From assembly GCA_023015825.1 (NCBI GenBank), contig JALKAW010000001.1:1-64000 (forward strand): 64,000 bases of DNA, in the 5' to 3' direction. Of this stretch, positions 1-64,000 are shown piece by piece (within the stretch, counting starts at the first letter, position 1; each line of letters opens with the position of its first letter). Source of the DNA: Flavobacteriaceae bacterium S0862. Its GTDB lineage: Bacteria; Bacteroidota; Bacteroidia; Flavobacteriales; Flavobacteriaceae. The notes below the pieces were generated by a model, which had not been told where the DNA came from, searched no databases, and saw only the letters and a program-made list of their open reading frames with translations. The translations under genes and the position numbers were made by a program.

Positions 1-1
1 T

Positions 2-175
2 GCTAGCTCATATAAAGGTCTAAGGTTTGATTTAAATGAAATTTCTCAAGATAAATCTATAATATTACTCTTAAAAAATGTTTACAATAAGAGCATAGTT
101 GAACAGCGTTACAAAAGAGAACTATTAAAACCTAGAATCGCTAATTTAATCAAGCTCATTGATGAACAGGAATAA
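2..175 (+). CDS. C-terminal fragment of an unidentified protein (5' end outside window)
   Basis: An open frame runs in from the left edge and stops at TAA 173-175, leaving the last 57 residues of a protein. The tail is charged and helical-looking (ends in KLIDEQE) and shows no motif I recognise. It lies just upstream of a tRNA-like 3' fragment, so it could be the end of a gene on an integrated element, but nothing in the residues proves this. Codon use does not differ visibly from neighbours. It may also be a chance open frame, since no start is visible. Confidence 0.45.
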   Translation, partial: ASSYKGLRFDLNEISQDKSIILLLKNVYNKSIVEQRYKRELLKPRIANLIKLIDEQE

Positions 176-250
176 GTTTATGCTGTTATCAAAAGTCATT
201 AAATAAAATGTAGTTTAAATAGCACAACAAAGTGTATAATAATTTACTTT

Positions 251-278
251 TTGGTTCGAGTCCAGTTCCCGCTACTAC
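251..278 (+). other. 3' tRNA-like fragment, candidate attachment-site scar
   Basis: The stretch contains a canonical T-loop (TTCGAGT at 255-261), a 3' T-stem half CCAGT, a seven-base acceptor-like TCCCGCT and a discriminator-like A. The 5' T-stem half is only partly complementary (TTTGG instead of ACTGG), and no D-arm or anticodon arm is found upstream. It is therefore not a complete tRNA. Such 3' tRNA ends are typical crossover sites of tyrosine integrases. The tRNA identity cannot be assigned. Confidence 0.45.
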
Positions 279-279
279 A

Positions 280-308
280 AAGCTTCACAGAAATGTGAGG
301 CTTTTTTT
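280..308 (+). terminator. Rho-independent terminator, module copy 1
   Basis: A ten-base-pair stem (AAGCTTCACA with TGTGAGGCTT, one G-T pair), a GAAA tetraloop and seven T residues. It follows the tRNA-like fragment directly. A nearly identical hairpin occurs at 878-906. Confidence 0.75.
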
Positions 309-327
309 ATTACAAAATTTATTTCTG

Positions 328-335
328 TATCTTTA
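328..335 (+). promoter_or_regulatory. Candidate -7 box of gene at 363
   Basis: TATCTTTA resembles the Bacteroidota -7 consensus TAnnTTTG (last base differs) and lies 27 bases before the start codon. The same arrangement (TACCTTTA) recurs at 927-934 before the gene at 961. No clear TTG -33 element was seen. Confidence 0.35.
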
Positions 336-362
336 AAAGGTAACCAACTAAAGAATAATATT

Positions 363-785
363 ATGAATTTATTTAAAAACGCAAAATCTTTTTTCCATAA
401 TTGCGAATCAGGAAAAGGATGGGAATCTTGTAAGGATTATGTTGAAGAGAATGCTCTATTTGAAGCTCAAAGTGAAGCTTTTGCTGATGTTGATAAGGTA
501 AGAGTTTATGCAGATGCAATGGCTGGATTAGCGAATGTGACTATGCCTGGTAGTAGCTATAAAATTCATTCCTCTGCTTTTGATGAGGTAACGAATACGG
601 CATTATTTTTTGCAACTTTTACAGGAACACATTCTGGTGATGGTGGCCCAATTCCACCAACTAATAAAACAACAAATTCACATTATGTTTATGCTCTAAA
701 AATGAATGAAGAAGGTAAAGTTGAAAGTATGACAAAAATATGGAATTCACCTTGGGCTTTTCGAGAACTTGGATGGAACCAATAA
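363..785 (+). CDS. SnoaL-like / NTF2-fold protein
   Basis: A 140-residue cytoplasmic protein without signal peptide or membrane segment. Size and composition (N-terminal helices around FKNAKSFFHNCESGKGWESC, then a strand-rich half with ALFFATFTGTHSGDGGPIPP and a final MTKIWNS strand) resemble SnoaL-like proteins of the NTF2 superfamily, a cone-shaped alpha+beta fold used by polyketide cyclases and many small hydrolases or binding proteins. The substrate cannot be told. The start is ATG 363, 55 bases past a terminator. The gene stands alone, framed by two paralogous terminator/promoter modules, so it appears monocistronic. Confidence 0.7.
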   Translation: MNLFKNAKSFFHNCESGKGWESCKDYVEENALFEAQSEAFADVDKVRVYADAMAGLANVTMPGSSYKIHSSAFDEVTNTALFFATFTGTHSGDGGPIPPTNKTTNSHYVYALKMNEEGKVESMTKIWNSPWAFRELGWNQ

Positions 786-877
786 TACTTTATTGATTTA
801 GAGTGCATGTTGTTAAATCTAAGAAATTCTTATAAAAATTTTAAAGTTCGATAATTAGAGCTTTTCAGCTCCATAGT

Positions 878-906
878 AAGCTTCACATAAATGTGAAGCT
901 TTTTTT
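878..906 (+). terminator. Rho-independent terminator, module copy 2
   Basis: A perfect ten-base-pair stem (AAGCTTCACA with TGTGAAGCTT), TAAA loop and seven T residues, 93 bases after the stop of the SnoaL-like gene. It is almost identical to the hairpin at 280-308, and the following bases up to the next start are also similar, so the module is duplicated. Confidence 0.8.
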
Positions 907-960
907 ATGACACAACTTAATTTATGTACCTTTAAAAAAATTAATCTTAACATAATAAAT

Positions 961-1437
961 ATGAAAACATGTATTGCTTGCAATGCCGAAATAGAGGAGG
1001 GGTTTAATTTTTGCAAAGTTTGTGGATCGAAACAAGATTCAACTCAAAACGATTTACTAAAAAGTAATACTACTTTACTAACGATACTTTGTATTTTAAC
1101 AATTATTGGTTCTTTATTTGGAATAGCAAGAGGTTGGATTTATGAGTTGGTTTCAACAGTAGGAAATGATGATTATTTTAGAGGTTGGATTTATATTTTT
1201 GCAAATATTGGAACATTGACAGCTGCTATTTTGATGCTTAAAAGAAAAAAGACTGGACTTCATTTATATACAGTTTGTCAGAGTATTTATATTTTAACTG
1301 TAATTTATGCGACCATAATTTATGAAGTTTCAGATTTTGAAGGATTAGCAATTGTTTTATCTTTGTTTTTCCTTATTCCTTCAATTGTCTTTATTATTCT
1401 ATATTGGCAAAATTCTATTACGAAACATTTGAAATGA
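961..1437 (+). CDS. Zinc-ribbon integral membrane protein, function unknown
   Basis: A 158-residue protein. The N-terminus carries a zinc ribbon with two CxxC knuckles (CIAC and CKVC, residues 3-20), followed by a short linker and about four hydrophobic segments (roughly residues 38-60, 75-92, 98-118 and 128-152). This layout is common in uncharacterised bacterial zinc_ribbon_2 membrane proteins, where the ribbon sits on the cytoplasmic side. I chose ATG 961 rather than the in-frame ATG 907, because the longer form would be read through a terminator and a -7-like box. It is convergent with the TolC gene. Function unknown. Confidence 0.75.
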   Translation: MKTCIACNAEIEEGFNFCKVCGSKQDSTQNDLLKSNTTLLTILCILTIIGSLFGIARGWIYELVSTVGNDDYFRGWIYIFANIGTLTAAILMLKRKKTGLHLYTVCQSIYILTVIYATIIYEVSDFEGLAIVLSLFFLIPSIVFIILYWQNSITKHLK

Positions 1438-1473
1438 TAATGTAATATTGGTTTCTTAAACTACCATCCTTTT

Positions 1474-2886
1474 TTAAATTTTTCCTTTAAAATAATCGAG
1501 AATTTTAATGCGTAATACATATTCATATTTCACATTATTTAAGTTTACAAGGGCATTTTCCAAATTATTTTTACTAATTATATAGGTAACGCTATTATTA
1601 ACGCCATTAATAAATCGTATTTCATTAATTCTTAAGGATTCTTCGTATGCTTCATGCTGTTTCAACATTATTTCATAACGCTCAAAGGCCGACTTCATGT
1701 CTTTGTAGGTTTGCTCTATAGAAGATCGCAACTGTAATTTAGTACGTTCTAATTCAATGGTAGCTTCTTCTTTTTTTATTTTTTCTAAACCAACTCTGTT
1801 TTTAGTACTAAACCCGTTAAAAAGAGGAATATTAACAGCGACGCCGAAGGAGCTATTTAAGTTGTTTTCAAATTGATCATTATAGCTAATATCTTCTGCT
1901 AAGAAATTAGTTTGCTCGGTAAAGACGGGATAGTCTAGTCCCCCAATAGTAACATAATCACCAGTGTTTTCAATACTACTACCAGTTTCGTTAAAAAAGC
2001 GAGCTGCGCTAGAATAATTGGTGTTTAAATTTGCAAATAAGGTAACCTCTGGAACATAATTAGACTTTGCTGCCATAATACCCTTTTGGGATGCTTCTAA
2101 TCTATATTCCGCGGCTTTAACAATACCCATATTTTGTAAAGCTTGATTATATACATCTTCGAAAGACTCGGAATAAGAATTGAAATTTGAAGGCATATCT
2201 ATTGCACTTATATCAAAATCAATATCTATGTTCATCAATTCTTTTAAATTTATTTTTGAATCTTCATAGTTATTTCTAGAACTTATCAAATTTGCTTCAT
2301 CATTGGCCTTGAGCCCTTGAAAATCTCTATATTCAGAAGGGTCTCCCATATCTTCTTCGAACATAGATTTTAACCTATTATATTGCTCATTTGTCGAGGA
2401 TAATCTATTTTGAGCTAATTCATATAAATCACCCGTATTTATTACCTGTAAATATGCCAATGTTACATTTAAAATTAAATTATGCTTCGCATTTTCAGTT
2501 TCCATTTCAGAGGCTAATAAATTTAATTTTTGTTGACGTAATCTATTAATTAGTTGAAACCCATTAAAAACAGTAGCTCTTAAATTAAGTCCAGCATTGG
2601 AGAATGTAAGTTGCTCATTTATATAACTATTAGTAAAAGGATCAATGCTTCTTCCACTGGTTTCCCCAATACTATAATTGCCATTTAACGTTGGCAATAA
2701 GGCGTTTCTGCTCTGCTTAAAATTAATGGCAGAAGTTTCTGTTTGTAAGTAAGCAGACTTGTAATCTAAGTTATTGATTAAAGCAATATCTATACATTCT
2801 TGTAAATTATACGTTGTGTTAGAACTTTGGCTAACAATATTTAGACATTGAAAGAAAAGTATAATGATAATTATATTACGTCTCAT
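1474..2886 (-). CDS. TolC family outer-membrane efflux protein
   Basis: A 470-residue protein with an N-terminal signal peptide (hydrophobic core IIIIILFFQCLNIV, cleavage likely after SQS). The two repeated OEP halves are visible as long amphipathic helices (LQECIDIALINNLDYKSAYLQ start of repeat 1; around residue 245 VYNQALQNMGIVKAAEYRLE start of repeat 2). It is the outer-membrane exit duct, forming a trimer that joins a periplasmic adaptor. It is the last gene of the six-gene minus-strand operon that begins with the adaptor at 10499, and starts 18 bases after the second ATPase ends. The substrate of the pump is unknown. Confidence 0.92.
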   Translation of the reverse strand: MRRNIIIIILFFQCLNIVSQSSNTTYNLQECIDIALINNLDYKSAYLQTETSAINFKQSRNALLPTLNGNYSIGETSGRSIDPFTNSYINEQLTFSNAGLNLRATVFNGFQLINRLRQQKLNLLASEMETENAKHNLILNVTLAYLQVINTGDLYELAQNRLSSTNEQYNRLKSMFEEDMGDPSEYRDFQGLKANDEANLISSRNNYEDSKINLKELMNIDIDFDISAIDMPSNFNSYSESFEDVYNQALQNMGIVKAAEYRLEASQKGIMAAKSNYVPEVTLFANLNTNYSSAARFFNETGSSIENTGDYVTIGGLDYPVFTEQTNFLAEDISYNDQFENNLNSSFGVAVNIPLFNGFSTKNRVGLEKIKKEEATIELERTKLQLRSSIEQTYKDMKSAFERYEIMLKQHEAYEESLRINEIRFINGVNNSVTYIISKNNLENALVNLNNVKYEYVLRIKILDYFKGKI

Positions 2887-2904
2887 GTACTTTATTTTAT
2901 TTGT

Positions 2905-3579
2905 TTATAGATTGTAATCGTTACGTGAACCATCCAATAACTGAATAATTCTTTGACCATAACTTGCATTTGTTTCAGAATGTGTGGCTTGTATTATTGT
3001 TACGCCTTCTTCATTGAGTTCTTTAAATAACTCCATGATTTCTTGACTCTGTTTGGAGTTAAGATTACCTGTTGGTTCATCGGCCAATATAAGCTTTGGT
3101 CTTGAAATAAGTGCTCTTGCGATACCAACCAATTGTTGTTGACCTCCGCTTAATTGCACAGGGAATAGATCTTTTTTGCCAACTATATTGAATCGATCCA
3201 GCATATCGGCTACCAAGGCTTTACGTTCAGAGGATTTTATTTTTTTATACAATAAAGGTGTTTCAATGTTTTCATATACTGTAAGATTGTCAATCAAATT
3301 GTAGGACTGAAAAACAAATCCAATATATTCTTTGTACAATTTTGCACGTTGACGTTCTTTTAAGTTATGAACGGACTCATTAAGAAATTTATAAGTACCC
3401 TCATTAAACCCATCAATCATTCCAATTACATTTAATAAGGTTGATTTTCCTGAGCCAGAAGGCCCCATAATAGATATAAACTCTCCCTCTTTTACTAACA
3501 AGTCAATGTCTTTAAGTAAAAAGATTCGTCTTCCGCCAGAGTTAACCCATTTATATATGCCTTCTAATTTTAATAACAT
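2905..3579 (-). CDS. ABC transporter ATP-binding protein, MacB/LolD type (second of pair)
   Basis: A 224-residue nucleotide-binding subunit with Walker A GPSGSGKST (about residues 39-47), Q-loop in FVFQSYN, signature LSGGQQQ, Walker B LILADEP and H-loop ATHSE. It should energise one or both FtsX-type permeases upstream. Two positions deviate from the paralogue at 8529: the signature is followed by LVGIARA rather than RVAVARA, and the D-loop reads GNLNS rather than GNLDS. The substitutions suggest an asymmetric partner in a heterodimer or a slower ATPase, but this is inference. Gene order is permease, this gene, then tolC, with short gaps. Confidence 0.93.
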   Translation of the reverse strand: MLLKLEGIYKWVNSGGRRIFLLKDIDLLVKEGEFISIMGPSGSGKSTLLNVIGMIDGFNEGTYKFLNESVHNLKERQRAKLYKEYIGFVFQSYNLIDNLTVYENIETPLLYKKIKSSERKALVADMLDRFNIVGKKDLFPVQLSGGQQQLVGIARALISRPKLILADEPTGNLNSKQSQEIMELFKELNEEGVTIIQATHSETNASYGQRIIQLLDGSRNDYNL

Positions 3580-3602
3580 TTGTCAATATTCTAGTTAATT
3601 AA

Positions 3603-6038
3603 TTATTCTGTTCTTAAGCTTTTTACTGGGTTAGTAATAGCCGCTCTAATCGCTTGAAAGCTTAAAGTAATAAGTGCAACAATCAAGGATATCATTCCTG
3701 TACCTGCAAAAATCCACCAACTGAGATCAATTCTAAACGCAAAATCTTGTAACCATGTATTCATAAACCACCAAGCAATTGGGGTTGCTATTAAAAAAGC
3801 TAACAAGACAAGTTTCACGAAATCTGTAGATAACATTCTAACAATATTAGTTACAGAAGCACCTAATACTTTTCTAACACCTATTTCTTTTGTACGTTGT
3901 TCTGCTATGTATGTTGCCAGTCCTAATAAGCCTAAACACGCAATGATAATTGCTAAAAATGCAAAGGTTATTGCCACACTGCCAATACGCTGTTCTTGGC
4001 GATACATATTATCGAAAGATTCATCTAAAAAAGAGTAATCAAAAGGCATTCCAGGAGCTACTGCTTTGTATTTGTTTTCTATAATATCCACTAAACCAGC
4101 AATATCATTTGTGTTAAATCTATATGCCGTTACCCAACTATTATTTCCTAATCTCATGCTTAAAGCACCTACATTTTGTTTGAGAGATTCGTAATTAAAA
4201 TTCTTAACAACACCAATGACGGTATACTCGGTTCGGTTACCATTGCCATCAGATCCATATAAGTTTTTGCCGACGGCATTATTGTCAAAGCCAGCAAGCC
4301 TAGCTGCCGTTTCGTTAATAACTATTGCAGTAGAATCTGAACCGAATTCTCTTGAGAAAAAGCGACCATCAAGCATTTCCATGTCCATGTTTTCTAGGTA
4401 ATCATAATCTACACGCCAATATTGCATATTAAAAGCATTAGACTCAGTCATTACGGTTTCAGTAGAGAATGTAGTATCACTTCTACTTGAATCAGAAACT
4501 GGTAGAAAACCTCCAAAGGAAGCAGATTCTACTCCAGTTAATTGTACAATTTCATCTTTTAAAGACTGTCGCGTTTCTAATGGGAGACCACTATTATTAA
4601 CTACCAAAACTTGTTCTTTACTAAAACCTAGCTCAGACGACTGTATATGATTTAATTGTTTATAGATCACAACTGTTCCGACGATTAGTATGATTGAGGT
4701 AGCAAATTGAAATACAACTAAAAAATTTCGTAATGTATCTTTTTTATGACCTGTTGATAGTTTCCCTTTCAATACAGTTATTGGTTTAAAGGATGACATA
4801 AAAAACGCCGGATATAACCCTGCAAAAGCTCCTATAATAAAAGGAAAAATGAATAAAAATATTATAAAATTGGGTGTTAAGAGCGCACTCATAATCATTT
4901 CTTTTCCAGACATGTCATTAAACCAACCAAGGGTTAATCTCACAAACAATATTCCTATTATCAAAGCTAAAATTGAAATAAGGGTTGATTCGGTTAAAAA
5001 CTGCCATATAAGAGACTTTTTTTCTGTACCCAATACTTTACGAATGCCTACTTCTTTAGCACGTCCTGATGATCTCGCAGTTGTAAGATTCATAAAATTA
5101 ATACAAGCCAGGATTAATATAAATAATGCTGCTGCTGAAAATATATATACGTATTGGATATTACCATTAGCACTTAATTCAACGCCGCGAGACGATCTTA
5201 AATGAATATCTGTCATAGGAAAAAGAGAATATTCTAAACTATTTCCTGCTTTTTCGAAATCTTCCATGCTTTCAATCTGCATAAATTGTGCAGCTTGAGG
5301 TAAAATATACTTATCGATAACCGCTGTAAAATTCTTATTGAACTCTTTATAGTCTGTTCCAGATCTTAAAAGCACATAGGTGTGGAAATTATGACTAAGG
5401 TAGTTTCCAAAACCATATTGTACATTATCCATTGAGAAAAAGAAATCGTATCGGAAATGCGAGTTTCGTGGCATGTCCTCAATAACTGCTGTTACCTCAT
5501 ATAAAGTACGTGTATTATCATCAGTATCTAAAAATTCCCCAATGGCCTTTTCGGCACTTCCAAAATACCGAATTGCTGCAGTTTCTGAAATAACTACGGT
5601 ATTTGGCTCGTTAAGAGCGGTTTTGGTATTTCCAACTATAGCAGGTAAGGTAAATACATTAAATAAAGTTGAGTCTGCGTGTGCTACGAGACGTTCATTT
5701 ATATATTCACTTCCTTTTTTTATAAGTTTTGAACCACCTGATGCATAGAATCTCATATATTCTTCCACTTCAGGATAATCATTTTTTAGGGTTTCACCCA
5801 TTGGATCAGCACTAACTGCCATTGAAAGATCGGTTCCTCCAAATTGTATGTCAGAGTTTATTCTATAAATTCTTTCAGCATTTTCATGATATTGATCATA
5901 ACTTAATTCGTCACTTACAAACATGGCAATAACTATAAAACAACCTATTCCTAATGACAAACCAACAATGTTTATAGCGGTAAACCCTTTATTTTTTAAA
6001 AGGTTTCTCCATGCAATCTTTATATAATTTTTTATCAT
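3603..6038 (-). CDS. FtsX/MacB-type ABC transporter permease (second of pair)
   Basis: An 811-residue permease. It has an N-terminal membrane helix after MIKNYIKIAWRNLLKNKGF (MacB_PCD start), a periplasmic domain of about 230 residues, an FtsX bundle (about residues 290-400, with GRAKEVGIRKVLGTEKKSL), then a second helix, periplasmic domain and C-terminal FtsX bundle (RTKEIGVRKVLGASVTNIV; ends PVKSLRTE). This doubled layout is the usual form in Bacteroidota. MacB-type permeases do not move solute through the membrane; they drive the tripartite pump mechanically from the periplasm. It is a paralogue of the next permease (6067-8469), and both likely arose by tandem duplication. Confidence 0.92.
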   Translation of the reverse strand: MIKNYIKIAWRNLLKNKGFTAINIVGLSLGIGCFIVIAMFVSDELSYDQYHENAERIYRINSDIQFGGTDLSMAVSADPMGETLKNDYPEVEEYMRFYASGGSKLIKKGSEYINERLVAHADSTLFNVFTLPAIVGNTKTALNEPNTVVISETAAIRYFGSAEKAIGEFLDTDDNTRTLYEVTAVIEDMPRNSHFRYDFFFSMDNVQYGFGNYLSHNFHTYVLLRSGTDYKEFNKNFTAVIDKYILPQAAQFMQIESMEDFEKAGNSLEYSLFPMTDIHLRSSRGVELSANGNIQYVYIFSAAALFILILACINFMNLTTARSSGRAKEVGIRKVLGTEKKSLIWQFLTESTLISILALIIGILFVRLTLGWFNDMSGKEMIMSALLTPNFIIFLFIFPFIIGAFAGLYPAFFMSSFKPITVLKGKLSTGHKKDTLRNFLVVFQFATSIILIVGTVVIYKQLNHIQSSELGFSKEQVLVVNNSGLPLETRQSLKDEIVQLTGVESASFGGFLPVSDSSRSDTTFSTETVMTESNAFNMQYWRVDYDYLENMDMEMLDGRFFSREFGSDSTAIVINETAARLAGFDNNAVGKNLYGSDGNGNRTEYTVIGVVKNFNYESLKQNVGALSMRLGNNSWVTAYRFNTNDIAGLVDIIENKYKAVAPGMPFDYSFLDESFDNMYRQEQRIGSVAITFAFLAIIIACLGLLGLATYIAEQRTKEIGVRKVLGASVTNIVRMLSTDFVKLVLLAFLIATPIAWWFMNTWLQDFAFRIDLSWWIFAGTGMISLIVALITLSFQAIRAAITNPVKSLRTE

Positions 6039-6066
6039 GATTTTTTATTTTTTAATAGATGATTGA

Positions 6067-8469
6067 TTATTCTGTTCTTAAACTTTTAGTAGGGTTTGAT
6101 AATGCTGCTCTAATAGATTGGAAACTAACTGTAATTAGAGTAATTATAAGAGCTCCCAAGGCAGCTGCTAAAAATATCCACCAAGATATATCTGTTCTGT
6201 AGGCAAATTTTTGTATCCATTGATTCATAACATAATAAGCTATTGGTGCCGAAATTAATAGTGAAATAATTACTAGTTGGACAAAATCTTTAGATAATAG
6301 CATCCATAAATTTCGAACAGAAGCACCTAATACTTTTCTAACACCAATTTCTTTGGTGCGTTGCTCTGCAACAAATGATGCTAAACCAAAAAGACCTAAA
6401 CAACTAATTAATATTGCTAGAAGTGTAAATACACGGGCTAAGCTTGCCACTCGTTCTTCTGAAGCAAATTTTTTAGCATATTCTTCATCGACAAATTCAT
6501 AACTATATGGAAGATTAGGAAAATGTTCCTTAAAAGTAGCCTCAATAATTTCTAGGTTTGTAGCTACACTTTTATCAGGATTTAGTCTCAGGTTATAATA
6601 ACTAGCATTATTTTGCCTATCGAACACATAAAGACCTTGTTTTACTGGAGAATATGGAGATTGTGCAATCATATCTTCTACAACACCAATTATTTTTCTA
6701 GGAGGATCAGGATTTTCTCCTCCCCCATCGTCTCTAATAAATTTACCCACTGGATCTGTAATTCCCATATACGATACTGCTGTTTTATTTATTAAAACAG
6801 CATTAGAATCTGTTGCAAATTCTCTTGAAAAATCACGGCCATCTATGATTTTTAACCCTAAAGATTTAGCGTATTCATAAGAAACTTCTGTCCAAGCAAA
6901 ATCTTCTTGAAACCCTTCTGGTTTACCTTCCCATGTATATCCACCCCTATTTGACCATATTCTTGTTATAGGGCTACTTGATGTCGACATCTCAACAACA
7001 CCACCTGAAGCTAGGAATTGATTTCTCATAAAATCTTGTTTACCACGAAAGTCAACACTCATTACAGGAATTTGTATCAATCCAGCTTTATTATAACCTA
7101 CGGGACGATCTTTACTATACTGAATTTGATTCATAACGACTAAGGTTCCAATAATCAATGCTACGGAAACCGTAAATTGAATTACTACGAGGATTTTTCG
7201 AGGAACTGCGGCAAATCGACCAACTTTAAAAGTGCCTTTTAAAACTTTAATTGGTTTAAAAGAGGACAAATAAAGCGCAGGATAACTGCCAGCAAGTATA
7301 GCTGTGAAAACGATAAATACTAGAGAGTATCCCCAGAATTTAAAGTTGTTCCATGGAAATAAAATTTCTTTACTTGCTAAATAATTAAATCCATTTAAAA
7401 AGATTAGCACTAAAATAATAGCTACAATAAATGCGAATATGACAACTAACAATGATTCACTTAAAAATTGATATATTAATTGCTTCCTATTAGAACCTAT
7501 AGCCTTTCGTATACCCACTTCCATAGCTCTTTTTTCGGAACGAGCTGTACTTAAATTCATAAAATTTATACATGCAAGAAAAAGAACAAATACACCTATA
7601 ATAGCAAATAACCAAACATTTTCTATTCGGCCACCAGATTGAACGCCATTTTCGAAATTTGAACGTAAATGCCAATCCTTCATTGGTAATAGAAATATTT
7701 GAGGATTAAATTCTGCTTCGTTTTCTGCAGCATTTTTCTTTGAATCTCTAATAGCATCGCTAACACCTTTCATAGTGGTATTATCAGCAATTTGTACAAA
7801 CATTTGAAATGAATTGTTTCCCCAACTATCCGCAGCATTAATAATCCAATTTGAAGTTGTGATGTAGTGCTTCCATGGCATAATAAAATCAACGTCTTCA
7901 AACAGAGTGTTATTAGGAATATCTTGATATACACTAGTAACCAACATATCGTCGGCACTATTTACTTTCAGTATTTTTCCTATTGGATCTGCATCACCAA
8001 AAATGGCATCTGCAGTAGATTTTGACAGCATTATACTGTTTTTTTCTATAAGACCATTCTTTTCACCTTTAAGAATGTTTAATTTTAAAATATCTAAAAT
8101 CGACTCCTGCATGAAGTTTCCACTTCGTGATAAATTGACATCACCATATTTTAAATAGTTGCTATTATTCCACGAAGACATTGAAAGGTGTTTAAAATTT
8201 GAACCATAATTTTCCCTCAACAAATTTTCTAGAGGTCGTGGAATTGCTTGTCCTGTTCCTATATTTCCATTAAACGTTTGACTTTGATAGACCTGTGCAA
8301 TGCTGTCATAATTTTCAAAATGCTTATTAAAACTAAGTTCGTCAATAATCCAAAGAGAAATCATGATAGTAACTGCTATCCCTATGGCCAGTCCAAAAAT
8401 ATTAATGAACGAATACACCTTACTTTTTATGAGGTTTCTCCATGCTATTTTGAAATAATTTTTAATCAT
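6067..8469 (-). CDS. FtsX/MacB-type ABC transporter permease (first of pair)
   Basis: An 800-residue paralogue of the 3603-6038 permease, with the same double MacB_PCD-FtsX layout: N-terminal MIKNYFKIAWRNLIKSKVY plus helix, first bundle containing EKRAMEVGIRKAIGSNRKQ, and C-terminal bundle with RTKEIGVRKVLGASVRNLW, ending NPTKSLRTE. The two share near-identical cytoplasmic coupling segments but clearly different periplasmic domains. This fits the pair forming a heterodimer or having distinct cargo. It starts 59 bases after the first ATPase and ends 28 bases before the second permease. Confidence 0.92.
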   Translation of the reverse strand: MIKNYFKIAWRNLIKSKVYSFINIFGLAIGIAVTIMISLWIIDELSFNKHFENYDSIAQVYQSQTFNGNIGTGQAIPRPLENLLRENYGSNFKHLSMSSWNNSNYLKYGDVNLSRSGNFMQESILDILKLNILKGEKNGLIEKNSIMLSKSTADAIFGDADPIGKILKVNSADDMLVTSVYQDIPNNTLFEDVDFIMPWKHYITTSNWIINAADSWGNNSFQMFVQIADNTTMKGVSDAIRDSKKNAAENEAEFNPQIFLLPMKDWHLRSNFENGVQSGGRIENVWLFAIIGVFVLFLACINFMNLSTARSEKRAMEVGIRKAIGSNRKQLIYQFLSESLLVVIFAFIVAIILVLIFLNGFNYLASKEILFPWNNFKFWGYSLVFIVFTAILAGSYPALYLSSFKPIKVLKGTFKVGRFAAVPRKILVVIQFTVSVALIIGTLVVMNQIQYSKDRPVGYNKAGLIQIPVMSVDFRGKQDFMRNQFLASGGVVEMSTSSSPITRIWSNRGGYTWEGKPEGFQEDFAWTEVSYEYAKSLGLKIIDGRDFSREFATDSNAVLINKTAVSYMGITDPVGKFIRDDGGGENPDPPRKIIGVVEDMIAQSPYSPVKQGLYVFDRQNNASYYNLRLNPDKSVATNLEIIEATFKEHFPNLPYSYEFVDEEYAKKFASEERVASLARVFTLLAILISCLGLFGLASFVAEQRTKEIGVRKVLGASVRNLWMLLSKDFVQLVIISLLISAPIAYYVMNQWIQKFAYRTDISWWIFLAAALGALIITLITVSFQSIRAALSNPTKSLRTE

Positions 8470-8528
8470 GACTGTTCGTTTTTTGATTGATTACTGTTGA
8501 TTATTGTTTGTTTCTTAATTGATACTTC

Positions 8529-9206
8529 TTAAACAAGAACATTTTCAGTTACTTTTTGACCATCAAGCATTCTAATTATTCTATGACTATATTTAGCGTC
8601 ATGCTCACTGTGAGTAACCATTATTATTGTTGTACCTGCTTCATTCAATTCGGTAAGTAAATCCATTACTTCATTACCATTACTACTGTCTAGGTTTCCA
8701 GTTGGCTCATCAGCTAGTATTAATTTAGGATTGTTAACAACCGCTCTCGCAACTGCTACACGTTGTTGTTGACCACCAGATAACTGTTGAGGAAAATGTT
8801 TTCTACGATGCATAATTTGCATTTTCTCTAAAACTTCTTCAACGCGTTTTTTACGTTCGTCAGGTTTTACACCAGTATAAATTAATGGTAATTCAACATT
8901 TTCATAAACCGTAAGTTCATCTATTAGGTTGAAACTTTGAAAAACAAATCCAATATTATGTTTTCTAAGATTAGCTCGCTTACGTTCGTTAAAATCTGAA
9001 ACCTCAATTTCGTTAAAAACAAAACTTCCACCATCAGGATCATCTAATAATCCAAGTATGTTAAGTAATGTAGATTTACCACATCCTGAAGGTCCCATAA
9101 TTGCAACAAATTCACCTTCTTTTACAGAAAAGGAGAGTTTGTTAAGAGCTATAGTTCGTACTTCGTCCGTACTGTAGTATTTTTCAAGTTCGTTAATTGT
9201 TATCAT
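8529..9206 (-). CDS. ABC transporter ATP-binding protein, MacB/LolD type (first of pair)
   Basis: A 225-residue ATPase with all canonical motifs: Walker A GPSGCGKST, signature LSGGQQQRVAVARA, Walker B LILADEP, D-loop GNLDS and H-loop VTHSE. In the MacB/LolD class the ATPase couples to FtsX-type permeases. It is the second gene of the operon, 39 bases after the adaptor. Unlike its paralogue at 2905-3579 it keeps the consensus D-loop. Confidence 0.95.
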   Translation of the reverse strand: MITINELEKYYSTDEVRTIALNKLSFSVKEGEFVAIMGPSGCGKSTLLNILGLLDDPDGGSFVFNEIEVSDFNERKRANLRKHNIGFVFQSFNLIDELTVYENVELPLIYTGVKPDERKKRVEEVLEKMQIMHRRKHFPQQLSGGQQQRVAVARAVVNNPKLILADEPTGNLDSSNGNEVMDLLTELNEAGTTIIMVTHSEHDAKYSHRIIRMLDGQKVTENVLV

Positions 9207-9245
9207 CTGTTTATTTATTTAATATATTTTTCTATTATTTGTTTT

Positions 9246-10499
9246 CTAATTTTTAATGACTAATTCCTCAATACTTCCATAGTTATTATAACTTGAGGTT
9301 ACCACTTTATCTCCAGGCTTCAGACCACTTAATACCTCATAAAACTCAGTATTTTGACTCCCCAAAGAAATATCAACCTTGTAGGCTACAGAACCATCAT
9401 CACTTAATTTGAATATCCAATTCCCTCCAGTTTGTTGAAAGAATCCTCCTTTGGCAACTAAAAGCGCTTCTTTTTCTTCACTTAAGGCTACTCTTATCTG
9501 TAGTGTCTGACCTCGTCTAATACCATCTGGAACTTCGTTTTCAAATTCCATATCTACTTGGAAACGACCATTTGTAACTTGTGTATAAACCTTTTTAATA
9601 ACAAGGAAATATTGCTTGTTACTAAAGGTGAAAGACCCGCGTTGTCCTGCGTAGATTCTACTTATATAGTGCTCATCAATATCAACACGAACTTTAAAGC
9701 CGCTTAAAACATCTATCTGCCCAAGGCGTTCTCCTTTGTTCTTTGATTGACCAATTTCGGCATCTAATGATGTTAATTGACCATCAACTGGAGCTTTTAC
9801 TATAAGATCTGCAACTTTTCTACGCATTAATTCAAGCGCATTTTGTGTTCGTTGATACGAACTTTGTATTTGCCTTTGCTCTTGTTTCGTGGCTACAGAA
9901 TCTTGTCGTAAAATTTGGTTAGCAAGTTGCATTCGTTGTTTTTGATAGTTGTATTCGTTTTCTGATTTTATGAGTTCCTGACGGCCAATAGCATCTTTTT
10001 CGTAAAGTTTCTTGTTAAGATTTAAAAGCCTTTCAGCTTCAATTAAACCACTTTCGACATCGGTAAATTGATTTAGCTTATTAATCGTATTTTGTCTAGC
10101 TGCATTTTGAGAAATTTGCATCTGAGTTAATAAGTTGTAGACTGATGTTTCTTGGTTTACCAAACTTAATTCAAGATCGGTATTAGTAAGTCTTAAAATA
10201 GGCTCTCCTTTTTTCATTATGGCGCCATCTTCAACATATTTTTCCTCCACACGGCCACCCTCAATGGCATCTAAATAAATTGTCGTAATTGGTAAAACAA
10301 CTCCGTTAACTGGGATGTTCTCTTGAAAAATACCGTTATTTACTGTGGAGATACTTAAGCGCTCTTTTTGCACATTGAGTTTAGAGTTTCCAGAAGAACT
10401 TATAACAACAAATAGAATTAGTCCGACTATAAGCACTCCTAAACCAATCATTACCAGTTTAGACTTTGGAAAATTCTTTTTTTCAATAGGTATATCCAT
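9246..10499 (-). CDS. Efflux periplasmic adaptor (HlyD/MFP family)
   Basis: A 417-residue membrane-fusion protein. One N-terminal anchor helix (about residues 15-32, MIGLGVLIVGLILFVVI) is followed by a lipoyl half (VEDGAIMKKGEPILRL), a long coiled-coil hairpin (about residues 115-235, with RQELIKSENEYNYQKQ and QEQRQIQSSYQR), the second lipoyl half (APVDGQLTSLDAEIGQ) and beta-barrel/proximal domains. It would bridge the MacB-type permeases and TolC. It is the promoter-proximal gene of the operon. A sigma54-like element lies about 27-42 bases upstream of its ATG, and the divergent genes encode a sigma54 activator and kinase. Confidence 0.93.
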   Translation of the reverse strand: MDIPIEKKNFPKSKLVMIGLGVLIVGLILFVVISSSGNSKLNVQKERLSISTVNNGIFQENIPVNGVVLPITTIYLDAIEGGRVEEKYVEDGAIMKKGEPILRLTNTDLELSLVNQETSVYNLLTQMQISQNAARQNTINKLNQFTDVESGLIEAERLLNLNKKLYEKDAIGRQELIKSENEYNYQKQRMQLANQILRQDSVATKQEQRQIQSSYQRTQNALELMRRKVADLIVKAPVDGQLTSLDAEIGQSKNKGERLGQIDVLSGFKVRVDIDEHYISRIYAGQRGSFTFSNKQYFLVIKKVYTQVTNGRFQVDMEFENEVPDGIRRGQTLQIRVALSEEKEALLVAKGGFFQQTGGNWIFKLSDDGSVAYKVDISLGSQNTEFYEVLSGLKPGDKVVTSSYNNYGSIEELVIKN

Positions 10500-10525
10500 A
10501 TAATTATTAATTTTAAAACAAACAA

Positions 10526-10541
10526 TGGTAATATCGTGCCA
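10526..10541 (-). promoter_or_regulatory. Candidate sigma54 (-24/-12) promoter of the efflux operon
   Basis: Read on the minus strand, the site is TGGCACG-ATAT-TACCA. The -24 half (TGGCACG) matches the RpoN consensus exactly. The -12 half is weaker (TACCA against TTGCA), so the invariant GC is CC here. The start would fall about 15 bases before the adaptor ATG. The divergent GAFTGA-bearing activator gives independent support. Confidence 0.5.
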
Positions 10542-10590
10542 AAAGCGTAACTATAAGATAAACAACATATTAGATATATTATTAAGAAAC

Positions 10591-10615
10591 AAAGTGTTCG
10601 ATTTTGATACACTTT
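10591..10615. promoter_or_regulatory. Inverted repeat, candidate activator binding site
   Basis: Seven-base arms AAAGTGT and ACACTTT enclose 11 bases. A related half-site (AAAGTGATACAG) follows at 10623-10634. The dyad lies about 50-75 bases upstream of the -24 box, the usual distance for an enhancer bound by an NtrC-type regulator. Confidence 0.45.
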
Positions 10616-10690
10616 ATGTACGAAAGTGATACAGTTTTTTAACACAAAAAATTAGTGCAGTATAAATATTTAATTGGACTGCGAAATTCT

Positions 10691-10698
10691 TAAATTTG
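10691..10698 (+). promoter_or_regulatory. Candidate -7 box of the regulator operon
   Basis: TAAATTTG matches the Bacteroidota -7 consensus TAnnTTTG exactly and ends four bases before ATG 10703, so the mRNA would have almost no leader. A TTG at 10674-10676 is 14 bases upstream, shorter than the usual spacing. Confidence 0.4.
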
Positions 10699-10702
10699 AC
10701 TA

Positions 10703-12046
10703 ATGCTTTTAAAAAATGCTAACATATTAGTAATTGATGATGACGAAGATGTTTTAATCGCTTTGCGTCTTTTATTAAAATCTATGGTGAATTCGGTCAC
10801 TGTAAATAAAAATCCGAATGCAATTACTGATCTTTTACAGAAACAAGATTTTGATGTTGTAATTCTAGACATGAACTTTAATGGTCTTGTCAATACAGGA
10901 AACGAAGGGATTTTTTGGTTGAAAAAAATTAAAGAGATAAATTCAAAGATTGATATCATATTGATAACAGCCTATGGTGATATTGATCTAGCTATAAGAT
11001 CACTTAAAGAAGGTGCTTCAGATTTTCTTGTAAAACCCTGGAAAAATGAAAAAATTATTGAGGCTATAAAATCATTGATTCTAAAGAAAAAAGTCACAAA
11101 ATCAAATAATTTTGAAGCCAAAAAGGGTTCAAAAATTATTGGAGAAAGTGAGGTAATGTTGGATGTATTTACAAAAATTAGTAAAGTAGCTCCTACTGAT
11201 GCTAATATATTAATCCTTGGAGAAAATGGGACTGGTAAAGATTTGATAGCTCAGGCAATACATGAGCATTCTAATAGAAAGAATAAGCCATTTGTTAAAG
11301 TTGACGTGGGTTCACTGACTTCGTCATTATTTGAAAGCGAATTATTTGGATACAAAAAAGGAGCATTTACTGGAGCCAACGAAGATCGTATTGGAAGATT
11401 TGAAGCTGCAAATGGTGGAACCCTTTTTTTAGATGAAATAGGGAACATTACTTTAGGCCAACAAGTTAGGTTGTTAAGTGTTTTGCAAAATAGACAAGTA
11501 ATACCACTTGGGTCTAATGCTGCAATAGATTTGGATATACGTTTAATTTGTGCAACAAATCTAGGTTTAAGTGATCTTGCTGATGAACATAAATTTAGAA
11601 AAGACCTTATTTATCGTATTAATACTGTAGACATTATTGTGCCACCGCTACGTGATCGTGGTAAGGATATAACTTTAATAAGCCATCATTTTATTAATAT
11701 TTATGCCGAGAAATATTTTAAAGAGCCTTTTAAACTAACTCCAGAATTTATAAAAAAATTAAAGGGTCACTCGTTTCCAGGGAATGTACGTGAACTTCAA
11801 TATATTTTAGAACGTTCTGTGATAATGGCAGAAGGCAATACTCTTAATTCCAACGATTTGGTGTTTTCGGCAATTGAGAGAAATGCTGCTGTTATAGCAA
11901 CCAAAACCGTGAACCTAGAAACTCTAGAAAAGACTACTATTTTAAAAGTCATTGAAAAAAATAATGGTAATATCACAAAATCTGCAAAAGAATTAGGTAT
12001 AACAAGAACTGCTTTATACCGAAGACTCCACAAATATGATTTATAA
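10703..12046 (+). CDS. Sigma54-dependent response regulator (NtrC type)
   Basis: A 447-residue three-domain activator. The receiver domain (1-120) has acidic DDD at 12-14, phospho-acceptor Asp56 and Lys111. The AAA+ domain (about 143-370) has Walker A GENGTGKD (173-180), the sigma54-contact loop GAFTGA (220-225) and Walker B LFLDE (241-245). The C-terminal Fis-type helix-turn-helix contains NGNITKSAKELGITRTALYR. It activates RpoN promoters by ATP hydrolysis when phosphorylated. Its stop overlaps the kinase start by 11 bases, so the pair is co-translated. The divergent efflux operon with a sigma54-like promoter is its obvious target. Confidence 0.95.
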   Translation: MLLKNANILVIDDDEDVLIALRLLLKSMVNSVTVNKNPNAITDLLQKQDFDVVILDMNFNGLVNTGNEGIFWLKKIKEINSKIDIILITAYGDIDLAIRSLKEGASDFLVKPWKNEKIIEAIKSLILKKKVTKSNNFEAKKGSKIIGESEVMLDVFTKISKVAPTDANILILGENGTGKDLIAQAIHEHSNRKNKPFVKVDVGSLTSSLFESELFGYKKGAFTGANEDRIGRFEAANGGTLFLDEIGNITLGQQVRLLSVLQNRQVIPLGSNAAIDLDIRLICATNLGLSDLADEHKFRKDLIYRINTVDIIVPPLRDRGKDITLISHHFINIYAEKYFKEPFKLTPEFIKKLKGHSFPGNVRELQYILERSVIMAEGNTLNSNDLVFSAIERNAAVIATKTVNLETLEKTTILKVIEKNNGNITKSAKELGITRTALYRRLHKYDL

Positions 12047-13376
12047 GTCGTTTTTTTTCTTTCTCATATTGAGGGTCATCCTATTATTAGGAGCTGTTAG
12101 TTTTATTGCATATGGAATTAGCAATGAGATTAATTATGCGATTGTTGGAGGTGTTTTTATCACGTTCATTATATGCCTTAATTTATACAATTTTGTCGCC
12201 AAAAGATTTATTGAAATAGACGATTTTTTTGAGTCTGTGAAATATCGTGACTTTTCAAGATGGTTTAGCGAAGAACACGGTCCAAGAGATATTCAAAAAT
12301 TGCATAGAGGCTTTAATTTGGTAAATAAAACGTTTAAGGATATTAACAATGAGCGGCAAGCTCAATTCCTGTATTTACAAAAAATATTAGAAATGGTAGA
12401 TGTTGGTATAATAGCATATAACCTAGAAAATGGTGATGTGCTTTGGGTTAACGACTCTATTTTAAATACATTGGATTTACCATCGTTTAAGAATATTCGA
12501 TTTGTTGAGAAACGAAGACCAAAATTATTTGACGAAATATTTGAAACCTATCACATGAATAGTCAGTCAATAAATCTCGAAATGCGAGAAGAAAACTTAA
12601 AAGTCTTGATATCGGATACGGTTTTTCAAGTAGATGAAAGGGCATTTAAATTAATCGTTTTACAAAATATAGAAGATACATTAAATAAGAATGAATCTGA
12701 AGCTTGGAAAAAACTTCTAAGTGTAATGACCCATGAAATTATGAATAGTATTGCTCCAATTTCTTCTTTATCAGATACACTTCAATCAGAATTACAATTA
12801 AAATTAGATGATATTGATAACTACCAGTTGCATCTTGATGATCTTAATGCAGGCATATCTAGTATTAAAAAAAGAAGCGAAGGGCTAATGAAGTTTGCAA
12901 AAACTTACAGAACCTTAAGCAAGGTAAGTCAAGTTGATAAATCAAAAATATTGGTAGAAGAGTTATTTAAAAACATAAGTAACTTGCTAAAACCTTCACT
13001 AAACAAAATAAACATACAATTAGAGTTTAAAAATATAAACCCAAAATTAGAATTAAATATAGATATATATTTAATAGAGCAAGTACTTATTAATTTAATT
13101 ATTAACGCACGGGATGCTTGTGAAAATAGACTGGACTCAAAAATAGTTGTTTCGGCAGAAAAATTTAGAGAAGGAATTCAAATTAAAGTTGCTGACAATG
13201 GTAAAGGAATTCCAGAGGAGATTCTGGATACAATTTTTGTACCGTTTTATAGTACTAAAAAATCAGGTAGCGGAATTGGTTTAAGTCTGTCAAAGCAAAT
13301 TATGATGCTTCATAATGGACGATTACAAGTTCATAGTGAAGAAGACAAAGGGACCGTTATGAGTTTGATGTTCTAA
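12036..13376 (+). CDS. Membrane sensor histidine kinase, NtrB-like partner
   Basis: A 446-residue kinase. Two N-terminal helices (about 7-27 and 33-53) are joined by only a few residues, so it has almost no periplasmic sensor and probably senses within the membrane or cytoplasm. A PAS-like segment spans about 112-215. The H-box is MTHEIMNSIAPI with His233; the ATPase domain has N-box NLIINARDAC, G1 DNGKGIP and G2 GSGIGLSLS. It phosphorylates the upstream regulator (overlap 12036-12046). The lack of a periplasmic domain fits sensing of membrane stress or a membrane-soluble compound, which is inference. Confidence 0.93.
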   Translation: MIYKSFFFFLILRVILLLGAVSFIAYGISNEINYAIVGGVFITFIICLNLYNFVAKRFIEIDDFFESVKYRDFSRWFSEEHGPRDIQKLHRGFNLVNKTFKDINNERQAQFLYLQKILEMVDVGIIAYNLENGDVLWVNDSILNTLDLPSFKNIRFVEKRRPKLFDEIFETYHMNSQSINLEMREENLKVLISDTVFQVDERAFKLIVLQNIEDTLNKNESEAWKKLLSVMTHEIMNSIAPISSLSDTLQSELQLKLDDIDNYQLHLDDLNAGISSIKKRSEGLMKFAKTYRTLSKVSQVDKSKILVEELFKNISNLLKPSLNKINIQLEFKNINPKLELNIDIYLIEQVLINLIINARDACENRLDSKIVVSAEKFREGIQIKVADNGKGIPEEILDTIFVPFYSTKKSGSGIGLSLSKQIMMLHNGRLQVHSEEDKGTVMSLMF

Positions 13377-13497
13377 TACAATTATAAATTCAATTTTGTT
13401 AATTATATATATTGATAATCAGTGATTTACGTATTTATAACGTAGTGCGTACAATTAAAAATAATTGTTAAAAATAAGATGTTATTTTAAATTTTTG

Positions 13498-13505
13498 TAC
13501 ATTTG
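13498..13505 (+). promoter_or_regulatory. Candidate -7 box upstream of the copper island
   Basis: TACATTTG fits TAnnTTTG exactly and ends eight bases before ATG 13514. A weak dyad (TACGT 428-432 / ACGTA 440-444 of 13 kb, seven-base spacer) lies about 55 bases upstream and could bind a metal regulator. Confidence 0.45.
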
Positions 13506-13513
13506 TTATTGCA

Positions 13514-13927
13514 ATGAAATCCAAGCTCCATAAAATATTCTCTTTTGCGATGGCATTTGTAGTCCTATTTTCTACAATGTCTTTTACCATAAATAAACAT
13601 TTTTGCGGGAATACTTTAGTAGATACAGCACTATTTGTAGAGGCCAAAACCTGTGGCATGGAGGAACAAGTATCTAATAATACTGATGATGCAATTACCA
13701 AAAATAATTGTTGTAGTACTGAAGAATTATTAATAGAAGGACAAGATAATTTAAAGCTTGATTTTACTAAGTTTGATTTGCAACAAAAAATATTTGTAAG
13801 CACTTTTGTTTATACCTACATCAATCTTTTTGAGGGTATTACAAAAGAAAGTATTCATTTTAAAGATTACTCACCTCCACTTATAGTCAAGGACATACAT
13901 ACACTTGACGAAGTTTATTTAATTTGA
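13514..13927 (+). CDS. HYC_CC_PP family small exported protein
   Basis: A 137-residue protein with a signal peptide (hydrophobic FAMAFVVLFSTMSF). It shows the three marks that name this Bacteroidota family: an HxCG motif (HFCGN, residues 29-33), a CC pair (NNCCST, about residue 76) and a PP pair (YSPPL, about residue 121). The family is uncharacterised but often sits beside copper efflux genes. Cys and His residues suggest periplasmic metal binding, which is inference. It is the first gene of the copper island and precedes cusA by 111 bases. Confidence 0.8.
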   Translation: MKSKLHKIFSFAMAFVVLFSTMSFTINKHFCGNTLVDTALFVEAKTCGMEEQVSNNTDDAITKNNCCSTEELLIEGQDNLKLDFTKFDLQQKIFVSTFVYTYINLFEGITKESIHFKDYSPPLIVKDIHTLDEVYLI

Positions 13928-13943
13928 TTTTAAGTTTTTAGAG

Positions 13944-13984
13944 AAATATCCCAATTTGTAATATACTAATATGGGAATATTTTG
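13944..13984 (+). terminator. Weak terminator-like hairpin before cusA
   Basis: The arms ATATCCCA and TGGGAATAT pair with one bulged base around a long AT-rich loop, followed by TTTTG. The hairpin is weak and may only attenuate. Confidence 0.3.
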
Positions 13985-14038
13985 TTATTCGTATTTATTA
14001 TAGAAATATAGTATTCTAAACACTTAAATCAATGACGT

Positions 14039-17000
14039 ATGCTCAATAAAAGCATCAAATTTTTAATAGAAAACAAATTAGTTTCAGTACTCTTATTAGT
14101 ACTTTTTATTGGATGGGGAATTACCAATGCACCATTTAATTGGGATACAGGATTTTTACCCAGAAATCCTGTGGCTGTTGATGCTATTCCAGATATTGGT
14201 GAAAACCAGCAGATAGTATTTACCAAATGGGATGGTCGCTCACCACAAGATATTGAAGACCAAATAACCTATCCGTTAACTACCTCCTTATTAGGTATTC
14301 CTGGTGTTAAAACCATTAGGAGCTCCTCTATGTTTGGTTTTTCAAGCATATACATCATTTTTGAAGAAGATGTGGAATTTTATTGGAGTAGAAGTCGCAT
14401 ACTGGAAAAATTAAATTCTTTGCCTGCAGGATTACTTCCGAGTAATGTGCAACCATCTTTAGGGCCAGATGCAACTGGTTTGGGACAAATTTTTTGGTAC
14501 ACTCTTGAAGGCCGTGATAAGCAAGGAAACGTTACAGGTGGTTGGGATTTACAAGAGTTAAGAAGTGTTCAGGATTATTATGTCAAATACGGATTGTCAT
14601 CTGCATCAGGAGTGTCAGAAGTGGCATCTATTGGAGGTTATGTGAAAGAATATCAAATAGATGTTAATCCAGATATTTTAAAAGAGTATAACATCTCTTT
14701 ACAGCAAGTAGTTAATGCCGTTAGAAATACTAATAAGGACATTGGAGCTAAAACTATTGAAATTAACAAAGCTGAATATTTGGTAAGAGGTTTAGGTTAT
14801 ATACAATCTATAAGTGATATAGAAAATACTGTAGTGACCTCCGAAAACAATGTGCCAATTTTTATTAAAGATGTGTCAAAAGTTTCTTTAGGTCCTGCCG
14901 AAAGAAGAGGAATTCTGGACAAAGAAGGTGCTGAGGTTGTTGGAGGTGTGGTTGTTGCAAGATATGGTGCAAACCCAATGGAAGTGATTACAAATGTCAA
15001 GAAGCAAATTCAAGAAATTAGTAAGGGCTTACCAACAAAAGAGTTAAAAGATGGTCGAATATCGCAACTTACAATTGTGCCATTTTATGATAGAACAGAG
15101 TTGATTCAAGAAACACTTAATACACTTGATGAAGCACTCACTTTAGAAATATTAATTACTATTCTAGTCATTATTGTGATGGTATTTAATTTACGAGCCT
15201 CAGTGTTAATCTCTGGATTGTTGCCTGTAGCTGTTCTCATGGTGTTTATTGGTATGAAGTTCTTTGGAGTCGATGCTAACATTGTAGCACTGTCAGGTAT
15301 TGCAATTGCTATTGGTACGATGGTCGATGTTGGTGTTATTCTCTCCGAAAATATTGTCAGGCATATTGATGAAGACGAATCAAAAACTCCAGTTAATGAA
15401 GTTGTTTATAAGGCAACTAAAGAGGTTTCTGGAGCGATTCTTACAGCAGTAATGACCACGATTATAAGCTTTATTCCTGTGTTTACTATGATTGGAGCCG
15501 AAGGAAAACTATTTAGGCCTCTAGCAGCAACAAAAACTATGGCGTTGGTAGCTTCTGTAATTGTTGCACTATTTTTAATACCACCATTTGCTGCATGGTT
15601 GTTTGGTTGGAAGCCACCAAAGAAAAAAATTGGACTTACGTTAAATGCTATTTTAGCTGTATTCGGAATTTTCACTGTTTTCAGTGGTTATACATTAGGA
15701 ATCATTCTCATCGCATTTGCTGTGGTTAGTTTCTTAAAATCAAACCAAAGATTAACAACGAAACAAGCTAATACCATTAACATTGCTATTTCGACTATTG
15801 CTATTGTTATGCTATTGGGTGTGTATTGGCGACCTTTAGGCGTAGATTATAGCTTGGTGTCTAATGTTATTTTTGTCGGTGTCATTTGCTTTGGCTTGTT
15901 AGGTATTTTTACTGTTTTTAGACAGTACTATGTGCGTATTTTAACTTGGGCTTTAGCTAATAAAATCCTCTTTTTAAGTATTCCAGCATTAATTGTGTTT
16001 TTTGGAATCAATATTTGGAACAATACTGGAAAAGAATTTATGCCATCATTAAACGAAGGGTCTTTTTTATTAATGCCAACATCTTTACCACATTCAGGAG
16101 TAGAAGAAAACAAACGTGTGTTACAACAGTTAGATATGGCTGTAGCTACTATTCCAGAAATCAAAACAGTAGTTGGTAAAGCTGGTCGAGTTGAAAGCGC
16201 ACTCGACCCTGCGCCATTGTCCATGTATGAAAACGTTATAATCTATAAGCCAGAGTATAAACTAAATGAAGAAGGAAAACGCGAGACATTTAAAGTCAAT
16301 AATGATGGTTTGTTTGAAACCATTTCTGGTGATTTTATTGCTTCAGGAACAAAAATCGAATCAAATGCTTTAATTGTTGATGATAATGGTGAATATTATC
16401 GCAATTGGCGACCACATATGAAGTCCGCTAATGATATTTGGAATGACATTGTAAGAGTAACTAAGTTGCCAGGAGTAACTTCAGCGCCCAAATTACAACC
16501 TATTGAAACGCGTTTGGTGATGCTCCAAACAGGCATGCGAGCACCAATGGGAATTAAGGTTAGAGGACAAGATTTAAAGCAAATTGAAGATTTTGGATTA
16601 ACACTTGAAAACATTTTAAAGCAAGTTGACGGTGTCAAAAAAGAAGCAGTTTTTGCCGATAGAATTGTTGGCAAACCATATTTGTTAATTGATATTGATA
16701 GAGACAAAATTGCACGTTATGGTATCTCTATTGACGAGGTTCAAACGGTGTTGGAAGTTGCTGTTGGAGGGAAAGTACTCACGCAAACCGTTGAAGGTAG
16801 AGAGCGTTATGGGGTAAGAGTGCGTTATCCACGTGAACAACGTGATAGCCCAGAAGATTTAGAGAATATTTATATTCCAACATCCAAAGGAGATCCTATT
16901 CCATTAAAAGAGTTGGTTTCAATAAAGTACGAAAAAGGCCCTCAAGTAATAAAGAGCGAAGATACATTTTTAGTAGGTTATGTACTTTTTGATAAGGTTG

Positions 17001-17716
17001 CCCAAGAGGCAGAAGTAACCGTTGTTGAAAATGCTCAAAAAGCTATTCAGGGTGCTATTGATAAAGGGGAATTGGTTGTTCCAAAAGGCATTAATTATCA
17101 ATTCACAGGAACTTATGAAAATCAATTAAGAGCCGAAAAAACATTATCAGTTGTTGTGCCTTTAGCATTGGTGATTATCTTTTTAATACTGTATTTTCAG
17201 TTCAGGTCCGTTGCCACATCTTTAATGGTGTTTACAGGTATTGCGGTTGCTTTTGCAGGTGGTTTTATAATGATTTGGTTGTACGGTGAATCTTGGTTTT
17301 TAAATTTCAATCTTTTTGGATTTAATCTTAGGGAATTGTTCCAAATGAATCCAATAAACTTGAGTGTTGCTGTTTGGGTTGGGTTTATAGCTTTATTTGG
17401 TATTGCTACAGATGATGGCGTGGTTATGGCAACCTATTTAACGCAGACCTTCAAAAAAAATGAACCAAAATCAAAAGAAGACATTAGAGCATCGGTTATT
17501 GAAGCAGGAGAGAAGCGAATTAGACCATGTTTAATGACCACAGCTACAACGTTATTAGCGTTGCTGCCTATTTTAACTTCTACTGGTCGTGGTAGTGATA
17601 TTATGATACCAATGGCAATTCCAAGTTTTGGAGGAATGCTCATTGCATTAATCACCTTATTTGTTGTTCCAGTACTTTATAGTTGGAAAAAAGAAATTTC
17701 ATTAAAAAAGATTTAA
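14039..17716 (+). CDS. cusA: CusA/CzcA family heavy-metal RND efflux permease
   Basis: A 1225-residue HME-RND pump. The N-terminal helix is followed by porter segments (PDIGENQQIVFTKW), and TM4 carries the Asp and Glu of the proton relay (IGTMVDVGVILSENIVRH, about residue 430), closest to the CusA (monovalent Cu/Ag) pattern. The Met-rich stretch MLQTGMRAPMGIKVRG (about residue 830) matches the CusA metal-path region. The protein is roughly 180 residues longer than E. coli CusA. Much of the excess is an extra hydrophobic block at about 525-630 with some four added helices. It would expel periplasmic Cu(I)/Ag(I) with CusB and CusC. It is followed by cusC after one base; cusB lies 5.8 kb downstream. 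Confidence 0.93.
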   Translation: MLNKSIKFLIENKLVSVLLLVLFIGWGITNAPFNWDTGFLPRNPVAVDAIPDIGENQQIVFTKWDGRSPQDIEDQITYPLTTSLLGIPGVKTIRSSSMFGFSSIYIIFEEDVEFYWSRSRILEKLNSLPAGLLPSNVQPSLGPDATGLGQIFWYTLEGRDKQGNVTGGWDLQELRSVQDYYVKYGLSSASGVSEVASIGGYVKEYQIDVNPDILKEYNISLQQVVNAVRNTNKDIGAKTIEINKAEYLVRGLGYIQSISDIENTVVTSENNVPIFIKDVSKVSLGPAERRGILDKEGAEVVGGVVVARYGANPMEVITNVKKQIQEISKGLPTKELKDGRISQLTIVPFYDRTELIQETLNTLDEALTLEILITILVIIVMVFNLRASVLISGLLPVAVLMVFIGMKFFGVDANIVALSGIAIAIGTMVDVGVILSENIVRHIDEDESKTPVNEVVYKATKEVSGAILTAVMTTIISFIPVFTMIGAEGKLFRPLAATKTMALVASVIVALFLIPPFAAWLFGWKPPKKKIGLTLNAILAVFGIFTVFSGYTLGIILIAFAVVSFLKSNQRLTTKQANTINIAISTIAIVMLLGVYWRPLGVDYSLVSNVIFVGVICFGLLGIFTVFRQYYVRILTWALANKILFLSIPALIVFFGINIWNNTGKEFMPSLNEGSFLLMPTSLPHSGVEENKRVLQQLDMAVATIPEIKTVVGKAGRVESALDPAPLSMYENVIIYKPEYKLNEEGKRETFKVNNDGLFETISGDFIASGTKIESNALIVDDNGEYYRNWRPHMKSANDIWNDIVRVTKLPGVTSAPKLQPIETRLVMLQTGMRAPMGIKVRGQDLKQIEDFGLTLENILKQVDGVKKEAVFADRIVGKPYLLIDIDRDKIARYGISIDEVQTVLEVAVGGKVLTQTVEGRERYGVRVRYPREQRDSPEDLENIYIPTSKGDPIPLKELVSIKYEKGPQVIKSEDTFLVGYVLFDKVAQEAEVTVVENAQKAIQGAIDKGELVVPKGINYQFTGTYENQLRAEKTLSVVVPLALVIIFLILYFQFRSVATSLMVFTGIAVAFAGGFIMIWLYGESWFLNFNLFGFNLRELFQMNPINLSVAVWVGFIALFGIATDDGVVMATYLTQTFKKNEPKSKEDIRASVIEAGEKRIRPCLMTTATTLLALLPILTSTGRGSDIMIPMAIPSFGGMLIALITLFVVPVLYSWKKEISLKKI

Positions 17717-17717
17717 A

Positions 17718-18935
17718 ATGAAAATGAAATATATTTATACAATCGGTTTTACCCTAATAATGTTTCAGGTTTTAAGCGCTCAGACACTTCAGGATTATTT
17801 AAACGTAGCAAAGGCAAATAGTTCAGAAATAAAAGAAAAGCATCTAGAGTATTTGTTGTCTCAAGAAAAAGTAAATGAAGTTGGAAATTTAGACAATACT
17901 AATATTGGATTTGGTTATTTTATTTCAACACCTGAAACACGAGTAGGTGCACAAACTATTAAGCTTGGACTAGAACAGCAATTACCTTGGTTTGGAACAT
18001 TAAAAGCTGAAAAGGACATGGCAAAAGCTGTTTCGGAAACTCGACAATTTGATATGGAGCTGGCTGAAAGAGATTTACTGTTTCAGGTAAAAGCAATGTA
18101 CTACGAGTTATACCAAAAGTATAAAATAGAAGCAATTCTTAAAGAGAATAAGCAAATTTTGACCACCTATGAAAATATGGCTCTTTCAGCTCTTGAAAAC
18201 AATAAAGCAACGATGAGCGATGTGCTAAAAATTAAAGTTCAAAAAAACGAATTGCACAGTAAAATTTTCAAGAACTTAAATGAAATAGAAGCATTGAGCA
18301 AAAATTTTAATAGGCTTTTACAACGCGATTTAAATACACAGATAGTTGTAACTGACAGTCTTAGTGTATTAGATATTTTGATTGATGAAGGAAGTATAAA
18401 TGAACATCCAAGTTTATCTAAAATCGAAACATTTAATGATGTTTATTCGACCGAAAACGAATTAATTAATAAAGATAAGCTCCCTAAACTTTCATTTGGT
18501 CTAGATTATATTTTAGTAGAAGAACGCCAAGATTTAAAAATGGTAGACAATGGAAAAGATATCATTATGCCTAAGGTAGCACTCTCTATTCCAATATTCA
18601 CTAAAAAATACACCTCGAAAACATCTCAGGTTAAAATTAAACAAGAAGCACTGCTTTCAAAAAAAGAAAGTCAAAAAAAGCAATTGGAAATAGCACTTCA
18701 AATAAGCGTTCTGGAATTAGATAATTCTATTTTAAATGTTGTTGCTGCTCAAAAGAATACTGTAGAAACACAATTAGCTATCGATGTCGATTTAAAAGCT
18801 TATGAAACTGGGATTTTAGATTATGATAAAATATTAAACCTTCAATTGCAGAAAATAAAATTTCAGCTTATGGAAGTTGAAGCCGTTAAAGAGGCATTTG
18901 TTGCAAAGTCTAAAATGGAGTATTTAACAAAGTAA
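17718..18935 (+). CDS. cusC: TolC family outer-membrane factor (CusC/CzcC-like)
   Basis: A 405-residue outer-membrane channel with a signal peptide (IYTIGFTLIMFQVLSAQ) and helical OEP repeats (LQDYLNVAKANSSEIKEKHLEY at the start; AYETGILDYDKILNLQLQKI near the C-terminus). It is shorter than the TolC at 1474-2886 and typical in size for Bacteroidota metal efflux channels. It begins one base after the cusA stop, so the two are translationally coupled. It would complete the CusABC complex across the outer membrane. Confidence 0.9.
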   Translation: MKMKYIYTIGFTLIMFQVLSAQTLQDYLNVAKANSSEIKEKHLEYLLSQEKVNEVGNLDNTNIGFGYFISTPETRVGAQTIKLGLEQQLPWFGTLKAEKDMAKAVSETRQFDMELAERDLLFQVKAMYYELYQKYKIEAILKENKQILTTYENMALSALENNKATMSDVLKIKVQKNELHSKIFKNLNEIEALSKNFNRLLQRDLNTQIVVTDSLSVLDILIDEGSINEHPSLSKIETFNDVYSTENELINKDKLPKLSFGLDYILVEERQDLKMVDNGKDIIMPKVALSIPIFTKKYTSKTSQVKIKQEALLSKKESQKKQLEIALQISVLELDNSILNVVAAQKNTVETQLAIDVDLKAYETGILDYDKILNLQLQKIKFQLMEVEAVKEAFVAKSKMEYLTK

Positions 18936-18940
18936 ACATT

Positions 18941-19498
18941 ATGAATAGTGTTTTATATATAAAAAATATGGTTTGTAATCGTTGTAAAACGACGGTTTTA
19001 AGTCTGTTGAATGATAGAGGATTTAAAGTGGAATCTATACAGCTTGGGAAAATTATTATAAAAGAAAATTCGAATAATAATTATGTGGAATTTGAAAAGG
19101 AGTTGAATGATTTAGGTTTTGAACTTATTAAGGACAGCTCTAAAGCATTAGTTGAGAAAATAAAAATAGCACTCATACAGCAAATCGAAAAAGGCGAGGC
19201 TGAAGTTATTTTGTCTAATCTGGCTAACGATTTAGGAAAAAACTATTCGTCATTAAGCAAAACATTTAGTAAATCTGAAGGTATGACTCTTGAAAAATAT
19301 TTAATTAACCTAAAAATAGAAAAAGCTAAAGAGTACATTCAATTAAATCAGCACAATTTTTCTGAAATAGCCTATAGTCTTAATTATAAAAACAGTAGTC
19401 ATTTGGCAAAACAATTTAAGAATTGTACAGGTATGTCTATGTCTGAATTTAAAAACCTACAAAATGGAGATAGAATACCGTTGGACAAAATTGTATAA
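18941..19498 (+). CDS. AraC-type regulator with N-terminal HMA-like metal-binding domain
   Basis: A 185-residue fusion. Residues 1-65 resemble a heavy-metal-associated domain with MxCxxC (MVCNRC: Met10, Cys12, Cys15). Residues 75-175 hold the two helix-turn-helices of AraC (VILSNLANDLGKNYSSLSKT and FSEIAYSLNYKNSSHLAKQF). The obvious reading is a one-component copper sensor: metal on the HMA-like part changes DNA binding. Related short AraC proteins are known in Bacteroidota, usually annotated only as AraC. It starts five bases after cusC and precedes copA by 75 bases. No operator is assigned. Confidence 0.85.
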   Translation: MNSVLYIKNMVCNRCKTTVLSLLNDRGFKVESIQLGKIIIKENSNNNYVEFEKELNDLGFELIKDSSKALVEKIKIALIQQIEKGEAEVILSNLANDLGKNYSSLSKTFSKSEGMTLEKYLINLKIEKAKEYIQLNQHNFSEIAYSLNYKNSSHLAKQFKNCTGMSMSEFKNLQNGDRIPLDKIV

Positions 19499-19573
19499 AA
19501 AACAACCAGAATTAGAAAAGTTATATGAGATAAGCAGCTGTATTTTAGCTTAATAATTCTAAAGTTTATAAAA

Positions 19574-22075
19574 ATGAAATATTCATATCACATACACGGA
19601 ATGACTTGCAACGGTTGTCGCAGTCACGTTGAAGATACACTCTCTAAAGTAGATGGTGTTTCAAAGGTAAATGTCGATTTAGATAAAGCAGAAGCCATAA
19701 TTGAGATGGATAAGCATATTCCTATTGAAACCTTTCAAGAGACTCTGAAAAATGATGGTGGTAGATATAGTATTCATCATGAAGGTGAACACCACCAACA
19801 TTCCGAAGATAAAAAGGAAAAGCAACCAAAAAGAAAAGGGGCAGGAACATTTTATTGTCCTATGCATTGCGAAGGTGATAAAATATATGATAAATCAGGC
19901 GATTGTCCAGTTTGCGGTATGGATTTGGTTGAAGAACAAAATCTATCAATAGCTTCAATAGAACAATGGACGTGTCCCATGCATCCTGAAATTGTGAAGG
20001 ACGAAGCAGGTTCGTGTCCGATTTGTGGGATGGATTTAGTGCCTATGAAAGCAGATCTTTCAGCCGAAGAAAAGTCGTATAAAAAACTATTGAAGAAATT
20101 TTGGATTGCAACAGCATTCACCTTGCCTATCTTCCTAATAGCCATGAGCGAAATGTTGACAAACAATCCATTATACGACATCATGGAACAGAAATATTGG
20201 AATTGGATTCAGTTTGCATTATCAATTCCAGTTGTGTTTTATGCTACTTGGATGTTCTTTGAACGTGCCTACAGAAGCATTAAAACATGGAATCTTAATA
20301 TGTTCACCCTTATTGGTATTGGTGCTGGTGTGGCTTGGTTGTTTAGTGTGTTCGGAATGTTTTTTCCAGATATTTTCCCAAGTCAATTCAAAACCGAATC
20401 TGGAGCTGTTCATGTGTATTTTGAAGCGGCAACCGTTATTCTTACGTTAGTACTTTTAGGTCAACTGTTAGAAGCTCGGGCGCACAGTAAAACAAATTCA
20501 GCAGTAAAAGAACTTTTGAAATTAGCACCTAACAAAGCTATAAAGATAGTGAATGGCGAAGAAGTCGAAGTCAGTATTGATGATATAGAACTGAACGATA
20601 TTTTAAAAGTAAAACCAGGCGATAAAATTCCGGTTGACGGTGTGATAACTGAAGGCGAAACCACGATTGATGAATCGATGATTACAGGCGAACCTATTCC
20701 TGTAAATAAAGTTAATGGAGATATAGTAAGTAGCGGTACTATTAATGGCAATCAATCCTTTTTAATGAAAGCCGAAAAAGTAGGTAGTGATACCTTGCTG
20801 TCGCAAATTATTCATATGGTAAATGATGCCAGCAGAAGTCGTGCACCTATTCAAAATTTAGCCGATAAAGTATCTGGTTACTTTGTACCAATAGTTGTAT
20901 TAATCTCATTGATAACCTTTGCGGTTTGGGCTATTTGGGGACCAGAACCTGTTTACGTATATGCTTTTGTAAATGCCATTGCTGTGTTGATTATTGCCTG
21001 TCCTTGTGCATTAGGTTTGGCAACGCCAATGTCAGTCATGGTTGGTGTGGGTAGAGGTGCTCAAAATGGTGTGCTGATTAAAAATGCCGAAGCTCTTGAA
21101 AAAATGGATAAGGTAAATACACTTATAGTTGACAAAACAGGAACAATTACAGAAGGAAGACCAACGGTTGAAACCGTAGGTGCTTTTAGTGTTACTTTAA
21201 ACGAAAAAGAGTTATTAAAATACATTGTTTCACTTAACACAAATAGTGAACACCCGTTAGCAGAAGCGACAGTTAAATATGGAAAAGAGCATAATGCTGA
21301 AATAATAAAATCTGAAAACTTTAGTGCTGTAACAGGAAAAGGTGTTAAAGCTATAATAAATGATAAAAAAGTAGCATTAGGAAATCCTAAAATGATGGAG
21401 TTTGCAAAAGCAGACATTACGTCTAAAATGAAAGACGAAGCTAAATCTTACCAAAAGCAAGGTAAAACAGTTTCTTATTTGTCAATTAATGAAACCGTTG
21501 TTGGGTATGTAGTTATAGGTGATAAAATAAAAGAAACAAGTGCCAAAGCTATTAAAGCAATTCAAGATAAAGGCATTGATGTTATAATGCTTACAGGTGA
21601 TAATCACGATACAGCACTAGCAGTAGCATCAGAACTAAATCTGGCAGATTTTAAAGCCAGTATGCTACCAGAAGATAAACTTAAAGAAGTAGAGAAATTG
21701 CATAAAGTAGGAAAAGTGGTTGCTATGGCAGGTGATGGTATTAATGATGCACCAGCATTGGCAAAAAGTGATGTAGGTATTGCAATGGGTACAGGAACAG
21801 ATGTAGCGATAGAAAGTGCAATGATAACCTTGGTAAAAGGTGATTTACACGGCATCATAAAAGCTAGAAATTTAAGCCATTCCGTAATGAAAAATATTAA
21901 GCAGAATTTATTTTTTGCACTTATCTACAATACATTAGGAGTGCCTATTGCAGCAGGCGTATTATTCCCATTCTTCGGCATTCTATTATCGCCAATGATA
22001 GCCGCGTTAGCAATGAGTTTTAGCTCTGTTTCTGTAATAGTAAACGCATTACGATTAAGAAAAGCAAAAATCTAA
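19574..22075 (+). CDS. copA: Copper-translocating P1B-type ATPase
   Basis: An 833-residue Cu(I) exporter. Order: HMA domain (GMTCNGC, Cys12/Cys15), a His-rich linker (HHEGEHHQHSE, about 68-78), two heavy-metal-binding cysteine modules (residues 94-119 and 132-157, each with CPMH and CP(V/I)CGMDL), eight membrane helices, actuator TGEP (371-374), intramembrane CPC (476-478), phosphorylation motif DKTGT (520-524), HP locus SEHPLA and GDGINDAPAL hinge. It moves Cu(I) from cytosol to periplasm, where CusABC can take over. One HMA plus two HMBD modules is a normal Bacteroidota layout. It is followed after four bases by the CDF-like gene. Confidence 0.96.
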   Translation: MKYSYHIHGMTCNGCRSHVEDTLSKVDGVSKVNVDLDKAEAIIEMDKHIPIETFQETLKNDGGRYSIHHEGEHHQHSEDKKEKQPKRKGAGTFYCPMHCEGDKIYDKSGDCPVCGMDLVEEQNLSIASIEQWTCPMHPEIVKDEAGSCPICGMDLVPMKADLSAEEKSYKKLLKKFWIATAFTLPIFLIAMSEMLTNNPLYDIMEQKYWNWIQFALSIPVVFYATWMFFERAYRSIKTWNLNMFTLIGIGAGVAWLFSVFGMFFPDIFPSQFKTESGAVHVYFEAATVILTLVLLGQLLEARAHSKTNSAVKELLKLAPNKAIKIVNGEEVEVSIDDIELNDILKVKPGDKIPVDGVITEGETTIDESMITGEPIPVNKVNGDIVSSGTINGNQSFLMKAEKVGSDTLLSQIIHMVNDASRSRAPIQNLADKVSGYFVPIVVLISLITFAVWAIWGPEPVYVYAFVNAIAVLIIACPCALGLATPMSVMVGVGRGAQNGVLIKNAEALEKMDKVNTLIVDKTGTITEGRPTVETVGAFSVTLNEKELLKYIVSLNTNSEHPLAEATVKYGKEHNAEIIKSENFSAVTGKGVKAIINDKKVALGNPKMMEFAKADITSKMKDEAKSYQKQGKTVSYLSINETVVGYVVIGDKIKETSAKAIKAIQDKGIDVIMLTGDNHDTALAVASELNLADFKASMLPEDKLKEVEKLHKVGKVVAMAGDGINDAPALAKSDVGIAMGTGTDVAIESAMITLVKGDLHGIIKARNLSHSVMKNIKQNLFFALIYNTLGVPIAAGVLFPFFGILLSPMIAALAMSFSSVSVIVNALRLRKAKI

Positions 22076-22079
22076 TTAT

Positions 22080-22871
22080 ATGCAGAAAACAATTTTTAAA
22101 ATATCAAAAATGGACTGCCCATCAGAAGAGAATCTAATCAAAATGAAACTTTCTGATATAGATGGTATTAAGCAACTTGATTTTGATTTAGAAGAAAGAG
22201 TTCTAACAATATTTCATCATGCTGATGTACACGCAATCAATAATGCTATTAAAGAATTAAAATTAAATGAAAGTTTAATCAGTTCAGAAGAAACAGATAT
22301 AATAATTACTGAATCTACAAAGAATCAATCCAAACTATTGTGGACTGTTTTAATAATAAATTTTGTTTTTTTCATTATAGAGATGGGTACAGGTCTTATC
22401 TCAAAATCAATGGGCTTGGTAGCAGATAGTTTAGATATGTTAGCAGATTCATTTGTATATGCGTTAAGTTTAATAGCAGTTGGAGGAACTGTTTTAAAAA
22501 AGAAACGAATAGCGAAGTATGCAGGTTATTTTCAAATCACTCTTGCGGTCTTAGGTATCATTGAAGTTATACGTAGGTTTTTAGGTTTCGATGTACTACC
22601 TGTTTTTTCAACGATGATAATTGTTTCAATATTCGCTTTAATAGCTAATGGTATTAGCTTGTATTTATTACAAAAAACAAAAAGTCAAGAAGCACATATG
22701 CGGGCAAGTATGATTTTTACCTCAAATGATATTATCATAAATCTTGGAGTAATAGCAGCTGGTGCATTAGTGCATTGGCTAAACTCTGGGTTGCCAGATT
22801 TAATAATAGGCATCATAGTATTCTTATTAGTTATTCAAGGGGCATTTAGAATATTAAAATTAAGTAAATAA
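22080..22871 (+). CDS. CDF-like cation transporter with N-terminal HMA-like domain
   Basis: A 263-residue protein. Residues 1-75 resemble an HMA fold but keep a single cysteine (KMDCPSEE, Cys13). Then come about six helices of cation diffusion facilitator type (about 83-260). The TM2 metal site reads DSLDMLADS instead of the usual HxxxD, and TM5 has SNDIIINLG in place of HxxxD, so the metal preference of classical CDFs (Zn, Mn, Fe) should not be assumed. It starts four bases after copA, so it is probably co-expressed. It may move a monovalent or soft metal, which is inference. Confidence 0.8.
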   Translation: MQKTIFKISKMDCPSEENLIKMKLSDIDGIKQLDFDLEERVLTIFHHADVHAINNAIKELKLNESLISSEETDIIITESTKNQSKLLWTVLIINFVFFIIEMGTGLISKSMGLVADSLDMLADSFVYALSLIAVGGTVLKKKRIAKYAGYFQITLAVLGIIEVIRRFLGFDVLPVFSTMIIVSIFALIANGISLYLLQKTKSQEAHMRASMIFTSNDIIINLGVIAAGALVHWLNSGLPDLIIGIIVFLLVIQGAFRILKLSK

Positions 22872-22892
22872 AGAACCACCAAAACAAATTTT

Positions 22893-23477
22893 ATGAAAAC
22901 AATAATATCAATAATTTTTTTAGTAACCCTAATTATTGGTTGCAAAAATCGAGAGCACACAAAGGATGAACATTTTCATCAAGAAACGAAAACGAGTAAA
23001 GAGGAAGCAACCAAAAAGAAAGTTTTAAGCCCTCATACATCAACCATGGCAATGATTGGCGATGCACATATTCATATAGATTATTCGTCACCAGGAGTTA
23101 GAGGTAGAATTATTTTTGGAGGATTAGTTGGTTATGATAATGTTTGGCAAGCTGGAGCACATAGAGCCACATGGATAGAAACTAATAAAGATTTATCAAT
23201 CAATGGACAAATCCTTCCTAAAGGGAAGTATGGATTCTTTACCATTCCATCAAAAGGAGATTGGACAATAATATTTAATAAAAATTGGGATCAGCATGGA
23301 AAGGATGATTATGATGAAAAAGAGGATGTTATCAAATTTAAGGTGACACCAAATATCTCGGAAGAGATTACAGAACATTTAGAGTATAAAGTCAATAAAA
23401 TAAATGAAAATGAAGGAACTATTTCTCTTGCTTGGGAAAAGGTAACAATAACTTTTCCATTTAAATTGAATCAATAA
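22893..23477 (+). CDS. DUF2911 domain lipoprotein
   Basis: A 194-residue lipoprotein with a signal ending in the lipobox LIIGC (Cys17). The DUF2911 domain (about 47-193) shows the usual GVRGRIIFGGLVGYDNVW start and GKYGFFTIP core. DUF2911 proteins are common in Bacteroidota and have no proven function. Here it lies between the CDF-like gene and cusB with short spacers, so it is part of the copper transcript. A His/Glu-rich linker after the lipid Cys (EHTKDEHFHQET) could bind metal, which is inference. Confidence 0.85.
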   Translation: MKTIISIIFLVTLIIGCKNREHTKDEHFHQETKTSKEEATKKKVLSPHTSTMAMIGDAHIHIDYSSPGVRGRIIFGGLVGYDNVWQAGAHRATWIETNKDLSINGQILPKGKYGFFTIPSKGDWTIIFNKNWDQHGKDDYDEKEDVIKFKVTPNISEEITEHLEYKVNKINENEGTISLAWEKVTITFPFKLNQ

Positions 23478-23487
23478 AATTTTTATT

Positions 23488-25209
23488 ATGAAAAACAACA
23501 AAATAATTATATACATAGGAATACTTGTTATAGGAGTTCTATTAGGTTGGTTATTATTTGGTGGACAATCCAATAATCAAATAGAACACAATCATATTGA
23601 GGTTGCAAATGCAAATCAAATGTGGACCTGTTCTATGCATCCTCAAATCTTGAAACCAGAAGCAGGCGATTGTCCCATTTGTGGGATGGATCTTATCCCA
23701 GCAGAAGTTGGAGTTGATGGACTAGCAGCAGATCAATTTAAAATGACAGAAAATGCTATGGCATTAGCCAATATAGAAACGACTATTATTGGAGACATTG
23801 AAACAACAGGAAACAGTGTAACACTATCAGGTAAAATTGATACTAATGATAAAGAAAGTGCTGTACAAACTGCTCACTTTGGAGGAAGAATAGAAACCTT
23901 GTATTTTAAAAGTGAAGGAGAGTTAGTGAAAAAAGGAGCTTTAATTGCTTCTATTTATTCACCAGAACTAGTAACAGCTCAAAATGAGCTCATAGAAGCA
24001 ATAGATATTAAAAATGAACAGCCAGAATTGTATAAAGCCGTACGAAATAAATTAAAATCATGGAAAATTTCCGAGCAGCAAATTTTAGAGCTTGAACATA
24101 CAAGCAAAGTCATTATAAACTTTAATATGTATGCTAATACAGTAGGATATATTGAAACTGTTTTTGTTGAAGAAGGAAACCATGTTAAAGAAGGAGCGCC
24201 ATTATTTAAAGTAGCTAATTTAAATAGTGTATGGGCACATTTAGATGCGTATGAGCAAGATGTGAAAAACTTAAAGATAGGTCAAGATATTTCTATCAAA
24301 CTAAATGCCTATCCAAATGAAAAAATTGCCGCAAATATAGATTATATAGACCCAGTATTAAATAATAAAACTAGAACAGTTACAGTAAGAGCTACCTTAG
24401 CTAATTATAATGGGAAACTAAAACCTGGGATGCTCATATCTGGCCGAGTACAACTAGACACAAATACAGAAAACAGTTTAGTTAGTATACCGAAATCAGC
24501 AGTTATGTGGACAGGTAAGCGTTCTATAGTTTATGTAAAAGTAGCAAAAGGTTCACCAGTATTTGAATTAAGAGAAGTAGAACTTGGAAATGCAACTGGA
24601 ACAAGTTATATAGTTTTAAAAGGACTTAATAATGGAGAAGAAATTGTGACCAATGGTACTTTTACTATAGATGCTGCTGCACAGTTACAAGGAAAACGTT
24701 CTATGATGAACAATGCTAAAACAGAAGAAGAAAAAGGTAAAAAAATTGAACGTTTAAAAGTCTCTAATACCTTTCAAAACCAATTGAAATCTGTCGTTGA
24801 TAGTTATTTACTGCTTAAGGAAAACTTAGTTCTGGAGAAAGCAATAAACTCTAAAGGGAATGCTCAAAACCTACTTGATAATATGGTTAAAGTAGATATG
24901 AAACTATTAGCCAATAATGACGCACACATGCAATGGATGACACTTGAAAAAGAAATCAAGGCATCTGCAAATTCCATAGTAAACAGTAATGATATTGTTG
25001 GCCAACGAAAACATTTCAAACCACTGTCTAAATATTTAACAAATGCCGTTGCTCTGTTTGGGATTAATCAAACCATTTATTCACAATTTTGTCCAATGGC
25101 TGATAATGATAAAGGAGGCTTTTGGCTGAGTTTAGAAGAAGAAATACAAAACCCATATTTTGGAGATGCTATGCTAAGATGTGGAAGTGTAGAGCAAATA
25201 ATTAACTAA
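23488..25209 (+). CDS. cusB: CusB-type periplasmic adaptor with HMBD and DUF3347 domains
   Basis: A 573-residue adaptor. One N-terminal anchor helix (7-24) is followed by a heavy-metal-binding module (about 46-71, WTCSMHPQI and CPICGMDLIP), the barrel/lipoyl/hairpin core (about 100-400, with GGRIETLYFKSEGELVKKG), and a C-terminal DUF3347 domain (about 425-573, with YSQFCPMA). In Cus systems the adaptor takes Cu(I)/Ag(I) from chaperones and hands it to CusA. The HMBD module is the same type found twice in CopA here. It is separated from cusA/cusC by four genes but reads the same way. Confidence 0.93.
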   Translation: MKNNKIIIYIGILVIGVLLGWLLFGGQSNNQIEHNHIEVANANQMWTCSMHPQILKPEAGDCPICGMDLIPAEVGVDGLAADQFKMTENAMALANIETTIIGDIETTGNSVTLSGKIDTNDKESAVQTAHFGGRIETLYFKSEGELVKKGALIASIYSPELVTAQNELIEAIDIKNEQPELYKAVRNKLKSWKISEQQILELEHTSKVIINFNMYANTVGYIETVFVEEGNHVKEGAPLFKVANLNSVWAHLDAYEQDVKNLKIGQDISIKLNAYPNEKIAANIDYIDPVLNNKTRTVTVRATLANYNGKLKPGMLISGRVQLDTNTENSLVSIPKSAVMWTGKRSIVYVKVAKGSPVFELREVELGNATGTSYIVLKGLNNGEEIVTNGTFTIDAAAQLQGKRSMMNNAKTEEEKGKKIERLKVSNTFQNQLKSVVDSYLLLKENLVLEKAINSKGNAQNLLDNMVKVDMKLLANNDAHMQWMTLEKEIKASANSIVNSNDIVGQRKHFKPLSKYLTNAVALFGINQTIYSQFCPMADNDKGGFWLSLEEEIQNPYFGDAMLRCGSVEQIIN

Positions 25210-25222
25210 AATCTAAAATAAA

Positions 25223-26620
25223 ATGAAAAAACTAATATTTATTTTGTCTTTAATTACTGTTTTTATTGTATCAGGATGTAGAGAGGGATCAAAAAGCACT
25301 TCTGATTCTTCTACAGTAGTAGATAGGGAAAACTATCAGACTGGATTAATTTCTTCTATTGGAGACCAGCCAAACATATCAAAAGCTGAAGACAATATTA
25401 TTGGTGTTACATATGGAGATAAGGAAATAATTTACTATTCAGAATCTATAGACGGAGGGGAATCCTTTAAGGAACCTGAAATAGTTGGAACATTGGATGG
25501 ATTAGTGTTGGGTTACTCAAGTGGACCTCAAATAGCATTCACTAAAAGTAATATTATAATAACTGCTCCTTCAAAAACTGGTAATCTATATTCATGGTCA
25601 AAAGATTGGAAGGAAGGGATTTGGAGAGGTCCATATAGAATAAATGACATAGAGAAATCTGTTGAAGAATGTCTTTCAGCTATAACTGTAACTAATGAAG
25701 GTTATTTATTTGCTACATGGATAGATACTCGTTTTTTAGAAAATAATGATAAAAAAAACCACTTAGTTTCTGAGGAGAATCATGAAAGAATGAAAACAAT
25801 TAAAAAAAGGGAAGAAAATTTAGATGCAATGACTCCAATTGGAATTACAAGAAAACAATTGTATGATAAAATTGGAGATATACCTGAAAATGGTCATTTA
25901 GCTTTTCATTCTGATTCAGAAGGGAATTTATTATGGGTTTTTAAAGATGATCATGGCAATGTTATTAAAGCAGAAAACTATGAAGCCTATAAAAAATTTA
26001 AAAAAGGAAATGGTGAGCGTTTAAGACCGCAAGGGAAAATATATGTTTCCTTTTCTAAGGATGAAGGCAAAACATGGTCTAAAAGCGAACTCGTTTATCA
26101 GTCACCAGATGGTTCTGTTTGTGAATGTTGTAAGCCCTCGATTACAAGTGATAAAGAAGGAAATATTGTTATAATGTTCAGGAATAATATTGATGGTTCA
26201 AGAGACTTGCACTATACAAAATCTAATGATAATGGTATTTCGTTTTCAATACCTCAAAAATTAGGGTCTGGAACATGGAAAATAGATGGTTGCCCTATGG
26301 ACGGTGGTGGATTGACTAGTTTTGGAAACAAGGGGATAATGTCGACCTGGCAAAGAGAAGGAAATATTTATACTGCAAATACTGACTTAAGTGAACAACT
26401 AATTGGAAATGGTAGAGAACCATCGATTTCTGGAAACTATGACAATTATAGTGTTGTATATACAAATGGTTACGATGTTATGGCAATTCATGAACCGATG
26501 ACTATGTCTGAAAAGATTGGAGACGGAACTTCGGCAAAGGTCTTGTCGACTAAAGATGGTGTAATATATATTTGGGTAAGTGATAAGGGAATTGAATACA
26601 AACAATTTAATAGAATATAA
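25223..26620 (+). CDS. BNR-repeat (sialidase-like fold) lipoprotein with CECC motif
   Basis: A 465-residue lipoprotein (lipobox IVSGC, Cys19). Asp-box blades of a six-bladed propeller are seen (SESIDGGESF, SKDEGKTW and SNDNGISF). No sialidase arginine triad is evident, so enzyme activity should not be assumed. The chain carries a CECC cluster (Cys300, 302, 303) and a GCPMDGG motif (Cys357) in adjacent blades, besides Cys150. Its position between cusB and an HMA lipoprotein suggests a periplasmic copper-binding or copper-delivery role, which is inference. It starts 13 bases after cusB. Confidence 0.75.
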   Translation: MKKLIFILSLITVFIVSGCREGSKSTSDSSTVVDRENYQTGLISSIGDQPNISKAEDNIIGVTYGDKEIIYYSESIDGGESFKEPEIVGTLDGLVLGYSSGPQIAFTKSNIIITAPSKTGNLYSWSKDWKEGIWRGPYRINDIEKSVEECLSAITVTNEGYLFATWIDTRFLENNDKKNHLVSEENHERMKTIKKREENLDAMTPIGITRKQLYDKIGDIPENGHLAFHSDSEGNLLWVFKDDHGNVIKAENYEAYKKFKKGNGERLRPQGKIYVSFSKDEGKTWSKSELVYQSPDGSVCECCKPSITSDKEGNIVIMFRNNIDGSRDLHYTKSNDNGISFSIPQKLGSGTWKIDGCPMDGGGLTSFGNKGIMSTWQREGNIYTANTDLSEQLIGNGREPSISGNYDNYSVVYTNGYDVMAIHEPMTMSEKIGDGTSAKVLSTKDGVIYIWVSDKGIEYKQFNRI

Positions 26621-26632
26621 AAATCAAAATCA

Positions 26633-27073
26633 ATGAAAAAAGTAATTTTAAGTATTGCAGTAGTTGTGGCAATAGGATTAACAAGCTGCAAGAATGAAGC
26701 GAAATTAACAGAAACAACAGAGACAACTGAAGCCGTAATGGAAATAGCTATGGCAGAAGCCAATTTTGGAGTCCGTGGTAATTGTGGTATGTGTAAAACT
26801 ACTATTGAAAGAGCAGTAAATGGAGTTGAAGGTGTTGCAAATGCAAATTGGGATGTTGACAAAAAGAAAATTGATGTTTCTTTTGATGATACTAAAACTA
26901 ACGAAATGGCAATTCATAATGCCATTGCAGCATCAGGATATGACACCGAAAAAGTTGCTGGAGATTTATCTGCTTATGATGAATTGCCAGGGTGTTGTAA
27001 ATATGATCACGATATGGAAATGAACCAAACTGCACCAAAGGAATCAGAGGGTAATTCTGAAGAGAATCACTAA
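26633..27073 (+). CDS. Periplasmic HMA-domain lipoprotein
   Basis: A 146-residue protein with a lipobox (LTSC, Cys19), a Thr/Glu-rich linker and an HMA domain (about 43-115) with GNCGMCKTTIERA as metal loop. After the domain it adds a short Cys/His/Met tail (GCCKYDHDMEMNQ) that could give extra ligands. HMA domains pass Cu(I) by ligand exchange, so a membrane-tethered periplasmic copper chaperone is likely. It is the last gene of the transcript and is followed by a strong terminator. Confidence 0.85.
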   Translation: MKKVILSIAVVVAIGLTSCKNEAKLTETTETTEAVMEIAMAEANFGVRGNCGMCKTTIERAVNGVEGVANANWDVDKKKIDVSFDDTKTNEMAIHNAIAASGYDTEKVAGDLSAYDELPGCCKYDHDMEMNQTAPKESEGNSEENH

Positions 27074-27097
27074 AATTCTTTTGTTTTTAAAAATGAG

Positions 27098-27128
27098 AAC
27101 CAGCTTATTACATTTAAGCTGGTTTTTT
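27098..27128 (+). terminator. Rho-independent terminator of the copper operon
   Basis: A perfect ten-base-pair stem (AACCAGCTTA with TAAGCTGGTT), seven-base loop and T-run, 25 bases after the HMA lipoprotein stop. Confidence 0.85.
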
Positions 27129-27264
27129 ACTTAATGTTTACTCGTTTTTGCAAATCAACAATAAAATTTCACATTTAATCTAATTTATGTATGGTAATAC
27201 TAAATTATGGTATAAATTCGCAATAGAAGATAAAATAGTCCCCTAAATGAGCTAACCTTTTTCT

Positions 27265-28995
27265 ATGAGATCACTACTACTAATCTACGCAATATGTTTA
27301 ACTTCATTTGTCATGGTATCACAAAACCCAATTGTGATTCCTGGAACTATTGAATCTACCAATGTAAATTTGACGCTTCAAAATGGAACTTTTCAATTTT
27401 TTCCTAGCCAAAACACATCTACAATGGGAGCTAATGGTCCTGTGTTAGGCCCAACAATTATTATGAATAATGGTGATAATATGAATATTAATGTCACCAA
27501 TAATTTAGGTGAAGACACGACGATACATTGGCATGGATTACATGTTTCTGCTGCTAATGATGGTGGACCTCATACTGTAATTCAACCTGGACAAACTTGG
27601 AATCCACAATTTCAAGTTTTAGATAAAGCTGGTACGTATTGGTACCATCCACATCTTTTAAATCATACAGATGAGCATGTGAGTAATGGTATTTCGGGAT
27701 TTATCATTGTTAAAGATGCTGAAGAAGCTGCTTTAAACTTACCTAGAACCTATGGAGTTGATGATTTTCCATTAGCTGTACAAACAAAGTCTTTTGATGG
27801 GTCATATCAAATTAAGAGCGATGTGAATGATGACAATGCTTTAATGGTAAATGCAACCATGAATGGTCAATTAGATGTGCCAGCACAAATAGTGCGTTTA
27901 AGACTTTTAAATGGGTCTTCTCAACGTACATTTAATTTTGGGTTAACTGCCAATAGAACATTTCATCTTATTGGAACAGATGGAGGATTGGTAAATGCTC
28001 CCGTAGCATTAACTAGATTGCCATTATCTCCTGGAGCCAGAGCAGAAATATTAGTTGATTTTTCTGGTCTTCAAGGGCAAACAATTCATTTGATGAGTTA
28101 TGCTTCTGAATTGGTAAATGGTAATTATGGTGCTACGTATCCAGGAAATACTACTAATAAAGTTCTTAATGGTTATAACCCAAATCCTTTAAACGGTACC
28201 GATTTTAATATTTTACAGATGGATGTGGTTGCACAAACAGTAAGTCCAGTTACAACAATTCCTGCTACTTTAGGAAGTGATGTGCCTTTGGCTGAAGTTA
28301 CTGCTGATGAAACAAGATCTTTTACATTTTCACCCTTAACAGGTGGATCACAACAATTAAATGGTGATTTTGCCATAAATGGGGTTACTATGGATATGAA
28401 TGTAATTAATTTAACAATTCCATTAAATAATACTGAAATATGGACACTTCAAAATAACTCTGGTATTGCCCATCCTTTTCACATGCACGACGTTCAGTTT
28501 TATATTTTGGATATTAACGGAAGTTCAATACCATCATATCTACAAGGAAGGAAAGATACTTTTCTAGTGCCTCCAGGAGGAACAGCAAGAATAATCACCA
28601 AGTTTGAAGATCATTTCGATGATACCATACCTTACATGTACCATTGCCACATGTTAAAACATGAAGATGCGCTTGCAGGAATGATGGGACAATTTGTAGT
28701 AGTAGACCAAACAGCTGGATTGGACGACTTGGAATTATCTAAAGATGCTCTTCTTTACCCTAATCCATCTAAAGGATCTTATATGACAGTTAAGTTGCAA
28801 AAACCTTCAGAAACTATTAAGGCGTATTCAATTGTAAATCAATTAGGCCAAATAGTAAGATATCATAAAGTTCATGAAAACGAAAAAAGTAATATGTACT
28901 CTTTTCCAATTTTTGAATTGGCACAAGGGCAGTATTTTATAAAGGTATTTACAGAAGATAGAATTATAACAAAAAAGTTTACAAAAAATCATTAA
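27265..28995 (+). CDS. Multicopper oxidase with type IX secretion tail
   Basis: A 576-residue secreted cuproenzyme with an N-terminal signal peptide (LLLIYAICLTSFVMVSQ). All four copper-ligand motifs are present: HWHGLH, WYHPHLLNH, HPFHMHDVQF and YHCHMLKHEDALAGMMGQF, with the type 1 Cys in HCH and an axial Met. The last 80 residues form a type A T9SS C-terminal domain (LLYPNPSKG, then IVNQLGQIV and a basic end). Substrate could be Cu(I) (CueO-like detoxification) given the location. It has its own unit between two terminators, 191 bases after the HMA gene. Confidence 0.93.
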   Translation: MRSLLLIYAICLTSFVMVSQNPIVIPGTIESTNVNLTLQNGTFQFFPSQNTSTMGANGPVLGPTIIMNNGDNMNINVTNNLGEDTTIHWHGLHVSAANDGGPHTVIQPGQTWNPQFQVLDKAGTYWYHPHLLNHTDEHVSNGISGFIIVKDAEEAALNLPRTYGVDDFPLAVQTKSFDGSYQIKSDVNDDNALMVNATMNGQLDVPAQIVRLRLLNGSSQRTFNFGLTANRTFHLIGTDGGLVNAPVALTRLPLSPGARAEILVDFSGLQGQTIHLMSYASELVNGNYGATYPGNTTNKVLNGYNPNPLNGTDFNILQMDVVAQTVSPVTTIPATLGSDVPLAEVTADETRSFTFSPLTGGSQQLNGDFAINGVTMDMNVINLTIPLNNTEIWTLQNNSGIAHPFHMHDVQFYILDINGSSIPSYLQGRKDTFLVPPGGTARIITKFEDHFDDTIPYMYHCHMLKHEDALAGMMGQFVVVDQTAGLDDLELSKDALLYPNPSKGSYMTVKLQKPSETIKAYSIVNQLGQIVRYHKVHENEKSNMYSFPIFELAQGQYFIKVFTEDRIITKKFTKNH

Positions 28996-29076
28996 ACAAC
29001 TTTAGATTTCCTTTCACAAGCTATTTTTTAAGCTATTATAGAGTTAGTGGAGTTAATGAAAATTGATTATTGAGAG

Positions 29077-29110
29077 ACAAAGCCTCATCAAACGATGAGG
29101 CTTTGTTTTT
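29077..29110 (+). terminator. Rho-independent terminator of the oxidase gene
   Basis: A perfect twelve-base-pair stem (ACAAAGCCTCAT with ATGAGGCTTTGT), six-base loop and T-run. It also ends the convergent space before the formate dehydrogenase gene, but the reverse side lacks a T-run. Confidence 0.88.
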
Positions 29111-31839
29111 TATACGAGTTCTTTTTTGTATTTCCCTTTACTTTTCCTAATTCTAACAGCTACTACCTTATATTCAGGACACATAGCTTCAGAGTCATGA
29201 ACATCGCCAGTAATGTTGTTAATCATTATTTCTGGAAAATGAAACGTAGTACTTAGAATACCTTCTTTTACTTCGTCTGTAATTCGGGCTTTTACATCTA
29301 CTTTCCCACGAGGCGATTCTAAACACACATAATCACCTTCATTAATTAAATGATTTTTTGCATCATTTGGATGAATCATTAAATAATCATCCTGAAGTAT
29401 TTGCTCATTAGCCGTCCTACGAGTCATAGCACCACAATTGTAATGTTCTAACTCACGATTAGTAGTTAAAATGTATGGATAGTCTTTGGCATGTTCGGTT
29501 AACTCAACTGTTTCTTTCCAAGCTTTAAATTCAAAAAGACCTTTGCCACGTTTAAAATCTACAGTATGCAAGATTTGTGTGTCAGTTCCATCTGGTGCAA
29601 CTGGCCATTGTAAACCATTGATGCCTAGACGGTCCCATTTAATTCCGGCGAAGAAAGGTACTATTTGAGAAATCTCTTCTAGCATTCCATCTGGAGTATA
29701 ATCTGGTTGTGCATAACCCATTCGGTTCATAATATCCACGATAATTTGTCCATCTGGTTTAGTTCCTGGTATTGGTTCAACAACTTGACGCACTGCTTGT
29801 ACACGACGTTCGCCATTGGTAAATGTTCCTGATTTTTCTAGGAACGATGCGCCTGGTAAAATAACATTCGCATATTTTGCTGTTTCAGTCATAAATAACT
29901 CTTGTACAATCACTAAATCGGTCGATTCAAGTGCTTTAATCACTTTTTGAGTATTAGGGTCGGTTTGCACAACATCTTCACCAATAATCCAAATAGATTT
30001 TAGTTTACCTTCAAGTGCAGCATCAAACATTTCTGGAATTTTATAACCAATATGTTTTGGTACTTCAACACCATAAAATTCGTTGTATTTTTTATTGACT
30101 TCGTCATTAGTCACATCTAAGTATCCTGCTCCTTGATGGGGTTGAACTCCCATGTCTGCAGAGCCTTGCACGTTATTTTGACCACGTAATGGATTTACAC
30201 CAACACCACGTCTTCCAATGTTTCCTGTCATTAGCGCTAAATCTGCAATTTGCATCACTGTGAATGTTCCTTGTGAATGCTCAGTTACTCCTAACCCATG
30301 GAATGACATGGCGTTTGGAGCAGATGCATAAGCCATTGCGGCAGCTCTAACTTCTTCTCTAGTAACACCAGATATTTCTTCAATATGATCTAAGTCAATA
30401 GAAAGTAATTCCTTTTTAAAGTCTTCAAACCCTTCAGTTCTATTTTGAATAAATGCATCATCTACAAGGCCTTCGGTAACTATATAATACATCATCATGT
30501 TTAGCACAGCAACGTTGGTTCCTGGTCTTAATGCAATATGATGTGTGGCATAACGAGCTAACTCGGTACGTCTCGGGTCTAATACAATAGACACATTATC
30601 AGATTTCATTGCAAACTGCTTCAGTTTTGCACCTGTTACAGGATGTGCATCAGTAGGATTAGCTCCAATAACCATGATGCAGTTTGTGTCTTTTAAATCG
30701 TCAATTGAATTGGTTGCAGCTCCAGTTCCGTAAGTGCGTTGCATACCTAAGGCAGTAGGTGAGTGACAAACTCTAGCACAACCATCAATATTATTGGTAT
30801 TAATGACAGCTCTGTAGAATTTCTGCATTAAATAATTTTCTTCATTAGTACAACGAGAGGACGATATTCCAGCCATTGAATCTGGACCAAATTCTTCTTT
30901 AAATCCAGTTAATTTGTTGGCAATATAATCGTAAACTTCATCCCAACTCACTTTTTCAAATTGACCGTTTCTTTTAATCATTGGCGAATTTAATCGTTCT
31001 GGATGGTCATAGAATTTAAAGGCATAACGACCTTTTAAGCAAGTATGACCCTGATTTACTTCGGCATCATAAGGTGCTTGAATACTTAATATTTCACCAT
31101 TACTTGTAGATACCTCTAGGTTACATCCAACACCACAATATGTACAAATGGTTCTCGTGGTATCTGTTGCTTGAATGGCTTTGGATTGGAATACATCTGA
31201 AATAGCAGACGTTGGGCATGCTTGGGAACAAGCGCCACAACTCACACAGTCGGAATCCATAAATGAATTGTCTAGCCCTTTAATAATTTTAGAATCAAAA
31301 CCTCTACCAGACATGCTTAACACAAATTCACCTTGGACTTCATCACAAGCTCTCACACAACGATAACAGTTAATGCATTTTGATAAATCTGAGGTCATAT
31401 AAGGATGACTCAAATCCTTCATTCTATATAAATGGTTGTCTCCTTCTGGATAACGTACATCACGAATACCAACTTGAGCCGCAACGGTTTGTAATTCACA
31501 ATTACCATTTACTTCACAGGTTAAACAATCTAAGGGATGATCGGTTAAAACTAATTCTACAATGTTTTTTCTAAGTGCTTTAACAGCCTCTGTACTTGTA
31601 TAAATATATTGCCCTTCTGCAACGGGAGTGTGGCAAGAAGCCATTGTTTTTACAGGTCCATTCGCTTCCAGAGCCACTTCAATACTACACACTCTACAAG
31701 ATCCAAAAGGATCTAAATTTGGCGCATCACAAAGTGTTGGAACTAAGTTTTTGTCCTTATAGCGACGAATATAGGAAAGGATAGTTTCTCCTTCTTCAAT
31801 TTCAAATGCTCTGTTATCTATATATGCAGTTTTACTCAT
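29110..31839 (-). CDS. fdhA: Formate dehydrogenase alpha subunit (molybdopterin, Cys type)
   Basis: A 909-residue catalytic subunit. An N-terminal [2Fe-2S] ferredoxin domain (Cys37, 48, 51, 69) is followed by a His-Cys cluster segment (HPLDCLTCEVNGNC, 101-114), two [4Fe-4S] sites (CINCYRC and CVSCGAC), the pterin-domain cluster (CTYCGVGCN), the active site RVCHSPT with Cys358-His359, and a C-terminal MopB cap. Cysteine, not selenocysteine, ligates Mo/W. It oxidises formate to CO2, passing electrons through the clusters to the beta subunit at 31846-33498 (six-base gap). The layout matches the soluble NAD-dependent FdsA class. Confidence 0.94.
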   Translation of the reverse strand: MSKTAYIDNRAFEIEEGETILSYIRRYKDKNLVPTLCDAPNLDPFGSCRVCSIEVALEANGPVKTMASCHTPVAEGQYIYTSTEAVKALRKNIVELVLTDHPLDCLTCEVNGNCELQTVAAQVGIRDVRYPEGDNHLYRMKDLSHPYMTSDLSKCINCYRCVRACDEVQGEFVLSMSGRGFDSKIIKGLDNSFMDSDCVSCGACSQACPTSAISDVFQSKAIQATDTTRTICTYCGVGCNLEVSTSNGEILSIQAPYDAEVNQGHTCLKGRYAFKFYDHPERLNSPMIKRNGQFEKVSWDEVYDYIANKLTGFKEEFGPDSMAGISSSRCTNEENYLMQKFYRAVINTNNIDGCARVCHSPTALGMQRTYGTGAATNSIDDLKDTNCIMVIGANPTDAHPVTGAKLKQFAMKSDNVSIVLDPRRTELARYATHHIALRPGTNVAVLNMMMYYIVTEGLVDDAFIQNRTEGFEDFKKELLSIDLDHIEEISGVTREEVRAAAMAYASAPNAMSFHGLGVTEHSQGTFTVMQIADLALMTGNIGRRGVGVNPLRGQNNVQGSADMGVQPHQGAGYLDVTNDEVNKKYNEFYGVEVPKHIGYKIPEMFDAALEGKLKSIWIIGEDVVQTDPNTQKVIKALESTDLVIVQELFMTETAKYANVILPGASFLEKSGTFTNGERRVQAVRQVVEPIPGTKPDGQIIVDIMNRMGYAQPDYTPDGMLEEISQIVPFFAGIKWDRLGINGLQWPVAPDGTDTQILHTVDFKRGKGLFEFKAWKETVELTEHAKDYPYILTTNRELEHYNCGAMTRRTANEQILQDDYLMIHPNDAKNHLINEGDYVCLESPRGKVDVKARITDEVKEGILSTTFHFPEIMINNITGDVHDSEAMCPEYKVVAVRIRKSKGKYKKELV

Positions 31840-31845
31840 AGTCTT

Positions 31846-33498
31846 TTAGTTGAAATATTGTCTTAATTCATCATCAAAATATTGCAAGGCATTACGAACT
31901 GGTAGCGGAATCCCACCACCATGTGCACATAAAGATCCTTGTTCAAGTGTTGTCAATAAATCTGTAAATAGTTTTTTATCTATTTTATAATCTGATGTCA
32001 ATGCTTTTTCTGCTAATTCTTGACCACGTTTTGTTCCTAATCTACAAGGGAAACATTTTCCGCAACTTTCATACGCTGCAAAATCAAACAGGTGTTCAAT
32101 AAATTTCATAATTGGATAATCTGCAGGGACTGAAACAACTGATGCATGGCCTAGTAAAAATCCTTCTTTTGAGAATGATTCAAAGTCAATAGTTAAATCT
32201 TTGATTTTAGAAACTGGTACTAAACCACCAAGCGGACCTCCAATTTGAACTGCTTTAACATCTGACTTAAAACCACCGCCAAGTTCATTTACAACAGTAG
32301 ATAATGGTGTTCCCATCTCTACTTCATACATTCCTGGATTATTGAAGAAGCTATCTAAAGATACTAGTTTTGTTCCTGAAGAGCGCTCAGTACCAATGTC
32401 TTTCCAAGCTTGTCCACCATTAGAAATGATATAGTGTAATGCAGCTAATGTTTCTACATTATTTACTGTAGTCGGTTTGTTAAACAATCCTTTTTGTGCT
32501 GGGAAAGGAGGTCTTACTCTAACTTCAGGACGTTGACCTTCGATAGAATTTATTAGGGCCGTTTCTTCACCACAGATGTAAGAGCCCTGAGCTTGAATAA
32601 TTTTAAATTCGAAAGTAAAACCAGAACCATTAATGTTCTCGCCAATTAGGTTGTTAGATTTTAAATCATCAATTGCTTTTTGAACAATTGAAACAGATTC
32701 AGGATATTCGGCGCGAATGTAAAGAATGCCATATTTTGCATGAGTTACATAGCCAGATATCAACATTCCAAACAATATCGAATGCGGTTGGTGCTCTAAT
32801 AAATATCTGTCAGAATAGGCACCTGGATCACCTTCATCTGCATTGCAGATAATGAATTTTGTTTCGTTTTCTACATTACGACAGAATTGTAATTTCAATC
32901 CCATTGGGAAACCTGCACCACCACGACCACGAACATTAGAAGTTTTTATTTCCTCCAATACATCAGCTGAATCTTTTTTAAGAGCCTCTAAAAATGGTTG
33001 ATAGTAATCAGTGATATTGCTAAAAGGAGCGGTTAGAATTTGTTTGCCACTGGCTTTTATATTGTAGGTGTCTTGATTTAAATTAGACTCAGAATCAATA
33101 ATTGAATTCAAATTCGATATAGCGTCACCTGAATAGTTTTTTCCATCGTAATGAAAAGCAGAGTTTTCGTGGCAACGACCTAAGCAAGTCATGTGTCCTA
33201 TTTCGTCAGCTTCGAATGCGTCTTTTAACGAATCTATTACTTTATCTTGAGTTCCTGCACAAACACAAGCAGTTCCATTGCAAACATATACTTTTTTGCC
33301 TTTGTTTTCAGGCTTTAAAAAATCGTAGAAACTTGCGGTACCAAAAGCATTAGCTTTTCCAACAAGAAACTCATCAGCTAATTTTGCCATGGCTTCCTCA
33401 CTTGGAGTGCCTTCTGGTTTTGCTAATTTTCCTAGTTTATCAAAGAGATTGTCTTTGATGCCTTTTCTTCCTAATAATTCACTTAAATTATCTGACAT
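31846..33498 (-). CDS. Formate dehydrogenase beta subunit, NuoE-NuoF fusion (FdsB-like)
   Basis: A 550-residue diaphorase subunit. Residues about 70-130 carry a thioredoxin-like [2Fe-2S] module (VCNGTACVCAG and MTCLGRCHENS). Residues about 150-550 are NuoF-like: GRGGAGFPMGLK for FMN/NADH, CGEETALINSIEG, and the [4Fe-4S] motif ESCGKCFPCRLGT with a distal Cys in GSLCAHGGG. It should carry electrons from the alpha subunit to NAD+. The NuoE function, a separate gamma subunit (FdsG) in proteobacterial enzymes, is fused here. It lies between fdhD and the alpha gene with gaps of six bases. Confidence 0.92.
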   Translation of the reverse strand: MSDNLSELLGRKGIKDNLFDKLGKLAKPEGTPSEEAMAKLADEFLVGKANAFGTASFYDFLKPENKGKKVYVCNGTACVCAGTQDKVIDSLKDAFEADEIGHMTCLGRCHENSAFHYDGKNYSGDAISNLNSIIDSESNLNQDTYNIKASGKQILTAPFSNITDYYQPFLEALKKDSADVLEEIKTSNVRGRGGAGFPMGLKLQFCRNVENETKFIICNADEGDPGAYSDRYLLEHQPHSILFGMLISGYVTHAKYGILYIRAEYPESVSIVQKAIDDLKSNNLIGENINGSGFTFEFKIIQAQGSYICGEETALINSIEGQRPEVRVRPPFPAQKGLFNKPTTVNNVETLAALHYIISNGGQAWKDIGTERSSGTKLVSLDSFFNNPGMYEVEMGTPLSTVVNELGGGFKSDVKAVQIGGPLGGLVPVSKIKDLTIDFESFSKEGFLLGHASVVSVPADYPIMKFIEHLFDFAAYESCGKCFPCRLGTKRGQELAEKALTSDYKIDKKLFTDLLTTLEQGSLCAHGGGIPLPVRNALQYFDDELRQYFN

Positions 33499-33504
33499 AT
33501 ATTT

Positions 33505-34329
33505 TTAACTCGCTTTTGTATTAGTTGATTGTATTTTTGTTCGTTGTGGATTGGAATAACAGGTAGCTCTTTGGTCTCTGCAAAAAGCAAAAAGTGTAAT
33601 TCCTAATTCTTTAGCGTAATCAACTGCTAGTGATGAGGGTGCAGAAACTGCAGCTAAAAAAGGAATTCTTGCTTTAAAACATTTAATGACTATTTCATAA
33701 GAAATCCTGCCACTTACTGTCATGATTTTAGCATCGTTTAGTTCTTGATTATTAATCAGTTTTCCTACTATTTTATCAACAGCATTATGCCGTCCAATAT
33801 CTTCCATGGCACAGAGTAACTTTCCATTCAGAGTAAACGCAGCAGCGGCATGTGTGCCACCAGATTCTCTAAAATCATATTGAAAATTATTCATCTTATT
33901 GAATAAACTATGAATAAGTCCAATATCTATTTTGTTAGTATCGTCAATAGTTTTTCCAATAAATGCTAAATCGCTAAGTTCGGTTTTTCCACAAATACCA
34001 CATGAGGAAACCGACAATAAACTTCTACTATTTGAATAACCTTCGCCTAATCCTTTTTCTGGAATATTCACATTGACAATAGTCACAATACCATTGTCAT
34101 TTTCTTTTTTAAGAGATATTTCGGGGATAAAATCTATGTTGTTTATAACACCTTCTGCATGAAGTAAACCACGAACAAGCTCAATATCGTTTCCTGGTGT
34201 ACGCATAGAAACTGTGAACGGTTTGTTATTGATGTTTATTTGCAAGGCTTCTTCAATTGTTAATGCATCAACAATTTTGTCGATGGTATTATTATTAAAT
34301 TTTTTGCCTTGATAGTTTCGAGTAGCCAT
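33505..34329 (-). CDS. fdhD: Formate dehydrogenase sulfurtransferase FdhD
   Basis: A 274-residue protein that transfers sulfur from the cysteine desulfurase to the molybdenum cofactor of formate dehydrogenase, without which the enzyme is inactive. The key loop SSCGICGKTEL (about residues 107-117) holds the two cysteines, and the C-terminal part has GRISYEIVIKC and GRHNAVDKIVG. It starts the three-gene minus-strand operon. No Moco synthesis or formate transport gene adjoins. Confidence 0.93.
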   Translation of the reverse strand: MATRNYQGKKFNNNTIDKIVDALTIEEALQININNKPFTVSMRTPGNDIELVRGLLHAEGVINNIDFIPEISLKKENDNGIVTIVNVNIPEKGLGEGYSNSRSLLSVSSCGICGKTELSDLAFIGKTIDDTNKIDIGLIHSLFNKMNNFQYDFRESGGTHAAAAFTLNGKLLCAMEDIGRHNAVDKIVGKLINNQELNDAKIMTVSGRISYEIVIKCFKARIPFLAAVSAPSSLAVDYAKELGITLFAFCRDQRATCYSNPQRTKIQSTNTKAS

Positions 34330-34416
34330 TGTATTATGGTTAAATCAACGGTCAATTTACATAAAGTTGAGCGAATTTGCCATTTTTATTTTGTAATGAT
34401 GTGTTAAAATCAAATT

Positions 34417-35223
34417 TTACTCATCTAGAAGCTGTAGCGTGACCAAATAAGCACAATGGTCTGAAGCAATGGTATCACAAATGACTTCTGTTTTATGAAC
34501 CTTCCATCTGTGTTTTGGATAGAACAATACATAATCAATTTTTTTGACAGGATTAACTGATGAAAATGTTGTTTGGAAATTGTTTTTGTCATAGGAAGCT
34601 GTCCAAAAACTTTCTAAAATATTTATTGTATTGCTATGAGGTTCAGCATTTAAATCGCCAGCTAAAATAGTTGGATATTTATTTTTAGAAAACACCCTAT
34701 TTATTTCCTTGGCTTGCATAATTTTATTGGTTTCTAGTTTTAAATGGTCTAAGTGGGTTCCAATAAAAGATACGGTATCTTTTGATGGTAAAACTGTTGT
34801 GATTTCTAAAGCAGCTCTGGGTTCATCACCTGGAATATAAGGTAAAGGAATGTTTCTCGTGTTTAAAAATGTGTGTTTAGATAATACGCCTTCACCATAT
34901 TCACCACCGTCATAATACATAGCTCTACCATAAATAGGTGCCATTTTTGTGCGCCAACCTAGTTCGGTTACTAAATCATATTTTTTTGCACGATTTGTTT
35001 TATAATCCACTTCTTGCAAAGCCACAAAATCTGGATTAGCATCAATAATAACTTTGGCAATAACATCTAAATTAAAATCGCCTTTCATGGTTTTACCATG
35101 TAAAATATTAAAGGATAAAACTTTTACAATTTTTGTACTATCAATTTGGTGCTGTGACCAAACAGAGGTAGACATTACACAGTTAAATAGTATTCCAATA
35201 AATATTAGTCTAATATTTTTCAT
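34417..35223 (-). CDS. Endonuclease/exonuclease/phosphatase family protein, exported
   Basis: A 268-residue protein with an N-terminal signal (IRLIFIGILFNCVMSTSVWSQ). It shows the EEP superfamily pattern: FNILHG, ALQEVD (metal Glu), GTHLDH, LAGDLNAEP (catalytic Asp/Asn) and a C-terminal SDHCAYLV. Members are metal-dependent nucleases, phosphodiesterases or sphingomyelinase-like enzymes; here it is probably periplasmic, with unknown substrate. Its first 14 bases overlap the end of the carboxypeptidase gene. Confidence 0.85.
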   Translation of the reverse strand: MKNIRLIFIGILFNCVMSTSVWSQHQIDSTKIVKVLSFNILHGKTMKGDFNLDVIAKVIIDANPDFVALQEVDYKTNRAKKYDLVTELGWRTKMAPIYGRAMYYDGGEYGEGVLSKHTFLNTRNIPLPYIPGDEPRAALEITTVLPSKDTVSFIGTHLDHLKLETNKIMQAKEINRVFSKNKYPTILAGDLNAEPHSNTINILESFWTASYDKNNFQTTFSSVNPVKKIDYVLFYPKHRWKVHKTEVICDTIASDHCAYLVTLQLLDE

Positions 35224-36478
35224 AAATGTTTGAAAGATGATCTTGTATTTGACTTCTAATTTTAGAATTTGGTTGATTAAAGTTATTGTTCATATAGCTA
35301 AAAACTAAGAGTGTTCCTTTTTTTGTAATAATGTAGCCACTTAAGCAATAAGTATTGGAGAGCGTTCCTGATTTTGCATACACATAAGGTTTATCTTTTC
35401 CGCCATACCAATTCCTTAAAGTACCACTTTCTCCTCCAACAGGAAGATAGTTTAATAGCTTTTCCAAAGGAATTTCTTGATACATTTTTGTAAGTAAGTG
35501 AACTGTGTCTTCAGGTGAAAACAAGTTGTAGACTGATAAGCCTGAACCATCTCTCCAAACAGGTTTCTGAGGGAGGTTTTGTAAGTAATTCTCAAGAATG
35601 TAATCAATACCTTCTTCTACATTATAAGTGTCTTTCATTTTTTTTGCAATTTGTAGCATTAACTGCTCAGCAATAAAATTATCGCTCACCACAAGCATTT
35701 GTTTGTAAACTGAATCTACAGCTATACTGTAAAAAGGTTTAAATTCGAAATCTCTTTTTTGAGACATTAAGTGTATTGGCTTTTGTAATGTATCGCTCAA
35801 TAATTCAGAAACTAATTTTGTTGATGTTTTAAAAGGAATGTAGTTAGAAGTAGAGTCCAGACGCTCTAAATAAAACTTGTTTTCTTCAAACTCTCTATTC
35901 ATATCTGTTGAATCTAAAACAGTAGTGTGTTTTTTGAAATAAAGAGGATGCGCTGCAATAGAATCTCTTTTCATAGCATACGTAAACACATTTCCATACA
36001 TTGGGAACAGGCTTCTTTCTGGCATGTAATAATATTGATAATCTTCCCATGACCACCCATTCCCAAAACGGTTGTCATCTAAAGAAGCATCAAGTATAAC
36101 TATTGGGCCATTATGACTATTTAAAAAAGGGATGGTTTTAGAACCTTCAAATTCATATAAAAAAGAAGGATCGGCTGTACCTTTAATAAATAAGGTGTCA
36201 TTGTTTTTGTAATACTCAAGACCTACTAAAGAATCTCCTAAAGTTTTGTAAGCTGAATAAAACGTATACAATTTAGTGTTGGAAGCAGGCGTAAAAAACT
36301 TACTTCCATTATGGTTAATGATTTGAGTTCTTGTTTCAGGATTATATAAAACAAATCCTTTAAAGAATTCTGATTCTTTTTGATGCTTATTAAAATCTTT
36401 TTTGAGCTTGTAAGTGGTACTACAAGAGCTAACTGTGATTAAAAGCGTAATCAGAAATAGTTTGTAAAGTATTTTCAT
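35210..36478 (-). CDS. dacB: D-alanyl-D-alanine carboxypeptidase, PBP4 (S13) family lipoprotein
   Basis: A 422-residue penicillin-binding protein with a lipobox (VSSC, Cys19). The catalytic triad of motifs is visible: SxxK as SNTK (Ser66-Lys69), SxN as SDN (about residue 271) and KSG in YAKSGTLSN (about residue 374). It cleaves the terminal D-Ala of peptidoglycan stem peptides or cross-links at the outer face of the periplasm. The sulfatase gene ends nine bases upstream and the endonuclease-like gene overlaps it, so the three form an operon. Confidence 0.88.
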   Translation of the reverse strand: MKILYKLFLITLLITVSSCSTTYKLKKDFNKHQKESEFFKGFVLYNPETRTQIINHNGSKFFTPASNTKLYTFYSAYKTLGDSLVGLEYYKNNDTLFIKGTADPSFLYEFEGSKTIPFLNSHNGPIVILDASLDDNRFGNGWSWEDYQYYYMPERSLFPMYGNVFTYAMKRDSIAAHPLYFKKHTTVLDSTDMNREFEENKFYLERLDSTSNYIPFKTSTKLVSELLSDTLQKPIHLMSQKRDFEFKPFYSIAVDSVYKQMLVVSDNFIAEQLMLQIAKKMKDTYNVEEGIDYILENYLQNLPQKPVWRDGSGLSVYNLFSPEDTVHLLTKMYQEIPLEKLLNYLPVGGESGTLRNWYGGKDKPYVYAKSGTLSNTYCLSGYIITKKGTLLVFSYMNNNFNQPNSKIRSQIQDHLSNIYEKY

Positions 36479-36487
36479 TTGAGAATG

Positions 36488-38014
36488 TTATTTATCTCCT
36501 AATTGTTCGAATTTAAAACGTTTATTTTCAGCAGGTTCATGTTCTTGAATCATAATTTTGGCTATTCTTTCAACAATGTCAGGGTGTTGGACTGCAAGAT
36601 TGTTTTGCTCTAAAATATCGTTTTCTAAATCGTATAATTCAATATCTAAATTACCATCAAAAATATTTTTACGTATACCTTTCCATTTTCCTAATCGTAC
36701 AGCTTGTTGCCCTTTGTAACTAGGAAATTCCCAATATAAAAACTCGTGAGGTTGTTGTTGTTCACCTAATAAAACAGGCTTAAAACTTAAACCATCAATA
36801 TTTTCAGGAGATTCAACCTCAGCAATATCACAAATGGTTGGCATCATATCATAAAATGCTGATATATGTTCACTTGTCGAACCAGCTTTAATTTTATTCG
36901 GCCAACTTGCAATAAGTGGAACTCTAATGCCACCTTCGTAGGTATAACCTTTGGTCTTTCCATAGCCATTTGAAAAAGGCTTTGAGCTTTCAAAAAACTC
37001 AAAATCTACACCTCCAGTATATGTTGGTCCATTATCACTTGAGAGAATAATTACGGTGTCTTCATAGATTCCTAGTTCTTTTAGGTTTTTTACGAGGTCA
37101 CCTAATTGATAGTCTAAATAGTCTATCATGGCTGCGTACGTCGCTCTTGGGTATCTATTAGGGAAGTACCCTTTGTCTCCAATATATGGCTCCTCATCGC
37201 CAAACAGCTTTCGGTATTTATCTACAAACTTTTTTGGTGCTTGTAAAGGTAAATGTGGCAATGGTGAAGCATAATACATAAAGAAAGCACTATCCTTATT
37301 TTTTGTTATAAAATCTATGGCTTTTTTATGTATGCGTTCAGGAGCGTAATCAGTTTGATTATACTTTGCATAACTTGCTTCATCAAAAGGGTCTGCAAGA
37401 GAATCTAGTTTAGTTCTTGGAGGAACTAATTCGTTATTAAGTATATCTTTTTCGGTATTTTCCCATAGGTGAGGAGGGTATAAATTATGCGCTTGACGTT
37501 GGCAATTATAACCATAGAAATAATCAAATCCTTGAAGTGTTGGTATGCCATCACTTTCTGGAGCGCCTAAACCCCATTTCCCAAATAACCCTGTTTTGTA
37601 ACCAGCTTTTTGAAGTTGATGCCCAATGGTAATAGTGTTGTTTGGTATTGGTCGCTGACCTTCTAAGCTTGGGTCTTCTGAAACTGCTGCATAATCCCAA
37701 ACGTTTCCTCGTTCGTTCCACTCGTCATTACCTCTAATATAAGCATGCCCTGAATGTTTTCCAGTTAAAAACATATAACGAGCAGGTGCACAAACTGGTG
37801 CGCCTGAGTAATGCTGTGTAAACAACATACCATTTTTTGCTAAGGCATCCATATTAGGTGTCTGTATTTTTTCCTGACCGTAAATACCAACTTCACCATA
37901 GCCTAAATCGTCGGCTAGAAAATAAATGATGTTGGGTTTCTTATTGGTTTCTTCTGAATTTTTACAGCCACAAATAAGAACTGTAACGAGCAATATTGAA
38001 AATAAATGCCTCAT
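36488..38014 (-). CDS. Sulfatase (formylglycine-dependent, arylsulfatase-like) lipoprotein
   Basis: A 508-residue sulfatase with a lipobox (LICGC, Cys17). The metal site DDLGYG follows shortly (about 35-40). The maturation motif CAPAR (CxPxR; Cys75 becomes formylglycine) sits in GAPVCAPARYMFLTGKHSG. Later metal residues include SSDNGP. It hydrolyses sulfate esters, likely of algal polysaccharide oligomers in a marine flavobacterium. Neither SusCD nor glycoside hydrolases adjoin, so it is not part of a full polysaccharide locus here. Maturation needs an anaerobic or FGE enzyme encoded elsewhere. Confidence 0.92.
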   Translation of the reverse strand: MRHLFSILLVTVLICGCKNSEETNKKPNIIYFLADDLGYGEVGIYGQEKIQTPNMDALAKNGMLFTQHYSGAPVCAPARYMFLTGKHSGHAYIRGNDEWNERGNVWDYAAVSEDPSLEGQRPIPNNTITIGHQLQKAGYKTGLFGKWGLGAPESDGIPTLQGFDYFYGYNCQRQAHNLYPPHLWENTEKDILNNELVPPRTKLDSLADPFDEASYAKYNQTDYAPERIHKKAIDFITKNKDSAFFMYYASPLPHLPLQAPKKFVDKYRKLFGDEEPYIGDKGYFPNRYPRATYAAMIDYLDYQLGDLVKNLKELGIYEDTVIILSSDNGPTYTGGVDFEFFESSKPFSNGYGKTKGYTYEGGIRVPLIASWPNKIKAGSTSEHISAFYDMMPTICDIAEVESPENIDGLSFKPVLLGEQQQPHEFLYWEFPSYKGQQAVRLGKWKGIRKNIFDGNLDIELYDLENDILEQNNLAVQHPDIVERIAKIMIQEHEPAENKRFKFEQLGDK

Positions 38015-38121
38015 GAATATTGGTTAGTGGTTTATGCTTTTCGAATATACAAATTAGATTAATACTTTTTAAATCCAATGTTTTGTTTGTAGTTAAAAAG
38101 CTTTTAAGCCTAAATAATTTT

Positions 38122-38129
38122 TATTTTTG
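38122..38129 (+). promoter_or_regulatory. Candidate -7 box of the SpoU gene
   Basis: TATTTTTG matches TAnnTTTG and ends seven bases before ATG 38137, so it supports that start over the upstream in-frame start at 38020. Confidence 0.45.
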
Positions 38130-38136
38130 TCTACCT

Positions 38137-38595
38137 ATGACTGATAATTTTGAAAACGAATATTTTGGTATTGGTATCCAAAATGGAAAGACACCTGAAA
38201 ATTTAGGCGTTCTTTGGAGGTCAGCTCAAAATTTAGGTGCAAGTTTTATTTTTACTATTGGCAATAGATATGCAAAACAAGCTTGTGATACGCATAATGC
38301 CGTTAAAGCTATGCCATATTTTCATTACGACACCTTTGAAGTTTTTTACAACCATTTGCCTAAAGGAGCGAGGTTAGTTGGTGTAGAATTAACCGAAGAA
38401 GCAGTAGGTTTAGAATCGTTTCACCACCCAAGACGTTGTGTATATCTGTTAGGTGCCGAAGATCATGGATTATCAAAAAAAGCTATCGAAAAATCACATC
38501 ATTTAGTAAAATTTCAATCCGAATTAAGTGTAAATGTATCTGTTGCTGGAAGTATTGTGATGTATGATAGAGGATTACATAAACCAAGAAGTTAA
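38137..38595 (+). CDS. SpoU/TrmH family RNA 2'-O-methyltransferase
   Basis: A 152-residue SPOUT methyltransferase with all three knot motifs: NLGVLWRSAQNLGASF (motif 1), CVYLLGAEDHGLS (motif 2) and LSVNVSVAGSIVMYDR (motif 3). It methylates the ribose of a tRNA or rRNA base; the exact target cannot be read from the sequence. It lacks an N-terminal substrate domain. I chose ATG 38137, since the alternative at 38020 would add 39 non-conserved residues across a -7 box. Its stop is 13 bases before the amidohydrolase ATG. Confidence 0.88.
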   Translation: MTDNFENEYFGIGIQNGKTPENLGVLWRSAQNLGASFIFTIGNRYAKQACDTHNAVKAMPYFHYDTFEVFYNHLPKGARLVGVELTEEAVGLESFHHPRRCVYLLGAEDHGLSKKAIEKSHHLVKFQSELSVNVSVAGSIVMYDRGLHKPRS

Positions 38596-38608
38596 AGAAT
38601 ATACCATT

Positions 38609-40336
38609 ATGAGAAAAATATTAATAATTATTGCTGTTTTAATTATTTCATGCAGTTCTAATCAGGAAAAAGAAATTGCAGATACCGTTGTCACTAATGC
38701 AAGAGTATATACTTTGAGTTGGGATGATCCTTCATTAGATGGGATTCCAGCACAAAATGCATCGATTAAAAATGGTGTCTGGCAACCTGATGCTCAAGCC
38801 CTTGCTATAAAAAATGGATTGATTCAATTTGTTGGTAAAACTGAAGAAGTACAAAACTATATTGGAGAAACTACTAAAATTATTGATGCTAAAAATGCTT
38901 TTGTGGTTCCGGGACTTATTGAATCTCATGGACATGTTCATGAAATTGGGGAAAAATCTGAAATGGTAGCTTTAAATAATCTGTCTGGAGATGAGATTAT
39001 TGAAGCAATATATCAAAAATCACTTCAAGTACCAGCTGGCGAGTGGATAATTGGTTATGGATGGGATGAAGCTGAATTTGCAAATGAATATCCTAATATG
39101 ATTGCGTTAAGTAATAAAGTAAAAAATCATCCTGTGGCATTGCAAGGCTTAAGAGGTTTTGGAGCTATGGGAAATGCTTTAGCTTTTGAATTGGCGCAGA
39201 TTACTACAAAAACTGTTGCAACCGATGGAGGAGAAATTTTGAAAGATGAAAAAGGCAATTTAAAATATGTTTTACTAAACCATGCAAAAAACCTGTTAGA
39301 TAATAAAATTCCTAAAAAGACATTAGAACAAAGAGTGAGAATTCTAAAGTATGGGCTAAACCATTTGGCTAGTCTAGGGTATACTACAGCGCATCATGCT
39401 GGAGTGGTAAAAGAATGGATGGAAGGTTATGAAGATTTAGATAGTAAAAACGAATTAATGTTAAGAACGCAAATTTTTGTAGCTGCCAGAATGCATAACA
39501 TTGAACTTGTTGAAGAATGGGTAGAAAAGGGACCAACAAGTAGCGATTCAGCTTTTTTACAAGTAAAAACGTTTAAAGCCTATTATGATGGTTCTTTAGG
39601 TTCACGAGGTGCGAACTTTTTGGAAGATTATAGTGATCAGTCTGGGCATAAAGGAGTAGCAAGTACAGATTATGGCTTTCATGAGGGTTTAATAAAGAAG
39701 GCTCTAGATGCTGGATTTCAATTAGCAATCCATTGTATTGGAGATAAAGCAAATCGTGAAGTTTTAGATTTATACGATGATTATTTTAAAGAGCATCCTG
39801 AATCTAGAGATTTACGACATCGTATTGAGCATGCACAAATTATTCACCCAGATGATTTTACTCGTTTTAAAGACTTAAATATTGTGGCTTCATTAGAACC
39901 TGGACATGCTGTCGAGGATATGCCTTGGGCCATAGATCGAGTTGGAGAAGAGCGCATTAAAGGAGGTTATGCTTGGCGCTCTCTTAGAAAAGCAGGAGCA
40001 ACAGTGATTTTTAATTCAGATTATGCTGGAACAGACCCAAGTTTTTTCTATGGTGCTTATTGTGCTATTACAAAGCAAAAAAGAGATGATGACAAACAGT
40101 GGTTTCCAGAACAAGCCTTTACACCAGAGGAAACTTTAAGAGCTTATACTATTTGGGCTGCTTATGCATCCAAGCAAGAACACTTAACTGGTACAATTGA
40201 AAAAGGGAAATGGGCAGATTTAACCTTTATGGATTTGGATGTTTTAAATATTGGTACGACAAACCCAAACCAACTCTTAAACGGTCAAATTTTAAAAACA
40301 ATGGTTAATGGAAACTTTGTTTTTGAAAAAAACTAA
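38609..40336 (+). CDS. YtcJ-type amidohydrolase lipoprotein (first of pair)
   Basis: A 575-residue metal-dependent hydrolase. The signal ends with lipobox IISC, so it is probably lipid-anchored. The HxH metal motif lies in GLIESHGHVHEIG; HCIGDKANREVLD and HRIEHAQIIHPDD supply further ligands, and FNSDYAGTDPS the late Asp. Substrates of the YtcJ group are unknown for most members (some cleave amide or formamide bonds). Paralogue: 41238-42965, same length after start choice. I chose ATG 38609; an earlier in-frame start at 38564 would overlap the upstream gene and hide the signal. Confidence 0.88.
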   Translation: MRKILIIIAVLIISCSSNQEKEIADTVVTNARVYTLSWDDPSLDGIPAQNASIKNGVWQPDAQALAIKNGLIQFVGKTEEVQNYIGETTKIIDAKNAFVVPGLIESHGHVHEIGEKSEMVALNNLSGDEIIEAIYQKSLQVPAGEWIIGYGWDEAEFANEYPNMIALSNKVKNHPVALQGLRGFGAMGNALAFELAQITTKTVATDGGEILKDEKGNLKYVLLNHAKNLLDNKIPKKTLEQRVRILKYGLNHLASLGYTTAHHAGVVKEWMEGYEDLDSKNELMLRTQIFVAARMHNIELVEEWVEKGPTSSDSAFLQVKTFKAYYDGSLGSRGANFLEDYSDQSGHKGVASTDYGFHEGLIKKALDAGFQLAIHCIGDKANREVLDLYDDYFKEHPESRDLRHRIEHAQIIHPDDFTRFKDLNIVASLEPGHAVEDMPWAIDRVGEERIKGGYAWRSLRKAGATVIFNSDYAGTDPSFFYGAYCAITKQKRDDDKQWFPEQAFTPEETLRAYTIWAAYASKQEHLTGTIEKGKWADLTFMDLDVLNIGTTNPNQLLNGQILKTMVNGNFVFEKN

Positions 40337-40396
40337 TTAAATGATAGAAATTATATTGAGATTAATAGTTATAACATATTGATTTATAATTATTCT

Positions 40397-40404
40397 TACC
40401 TTTG
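40397..40404 (+). promoter_or_regulatory. Candidate -7 box of the LuxR-type gene
   Basis: TACCTTTG matches the consensus exactly, seven bases before ATG 40412. A TTG lies 15 bases upstream. Confidence 0.45.
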
Positions 40405-40411
40405 ATTGCAT

Positions 40412-41182
40412 ATGAGTGAGCCTAATTTGAAGGATAGATATAAAGAGATTTTTAAGACGTATGATAGTTCTTCGCTTCGAACACATATTGAACGATTCAT
40501 AGAGCTTGATAAATATCTACCGTTTATTTCTACATTTTATTGTATAACAAATACTCAAAGTTTACAATTTGAATTTGTTAGCAAGAACAGTGTTTCATGT
40601 CTTGGTTTTAAATCAGAAGATTTGAAAATAAAAGGTATGGAGTTTTTTTGGGGAAGGATGCACCCTGACGATACTAATAGATGGTTGGATGCAATGAGTG
40701 ATTTAATGAAGTTTACTTTGTTAGAAATTCCAGATAATGAAAGAAAAAAGATGAGCTATACATGGAATTACAGATTAAAAAACAATAATAATTCTTATGT
40801 AAATGTTATTCAAAATACAACGCCTTTAGAATTTGATGCTAATAATAAACCAATAACTGGATTAGCACATTATACAGTTCTTGATGAGCAATCTTATTTT
40901 GCCGTAAATGCTTCAGCAAAAAAATTAAACTCGAGCAACGAATATGAAACTCTTTTCTTTAAGACTTATTCTCAAAAATTACTGTCTAATAGTATAACAA
41001 ATAGAGAAAGAGATATTATACGACTACTAATTTTAGGAAACTCAAGTAAACAAATAAGTAGCAAATTGCATATAAGTATTAGAACTGTTGATACTCATAG
41101 AAGTAATATTCTAAAAAAAATGAATGTATCATCTACTAATGAATTAATTGCAATTTTAAATGCTAACCCATCAGTTATTTAA
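40412..41182 (+). CDS. PAS-LuxR transcriptional regulator
   Basis: A 256-residue regulator. A PAS fold spans about residues 35-155 (FISTFYCITNTQSLQFEFVS and GMEFFWGRMHPDD). The LuxR helix-turn-helix is at about 192-250 (ITNRERDIIRLLILGNSSKQ, then HISIRTVDTHRSNILKKMNV). It has no receiver domain, so the PAS part is the likely input, perhaps binding a small ligand. ATG 40412 is preferred over a TTG six bases earlier. It lies between two paralogous amidohydrolases, convergent with the second, and could control them. Confidence 0.85.
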   Translation: MSEPNLKDRYKEIFKTYDSSSLRTHIERFIELDKYLPFISTFYCITNTQSLQFEFVSKNSVSCLGFKSEDLKIKGMEFFWGRMHPDDTNRWLDAMSDLMKFTLLEIPDNERKKMSYTWNYRLKNNNNSYVNVIQNTTPLEFDANNKPITGLAHYTVLDEQSYFAVNASAKKLNSSNEYETLFFKTYSQKLLSNSITNRERDIIRLLILGNSSKQISSKLHISIRTVDTHRSNILKKMNVSSTNELIAILNANPSVI

Positions 41183-41237
41183 TTAATATTACATAGTCGT
41201 AAATAGGACATAACTTTTTAATTTATATCACTGTAAT

Positions 41238-42965
41238 TTAATCTTCCTTTTCAAATACAACCTTACCATCAAAAATAGTCATTACAACTTCAGTGTTAAG
41301 AATAGCATCTTCATCAACGATCATTATATCTTGATTATAAATTACAAAATCGGCAAGTTTACCGACCTCAATAGATCCTTTAATGTCTTCTTCAAAAGCA
41401 CCATAAGCAGCATCTAAAGTATACGATTTTAATGCTTGTTCTCTCGTCATTTTTTGCTCTGGCTCATAACCTCCTTCAGGAGTGCCTTTTAATGTTTTTC
41501 GACTTACACTAGCATAAAAACTGGCTATTGGATTTAAAGGTTCCACAGGAACATCAGTCCCATTAACAATTGGAATGCCGCTTTGTAATAAATCTTGCCA
41601 CATATAAGCACCTTCCTTAATGCGTTTTTCTCCTAAACGATCGATTGCCCATGGTCTGTCCGACGACATATGTACTGCTTGCATTGCAGGAATTACTTGT
41701 AATTCTGCAAATCTTGGGATATCATCTGGATGTAAATGCTGTGCATGTTCTATTCTAAATCGGTGATCAGAATCGATCATAGATAATTCAGTCATTGCAG
41801 CTTCATAACGATCTAATATTTCTCTATTTGCACGATCGCCTATGGCATGAGAGCATACCTGAAAACCGTTTCGAAGCCCATTACGTGCTGTTTTATCTAC
41901 CATTTCCATTGGAAGCGTTTCAAGGCCAAAATGACCGGGTCTATCTGTATAAGATTCAAGTAACCAAGCGCCTCGATTTCCTAATGCACCATCACAATTT
42001 AATTTTATAGATCGAATAGTAAATCTATGATCAGGATCAATACTTGGTCCTTTTTCATACCATTCATTAAGAAGTTTTTCATCATTGCCAGTAAGCATTG
42101 CATAAATTCTAATATTCATATTGCCTTCAGCTTTCATACGATCGTAAAAAGCTATGGTTCCTCTTCCAATTCCTGCATCATGGAATCCTGTAATACCATT
42201 TTCGTAACAAGCTTCAATGGCTAAATTAAAGGCTTGGATATTTGATTCTGGTGTGTTAGCCGGAATATGTTTACCAATTAAGCCTCCAGCACGTTCACTA
42301 AAAATTCCTGTTGGTCTACCAGCTTGATCAACAATAACTTCACCGCCTTTCACTTCATAGTTTTTAACACCATCTGCAGATAACGAGATTAAGCCAGCAA
42401 TTTCCATGGCTTTTTCATTAGCAAAGCCAGCATGACCACTAGCATGTCTTAAATACACTGGATTATCGGGTGAGACTTCACTTAGTCTATGATGTGTTTG
42501 AAACCCTTTAACAGTGTATTCTGGTACGCTGTCCCATTTACTTTGATGCCAACCTCTTCCAGTAATCCATTCACCAGGTTCCGCCGTTTTAACACGTTCG
42601 GCTACCGCATCAATAATGTCTTGATAACTATTGGTATACATAAGATCTAGTTCAAGCTCATTATAACCCAATCCCATAAAATGTCCGTGGCCTTCTATTA
42701 AACCTGGTGTCATTGTTTTTCCTTCTAGGTCAATAAGTTCAGTTTGTTCGTTTTTAAAACTTTCGGCTTCTTCTAAGCTCCCAGCAAAAAGTATTTTATT
42801 GTCTTTAACAGCCACTGCTTCTACGGTTGCTTGATTAGAGTTTACGGTGTATATAGTTCCACCATGAACAATCATGGTAGCAGATTCTTTATTCGTATCA
42901 GAACAAGAACTAAAAAAAATAAGGGTAAATGCAATTGAAAAAAAACGTGAAAATCGTGATATCAT
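41238..42965 (-). CDS. YtcJ-type amidohydrolase lipoprotein (second of pair)
   Basis: A 575-residue paralogue of 38609-40336. The signal ends with SSC (lipobox FSSC) after start ATG 42965. Motifs: GLIEGHGHFMGLG (HxH), HAIGDRANREILDRY, HRFRIEHAQHLHPDD and NGTDVPVEPLNP. An in-frame start at 43028 would place 21 polar residues before the signal, so I reject it. It is likely exported and acts on a small amide or related compound. It is divergent from era. Confidence 0.88.
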   Translation of the reverse strand: MISRFSRFFSIAFTLIFFSSCSDTNKESATMIVHGGTIYTVNSNQATVEAVAVKDNKILFAGSLEEAESFKNEQTELIDLEGKTMTPGLIEGHGHFMGLGYNELELDLMYTNSYQDIIDAVAERVKTAEPGEWITGRGWHQSKWDSVPEYTVKGFQTHHRLSEVSPDNPVYLRHASGHAGFANEKAMEIAGLISLSADGVKNYEVKGGEVIVDQAGRPTGIFSERAGGLIGKHIPANTPESNIQAFNLAIEACYENGITGFHDAGIGRGTIAFYDRMKAEGNMNIRIYAMLTGNDEKLLNEWYEKGPSIDPDHRFTIRSIKLNCDGALGNRGAWLLESYTDRPGHFGLETLPMEMVDKTARNGLRNGFQVCSHAIGDRANREILDRYEAAMTELSMIDSDHRFRIEHAQHLHPDDIPRFAELQVIPAMQAVHMSSDRPWAIDRLGEKRIKEGAYMWQDLLQSGIPIVNGTDVPVEPLNPIASFYASVSRKTLKGTPEGGYEPEQKMTREQALKSYTLDAAYGAFEEDIKGSIEVGKLADFVIYNQDIMIVDEDAILNTEVVMTIFDGKVVFEKED

Positions 42966-43067
42966 GTTGGTTGGTTTTAGAGATTGTAAGTTACAATTTG
43001 CTTTAAGTGTTTTCCAAATATAACTCAAAAATTTTGGTTATTGAAAGCAATAAACAATTCAAGGTTG

Positions 43068-43075
43068 TAACTTTG
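43068..43075 (+). promoter_or_regulatory. Candidate -7 box of era
   Basis: TAACTTTG matches TAnnTTTG and lies 16 bases before the era ATG. No TTG sits at the usual distance. Confidence 0.45.
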
Positions 43076-43091
43076 CAACTAAATTTTAAAT

Positions 43092-43973
43092 ATGCATAAA
43101 GCAGGTTTTGTAAATATAATAGGGAATCCAAATGTTGGTAAATCTACTTTGATGAATGCCTTTGTTGGAGAAAAGTTATCTATTATCACTTCCAAAGCGC
43201 AAACTACTAGACATCGTATCTTAGGTATTGTGAATGGTGATGATTTTCAAATGGTATTATCAGATACGCCAGGAATAATCAAGCCAGCGTATGAACTGCA
43301 AGAATCGATGATGGGTTTTGTAAAATCAGCTTTTGAAGATGCTGATGTATTAATCTATATGGTTGAAATCGGTGAAAAAGAATTGAAGGATGAAGCTTTT
43401 TTTAATAAAATAACCAATTCAAAAACCCCTGTATTGCTACTTCTTAATAAAATTGACAACTCAAATCAAGAACAATTAGAAGAGCAAGCAGCCTTGTGGC
43501 AAAGTAAAGTTCCAAATGCTGAGTTTTTCCCAATTTCAGCATTAAAAGGTTTTAACGTAAAGGAAGTATTTAATAGAATTATTGAGCTTTTACCAGAATC
43601 GCCTCCTTTTTATCCAAAAGACCAATTAACTGATAAGCCTGAGCGTTTTTTCGTCAATGAAAAAATCAGGGAGAAAATTTTAATGCATTATAAAAAGGAG
43701 ATTCCTTATGCTGTTGAGGTTGATACTGAAGAATTTTTTGAAGAAGAAAACATTATTAGAATGCGCTCGGTAATTATGGTTGAAAGAGAAACCCAAAAAG
43801 GGATTCTTATTGGACATAAAGGCTCTGCATTAAAACGAGTAGGCGTTGAAGCAAGAAAAGACCTTGAGAAATTTTTTGATAAGAAAGTACATCTTGAACT
43901 ATATGTTAAGGTGAATAAAAACTGGCGAAGCAATAAAAACCAGCTAAAGCGCTTTGGGTATAATCAGAAGTGA
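43092..43973 (+). CDS. era: GTPase Era
   Basis: A 293-residue Ras-like GTPase with C-terminal KH domain. G1 GNPNVGKST (about 11-19), G3 DTPG, G4 NKID, and KH motif LIGHKGSALKRVGVEARKDLE (about 237-257). It binds 16S rRNA near its 3' end during 30S maturation. Full length for the family. A sister GTPase, der, is encoded 3 kb downstream. Confidence 0.97.
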   Translation: MHKAGFVNIIGNPNVGKSTLMNAFVGEKLSIITSKAQTTRHRILGIVNGDDFQMVLSDTPGIIKPAYELQESMMGFVKSAFEDADVLIYMVEIGEKELKDEAFFNKITNSKTPVLLLLNKIDNSNQEQLEEQAALWQSKVPNAEFFPISALKGFNVKEVFNRIIELLPESPPFYPKDQLTDKPERFFVNEKIREKILMHYKKEIPYAVEVDTEEFFEEENIIRMRSVIMVERETQKGILIGHKGSALKRVGVEARKDLEKFFDKKVHLELYVKVNKNWRSNKNQLKRFGYNQK

Positions 43974-44004
43974 TTTTAGATACTCTTTTTAGAATGAAAT
44001 ATTG

Positions 44005-44493
44005 TTAAAAAGAAACTTCATAGGCAGTATAATAAAGCTCATTATCTTTTACATCTTTTGCGTCTATAACATAAATATTAGTTGCTTCTCCTAAAAGTTT
44101 TAAAAAGCTTTTAAAGTTTGTGTTTAAAATATCTTCATAAGATATTATGTTTAAATCTTTTATTTTTAAAAATTTCTTTTTCGAGTGCTTAGGCGAACCA
44201 TAAATCAACACTAATTTACCACGTTCTACATGATTTGCACCATTAATTGCTGTATAAATTTTCCCTTTTTCGTTAACCCTAAATGAAATATGTTCTCCTT
44301 TTTCTTTTGGTATATTTTTACTAATAATATACGTTCTAATAATTAAATCATTTTCAATAAAAGATGAATTAACTAACATTTCTTTTTTCTCAGAATCTAA
44401 TAATAAAAATATATCATAATCCTGATCCTGATTAAACTGTGAAAAGCCTAAATTAGAAATGCAAAAAACTATAATTATTATAAATTTTTTCAT
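44005..44493 (-). CDS. Hypothetical exported protein
   Basis: A 162-residue protein with an N-terminal signal (FIIIIVFCISNLGFSQ, cleavage likely after SQ). The mature part is lysine-rich with alternating hydrophobics (mixed alpha/beta), has no cysteines and no motif I recognise. It is convergent with era (31 bases). Function unknown; it is a real gene because the signal peptide and length are coherent. Confidence 0.65.
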   Translation of the reverse strand: MKKFIIIIVFCISNLGFSQFNQDQDYDIFLLLDSEKKEMLVNSSFIENDLIIRTYIISKNIPKEKGEHISFRVNEKGKIYTAINGANHVERGKLVLIYGSPKHSKKKFLKIKDLNIISYEDILNTNFKSFLKLLGEATNIYVIDAKDVKDNELYYTAYEVSF

Positions 44494-44649
44494 TGTAATT
44501 ATTTACGATGTGTTCAAACACCAAAGTTAATACATTGTTGTTTTCCATATAAACATAATATTTAAAATTAAGTTGCGTGATTTTTATTAAAACTTATATG
44601 CCTGTAAGTTTATGTTTAATAAAACGACTCCTTACCAAAAGGAACAATA

Positions 44650-45633
44650 ATGCAAAAAATAACTACGCTTCTTATTCTAATAGCTTTAGTTGGATGTTCA
44701 AAAAACAATCCTGATACTGAGAAGATAATTGAAGAAAACGAATGGTTGGTTAATAAAGAAGATCTCTCAGGCTCCTTTACGATGTATCCTTTAGGAGATA
44801 ACCCAGAATATACAACCGTTGAAAATACCGATTTATCAAATTCTGAACGTGTTGGAGTCATGAGTTTTGGAAATGAAGTAAGAGTGTATCCATATCCTTA
44901 TACATTTGCAACTGAAATTATTAATGACCAATACCAATCTCAAAAATACGCCTTCACTTATTGTCCAATTACCAAAAGTTCTTTAGCTTATACAAGAACC
45001 AAAACACTTCGTGCTTCAGGTTATTTATACAAAAACAACATGGTGCCATGGGATGAAGATACCGAAACACTTTGGTCACAAATGCTTATAAGAGGCATTA
45101 AAGGTAATCGTATCAACCAAAGATTAAATGCACTTGCAGTTGTTGAGACCAGATGGGAAACCATTAAAAACTACTTTCCTAATGCTAAAGTGTTGAAAAC
45201 CATCGTGCCTTCTACTGGCAGAATCAATACATCTTCAAAAACAAACAAAAGTAATTTAAGGAACAGTAATTTACCAGATGATAGAGATTACGTTTATGGT
45301 ATTTTAGATGAAGATGATAATGTGACTATTTATCAATATAATGATTTTGCAAGCCAGAATAGATATGATATTACCCTTAGACAGTACAGTTATATTGTGT
45401 ATGGAAACGAATCGCACCAAATTATTAGTGCATTTGAAGTAGATGATTTTAATAATTATCAAACACTTGACGAAAGCGACTTTCCTTACGTTTTACAAGA
45501 TTTAAATGGTGTAAAATATAATGTATTGGGTGTTGGCACAAATGGTGAGACACTAAAAAAGCCTAAGTACGCTTATGTAGCCACATGGTGGGCTTTTGAT
45601 GATTTTTTCACCAACTTTACATTTCAGGAATAG
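44650..45633 (+). CDS. DUF3179 domain lipoprotein
   Basis: A 327-residue lipoprotein (lipobox LVGC, Cys16) with the DUF3179 pattern: EVRVYPYPYTFATEIIND, YCPITKSSLAYTRT, SGYLYKNNMVPWDEDTETLW and a Gly/Asn-rich centre. DUF3179 proteins are widespread but uncharacterised. ATG 44650 gives a proper signal peptide. Its stop is one base from the stop of the convergent membrane-protein gene. Confidence 0.85.
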   Translation: MQKITTLLILIALVGCSKNNPDTEKIIEENEWLVNKEDLSGSFTMYPLGDNPEYTTVENTDLSNSERVGVMSFGNEVRVYPYPYTFATEIINDQYQSQKYAFTYCPITKSSLAYTRTKTLRASGYLYKNNMVPWDEDTETLWSQMLIRGIKGNRINQRLNALAVVETRWETIKNYFPNAKVLKTIVPSTGRINTSSKTNKSNLRNSNLPDDRDYVYGILDEDDNVTIYQYNDFASQNRYDITLRQYSYIVYGNESHQIISAFEVDDFNNYQTLDESDFPYVLQDLNGVKYNVLGVGTNGETLKKPKYAYVATWWAFDDFFTNFTFQE

Positions 45634-45634
45634 A

Positions 45635-46132
45635 CTATTTACTATAAAGCAAACTATTCATAAAATTATGCAGTAGTACCATTTGATCTCTTCCAGTTGC
45701 TTTTCCTAAGCGACCTCCAAAATAAAGGGCAACCCATAAGACAATCATTAATATGGCGACAAATAATTGAATAGCAAAATCGGTTTTTAAAGTCCAATTG
45801 GTATATGCCCAAATTCCAAAGCCAATAAATAAACCAGCAACAATAAAGTGGAAAAACATGAACATAGTCCAAACGGTTGGATTAGGTCCAAACAAACCAA
45901 ACAAACGACTGGAATTTTTGTCAATTTCCATGATTTCTAAATGTAGTTGAGGTGACCAAAAATGTTCATCTGCCTTAGGTATTTTTATAAATACATGGTC
46001 GTCAACTCTAGAAACAATAAAATCCTTTTGAGTTTTTTTGGCTTCTTCAAAAACCTTTAAAACCTCTTGATTGTTTTTTTTAAGTTCAATTTTAAACCTT
46101 GGGCGTAAAACGATGTCATTTTCTAAAGACAT
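45635..46132 (-). CDS. Small membrane protein of unknown function
   Basis: A 165-residue protein. A soluble N-terminal part (about 1-85; FIVSRVDDHVFIKIPK) is followed by two hydrophobic segments (TMFMFFHFIVAGLFIGFG and LFVAILMIVLWVALYFG) with a short C-terminal tail. No known domain. It is divergent from der with 76 bases between and convergent with DUF3179. Confidence 0.7.
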   Translation of the reverse strand: MSLENDIVLRPRFKIELKKNNQEVLKVFEEAKKTQKDFIVSRVDDHVFIKIPKADEHFWSPQLHLEIMEIDKNSSRLFGLFGPNPTVWTMFMFFHFIVAGLFIGFGIWAYTNWTLKTDFAIQLFVAILMIVLWVALYFGGRLGKATGRDQMVLLHNFMNSLLYSK

Positions 46133-46184
46133 ATAAATTAAAATTATCTGATGAATTTACAGTTTTTTTTCAATAAGGAAACAC

Positions 46185-46192
46185 TACCTTTG
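46185..46192 (+). promoter_or_regulatory. Candidate -7 box of der
   Basis: TACCTTTG matches the consensus exactly and lies 16 bases before ATG 46209. Confidence 0.5.
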
Positions 46193-46208
46193 CAGAATAT
46201 TTTAAGAT

Positions 46209-47513
46209 ATGGGAAATATTGTTGCAATAGTAGGTCGTCCAAATGTTGGGAAATCAACTTTTTTTAATCGTTTAATTCAAAGACGAGAAGCAATTGTTGA
46301 TGCTGTAAGTGGAGTGACCAGAGATAGACATTATGGAAAAAGTGACTGGAATGGAAAAGAGTTTTCATTAATAGATACTGGAGGTTATGTAAAAGGGAGT
46401 GATGATGTTTTTGAAGCTGAAATTGACAAGCAAGTGGAGTTAGCTATTGATGAAGCAGATGCTATTATTTTTATGGTAGATGTCGAATCTGGAGTTACTG
46501 GAATGGATGAAGATGTTGCTAAATTGCTGCGAAAAGTAGATAAACCAGTTTTTTTAGTAGTAAATAAAGTAGATAATGCCAAAAGAGCCGAAGATGCTGT
46601 AGAATTTTATTCGTTAGGCCTTGGAGATTATTTCACCATTGCAAGCATTAATGGTAGTGGAACAGGCGATTTATTAGATGCCTTAGTTGAAGCTTTACCA
46701 GAACAAGAAGATGTTGAAGAAGATGAGTTGCCTCGATTTGCAGTTGTTGGTCGTCCAAATGCAGGAAAATCATCATTCATAAATGCATTGATTGGAGAAG
46801 ACAGGTATATTGTTACAGATATCGCTGGAACTACAAGAGATTCTATTGACACCAAATACAATAGATTTGGGTTTGAGTTTAATTTAGTAGACACTGCTGG
46901 AATTAGAAGAAAATCTAAAGTAAAAGAAAATTTAGAGTTCTATTCAGTGATGCGAAGTGTAAGAGCCATTGAACATGCTGATGTTTGTTTATTAGTCTGT
47001 GATGCAACTAGAGGTTTTGATGGACAGGTCCAAAATATATTTTGGCTGGCAGAACGTAACAGAAAAGGTATTGTAATACTAGTGAATAAGTGGGATTTAG
47101 TTGAGAAAGATAATAAAACTACCAAGGATTTCGAGAAGTACATTCGTCAACAAATAGAGCCATTTACCGATGTGCCAATTGTATTCATTTCTGCATTGAC
47201 AAAGCAGCGAATTTTCAAAGCTATTGAAACAGCTGTAGAGGTATACAAAAACAGATCAAAACGCGTTAAAACTAGTGTATTAAATGATGTGTTATTGCCA
47301 ATAATAGAGAATTATCCACCACCTGCTTATAAGGGTAAATTTGTGAAGATTAAATACATTATGCAGTTGCCAACACCACAACCGCAATTTGCTTTTTTCT
47401 GTAATCTCCCACAGTATGTTAAAGAACCATACAAGCGTTTTCTTGAAAATAAGTTAAGAGAACATTTTGATTTTCATGGCGTTCCTGTGAGTGTTTACAT
47501 GAGAAAGAAATAA
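46209..47513 (+). CDS. der: Ribosome biogenesis GTPase Der (EngA)
   Basis: A 434-residue protein with two tandem G domains (GRPNVGKST with DTGG, and GRPNAGKSS with DTAG; NKVD and NKWD as G4 motifs) plus a C-terminal KH-like domain. It is required for assembly of the 50S subunit. Standard length. It precedes a barrel protein gene with no close coupling. Confidence 0.97.
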
Positions 47514-47602
47514 CATTTTATGATAAAATTATCATTTCTTTAAGAAAATTCACACGATAATTAATATACTTTCGCTTGGTAAATCAATTACCAACCTTAC
47601 TC

Positions 47603-50395
47603 ATGAAGCAATTCATTTTTGCATTAGTATTTTTTTGTGCTTTTGCGTCTTATTCTCAATCTAAAGAATTCAAAATTTCTGGAAAAGTAATATCTGAAGC
47701 CGAAAATACACCCTTAGAATCGGCAACTGTTCACCTTGAAAGAATCAAGGACAGCACTCTAATTACTTACACTATAAGTGATAAAGATGGGAAATTCACT
47801 TTAGAAGGAAAATCATTCGATAAAGACTTAAACTTGTTTATATCTTATGTAGGTTATAGAACACATAAGCAAAAAATTGTACTTGATAAAGAAACTATCA
47901 CTCTCGCCGACATAAAGTTACAGACAGACGATAATGCTTTGGATGAAGTGGTTGTGACTTCAAGAGCACCAATTACAGTAAAAAAAGATACATTAGAATT
48001 TAATGTAGCATCTTTTAAAACCAAAAGAGATGCCAATGTTGAGGATTTATTAAAACAGCTTCCTGGAGTTGAAATAGATGAAGCTGGAAAAATTACTGTA
48101 AATGGAAAAGATGTCAATAAAATATTAGTGAATGGGAAACCATTTTTTGGGAATGACCCAACAATTACTACCAGAAATCTAACTAAAGAACTTATAAGTA
48201 AGGTCCAAATTACAGACACCAAAACAAAAGCCCAAGCGTTTACTGGAGAAGTGGGAGATGACCAAAACAAGACTATTAACTTAACCATCAAAGAAGATAA
48301 AAATAAAGGTGTTTTTGGTAGATTATCTGCAGGAGCAGGAACCGACGAACGATATGAGTTTGCTGGAATGCTTAATGTTTTTGATAATGACCAACGTATT
48401 AGTGCCTTGGCAGGAGGAAATAATACCAATTCGCCAGGTTTTAGTTTTGGAGAAATTTATAGAATGTTTGGTAGTGGAGGCAATGTCTCTTTTAATAGTG
48501 GAGGTAGTTTTAATCTTGGAGGGCGAGGATTTGGTGGAGGTCAAGGTATTACCACTTCCCAAAATTATGGCGTAAATTATGCAGATGAGATTAGTGATAA
48601 ACTAGATATATCTGCCGATTATTTTTATTCAGGAAGTAACTCAGAGAATGAAACGGTTACTGATAGAGAAAATATTCTACCAGATAGAAGGTATTTTACA
48701 AGTTCTAACTCAAGATCATATAACGAAGGTAACAGCCATAGTACTAATTTAGAGTTTGAAATTGAAGTTGACTCTACTTTAAGAATCGATATAGAACCAT
48801 CTTTTAACGCTACTAGAAACAAAAGGGAATTCTTGCAAAACGAGTCCTCAAGTGATGAAGCCAATGTATTAACAAACGAATCTAACTCCTCATCATTTAT
48901 TGAAACTGTTGGTAAAGATTTTGGTAATGAATTAGATATTACTAAAAAATTTGGAAGTAATGGTGCCTTTTTAAGGTTGAGTTTAGATAATAACTATAAT
49001 TCTACCGAAACAGAAGATTATTTAAATTCAACTACAAATATTTATGGAGACAACCCAGAAGATATTATTAGAGACCAATTTACAGATGGAAATAGAACAA
49101 CAAAAGGGTTTTCAACAAGTCTAAATTATAGATTACCGTTAAAAGGCAAAGAATGGTATATGGATATAAGTTATAGTTTTAATAATGACAAGCGCGAAAA
49201 TAAGGTAAGTACATACGATTTTAATGCTGGAACACAAGACTACACCGATTTTAATACCGATTTAAGTACTGATTTTGACTACACTAATAGAACTAATACA
49301 CCTTCGGTTAGAATTAACCACAGAAAAGATAAATTATTTACAAGTTTTGAAACACGTTATATTTTTAGAAGCTTAAGTAATAAAGATTTTTTACGACCAA
49401 ATTTAAGTTTGTCTCGTGAGTTTGAAGCAGTAGAAATTCGATCAAATTTTAGATATCGTTTTAGTAGGAAAGCATCTTTGCGTTTTGGGTATAATTTAAG
49501 CAATAACTCTCCAAACTTAGATCAATTACAACCATTTCAAGATGTTACAGACCCATTAAATACTGTGGTAGGTAATCCAGAGTTAGAACCAACCAATAAT
49601 CATAGAGTTTATGCAAATTATAACTCCTTCGATTTCCAAAAAGGCACTGGGTTCTTTGGAAACATAAGTGCAAACTTTAGGAATAATGATGTGGTTTCTA
49701 ATACAGAAATAGATGATAATTTTGTTAGGAATACCACTTATGCTAATGTTAATGGAGGTTATAATTTAAACTCCAGAGCTAGTTATAGTAAATCTATAAA
49801 AATTGATACTGTAAAGATATTTAAGTATAGAGTTGCATTATCTGCTAATATGAATAAGAATATTAACTTTAATAATGGCGAACAGTATGCTTCTAAAATT
49901 AATGCATTAACACCATCGTTAGAATTAACTTTTGATTGGAAGAATGTTATGCAGTTTATCCCAAGGTATAACTTGTCTTTTACTAGAAGAAAGTTTGATT
50001 TAGCTGCATTTAAAGATGAAGGTTTTGTACAGCACTCAGTTGGAATTAGAACAGCAACAACCGTTCCAAAAAAGCTAGAGTGGCGAAACGATATCAGGTT
50101 TAATTATAACCCTAATATTGCTCCAGGGTTTCAAAAAAGCGCATGGTTTTGGAATGCTACCTTGGCATATTCAGTTTTAAAAGATCAAGGAGCCATTACC
50201 CTGAAAGCTTATGATTTGTTAAATCAAAACACCAATGCAAGAAGAATAGCTACTGCAAACTATATTCAGGATTCACAAAGCACAGTGTTAAAACGTTACT
50301 TCATGGTAAGTTTTAGTTGGAAGTTTAATAGTATGGGACCCCAAGCTAATCAAAAAGGTCGAGGAAGAGGAAATTATCGAATGATGATGCATTAA
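47603..50395 (+). CDS. Outer-membrane beta-barrel protein, TonB-receptor-like (OMP_b-brl_3)
   Basis: A 930-residue protein with signal peptide (FIFALVFFCAFASYSQS), a carboxypeptidase-like regulatory domain (about 22-105, FKISGKVISEAENTPLESAT), a plug-like region (VEDLLKQLPGVEIDEAGKI and KVQITDTKTKA) and a long beta-barrel of alternating aromatic strands. A Gly/Phe-rich stretch with repeated GGG (about residues 280-320) is unusual. It resembles the TonB-dependent receptor-like barrels common in Bacteroidota, with no SusD partner. Ligand unknown. The Met at 47603 begins the signal; an upstream GTG/TTG-type extension is unneeded. Confidence 0.85.
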   Translation: MKQFIFALVFFCAFASYSQSKEFKISGKVISEAENTPLESATVHLERIKDSTLITYTISDKDGKFTLEGKSFDKDLNLFISYVGYRTHKQKIVLDKETITLADIKLQTDDNALDEVVVTSRAPITVKKDTLEFNVASFKTKRDANVEDLLKQLPGVEIDEAGKITVNGKDVNKILVNGKPFFGNDPTITTRNLTKELISKVQITDTKTKAQAFTGEVGDDQNKTINLTIKEDKNKGVFGRLSAGAGTDERYEFAGMLNVFDNDQRISALAGGNNTNSPGFSFGEIYRMFGSGGNVSFNSGGSFNLGGRGFGGGQGITTSQNYGVNYADEISDKLDISADYFYSGSNSENETVTDRENILPDRRYFTSSNSRSYNEGNSHSTNLEFEIEVDSTLRIDIEPSFNATRNKREFLQNESSSDEANVLTNESNSSSFIETVGKDFGNELDITKKFGSNGAFLRLSLDNNYNSTETEDYLNSTTNIYGDNPEDIIRDQFTDGNRTTKGFSTSLNYRLPLKGKEWYMDISYSFNNDKRENKVSTYDFNAGTQDYTDFNTDLSTDFDYTNRTNTPSVRINHRKDKLFTSFETRYIFRSLSNKDFLRPNLSLSREFEAVEIRSNFRYRFSRKASLRFGYNLSNNSPNLDQLQPFQDVTDPLNTVVGNPELEPTNNHRVYANYNSFDFQKGTGFFGNISANFRNNDVVSNTEIDDNFVRNTTYANVNGGYNLNSRASYSKSIKIDTVKIFKYRVALSANMNKNINFNNGEQYASKINALTPSLELTFDWKNVMQFIPRYNLSFTRRKFDLAAFKDEGFVQHSVGIRTATTVPKKLEWRNDIRFNYNPNIAPGFQKSAWFWNATLAYSVLKDQGAITLKAYDLLNQNTNARRIATANYIQDSQSTVLKRYFMVSFSWKFNSMGPQANQKGRGRGNYRMMMH

Positions 50396-50442
50396 TTAAA
50401 AATGTAAATAAACTTTAGATAAGTGGTACCTAAACCTAAACG

Positions 50443-50772
50443 TTACAAATTATTTTTTAATTTGATAAGCTGGTTTTTTACAGTTTCCAATTTATTGATA
50501 ATCTCAAAATTATCTAAAGACTTTTTCTTTTCTTCTTTTAAATGGGTTTTTGCGCCCTCCAAAGTAAATCCACGTTCTTTTACAAGATGGTAAATAAATT
50601 TAAGGTTTTTGATGTCCTCAGGAGTGAATTTGCGATTTCCTTTAGCATTTTTCTTAGGTTTAAGAATATCAAATTCTTTTTCCCAAAAACGAATTAACGA
50701 GGTATTTACATTAAATGCTTTGGCGACCTCGCCAATACCATAATATCGTTTTTCTGGAAGTTCTATATGCAT
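50443..50772 (-). CDS. MerR family transcriptional regulator
   Basis: A 109-residue protein with winged-helix MerR motif (YYGIGEVAKAFNVNTSLIRF, then GNRKFTPEDIKNLKFIYHLV) and a short coiled-coil tail. There are no metal cysteines, so it is not a classic metal sensor. Its ATG overlaps the stop of the M23 peptidase gene (TAATG), so the two are translationally coupled. This pairing is common in flavobacteria; target unknown. Confidence 0.9.
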   Translation of the reverse strand: MHIELPEKRYYGIGEVAKAFNVNTSLIRFWEKEFDILKPKKNAKGNRKFTPEDIKNLKFIYHLVKERGFTLEGAKTHLKEEKKKSLDNFEIINKLETVKNQLIKLKNNL

Positions 50773-51743
50773 TAGTCTAGAGATTGGTTTTCTAAGGACG
50801 CTTTGGCTAGAAGCTCGCTAAATTCTTTTGCTGATAAATTCCCGTAATAGAAATTTATAGGATTAATTCTCACACCATCTTTAAATATTTCATAATGTAA
50901 ATGAGGAGCTTCCGACCTTCCTGTACTACCAACAAAACCTATTAAGTCACCTCGTTTTACCTTTTGGTTTTTCTTTACATTATACTTGTAAAGATGTGCG
51001 TACAAACTCACATAACCGTAGCCATGATCTATACGTATATGTTTACCATATCCTGTTGCGCCAGCATCAGCACGTTTAACAACACCATCACCTGAAGCAT
51101 AAATTGGTGTACCACGAGGTGCTGTAAAATCCATACCATAGTGGAATTTCCTAACTTTAGTAAAAGGATCTGTTCTATAGCCATACCCTGAAGCCATACG
51201 CGTTAACTCTTCGTTGTTCACAGGCTGAATAGCTGGAATGGTTGCCAAAAATTTTTCTTTGTCTTCTGCCAATACTGCAATTTCATCTAGAGATTTAGAC
51301 TGAACCACAATTTGTTTTTGAATGATATCTAAACGTTTATTAGCTTCTATAATTAGTTTGGAATTATCATAGCCTTCAAATTGTTTGTATCGATTAATTC
51401 CTCCAAACCCTTGACGTCTTTGTTCATTTGGAATTGGATTAGCCTCAAAGTAGAGTCTATAAATAGCATTGTCACGCTCTTCAACGTTTGCCAAAACCGA
51501 TTCAACTTCATCTATTTTTTTATTTAACAAATCATATTGAAATTGCATGTTTTGGAGCTCACGTGCAAGTGCCTTTTCTTTTGGGGATTCAAAATATTGA
51601 CTAGCAATAAACACAAACATAAAACCAAACAAAGCAGACCCTAATAAGAACATGAAAATATATTTGGCTGTGGTTCGCTTCTTGCGTATCACTTTCCTGT
51701 AAGAAAGTGTTTCCGAATCGTAATAATATTTTACTTTAGACAT
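50772..51743 (-). CDS. M23 family metallopeptidase (LytM-type, membrane anchored)
   Basis: A 323-residue protein with a single N-terminal helix (about 28-48), coiled-coil linker (about 55-100) and C-terminal LytM domain. Zinc ligands are seen: HYGMDFTAPRGTPIYAS (H..D), then SLYAHL and HLHYEIF (HxH). It likely trims peptidoglycan at the periplasmic face during growth or division. It is translationally coupled to the MerR gene and divergent from alaS. Confidence 0.9.
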   Translation of the reverse strand: MSKVKYYYDSETLSYRKVIRKKRTTAKYIFMFLLGSALFGFMFVFIASQYFESPKEKALARELQNMQFQYDLLNKKIDEVESVLANVEERDNAIYRLYFEANPIPNEQRRQGFGGINRYKQFEGYDNSKLIIEANKRLDIIQKQIVVQSKSLDEIAVLAEDKEKFLATIPAIQPVNNEELTRMASGYGYRTDPFTKVRKFHYGMDFTAPRGTPIYASGDGVVKRADAGATGYGKHIRIDHGYGYVSLYAHLYKYNVKKNQKVKRGDLIGFVGSTGRSEAPHLHYEIFKDGVRINPINFYYGNLSAKEFSELLAKASLENQSLD

Positions 51744-51757
51744 ATCTTAAAATATTC

Positions 51758-51765
51758 TATTTTTG
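51758..51765 (+). promoter_or_regulatory. Candidate -7 box of alaS
   Basis: TATTTTTG followed by CAG matches the consensus. The start would leave a leader of about 80 bases before ATG 51850, in which I see no clear regulatory structure. Confidence 0.4.
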
Positions 51766-51849
51766 CAGGATTAATAGAACGAACAACAAATATATAAATT
51801 GTTTCACATTTTAAGCAATTTACGTAAAATAGGTTATTAACAACGATAT

Positions 51850-54465
51850 ATGAAGTCTCAAGAGGTACGACAGAAATTTTTAGATTTTTTTGAAAGCAAA
51901 AAGCATAGCATTGTGCCTTCTGCGCCAATGGTTTTGAAAAATGATCCTACGTTAATGTTCGTTAATTCCGGAATGGCGCCTTTTAAAGAATATTTTTTAG
52001 GAAATGCTGAGCCAAAAAATAACCGAATTGCTGATACCCAAAAATGTTTACGAGTTTCTGGAAAACACAACGATTTAGAAGAAGTAGGTTACGATACTTA
52101 CCATCACACACTTTTCGAAATGCTTGGAAACTGGAGTTTTGGAGATTATTTTAAGAAAGAAGCCATTGCTTGGGCTTGGGAGCTTTTAACAGAGGTTTAT
52201 AGCATTGATAAAGATATTTTGTATGTAACCGTTTTTGAAGGAAGTGATGATGCTGACAATTTAAAAATGGATAACGAAGCTTACGATATTTGGAAACAAT
52301 ACATATCTGAAGACCGCATTTTAAAAGGAAATAAGAAAGATAATTTCTGGGAAATGGGAGAACAAGGACCCTGTGGGCCTTGTAGTGAAATCCATGTAGA
52401 TATTCGTACTGCTGAAGAAAAAGCTAAGGTAGATGGAAAGTCTTTAGTAAATATGGATCACCCTCAAGTAGTTGAAATTTGGAATCTGGTGTTTATGCAA
52501 TACAATCGAAAAGCTGATGGCTCGTTGGAAGTATTACCTAGTAAACATATAGACACAGGAATGGGTTTTGAGCGTTTATGTATGGTGTTGCAAGGTGTTC
52601 AATCTAATTATGATACAGATGTATTTACGCCTATAATCCGAGAAATTGAAACAATTACCGATAAGCAATATGGAAAAGAAGAGAAAATAGATATAGCTAT
52701 TAGAGTAATTTCAGACCATGTTCGCGCAGTGGCATTTTCTATTGCAGATGGTCAATTGCCAAGTAATACTGGAGCTGGATATGTAATACGACGTATTTTA
52801 CGACGTGCTGTACGGTACGGATTTACTTTTTTAGATAAAAAGGAACCATTTATTTATAGATTAACAGAGGTTTTAAGTAAAAAAATGGGAACGGCATTTC
52901 CTGAGCTAAAATCTCAAAAACAACTTATTGAAAACGTAATTAAGGAAGAAGAAACCTCTTTTTTAAGAACATTAGATCAAGGGTTAATTTTATTAAATCG
53001 TATAGTTGAAGAAACTAAAGGCAACACCGTTTCTGGTGAAAAAGCATTTGAATTGTACGATACTTATGGTTTTCCAATAGATTTAACAGCTTTAATTTTG
53101 TCAGAAAAAGATTTAAAACTCGATGAGGAAGGGTTTAATACAGAGCTGCAAAAGCAAAAAAATCGTTCAAGAGCTGCAAGTGAAACATCCACCGATGATT
53201 GGACAATTTTAATAGATGATGCCGAACAGGAATTTATAGGTTACGATGCTTTAGAAGCGAATGTTAAAATAGCACGATATAGAAAGGTAACATCTAAGAA
53301 ATATGGAGACATGTACCAATTGGTGTTTAATTTAACACCTTTCTATCCTGAGGGTGGAGGACAAGTTGGAGACAAAGGTTATTTAGAAGATATTTATGGA
53401 GACGTTATTTATATTTTAGATACTAAAAAGGAAAACAACGTTATTATTCATTTTGTAAAGAACTTACCTAAGCATTTAAACGAAGCGCATAAAGCTGTAG
53501 TAAGCAGTGAGCATCGTAATTTGTCGGCAAGTAACCATACTGCAACACATTTATTACATCAAGCCTTAAGAACAATTTTGGGAGATCATGTTGAGCAAAA
53601 AGGGTCACTAGTAAAACCAAAATCTTTGCGTTTTGATTTCTCTCATTACGCAAAAGTCACTAACGAGCAATTAATTGAAATAGAAGATTTTGTAAATGCT
53701 AGAATAGAAGGAAAGTTGCCTCTGGAGGAAAAACGAAACGTACCAAAAGAAGAGGCAATTGCTGATGGCGCAATAAGTTTGTTTGGTGAGAAGTATGGAG
53801 ATACTGTTCGTTCTATTCGATTTGGTAAATCAATTGAACTATGTGGTGGAACACATGTAAAAAATACTGGAGATATTTGGCATTTTAAGATTATCTCAGA
53901 AGGAGCTGTAGCATCAGGAATTAGACGTGTAGAAGCTATAACCAACAAAGCGGTTAAAGACTTTTATTCTGAAAATAATGAGGCATATTTTAAAATTAAA
54001 AGCTTGCTAAATAATACAAAAGAGCCTGTTAAAGCATTAAAAGGTTTGCAGGAAGAAAATGCCGATTTAAAAAAGCAAATAGAAGAACTTTTAAAAGATA
54101 AAGCGAAAAACATTAAAGCTGATTTAAAAACCGAATTGACTGAAATTAATGGCATTCAATTTTTAGCTAAACAATTAGATTTGGATGCTTCAGGGATGAA
54201 GGACTTATGCTTTGAATTAGGTAATGAATTTAATAATCTATTCTTACTATTTGCTGCCGAAAATGATGGAAAGGCGTTGTTGTCTTGCTATATCTCAAAA
54301 GAATTAGTTGCTGTGAGGAATCTGAACGCTGGACAGGTAGTTAGAGAGTTAGGAAAGCACATTCAAGGCGGGGGTGGTGGACAACCTTTCTTCGCAACTG
54401 CTGGAGGAAAAAATCCTGATGGAATTAATGAAGCTTTAACTGAAGCAAAAAAATACATTCAGTAA
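51850..54465 (+). CDS. alaS: Alanine-tRNA ligase
   Basis: An 871-residue class II synthetase. The N-terminal catalytic core has GMAPFKEYF and TFEML-like [16 protein letters not shown]; the editing domain has HTATHLLH (HxxxH) and CGGTH; the C-terminal DHHA1 has [14 protein letters not shown]. It charges tRNA-Ala and clears mischarged Ser/Gly. Full length for the family. Confidence 0.97.
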
Positions 54466-54468
54466 CTT

Positions 54469-54493
54469 GTCATTCCGTACTTGATGCGGAATC
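54469..54493. repeat. Dispersed palindromic repeat, ATTCCG type
   Basis: An imperfect eight-base-pair dyad (ATTCCGTA / TGCGGAAT, one G-T pair) with a five-base loop, lying four bases after the alaS stop and four before the GSCFA start. Similar short elements are dispersed in flavobacterial genomes; only one copy is in this window. Confidence 0.55.
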
Positions 54494-54497
54494 CACT

Positions 54498-55448
54498 ATG
54501 AGGCTACAAACGACTATACCACTTCAAACACAACAGCATAATCAAATAGATTATAACTCTAGTGTCTTGCTATTGGGTTCGTGTTTTGTAGAGAATATTG
54601 GTAGCAAACTAGACTATTTTAAGTTTCAAAATCTTCAAAATCCATTTGGTATTTTATTTCAACCTTTGGCTATTGAAAAGCTAATCACCAATGCCATTAA
54701 TGAAAAAGAATATATTGAAGACGACATTTTTTTTCATAACGAACAATGGCATTGTTATGATGCACACTCTAAGTTAAGTAATGCTTCAAAAGAAGACTTG
54801 TTAAATGATTTAAACAAGCAAATCGACATAATAGCTAAACAGCTTAATAACTCATCACACATGATAGTTACGTTAGGAACTGCTTGGGTTTATAGACATA
54901 CCGAAACAGATAGTATCGTTGCCAACTGCCATAAAGTACCTCAGAAGAAGTTTTTAAAGGAATTGCTTTCAGTTGATGAAATCTCAGAATCTTTGCAATC
55001 AATTGTGGAGCTAATTAGAAGCGTTAACAAGAAAACATCTATTCTATTTACAGTATCACCTGTTCGTCACCTAAAAGATGGGTTTTTAGAGAATATGCAA
55101 AGTAAAGCACATTTAATTGCTGCAATTCACCAAGTTGTTGAGCCAAGAAATAATCTCCACTATTTCCCATCGTATGAAATTATGATGGACGAGCTACGCG
55201 ATTATCGTTTTTATACTGAAGATATGGTGCATCCTAACCAAACAGCTGTCAATTATATTTGGGAGAAATTTCAAAGTGTTTGGATTTCAAATGACGCTTT
55301 TCAAACTATGGAAGATGTAAATATTGTACAAAAAGGAATACAACATAAACCCTTCCACCCAAATTCTGAAGCACATCAAAAGTTTCTAAAAAACTTAGAG
55401 CAGAGAAAAACACTTCTTCAAAAAAAACATTCTTTTATAGTTTTTTAA
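54498..55448 (+). CDS. GSCFA domain-containing protein
   Basis: A 316-residue cytoplasmic protein bearing the GSCFA signature (LLLGSCFVENIG, about 25-36), with later VTLGTAWVYRH and FTVSPVRHLKDG blocks. The fold resembles SGNH hydrolases, and the family (Bacteroidota, Proteobacteria) has no proven function. It starts 32 bases after alaS, across a dispersed repeat. Confidence 0.9.
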   Translation: MRLQTTIPLQTQQHNQIDYNSSVLLLGSCFVENIGSKLDYFKFQNLQNPFGILFQPLAIEKLITNAINEKEYIEDDIFFHNEQWHCYDAHSKLSNASKEDLLNDLNKQIDIIAKQLNNSSHMIVTLGTAWVYRHTETDSIVANCHKVPQKKFLKELLSVDEISESLQSIVELIRSVNKKTSILFTVSPVRHLKDGFLENMQSKAHLIAAIHQVVEPRNNLHYFPSYEIMMDELRDYRFYTEDMVHPNQTAVNYIWEKFQSVWISNDAFQTMEDVNIVQKGIQHKPFHPNSEAHQKFLKNLEQRKTLLQKKHSFIVF

Positions 55449-55561
55449 GTTATTTTTATTCTAAACATCAAGAATTGAAGTGGTTATAAAATCACACAAA
55501 CTTCCTATGATGTTTTAATAATTATGCTTCAAAACTTTTCATCTTTTTTAACGACTTCTTA

Positions 55562-55605
55562 TCGAAAAAAAACTTTTTGAATTCTAAAATAGTATATCTT
55601 CGAAC
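55562..55605 (+). promoter_or_regulatory. Upstream region of sRNA unit A
   Basis: TCGAAAAA at 55562 lies 44 bases before the shared 5' sequence TGCTATTAATCAA. A -7-like TATCTTCG occupies 55595-55602. Units B and C have the same box 44 bases before the same sequence. Confidence 0.55.
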
Positions 55606-55674
55606 TGCTATTAATCAATTTTTAAAAGGCGTCAGGAATTTCTGTTTAATCAGATTATTACTGATGCTTTTTTT
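55606..55674 (+). ncRNA. Tandem small structured RNA, unit A
   Basis: Predicted 69-base transcript. It begins with the 13 bases TGCTATTAATCAA shared by all three units. A ten-pair terminator stem follows (AAGGCGTCAG / CTGATGCTTT, two G-T pairs), enclosing an inner hairpin TCTG-TTTAAT-CAGA with the loop sequence GTTTA common to all copies, then a T-run at 55668-55674. It is the most diverged unit. It may belong to an Rfam family such as flavo-1, which I cannot check. No protein is encoded. Confidence 0.65.
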
Positions 55675-55700
55675 GTATAAGAGTTATTTTTTATCGTTTG

Positions 55701-55795
55701 TCGAAAAAATCTGCAAAAATTCTCAGTTGGTCTAGTTTAATCTAACACTAGTCGAAAAACACAACTAAGTTCTATTATTAAGTTTACATTTACAT
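55701..55795 (+). promoter_or_regulatory. Upstream region of sRNA unit B
   Basis: Two TCGAAAAA boxes at 55701 and 55752 are 51 bases apart; the second is 44 bases before TGCTATTAATCAA. The -7-like TACATTTA is at 55785-55792. Unit C has identical spacings. Confidence 0.6.
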
Positions 55796-55863
55796 TGCTA
55801 TTAATCAATATATTTGAAACGCTACTGACACTTGTTTACAAGAAGAAGTAGCGTTTCTTTTTT
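55796..55863 (+). ncRNA. Tandem small structured RNA, unit B
   Basis: Predicted 68-base transcript: TGCTATTAATCAA, then a perfect ten-pair stem (GAAACGCTAC 55816-55825 / GTAGCGTTTC 55848-55857) that encloses an inner hairpin CTTG-TTTA-CAAG (55831-55842), then six T residues. The stem differs from units A and C at most paired positions but stays fully complementary. Confidence 0.72.
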
Positions 55864-55937
55864 GTTTTTGTTTTATTGCTTTATTCAATAAACTGTAAAT
55901 GTTTTTTGTTACTTTTTTTACTGTTTTAGTGTTTTAA

Positions 55938-56032
55938 TCGAAAAAATTAGCATAATACTTCCGTTTATCTAGTATTCTATTAAAGTAATCGAAAAACACA
56001 AGAATGTTGTACTAATAAGGTTACATTTACAC
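55938..56032 (+). promoter_or_regulatory. Upstream region of sRNA unit C
   Basis: Two TCGAAAAA boxes at 55938 and 55989 (51 apart); the second is 44 bases before the shared 5' sequence. The -7-like TACATTTA is at 56022-56029. The central segment GTTnnTCTAGT is also shared with unit B. Confidence 0.6.
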
Positions 56033-56099
56033 TGCTATTAATCAAATATTTGAAGCATTAGTTGACGTTCGTTTACGAAAAGATCTAATGCTTCTTTTT
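56033..56099 (+). ncRNA. Tandem small structured RNA, unit C
   Basis: Predicted 67-base transcript: TGCTATTAATCAA, perfect ten-pair stem (GAAGCATTAG 56052-56061 / CTAATGCTTC 56085-56094), inner hairpin TTCG-TTTA-CGAA (56068-56079), then five T residues. It ends three bases before the stop of the convergent aminotransferase gene, so its terminator may also serve that gene's end. Confidence 0.72.
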
Positions 56100-56101
56100 G
56101 T

Positions 56102-57226
56102 TTAAGAGTATACTGAAATAATCGCTTTGTTAAACGCTACAACCTCTTCAGTAGTTCCTGTGCTTATTCTACACCAATCGTAAAAAGGTGGAAATGCACG
56201 ACCAATCATAACACCTTTGTCTAACATTTGTTTTCCAAGTGTATTTATATTTTTTCCAGATTTAAAGAAGATAAAATTAGTGCTGGACTTTACATAAGGT
56301 AATTCTAAATGGTCTAAGGTTGCATAAATAAGCTGTTTGGCTTCTTTTGTTTTTTCTAAAGAAAATTTAAAAAAATCTTCGTCTTTTAATGCTTCTTTTG
56401 CTCCTTCAATGGCATACACATTACTCATGGCAACGACATTACGTTTTATTATTTGAGCCAATTCAGGTTTAGCTATTAAATAGCCAATGCGCATTCCTGC
56501 CATTCCATAAACTTTAGAAAATGTTTTAGAAACCACTATGTTCTCACCCTTTTTAACCAACTCTACCATCGAAGGGTAATTAGGGTCGTCTATATATTCA
56601 TAATAAGCTTCATCGCTAAACACAATAGTCTTCTTGCTTACCGAAGTACAAAAGTCTACAAGAGCATCAGCAGGTAATAGAGTAGATGTTGGATTATTTG
56701 GGTTACACAAAAAAACCATTTTGGTTTTATTGGTAATTCTCTTTTCAATTTCTTGAAGGTCATAACCCATGTTTTTGTCAACGGGAACCCAATTAATATT
56801 TGCTCCCCACATTTCAGCATATTGCATCATGGCAAGAAAGGTCGGTTTTGCAGCAATGATTTCTCCTCCATCTGTAGTAAATGTGATACCAGCAATTTTC
56901 AATCCTTCAGTAGAGCCACCTGTAATAATAATGGAGTCTTTACTTACACCATGTTTTGCTGCTAACATTTCAGCTAATTCATCGGCATATCCATAAGGAT
57001 ATCTACAACCATCATCAAACGCTTTTTTAACAGCATTTCTAACACGTTGTGATGGTCCATAAGGATTCTCATTAGAACTTAATCTAATTGGATTACTAAG
57101 TTTTCGTGGGTTGAATTTTAGTTTTTCTTCTTTTGTTAAGGGTTTTATGGTCGTGAAACCATTTAAAAGTGTAAATCCGCCAGCTAGAGCAGTAGTTCTT
57201 ATCCATTCTCTTCTATTAAGTTCCAT
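56102..57226 (-). CDS. PLP-dependent aminotransferase (HisC-like) with Tat-type signal
   Basis: A 374-residue fold-type I enzyme of the histidinol-phosphate aminotransferase group. PLP contacts: GGSTEG (103-108), NPNNPT, SDEAYYEY and the Schiff-base Lys238 in SKTFSKVYGMAGMRIGY. The N-terminus reads NRREWIRTTALAGGFTLLNG, a twin-arginine signal (RR then a hydrophobic stretch), so the folded enzyme may be exported with its cofactor. No his operon is near, so it is unlikely to serve histidine synthesis. It is convergent with the small RNA units and downstream of rhodanese, same strand. Confidence 0.85.
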   Translation of the reverse strand: MELNRREWIRTTALAGGFTLLNGFTTIKPLTKEEKLKFNPRKLSNPIRLSSNENPYGPSQRVRNAVKKAFDDGCRYPYGYADELAEMLAAKHGVSKDSIIITGGSTEGLKIAGITFTTDGGEIIAAKPTFLAMMQYAEMWGANINWVPVDKNMGYDLQEIEKRITNKTKMVFLCNPNNPTSTLLPADALVDFCTSVSKKTIVFSDEAYYEYIDDPNYPSMVELVKKGENIVVSKTFSKVYGMAGMRIGYLIAKPELAQIIKRNVVAMSNVYAIEGAKEALKDEDFFKFSLEKTKEAKQLIYATLDHLELPYVKSSTNFIFFKSGKNINTLGKQMLDKGVMIGRAFPPFYDWCRISTGTTEEVVAFNKAIISVYS

Positions 57227-57276
57227 TTGAATTAAAGTTGAAGGTTGCTAGCTAAGATACTCATTTATAAGCTAGC

Positions 57277-57582
57277 TCACAAAAGTTGACTTAATCTTTG
57301 CCAACCACCACCGTTCATAGCCTCTATGCCATTTCGCTTTAAGATATTAGCTGCAGTTGCCGATCGCATACCACTAGCACAGCAAGTAATAACAGGCTTG
57401 TTCTGCTTCTTAATTTTTGCTATGTGATTATTGAGTGTTTGTAACGGAATATTCTTAGACCCAGAAATTGCTCCAATTGAATACTCTGCTTCTGTACGTA
57501 CATCAAGTACTATTGCCTCTTTCGACATAAATTCTTCTACCATCTTTCTTTTGTTTTTAAATAAAAAATCAAAAAATCCCAT
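57277..57582 (-). CDS. Single-domain rhodanese-like protein
   Basis: A 101-residue rhodanese. The active-site loop is CASGMRS with Cys68 as sulfur acceptor, preceded by VLDVRTEAEY and NIPL. It carries persulfide sulfur in the cytoplasm. It starts 51 bases upstream of the aminotransferase on the same strand and is divergent from the TetR gene. Confidence 0.9.
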   Translation of the reverse strand: MGFFDFLFKNKRKMVEEFMSKEAIVLDVRTEAEYSIGAISGSKNIPLQTLNNHIAKIKKQNKPVITCCASGMRSATAANILKRNGIEAMNGGGWQRLSQLL

Positions 57583-57625
57583 AAATATTGTTTTTGCAAA
57601 GGACAGAAATAATAAACTATTAACA

Positions 57626-57641
57626 TGTAACTTGTGTTACA
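57626..57641. promoter_or_regulatory. Perfect dyad upstream of the TetR gene
   Basis: TGTAAC-TTGT-GTTACA, six-base arms, between the rhodanese and TetR genes. It could be an operator of either. It differs from the dyad before paaE. Confidence 0.4.
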
Positions 57642-57687
57642 GATTTTAGTATCTTCCATCATAATTTCTATAACAAATTTACAACTT

Positions 57688-58257
57688 TTGAAATACGAAA
57701 CACGTAAAGACGAAATCATACAAACATCAGCAATATTATTTCAAAAAAAAGGATATAGTGCTGTAACAATGAGGGACATTGCAAAAGCTATGGGAATTAA
57801 AGCAGCGAGTTTGTATAATCACATTAAATCTAAGCAAGAAATTCTTTCAGAGATAATAATTTCTTTAGCAGAACAGTTTACCGAGCAAATGAAAATTATC
57901 AAAAACTCTAATGATAGTAGTATAGATAAACTTAGGCAAATAGTGGATTTACATGTAAATATAACTACAAATAACCAATTTGGGATGGCATCTTTAAATA
58001 ATGATTGGATGCATTTAGAAAATGAATTGGAGTATTATTTAAATCTCAGAACAAATTATGAAAATGACTTTCGAGGTATTATTGAAGAAGGTATTCAAGG
58101 CAACGAACTTATCAATGGTAACCCTGAAGTAATGTTATTTTCAATACTCTCTACCTTGCGGTCGCTTTATATTTGGTTGCCAAAAAAAGAAGACTTAGAT
58201 ATTGAAAAATTCATAAACGAATTAAGTTTGGTACTCATTAACGGAATTAACCAATAG
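57688..58257 (+). CDS. TetR family regulator, probable repressor of the paa operon
   Basis: A 189-residue TetR/AcrR protein. The helix-turn-helix is YSAVTMRDIAKAMGIKAASLYNHIKSK (shown in two parts: VTMRDIAKAMGI and ASLYNHIK). The C-terminal ligand domain is not conserved enough to name the effector; phenylacetyl-CoA is likely from context. I prefer TTG 57688 (giving MKYETRKDEIIQTSAILF, the usual distance to helix 1) over the GTG at 57634, which lies inside a dyad. It is 68 bases upstream of paaE, reading the same way. Confidence 0.85.
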   Translation: MKYETRKDEIIQTSAILFQKKGYSAVTMRDIAKAMGIKAASLYNHIKSKQEILSEIIISLAEQFTEQMKIIKNSNDSSIDKLRQIVDLHVNITTNNQFGMASLNNDWMHLENELEYYLNLRTNYENDFRGIIEEGIQGNELINGNPEVMLFSILSTLRSLYIWLPKKEDLDIEKFINELSLVLINGINQ

Positions 58258-58273
58258 TTATCATTTTATTTTG

Positions 58274-58281
58274 TAAATTTG
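58274..58281 (+). promoter_or_regulatory. Candidate -7 box of the paa operon
   Basis: TAAATTTG matches TAnnTTTG exactly. The predicted start at about 58287 coincides with the left edge of a perfect dyad. Confidence 0.5.
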
Positions 58282-58286
58282 TAATT

Positions 58287-58308
58287 AAAACTAACAAGCG
58301 TTAGTTTT
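58287..58308. promoter_or_regulatory. Perfect dyad over the predicted paa start site, candidate TetR operator
   Basis: Nine-base arms AAAACTAAC and GTTAGTTTT with spacer AAGC, 22 bases in all. It sits just downstream of the -7 box and 18 bases before paaE, so a bound repressor would block initiation. TetR operators are typically perfect dyads of this size. Confidence 0.65.
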
Positions 58309-58325
58309 AATATTTAAACCTCAAG

Positions 58326-59399
58326 ATGGCAGATTTTTATAATATAAAAGTTAAAGATGTTTACAAGGAAACAAAAGATACTGTTGTTATTACTTTTGAT
58401 ATTCCCGAAGAGCTAAAAGACACGTTTAAGTTTAAGCAAGGACAGCATTTGACACTTCGAAAAGAAATTAATGGCGAGGATATTCGTCGAAATTATTCAT
58501 TGTGTACAAGTCCAATTGATAACCAATGGAAAGTTGCAGTAAAAACAATTCGCGGCGGTATATTCTCTAATTACGCTTTTAACGAATTAAAAAAAGGAGA
58601 AGAACTTCAAGTAATGCCGCCACATGGTGAGTTTTATGTCGAGATAGATAAAAATGTCTCTAACAATTATATTGCTTTTGCAGCTGGTAGTGGTATTACA
58701 CCAATGCTGTCTATTATAAAAACACATTTACTATTAGAGCCTAAAAGCACTTTCAAGTTATTCTACTTGAATAGAATGGTAAAATCAATTATCTTTAAAG
58801 AAGAGTTAGAGCAGCTTAAAAATCAGTTTTTTGGACGTTTTCAAGTATTTTACTTTTTGACTAAAGAAAAGCGGGATATTCCATTTTTAAATGGTCGTTT
58901 TGATAAAGAAAAATTAGCAGTTTTAACAAAAACGTTTATTGATATTCCAGATACCAATCATGCATTTATCTGTGGACCTCAAGATATGATTTTCTTGATT
59001 AGAGACGAATTACAAGCAGCTGGACTGGATAAAGAAAAAATTCATTATGAACTATTCTTTTCAGGAAGTTCAGAAGAAGAAAACAAGCACATTGCGGAAG
59101 TGATTGATGAAAAAGCAGATGGTACTAAAGTAACCATCATTGATGGTGGTAAGGAATTCCATTTTGTAATGGATGACGATTTTGATAATATTTTAGATGG
59201 AGCACTATCCGCAGGAGCAGATTTACCTTTTGCATGTAAAGGTGGTGTTTGTAGTACGTGCAAATGTAAAGTGTTGGAAGGTGAAGTAAAAATGAAAGTG
59301 AATTATGCACTTGAAGAAAAAGAAGTGGCACAAAACTTTGTATTAAGTTGTCAAGCAGTGCCTGTAACAGAAAAAGTAGTTGTAGATTTTGATGTATAA
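58326..59399 (+). CDS. paaE: Phenylacetyl-CoA epoxidase reductase subunit PaaE
   Basis: A 357-residue flavin reductase. FAD domain with RRNYSLCTSP, NAD domain with AAGSGITPMLS and CGPQDMI, and C-terminal [2Fe-2S] ferredoxin (ACKGGVCSTCKCKV plus distal Cys in LSCQAVP). It passes electrons from NADPH to the PaaA diiron centre. It is the first gene of the operon here and is followed after three bases by paaA; in E. coli it is the last of the five. Confidence 0.95.
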   Translation: MADFYNIKVKDVYKETKDTVVITFDIPEELKDTFKFKQGQHLTLRKEINGEDIRRNYSLCTSPIDNQWKVAVKTIRGGIFSNYAFNELKKGEELQVMPPHGEFYVEIDKNVSNNYIAFAAGSGITPMLSIIKTHLLLEPKSTFKLFYLNRMVKSIIFKEELEQLKNQFFGRFQVFYFLTKEKRDIPFLNGRFDKEKLAVLTKTFIDIPDTNHAFICGPQDMIFLIRDELQAAGLDKEKIHYELFFSGSSEEENKHIAEVIDEKADGTKVTIIDGGKEFHFVMDDDFDNILDGALSAGADLPFACKGGVCSTCKCKVLEGEVKMKVNYALEEKEVAQNFVLSCQAVPVTEKVVVDFDV

Positions 59400-59402
59400 A
59401 TT

Positions 59403-60359
59403 ATGAGCGAAGCACAAATTAAAAGTTTAGAGGAGGAATTTGAAGCACGTATAGCACGTGACGAAAAAATTGAACCTAAAGATTGGATGCCTGAAAAGTA
59501 TCGTAAAACACATATTAGGCAGATGTCTCAGCATGCACATTCCGAAATTGTTGGAATGTTGCCAGAAGGGAATTGGATATCAAGAGCACCTTCATTACGT
59601 CGCAAAGTGGCGTTATTGGCAAAAGTACAAGATGAAGGAGGTCATGGTTTATATCTTTATAGTGCAACCGAAACTCTTGGTATTACTAGAGATGAACTAT
59701 TTGAGCAATTACATACAGGAAAGGCTAAATACTCAAGTATTTTTAACTATCCAGCATTAACTTGGGCAGATATTGGAGCTATTGGATGGTTGGTTGATGG
59801 TGCAGCAATTATAAATCAAGTAGCACTTTGTGGAACGTCTTTTGGTCCTTATGCAAGAGCTATGGTTCGTATTTGTAAAGAAGAGAGCTTTCATCAACGT
59901 CAGGGTTACGAAATCACTTTAAAATTGGCTCAAGGAACACCAGAACAAAAGGCAATGGCTCAAGATGCGTTAAATAGATTTTGGTGGCCATCATTAATGA
60001 TGTTTGGCCCAGCTGATGCTGATTCTCCAAATACTGAGCAATCCATGAAGTGGAAATTAAAGCGTAAAACTAATGATGAGCTACGCCAACAGTTTATTGA
60101 CCAAACTGTACCACAAGCTGAGTTAATAGGATTAACTATTCCAGACCCAGACTTAAAATGGAATGAAGAAAAAGGAGGCTATGACTCTGGTGAGATTGAT
60201 TGGGACGAGTTTTGGCAAGTAGTAAAAGGTCATGGTCCATGTAATAAAGAACGAATGAAAGCAAGAGTATCTGCTTGGGAAAATGGTGAGTGGGTTCGTG
60301 ATGCTGCATTAGCTCACGCTGAAAAACAACAAGATAAAAAACTTAATAGAGCAGGATAA
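59403..60359 (+). CDS. paaA: Phenylacetyl-CoA epoxidase catalytic subunit PaaA
   Basis: A 318-residue diiron protein. Metal ligand motifs are present: QDEGGHG (about residues 79-85) and CKEESFHQR (about 158-166). With PaaC it forms the hydroxylase; it adds one oxygen atom to the ring of phenylacetyl-CoA to give the 1,2-epoxide. It ends two bases before paaB. Confidence 0.96.
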
Positions 60360-60361
60360 AA

Positions 60362-60646
60362 ATGAAAAAAGAATGGCCTCTTTGGGAAGTCTTCGTAAGA
60401 AGTAAAAACGGATTAGAACATCGTCATTTTGGAAGTCTTCATGCAGCAGATGCTGAAATGGCTTTGGAAAATGCACGTGATGTTTATACAAGAAGAAACG
60501 AAGGTGTAAGTATTTGGGTAGTCGAATCTAAAAACATAACGGCTTCAAATCCTGAGCATAATGCCGAATTATTCGAGCCAGCTCAAGATAAAGTATATCG
60601 TCACCCAACATTTTACGATTTACCAGACGAAATTAAACACATGTAA
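60362..60646 (+). CDS. paaB: Phenylacetyl-CoA epoxidase subunit PaaB
   Basis: A 94-residue protein with the PaaB start (WPLWEVFVRSKNGLEHRHFG) and VYTRRNEGVSIWVVES core. It bridges the PaaAC dimers of the epoxidase complex and holds no cofactor. The length is normal and spacing to both neighbours is under five bases. Confidence 0.95.
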   Translation: MKKEWPLWEVFVRSKNGLEHRHFGSLHAADAEMALENARDVYTRRNEGVSIWVVESKNITASNPEHNAELFEPAQDKVYRHPTFYDLPDEIKHM

Positions 60647-60649
60647 ATT

Positions 60650-61402
60650 ATGAATACTAATTTATATAATTACTTATTAGGGATTGCAGACAATAGTTTA
60701 ATACTTGGCCAGCGTCTAGGTGAGTTATGTGGTCATGGACCTTCATTGGAAACAGATATCGCTTTGACTAATATTTCTTTGGATTTATTTGGGCAAGTTA
60801 GAAGCTATTACCAATATGCTGCAAAAGTTGCTGGAGATAATCGCGATGAAGATACCATTGCAATGATGCGACCAGAACGAGAGTATGTTAGTGTATTATT
60901 AGTAGAACAACCTAATACAGATTTTGGATATGTTATAGCACGTCAGTTTTTGTTTGATGTCTATCATTATATGTTCTTGACTGAGTTACAAAACAGTAAA
61001 GATGAAACATTAGCGGCAATTGCTAAAAAATCCATAAAAGAAGTGTCGTATCATGTACGTTTTTCTTCTGATTGGATTAAGCGTCTTGGAGATGGAACAG
61101 AAGAAAGTCATAAACGAATTCAAAATGCCATAAACGATCTTTGGACATATACAGATGAATTGTTTCATCAAACAGAAGCAGATAAAGAAATGATTAATGA
61201 AGGTGTTGGAGTTGACACATCTAAACTTAAAGAGCAATATTATAAGCATATATCTGAAGTGTTGAATGAAGCTACTTTAGTAGTTCCTGACTTAAAGTAT
61301 TTTCAAAAAGGAGGAAAACAGGGTATGCATACAGAGCACATGGGATATATTTTAGCCGAATTACAATATATGCAAAGAGCATATCCAAACATGTCTTGGT
61401 AA
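60650..61402 (+). CDS. paaC: Phenylacetyl-CoA epoxidase structural subunit PaaC
   Basis: A 250-residue ferritin-like protein (LTNISLDLFGQVRSYYQYAA; DVYHYMFLTELQ; KEVSYHVRFSSDW). It resembles PaaA but acts mainly as a scaffold for it. It is followed by paaD after four bases. Confidence 0.95.
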   Translation: MNTNLYNYLLGIADNSLILGQRLGELCGHGPSLETDIALTNISLDLFGQVRSYYQYAAKVAGDNRDEDTIAMMRPEREYVSVLLVEQPNTDFGYVIARQFLFDVYHYMFLTELQNSKDETLAAIAKKSIKEVSYHVRFSSDWIKRLGDGTEESHKRIQNAINDLWTYTDELFHQTEADKEMINEGVGVDTSKLKEQYYKHISEVLNEATLVVPDLKYFQKGGKQGMHTEHMGYILAELQYMQRAYPNMSW

Positions 61403-61406
61403 ATAA

Positions 61407-61916
61407 ATGAATAAACCAATGATTGAGCATGCTGATATTGATACAGAATTAATTCCTATTCTAGACAAAGTTTCTGACCCAGAAATACCTGTGTTAACTA
61501 TTTTAGATATGGGAGTAGTACGTTATGCAAAGCTTGTTGATGATTTAGTTTTTATAAAAATAACACCAACCTATAGTGGCTGTCCCGCTATGGATGTAAT
61601 TGCAGATGATATAACAACTGCGTTTAAAAAAGCTGGTTACAAGGTTAATATAGACTTGATATTAACTCCAGCTTGGACAACCGACTGGATTTCAGAAGAA
61701 GGAAGAGATGCACTTGAAAAATATGGTATTGCACCACCTTTGGAAGCCGACGCCGATAAAGAAGCATTATTAGGTAATAAAAGAATAGTGAAGTGTACCA
61801 ATTGTGGTTCACATAATACAAAATTAGTAAGTCAATTTGGTTCAACAGCCTGTAAAGCATTATTTCAATGTGAAGATTGTCAAGAGCCTTTTGATTATTT
61901 TAAATGTCTTAAGTAG
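61407..61916 (+). CDS. paaD: PaaD, Fe-S/metal maturation factor of the epoxidase
   Basis: A 169-residue protein. An MIP18-like (DUF59) N-terminal domain (VSDPEIPVLTILDMGVV, CPAMDVI) is followed by a zinc-ribbon-like C-terminal domain with CTNCG and CEDCQ plus final Cys in FKCLK. It is needed for an active epoxidase, probably for Fe-S cluster assembly of PaaE. It lies between paaC and paaG. Confidence 0.93.
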   Translation: MNKPMIEHADIDTELIPILDKVSDPEIPVLTILDMGVVRYAKLVDDLVFIKITPTYSGCPAMDVIADDITTAFKKAGYKVNIDLILTPAWTTDWISEEGRDALEKYGIAPPLEADADKEALLGNKRIVKCTNCGSHNTKLVSQFGSTACKALFQCEDCQEPFDYFKCLK

Positions 61917-61934
61917 ACTAACAGAAAATAAGGT

Positions 61935-62717
61935 ATGAGCAATTCAATTCTATTAAAAATTGAAAACCAAATCGCATTTATAACACTCAACAGACCAGAA
62001 GTGTTTAATAGCTTTAATCGAGAAATGGCTTTAAGCTTACAAAGCATTCTTGATGATTGTAAAACAAATGATGAGGTTAGGGCTATTGTAATAACTGGTG
62101 GAGGAAAAGCATTTTGTGCTGGACAAGACTTAAAAGAGGTCACATCACCAGATTTAAATCCTGGATTCAAAAAAATCCTTGAAGAACATTACAACCCAAT
62201 CATTCTTAGAATCCGACAAATTGAAAAGCCAATCATTGCAGCTGTCAATGGTGTTGCCGCAGGAGCAGGAGCAAATATTGCGTTGGCTTGTGATATTGTG
62301 GTGGCAAATCAAAAAGCACATTTCATACAAGCCTTTAGCCTTATAGGATTAATTCCAGATAGTGCTGGGACATTCTTTTTACCACGATTAATTGGATTTC
62401 AAAAAGCCACAGCCTTAGCTATGTTAGGAAACAAAATAAGTGCTGAAGAAGCTGAACGCTTAGGTATGATTTATAAGTTTCTGCCTTCTGAAGAGTTTGA
62501 AGAAACGACGCAAAGAATTGCTCTAAAATTAGCCAATATGCCAACTAAGGCATTAGGGTTAATTAAGAAAACGTTTAATCAATCGTTAACTAATTCTTTA
62601 GAAGAGCAATTAGCACTAGAGTCAAAACATCAAATTGAAGCAGCTGGAACAGAAGATTATGCAGAAGGAGTTGCGGCATTTATAGAAAAGAGAACGCCAA
62701 ATTTTAAAGGAAAATAA
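61935..62717 (+). CDS. paaG: Ring-1,2-epoxyphenylacetyl-CoA isomerase PaaG
   Basis: A 260-residue crotonase-fold protein with oxyanion-hole motifs CAGQDLKEV (about 66-74) and GVAAGAGANIALACDIV (about 108-124) and SLIGLIPDSAGTFFLPRLIG (the Asp in IPDS is the PaaG-type base). It converts the epoxide to oxepin-CoA. PaaF is a close relative, but gene order and the IPDS motif favour PaaG. It is 18 bases after paaD and upstream of a dispersed repeat. Confidence 0.85.
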   Translation: MSNSILLKIENQIAFITLNRPEVFNSFNREMALSLQSILDDCKTNDEVRAIVITGGGKAFCAGQDLKEVTSPDLNPGFKKILEEHYNPIILRIRQIEKPIIAAVNGVAAGAGANIALACDIVVANQKAHFIQAFSLIGLIPDSAGTFFLPRLIGFQKATALAMLGNKISAEEAERLGMIYKFLPSEEFEETTQRIALKLANMPTKALGLIKKTFNQSLTNSLEEQLALESKHQIEAAGTEDYAEGVAAFIEKRTPNFKGK

Positions 62718-62723
62718 ATCAAA

Positions 62724-62751
62724 TGTCACCCTGAGCGCAGTCAAAGGGTCT
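62724..62751 (+). repeat. Dispersed 28-base repeat, copy 1 (TGTCACCC type)
   Basis: Begins TGTCACCCTGAGCGCAGTC and contains ACCCT/AGGGT arms. A second copy at 63698 is identical at 23 of 28 positions by eye. The element lies between paaG and the dehydratase gene. I recall such sequences as common in Bacteroidota genomes; this needs a search. Confidence 0.6.
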
Positions 62752-62756
62752 GTAAA

Positions 62757-63692
62757 ATGAACAAAGAATTTCTCATACAAGTACACAATCGTGTGAAACC
62801 ATACATTCACAAAACACCTGTGTTATCCTCGCAATTAATCAATGAGATAGCAGGGTGTAATGTGTTTTTTAAGTGCGAAAATTTTCAAAAAATGGGAGCT
62901 TTTAAAATGCGTGGAGCAGCAAATGCCATTTTAAATTTATCTGTAGAAGATAGAAATAAAGGCGTTGTCACTCATTCCTCTGGTAATTTTGCTCAAGCTT
63001 TGTCATTAGCGGCTAAAAAAATTGGAGTTGAAGCCTATATTGTGATGCCAGAAAATGCGCCCCAAGTAAAAAAGAATGCTGTAAAAGGTTACAAAGGGCA
63101 TATTATTGAAAGCGAATCTACACCAATTTCCCGTGAGCAAATGGCAGAAAAAGTGAAGCAAGAAACAGGAGCAACCTTTATTCATCCTTCAAATGATGAT
63201 GATGTGATTCATGGTCAGGGAACAGCTGCTATAGAACTGTTAGAAGAACAACCACAACTGGATTATATATTTACGCCTGTTGGTGGAGGTGGACTCATAG
63301 CTGGAACAGCTCTAGCGGCTAAATATTTTTCGAATAATTGTAAAGTGATTGGAGGTGAGCCAAAAAATGCAGATGATGCTTTTCGGTCTAAGCAATCAGG
63401 AATAATTGAATATAATGACGAGGTAAATACCATTGCTGACGGTTTACGAACCTTTTTAGGAGATCGGAATTTCCCAATTATTATGAATGATGTAGAGCGG
63501 ATTATTTTGGTAGAAGAAGATGAAATCGTTCATGCTATGAAATTGATTTGGGAACGAATGAAAATCATTATTGAGCCTTCAAGTGCAGTTGCGTTTGCAG
63601 CGCTTTTAAAAGAAAAAGAACAGTTTAAAAATAAAGAGGTCGGAATAATTATTTCTGGCGGAAATGTAGATGTAACCAATCTACCATTTTAA
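62757..63692 (+). CDS. PLP-dependent threonine/serine dehydratase (or serine racemase)
   Basis: A 311-residue fold-type II enzyme. PLP Lys50 is in GAFKMRGA, the phosphate loop GGGGL is at about 180, and HSSGNFAQAL (about 82-91) is the substrate-side loop. There is no C-terminal regulatory ACT domain, so it is not the biosynthetic feedback-controlled type. It is not a phenylacetate enzyme; it has been inserted between paaG and paaH and is bracketed by the two 28-base repeats. Confidence 0.85.
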   Translation: MNKEFLIQVHNRVKPYIHKTPVLSSQLINEIAGCNVFFKCENFQKMGAFKMRGAANAILNLSVEDRNKGVVTHSSGNFAQALSLAAKKIGVEAYIVMPENAPQVKKNAVKGYKGHIIESESTPISREQMAEKVKQETGATFIHPSNDDDVIHGQGTAAIELLEEQPQLDYIFTPVGGGGLIAGTALAAKYFSNNCKVIGGEPKNADDAFRSKQSGIIEYNDEVNTIADGLRTFLGDRNFPIIMNDVERIILVEEDEIVHAMKLIWERMKIIIEPSSAVAFAALLKEKEQFKNKEVGIIISGGNVDVTNLPF

Positions 63693-63697
63693 ATGGA

Positions 63698-63725
63698 TGT
63701 CACCTTGCGCGCAGTCGAAAGATCT
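63698..63725 (+). repeat. Dispersed 28-base repeat, copy 2 (TGTCACC type)
   Basis: The same element as at 62724-62751, in the same orientation, five bases after the dehydratase stop and 17 before paaH. Five of 28 positions differ, and the arm pairing is partly lost. Confidence 0.6.
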
Positions 63726-63742
63726 CATCAAAATATAGAATT

Positions 63743-64000
63743 ATGAACGTAGGAATTATTGGTTCTGGAACAATGGGAAGTGGTATAGCACAAGTTGCTG
63801 CAACTTCTGGTTGTAAAGTGAAATTGTACGACACAAACACTACAGCATTAGATAAAGCTAAAGCGGCTTTAGATAAAATATTAAATCGACTTATTGAAAA
63901 AGGCCGCATTGATGAGGTTGAGAAGAATAGAATTCAGAGTAATATTGAATATGTTGACAGCTTAAAAAGCTTATCTGATGCCAACTTAACTATTGAAGCT
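63743..64000 (+). CDS. paaH: 3-hydroxyacyl-CoA dehydrogenase PaaH (cut by window end)
   Basis: The first 86 codons of an NAD-dependent dehydrogenase: GIIGSGTMGSGIAQV is the Rossmann dinucleotide loop, with an aspartate (YDTN) at the end of strand 2. In the phenylacetate route it oxidises 3-hydroxyadipyl-CoA. The frame is open to the window edge. Confidence 0.85.
   Translation, partial: MNVGIIGSGTMGSGIAQVAATSGCKVKLYDTNTTALDKAKAALDKILNRLIEKGRIDEVEKNRIQSNIEYVDSLKSLSDANLTIEA

Follow-up and report, generated by a model that had tools for sequence, protein, structure and literature searches.

Three tandem predicted small RNA genes in a Flavobacteriaceae genome share a conserved 5' block and may have a complementary partner RNA

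What do three short units, set in tandem between two protein-coding genes of a Flavobacteriaceae bacterium, encode? They lie in a stretch of 64 kb that we analysed as a whole (the window), after a gene at 54498-55448 (+) and before an aminotransferase gene at 56102-57226 (-). The upstream gene, for which NCBIfam gave no family, is presumably of GSCFA type and, as we read the translation, is preceded by alaS. The downstream gene is hisC-like, under the equivalog cut-off; we take its N-terminal RREWIRTTALAGG to resemble a twin-arginine stretch, which would suggest export. Beyond it (57634-62717, +) lie what we assume to be a TetR-like regulator and then a phenylacetate-degradation cluster (paa-like genes, judging from the translations). 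ARAGORN found no tRNA in the window. We judge it fairly probable that the units, which we call A, B and C, are genes for seed-type small RNAs (sRNAs) that pair by their 5' ends with mRNA leaders. They would be paralogous and trans-acting, each with its own sigma-A-type promoter.

The layout of the array can be read directly from the window. A 13-base block, TGCTATTAATCAA, starts at 55606 in A, 55796 in B and 56033 in C. The upstream box TCGAAAAA begins 44 bases before each block (at 55562..55569, 55752..55759 and 55989..55996, all +), and units B and C have an extra copy 51 bases further up than the proximal one (55701..55708 and 55938..55945, +). Five of the seven plus-strand copies of TCGAAAAA within the 64 kb belong to the array. 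A -7-like box ends 3 bases before the block: TATCTTCG in A (55595..55602, +) and TACATTTA in B (55785..55792, +) and C (56022..56029, +). These coordinates confirm what the original prediction had said of the shared block, the 44- and 51-base spacings and the place of the -7-like box. Because the exact 13-mer occurs only eight times in the genome, three of them here, and the five copies elsewhere are not arranged with a -7 box and a terminator, the array exceeds chance. Positions 55701-55808 and 55938-56045 are 76% identical, which suggests that units B and C arose by duplication.

When 60 relatives were searched at the DNA level, the array was recovered whole in four further congeners and in fragments in a fifth. 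Five of the six genomes of the genus (G000, G001, G002, G003, and G005) thus have the complete array, boxes included, and G004 is fragmentary. In an oriented alignment of the five, the spacers drift, but every block, -7 box, and terminator is conserved, and the upstream boxes nearly so. The -7 boxes of B and C are identical in all five, as is the TCGAA of both distal boxes; some distal boxes carry single-base changes (in unit B, a later A is changed in two congeners). Homologues with the same spacing in related genomes, a check that the original prediction had named, were thus found. We also considered small proteins. No notable open reading frame runs through the region: the only one of at least 50 amino acids that crosses unit A is a 52-codon frame with a TTG start. 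The base that precedes GCTATT is variable, and the congener alignment shows no conserved frame; we rejected this reading. A predicted promoter and intrinsic terminator for each unit, with no conserved reading frame, is what a seed-type trans-acting sRNA should have.

Where would these RNAs begin? A TAnnTTTG-like sigma-A box sits at -12 to -5 in Flavobacterium psychrophilum, according to the available text of PMC9723704, and the -7 boxes of the array correspond to it. We searched 149 genomes for a strict box followed by 0-10 bases and then GCTATTAAT, which matched 49 genomes (about 21 for a reversed control, counted by eye). The G of the block lay exactly 4 bases after the -7 box in 40 of the 70 matches, and every other spacing had 1-9 matches; within the 40, the base preceding the G was T 25 times, A 11 times and C 4 times. 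This peak, together with the published position of the box, led us to take the G as +1. The conserved RNA 5' end is then predicted to be GCUAUUAAU, continued by CAA in units A-C, and GCUAUUAAUCAA is predicted to begin at +1 behind a TAnnTTTG-type box. On this basis we infer transcripts at about 55607-55674 (seed 55607-55618, terminator hairpin from 55624), 55797-55863 (seed 55797-55808, hairpin from 55816), and 56034-56099 (seed 56034-56045, hairpin from 56052), all on the plus strand and each taken to end with its T-run; B and C are supported also by their presence in the five congeners. The original prediction of three separately promoted RNAs is borne out at the level of sequence, with a predicted length of about 66-68 nt.

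The upstream box was sought as TCGAAAA, 30-44 bases, and then GCTATTAAT across 299 Flavobacteriaceae genomes, of which 89 had the pattern (about 39 for the reversed control, by eye). The strong evidence for the box is the peak in its spacing near -45 rather than the bare count of matches: TCGAAAA started 45 bases before the block G in 62 of 110 matches and 46 before in 15, with the other 33 spread over 37-51. An upstream box shared by the units, which the original prediction had tied to a common activator, therefore holds family-wide in 77 of 110 matches. The putative activator would bind TCGAAAAA about 45 bases before the start (exactly 45 in unit A), with a second site 51 bp further up in B and C. 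A LuxR-type regulator that lies beside units like A in other genera may be the binding factor, although its best match in the window's genome has only 33% identity.

Outside the genus, single units appear. The promoter end plus block is found in 148 of the 299 genomes, with up to 9 matches per genome, and the reversed control matched 37 genomes with one or two matches each (by eye). A separate scan of named genomes gave at least 118 stretches. Most of the 80 listed come from Psychroserpens, Winogradskyella, Lacinutrix, Gelidibacter, Bizionia, Xanthomarina, Galbibacter, and other Flavobacteriaceae, and the rest are scattered chance matches in unrelated bacteria. By our own hairpin rule, and with rows from unrelated bacteria included, the 176 distinct matches in the collected loci comprise 110 with a terminator-like hairpin, 39 with an open reading frame only, and 27 with neither; 28 of the 110 also have a reading frame, and a few of those are mRNA leaders or coding. 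Within the family, the block often precedes terminators of unrelated sequence. The block pattern also occurs in 42 viral contigs, of which three pass the hairpin threshold, and we set viral carriage aside since these three look like chance or coding matches.

One kind of unit has stems like that of unit A (GCGTCAG/CTGATGC-like). We collected 24 distinct A-type sequences, the window's own and 23 from other loci, and all 24 have TCGAA at 45-46. Two neighbourhoods recur, with genes read manually except at L151, the one locus where domains were tested: either alaS and the GSCFA-type gene precede the unit, as in the window, or the unit stands between a lipoprotein gene with a beta-propeller-like gene and a gene for a TPR histidine kinase. 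A LuxR-type regulator follows the kinase in four loci (L104, L130, L151, and L160).

In the predicted fold of each of the three units, 18-20 bases of 5' end precede one terminator hairpin, which contains an inner hairpin, and a run of T's (fold z of -3.97 for A, -4.07 for B, and -3.66 for C). The original prediction had ten-pair stems starting 19-20 bases into each unit. The paired stem, inner hairpin, and T-run stand, and the measurements shift: the outer stems have 12, 11, and 10 pairs, from bases 19, 21, and 20. A longer fold of unit C pairs part of the 5' end with the 3' tail. When the A-type sequences are aligned with B and C (26 sequences), the block is unpaired before the terminator hairpin in the minimum-energy fold of 25 members and paired in one.

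In the same 26 sequences, the outer stem is 99.6% paired, with two-sided changes at 3 of its 11 pairs, and none of 500 shuffles reached either measure. Further pair types in the stem were reached by 40 of the 500 and show no excess over the shuffles. The stem does covary, though only modestly. The covariation extends past the three copies, as the original prediction had proposed to check, and the claim that compensatory change reflects selection on the RNA is supported; B and C look duplicated, so that differences between units are differences between paralogues. The GTTTA loop, proposed as a binding site, was rejected as a conserved element: GTTTA is in the corresponding stretch of 8 of the 24 A-type sequences, in one of these 8 outside the loop by manual reading, and unit B of G003 has CTTG in its place. 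What had been overlooked is that the 5' block is the conserved element of the family and probably its pairing seed. The RNA would consist of a largely single-stranded 5' end that starts with GCUAUUAAUCAA and an intrinsic terminator hairpin free to drift in sequence.

Could the A-type units instead act in cis, as leaders or attenuators of the TPR histidine kinase gene? An apparent kinase reading frame begins within about 200 nt after the terminator in 13 of the 24 A-type loci, by manual reading. No such gene follows the unit in the window's genus or in L112, L144, L176, or L188 (the sequences of L111 and L121 end too early to judge), and B and C have no TPR kinase gene. We consider cis action improbable as the explanation of these units. 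In eight loci (L027, L029, L083, L086, L149, L156, L183, and L186) the A-type terminator lies directly before the apparent kinase frame, and units so placed may also be attenuators.

If A-C are trans-acting, their seeds should have partners. We propose that the seed pairs with AUUAAUAGC (or longer, to UUGAUUAAUAGC) at or just before a start codon and would block translation there, with exported proteins and two-component response regulators as the predicted targets. The site GATTAATAGCAA abuts the ATG of a gene for a 797-amino-acid secreted protein (C34), and is identical in 5 congeners while its flanks vary. This target was found through the complement pattern itself; the predicted duplexes with the sRNAs have 10-15 contiguous pairs at -13.5 to -18.7 kcal/mol. 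In G005, the sixth genome, the site was not found, and the nearest-looking match is within a coding stretch. The protein has a weak match to a T9SS tail (E 9e-5, 23.1 bits, under the cut-off).

The response regulators are encoded beside sibling sRNAs. A third class of block sRNAs (GCUAUUAAUUAGUUCUUAGGGAG) makes up most of those found 3' of response-regulator genes in nine loci, one of which is in the window's genome, at C22. The distance from the regulator's stop codon to the closest sibling sRNA after it is 44-267 nt. Four of the nine leaders contain the exact ATTAATAGC, and six contain CCCT, which faces the AGGG element of the sRNAs. At C22:155464-156212 (L309), a response regulator with a LuxR-type domain is followed by a block sRNA, and the leader of the regulator complements the 5' end of that sRNA, whose upstream region has a ATACGTATATATACGTAT palindrome.

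Broader searches for targets gave less. The full complement before ATGA occurs in 87 of 299 genomes (the reversed control, counted by eye, in about 26), and at 23 of 30 loci inspected no reading frame of at least 80 amino acids starts from that ATG; we dropped full-length antisense as a general test because these matches are mostly chance. Before the 638 genes of the collected loci, antisense seeds of 7-8 nt were not clearly enriched, and the 9-mer ATTAATAGC alone was (4 windows versus a shuffled mean of 0.2). A further candidate target is a 113-amino-acid secreted protein in G001 (L286) and G002 (L290), whose ATG follows GATTAATAGC at 13-14 nt.

The complement also appears in a second structured RNA gene, at C35:18655-18767 of the window's genome, G000 (L365, L404), 3' of a TPR histidine kinase/response-regulator pair. 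We call it the anti-block RNA. Its order is promoter, small hairpin (loop AUCCCUC), unpaired AUUAAUAGCAA, and terminator. Among 11 sequences, 9 of the 13 terminator pairs have changed on both sides, and the first hairpin hardly varies. Rfam gave no match for five anti-block loci at E up to 0.1. A model of this RNA matches 83 of the 299 genomes, with a single match in 78 of them. The block is present in 80 of these 83 genomes; among the remaining 216, it is present in 68 (Fisher p 4e-27, in a test that ignores relatedness and with the overlap read by eye). Three genomes (G150, G252, and G298) have an anti-block match and no block match.

The unpaired complement to the sRNA seed is conserved in the anti-block RNA, and it shortens to 6-7 nt in divergent members. 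The exact ATTAATAGC is in 19 of the 30 best loci, and the genome of L418 also has an exact site. Another ten loci lack it, of which nine could be tested: these variants pair with the block over 6-9 nt, four of them via a G-U pair, and when each was compared with 300 shuffles, 0-8 shuffles did as well in seven cases and 18 and 21 in the other two. Since AUUAAUAGC is at the start codon of the secreted protein, in four of nine response-regulator leaders, and unpaired in the anti-block RNA, these sites together support the seed reading. Furthermore, the anti-block RNA shares with the 797-amino-acid gene its promoter repeats (two CGGTTTT-like copies), the -7 box, and leader elements; on these grounds it resembles the leader of a target that stops early, at a terminator. 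It may be a sponge for the block sRNAs, mostly single-copy, that exposes unpaired AUUAAUAGC.

The same complementarity would be expected if the roles were reversed, with the anti-block RNA regulating GCUAUUAAU transcripts (for curlin and small peptides) and A-C and the other block sRNAs serving as decoys. That there is one anti-block match in most of these genomes and several block promoters fits such an arrangement. So do curlin-like genes with the block at the predicted +1, whose leaders of 24-25 nt start with it. The block complements that open response-regulator and secreted-protein mRNAs look like direct targets the other way, however, and the resemblance of the anti-block RNA to a target leader with its promoter is as expected of a sponge; we regard the reversal as unlikely.

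The curlin-like (CsgA/CsgB-type) genes are at nine loci (L274, L267, L191, L198, L125, L128, L157, L159, and L091; the curlin repeat PF07012 was tested for L274 only). Secreted peptides of 19-51 amino acids, the 19-residue ones read by eye, have block-initiated leaders in several genera (L597, L264, L110, L261, L107, and L153), including a 46-amino-acid peptide in the window's genome (C11:245433, L597), and a small membrane protein gene also begins with the block. These block-initiated mRNA leaders are 21-27 nt long. Either the anti-block RNA regulates such mRNAs, or the block has another function besides, in transcription or in binding a protein. It is mainly because curlin-repeat and small secreted-peptide genes start with the block, which a pure sRNA-seed model leaves unexplained, that we rate the seed reading no higher than fairly probable. 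The one fold in 26 that pairs the block and the lack of a target site in G005 lower our confidence slightly.

If the block works in transcription, it would be an initially transcribed sequence or +1 operator that tunes strong sigma-A promoters of sRNA and mRNA genes, and the sRNAs would work through something else or be by-products. The block is locked to +1 and opens curlin-repeat and small-peptide mRNAs as well, and TGCTATTA is by far the commonest 8-mer at this position behind 1357 TAnnTTTG boxes of the collected loci (30 occurrences, with the next at 5), although these loci were mostly selected by the block. Such an element does not predict that the anti-block RNA, the leaders of response regulators, and the vicinity of a start codon should all keep the complement, and we think this even less likely than reversed roles.

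CsrB is an sRNA of the protein-sponge kind. A-C would be sponges like it if the 5' block were the site of an RNA-binding protein, and the identical 5' end on sRNAs and mRNAs would suit that. In Bacteroides, RbpB binds single-stranded parts of sRNAs, according to the available text of PMC11697453. Each RNA here has a single site, though, and the complement is conserved elsewhere, which leaves a protein sponge a slim prospect.

Are these RNAs already known? No Rfam family reached its gathering threshold in the window, and none of 11 weak matches (E up to 10, over 55540-56120) is credible. The original prediction had suggested flavo-1, a motif that is likewise widespread in Flavobacteriaceae according to the available text of PMC9723704; its model is not among the 11 and does not match at the array, and the suggestion is not supported. 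Thirteen other sRNA loci gave only tRNAs in Rfam. FopS of Bacteroides (Rfam RF04319), as the available text of PMC11697453 describes it, is a set of paralogous sRNAs that bind their target mRNAs close to the start codon; it is multicopy and about 65-70 nt long, with a single-stranded conserved 5' seed, then an intrinsic terminator, and housekeeping sigma promoters. A-C are predicted to have this 65-70 nt architecture of seed and Rho-independent terminator, and the genome has three copies in the array and one with a terminator-like fold at C22:156195. The RF04319 model scores 18.3 bits against a gathering threshold of 56, on the minus strand at 55700-55762 and off the units. Unlike FopS, the block sRNAs lie beside two-component genes in other genera and have TCGAAAA boxes and a complementary partner RNA. 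We infer that they work like FopS; by sequence they are not FopS.

Rfp18 of Flavobacterium psychrophilum is an intergenic sRNA, needed for protease mRNA levels and proposed to pair with secreted-protein mRNAs through its third stem-loop, as far as the available text of PMC9723704 goes. A-C resemble it as flavobacterial sRNAs with proposed secreted-protein mRNA targets; judged by this description only, they differ in having a single terminator hairpin, with a smaller hairpin inside it, and no third stem-loop.

The block sRNAs resemble Vibrio Qrr and enterobacterial OmrA/B, which are siblings that share one pairing region, are tied to two-component control, and feed back on regulators, but the block sRNAs show no evidence of sigma-54 or Hfq. 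The literature that we searched holds one sRNA study in Flavobacteriaceae, on a fish pathogen, and no description of this sRNA family or of a network of this kind in Flavobacteriaceae; subscription papers and supplements were outside that scope, and RNAs there could overlap. The block sRNAs appear to be a large, new, unnamed family in marine flavobacteria. As regulators made of a seed and a terminator they are of a familiar kind; the family stands out by its unusual partner RNA and its links to two-component systems.

A larger proposal, on which we are evenly divided, is that a complementary RNA circuit spans about a quarter to half of Flavobacteriaceae. Many GCUAUUAAU RNAs (several classes of sRNA, and mRNAs for curlin and small peptides) would face one structured RNA and leaders with the complement. 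At least three of the RNA genes stand beside different two-component systems, so that the seed would link several phosphorelays with surface-protein genes. In the sea, Flavobacteriaceae have a major part in the breakdown of algal polymers. A seed in many genera, with a complementary partner RNA and two-component links, offers defined sites and mutants for the study of post-transcriptional control in Bacteroidota outside Bacteroides, and Meridianimaribacter, Gelidibacter, Psychroserpens, and Winogradskyella are relatives in which it could be tested. Longer block-initiated transcripts, with extra hairpins and a common GGGGTAAG segment, are seen at five other loci (L088, L184, L197, L154, and L145), two of them in Robertkochia.
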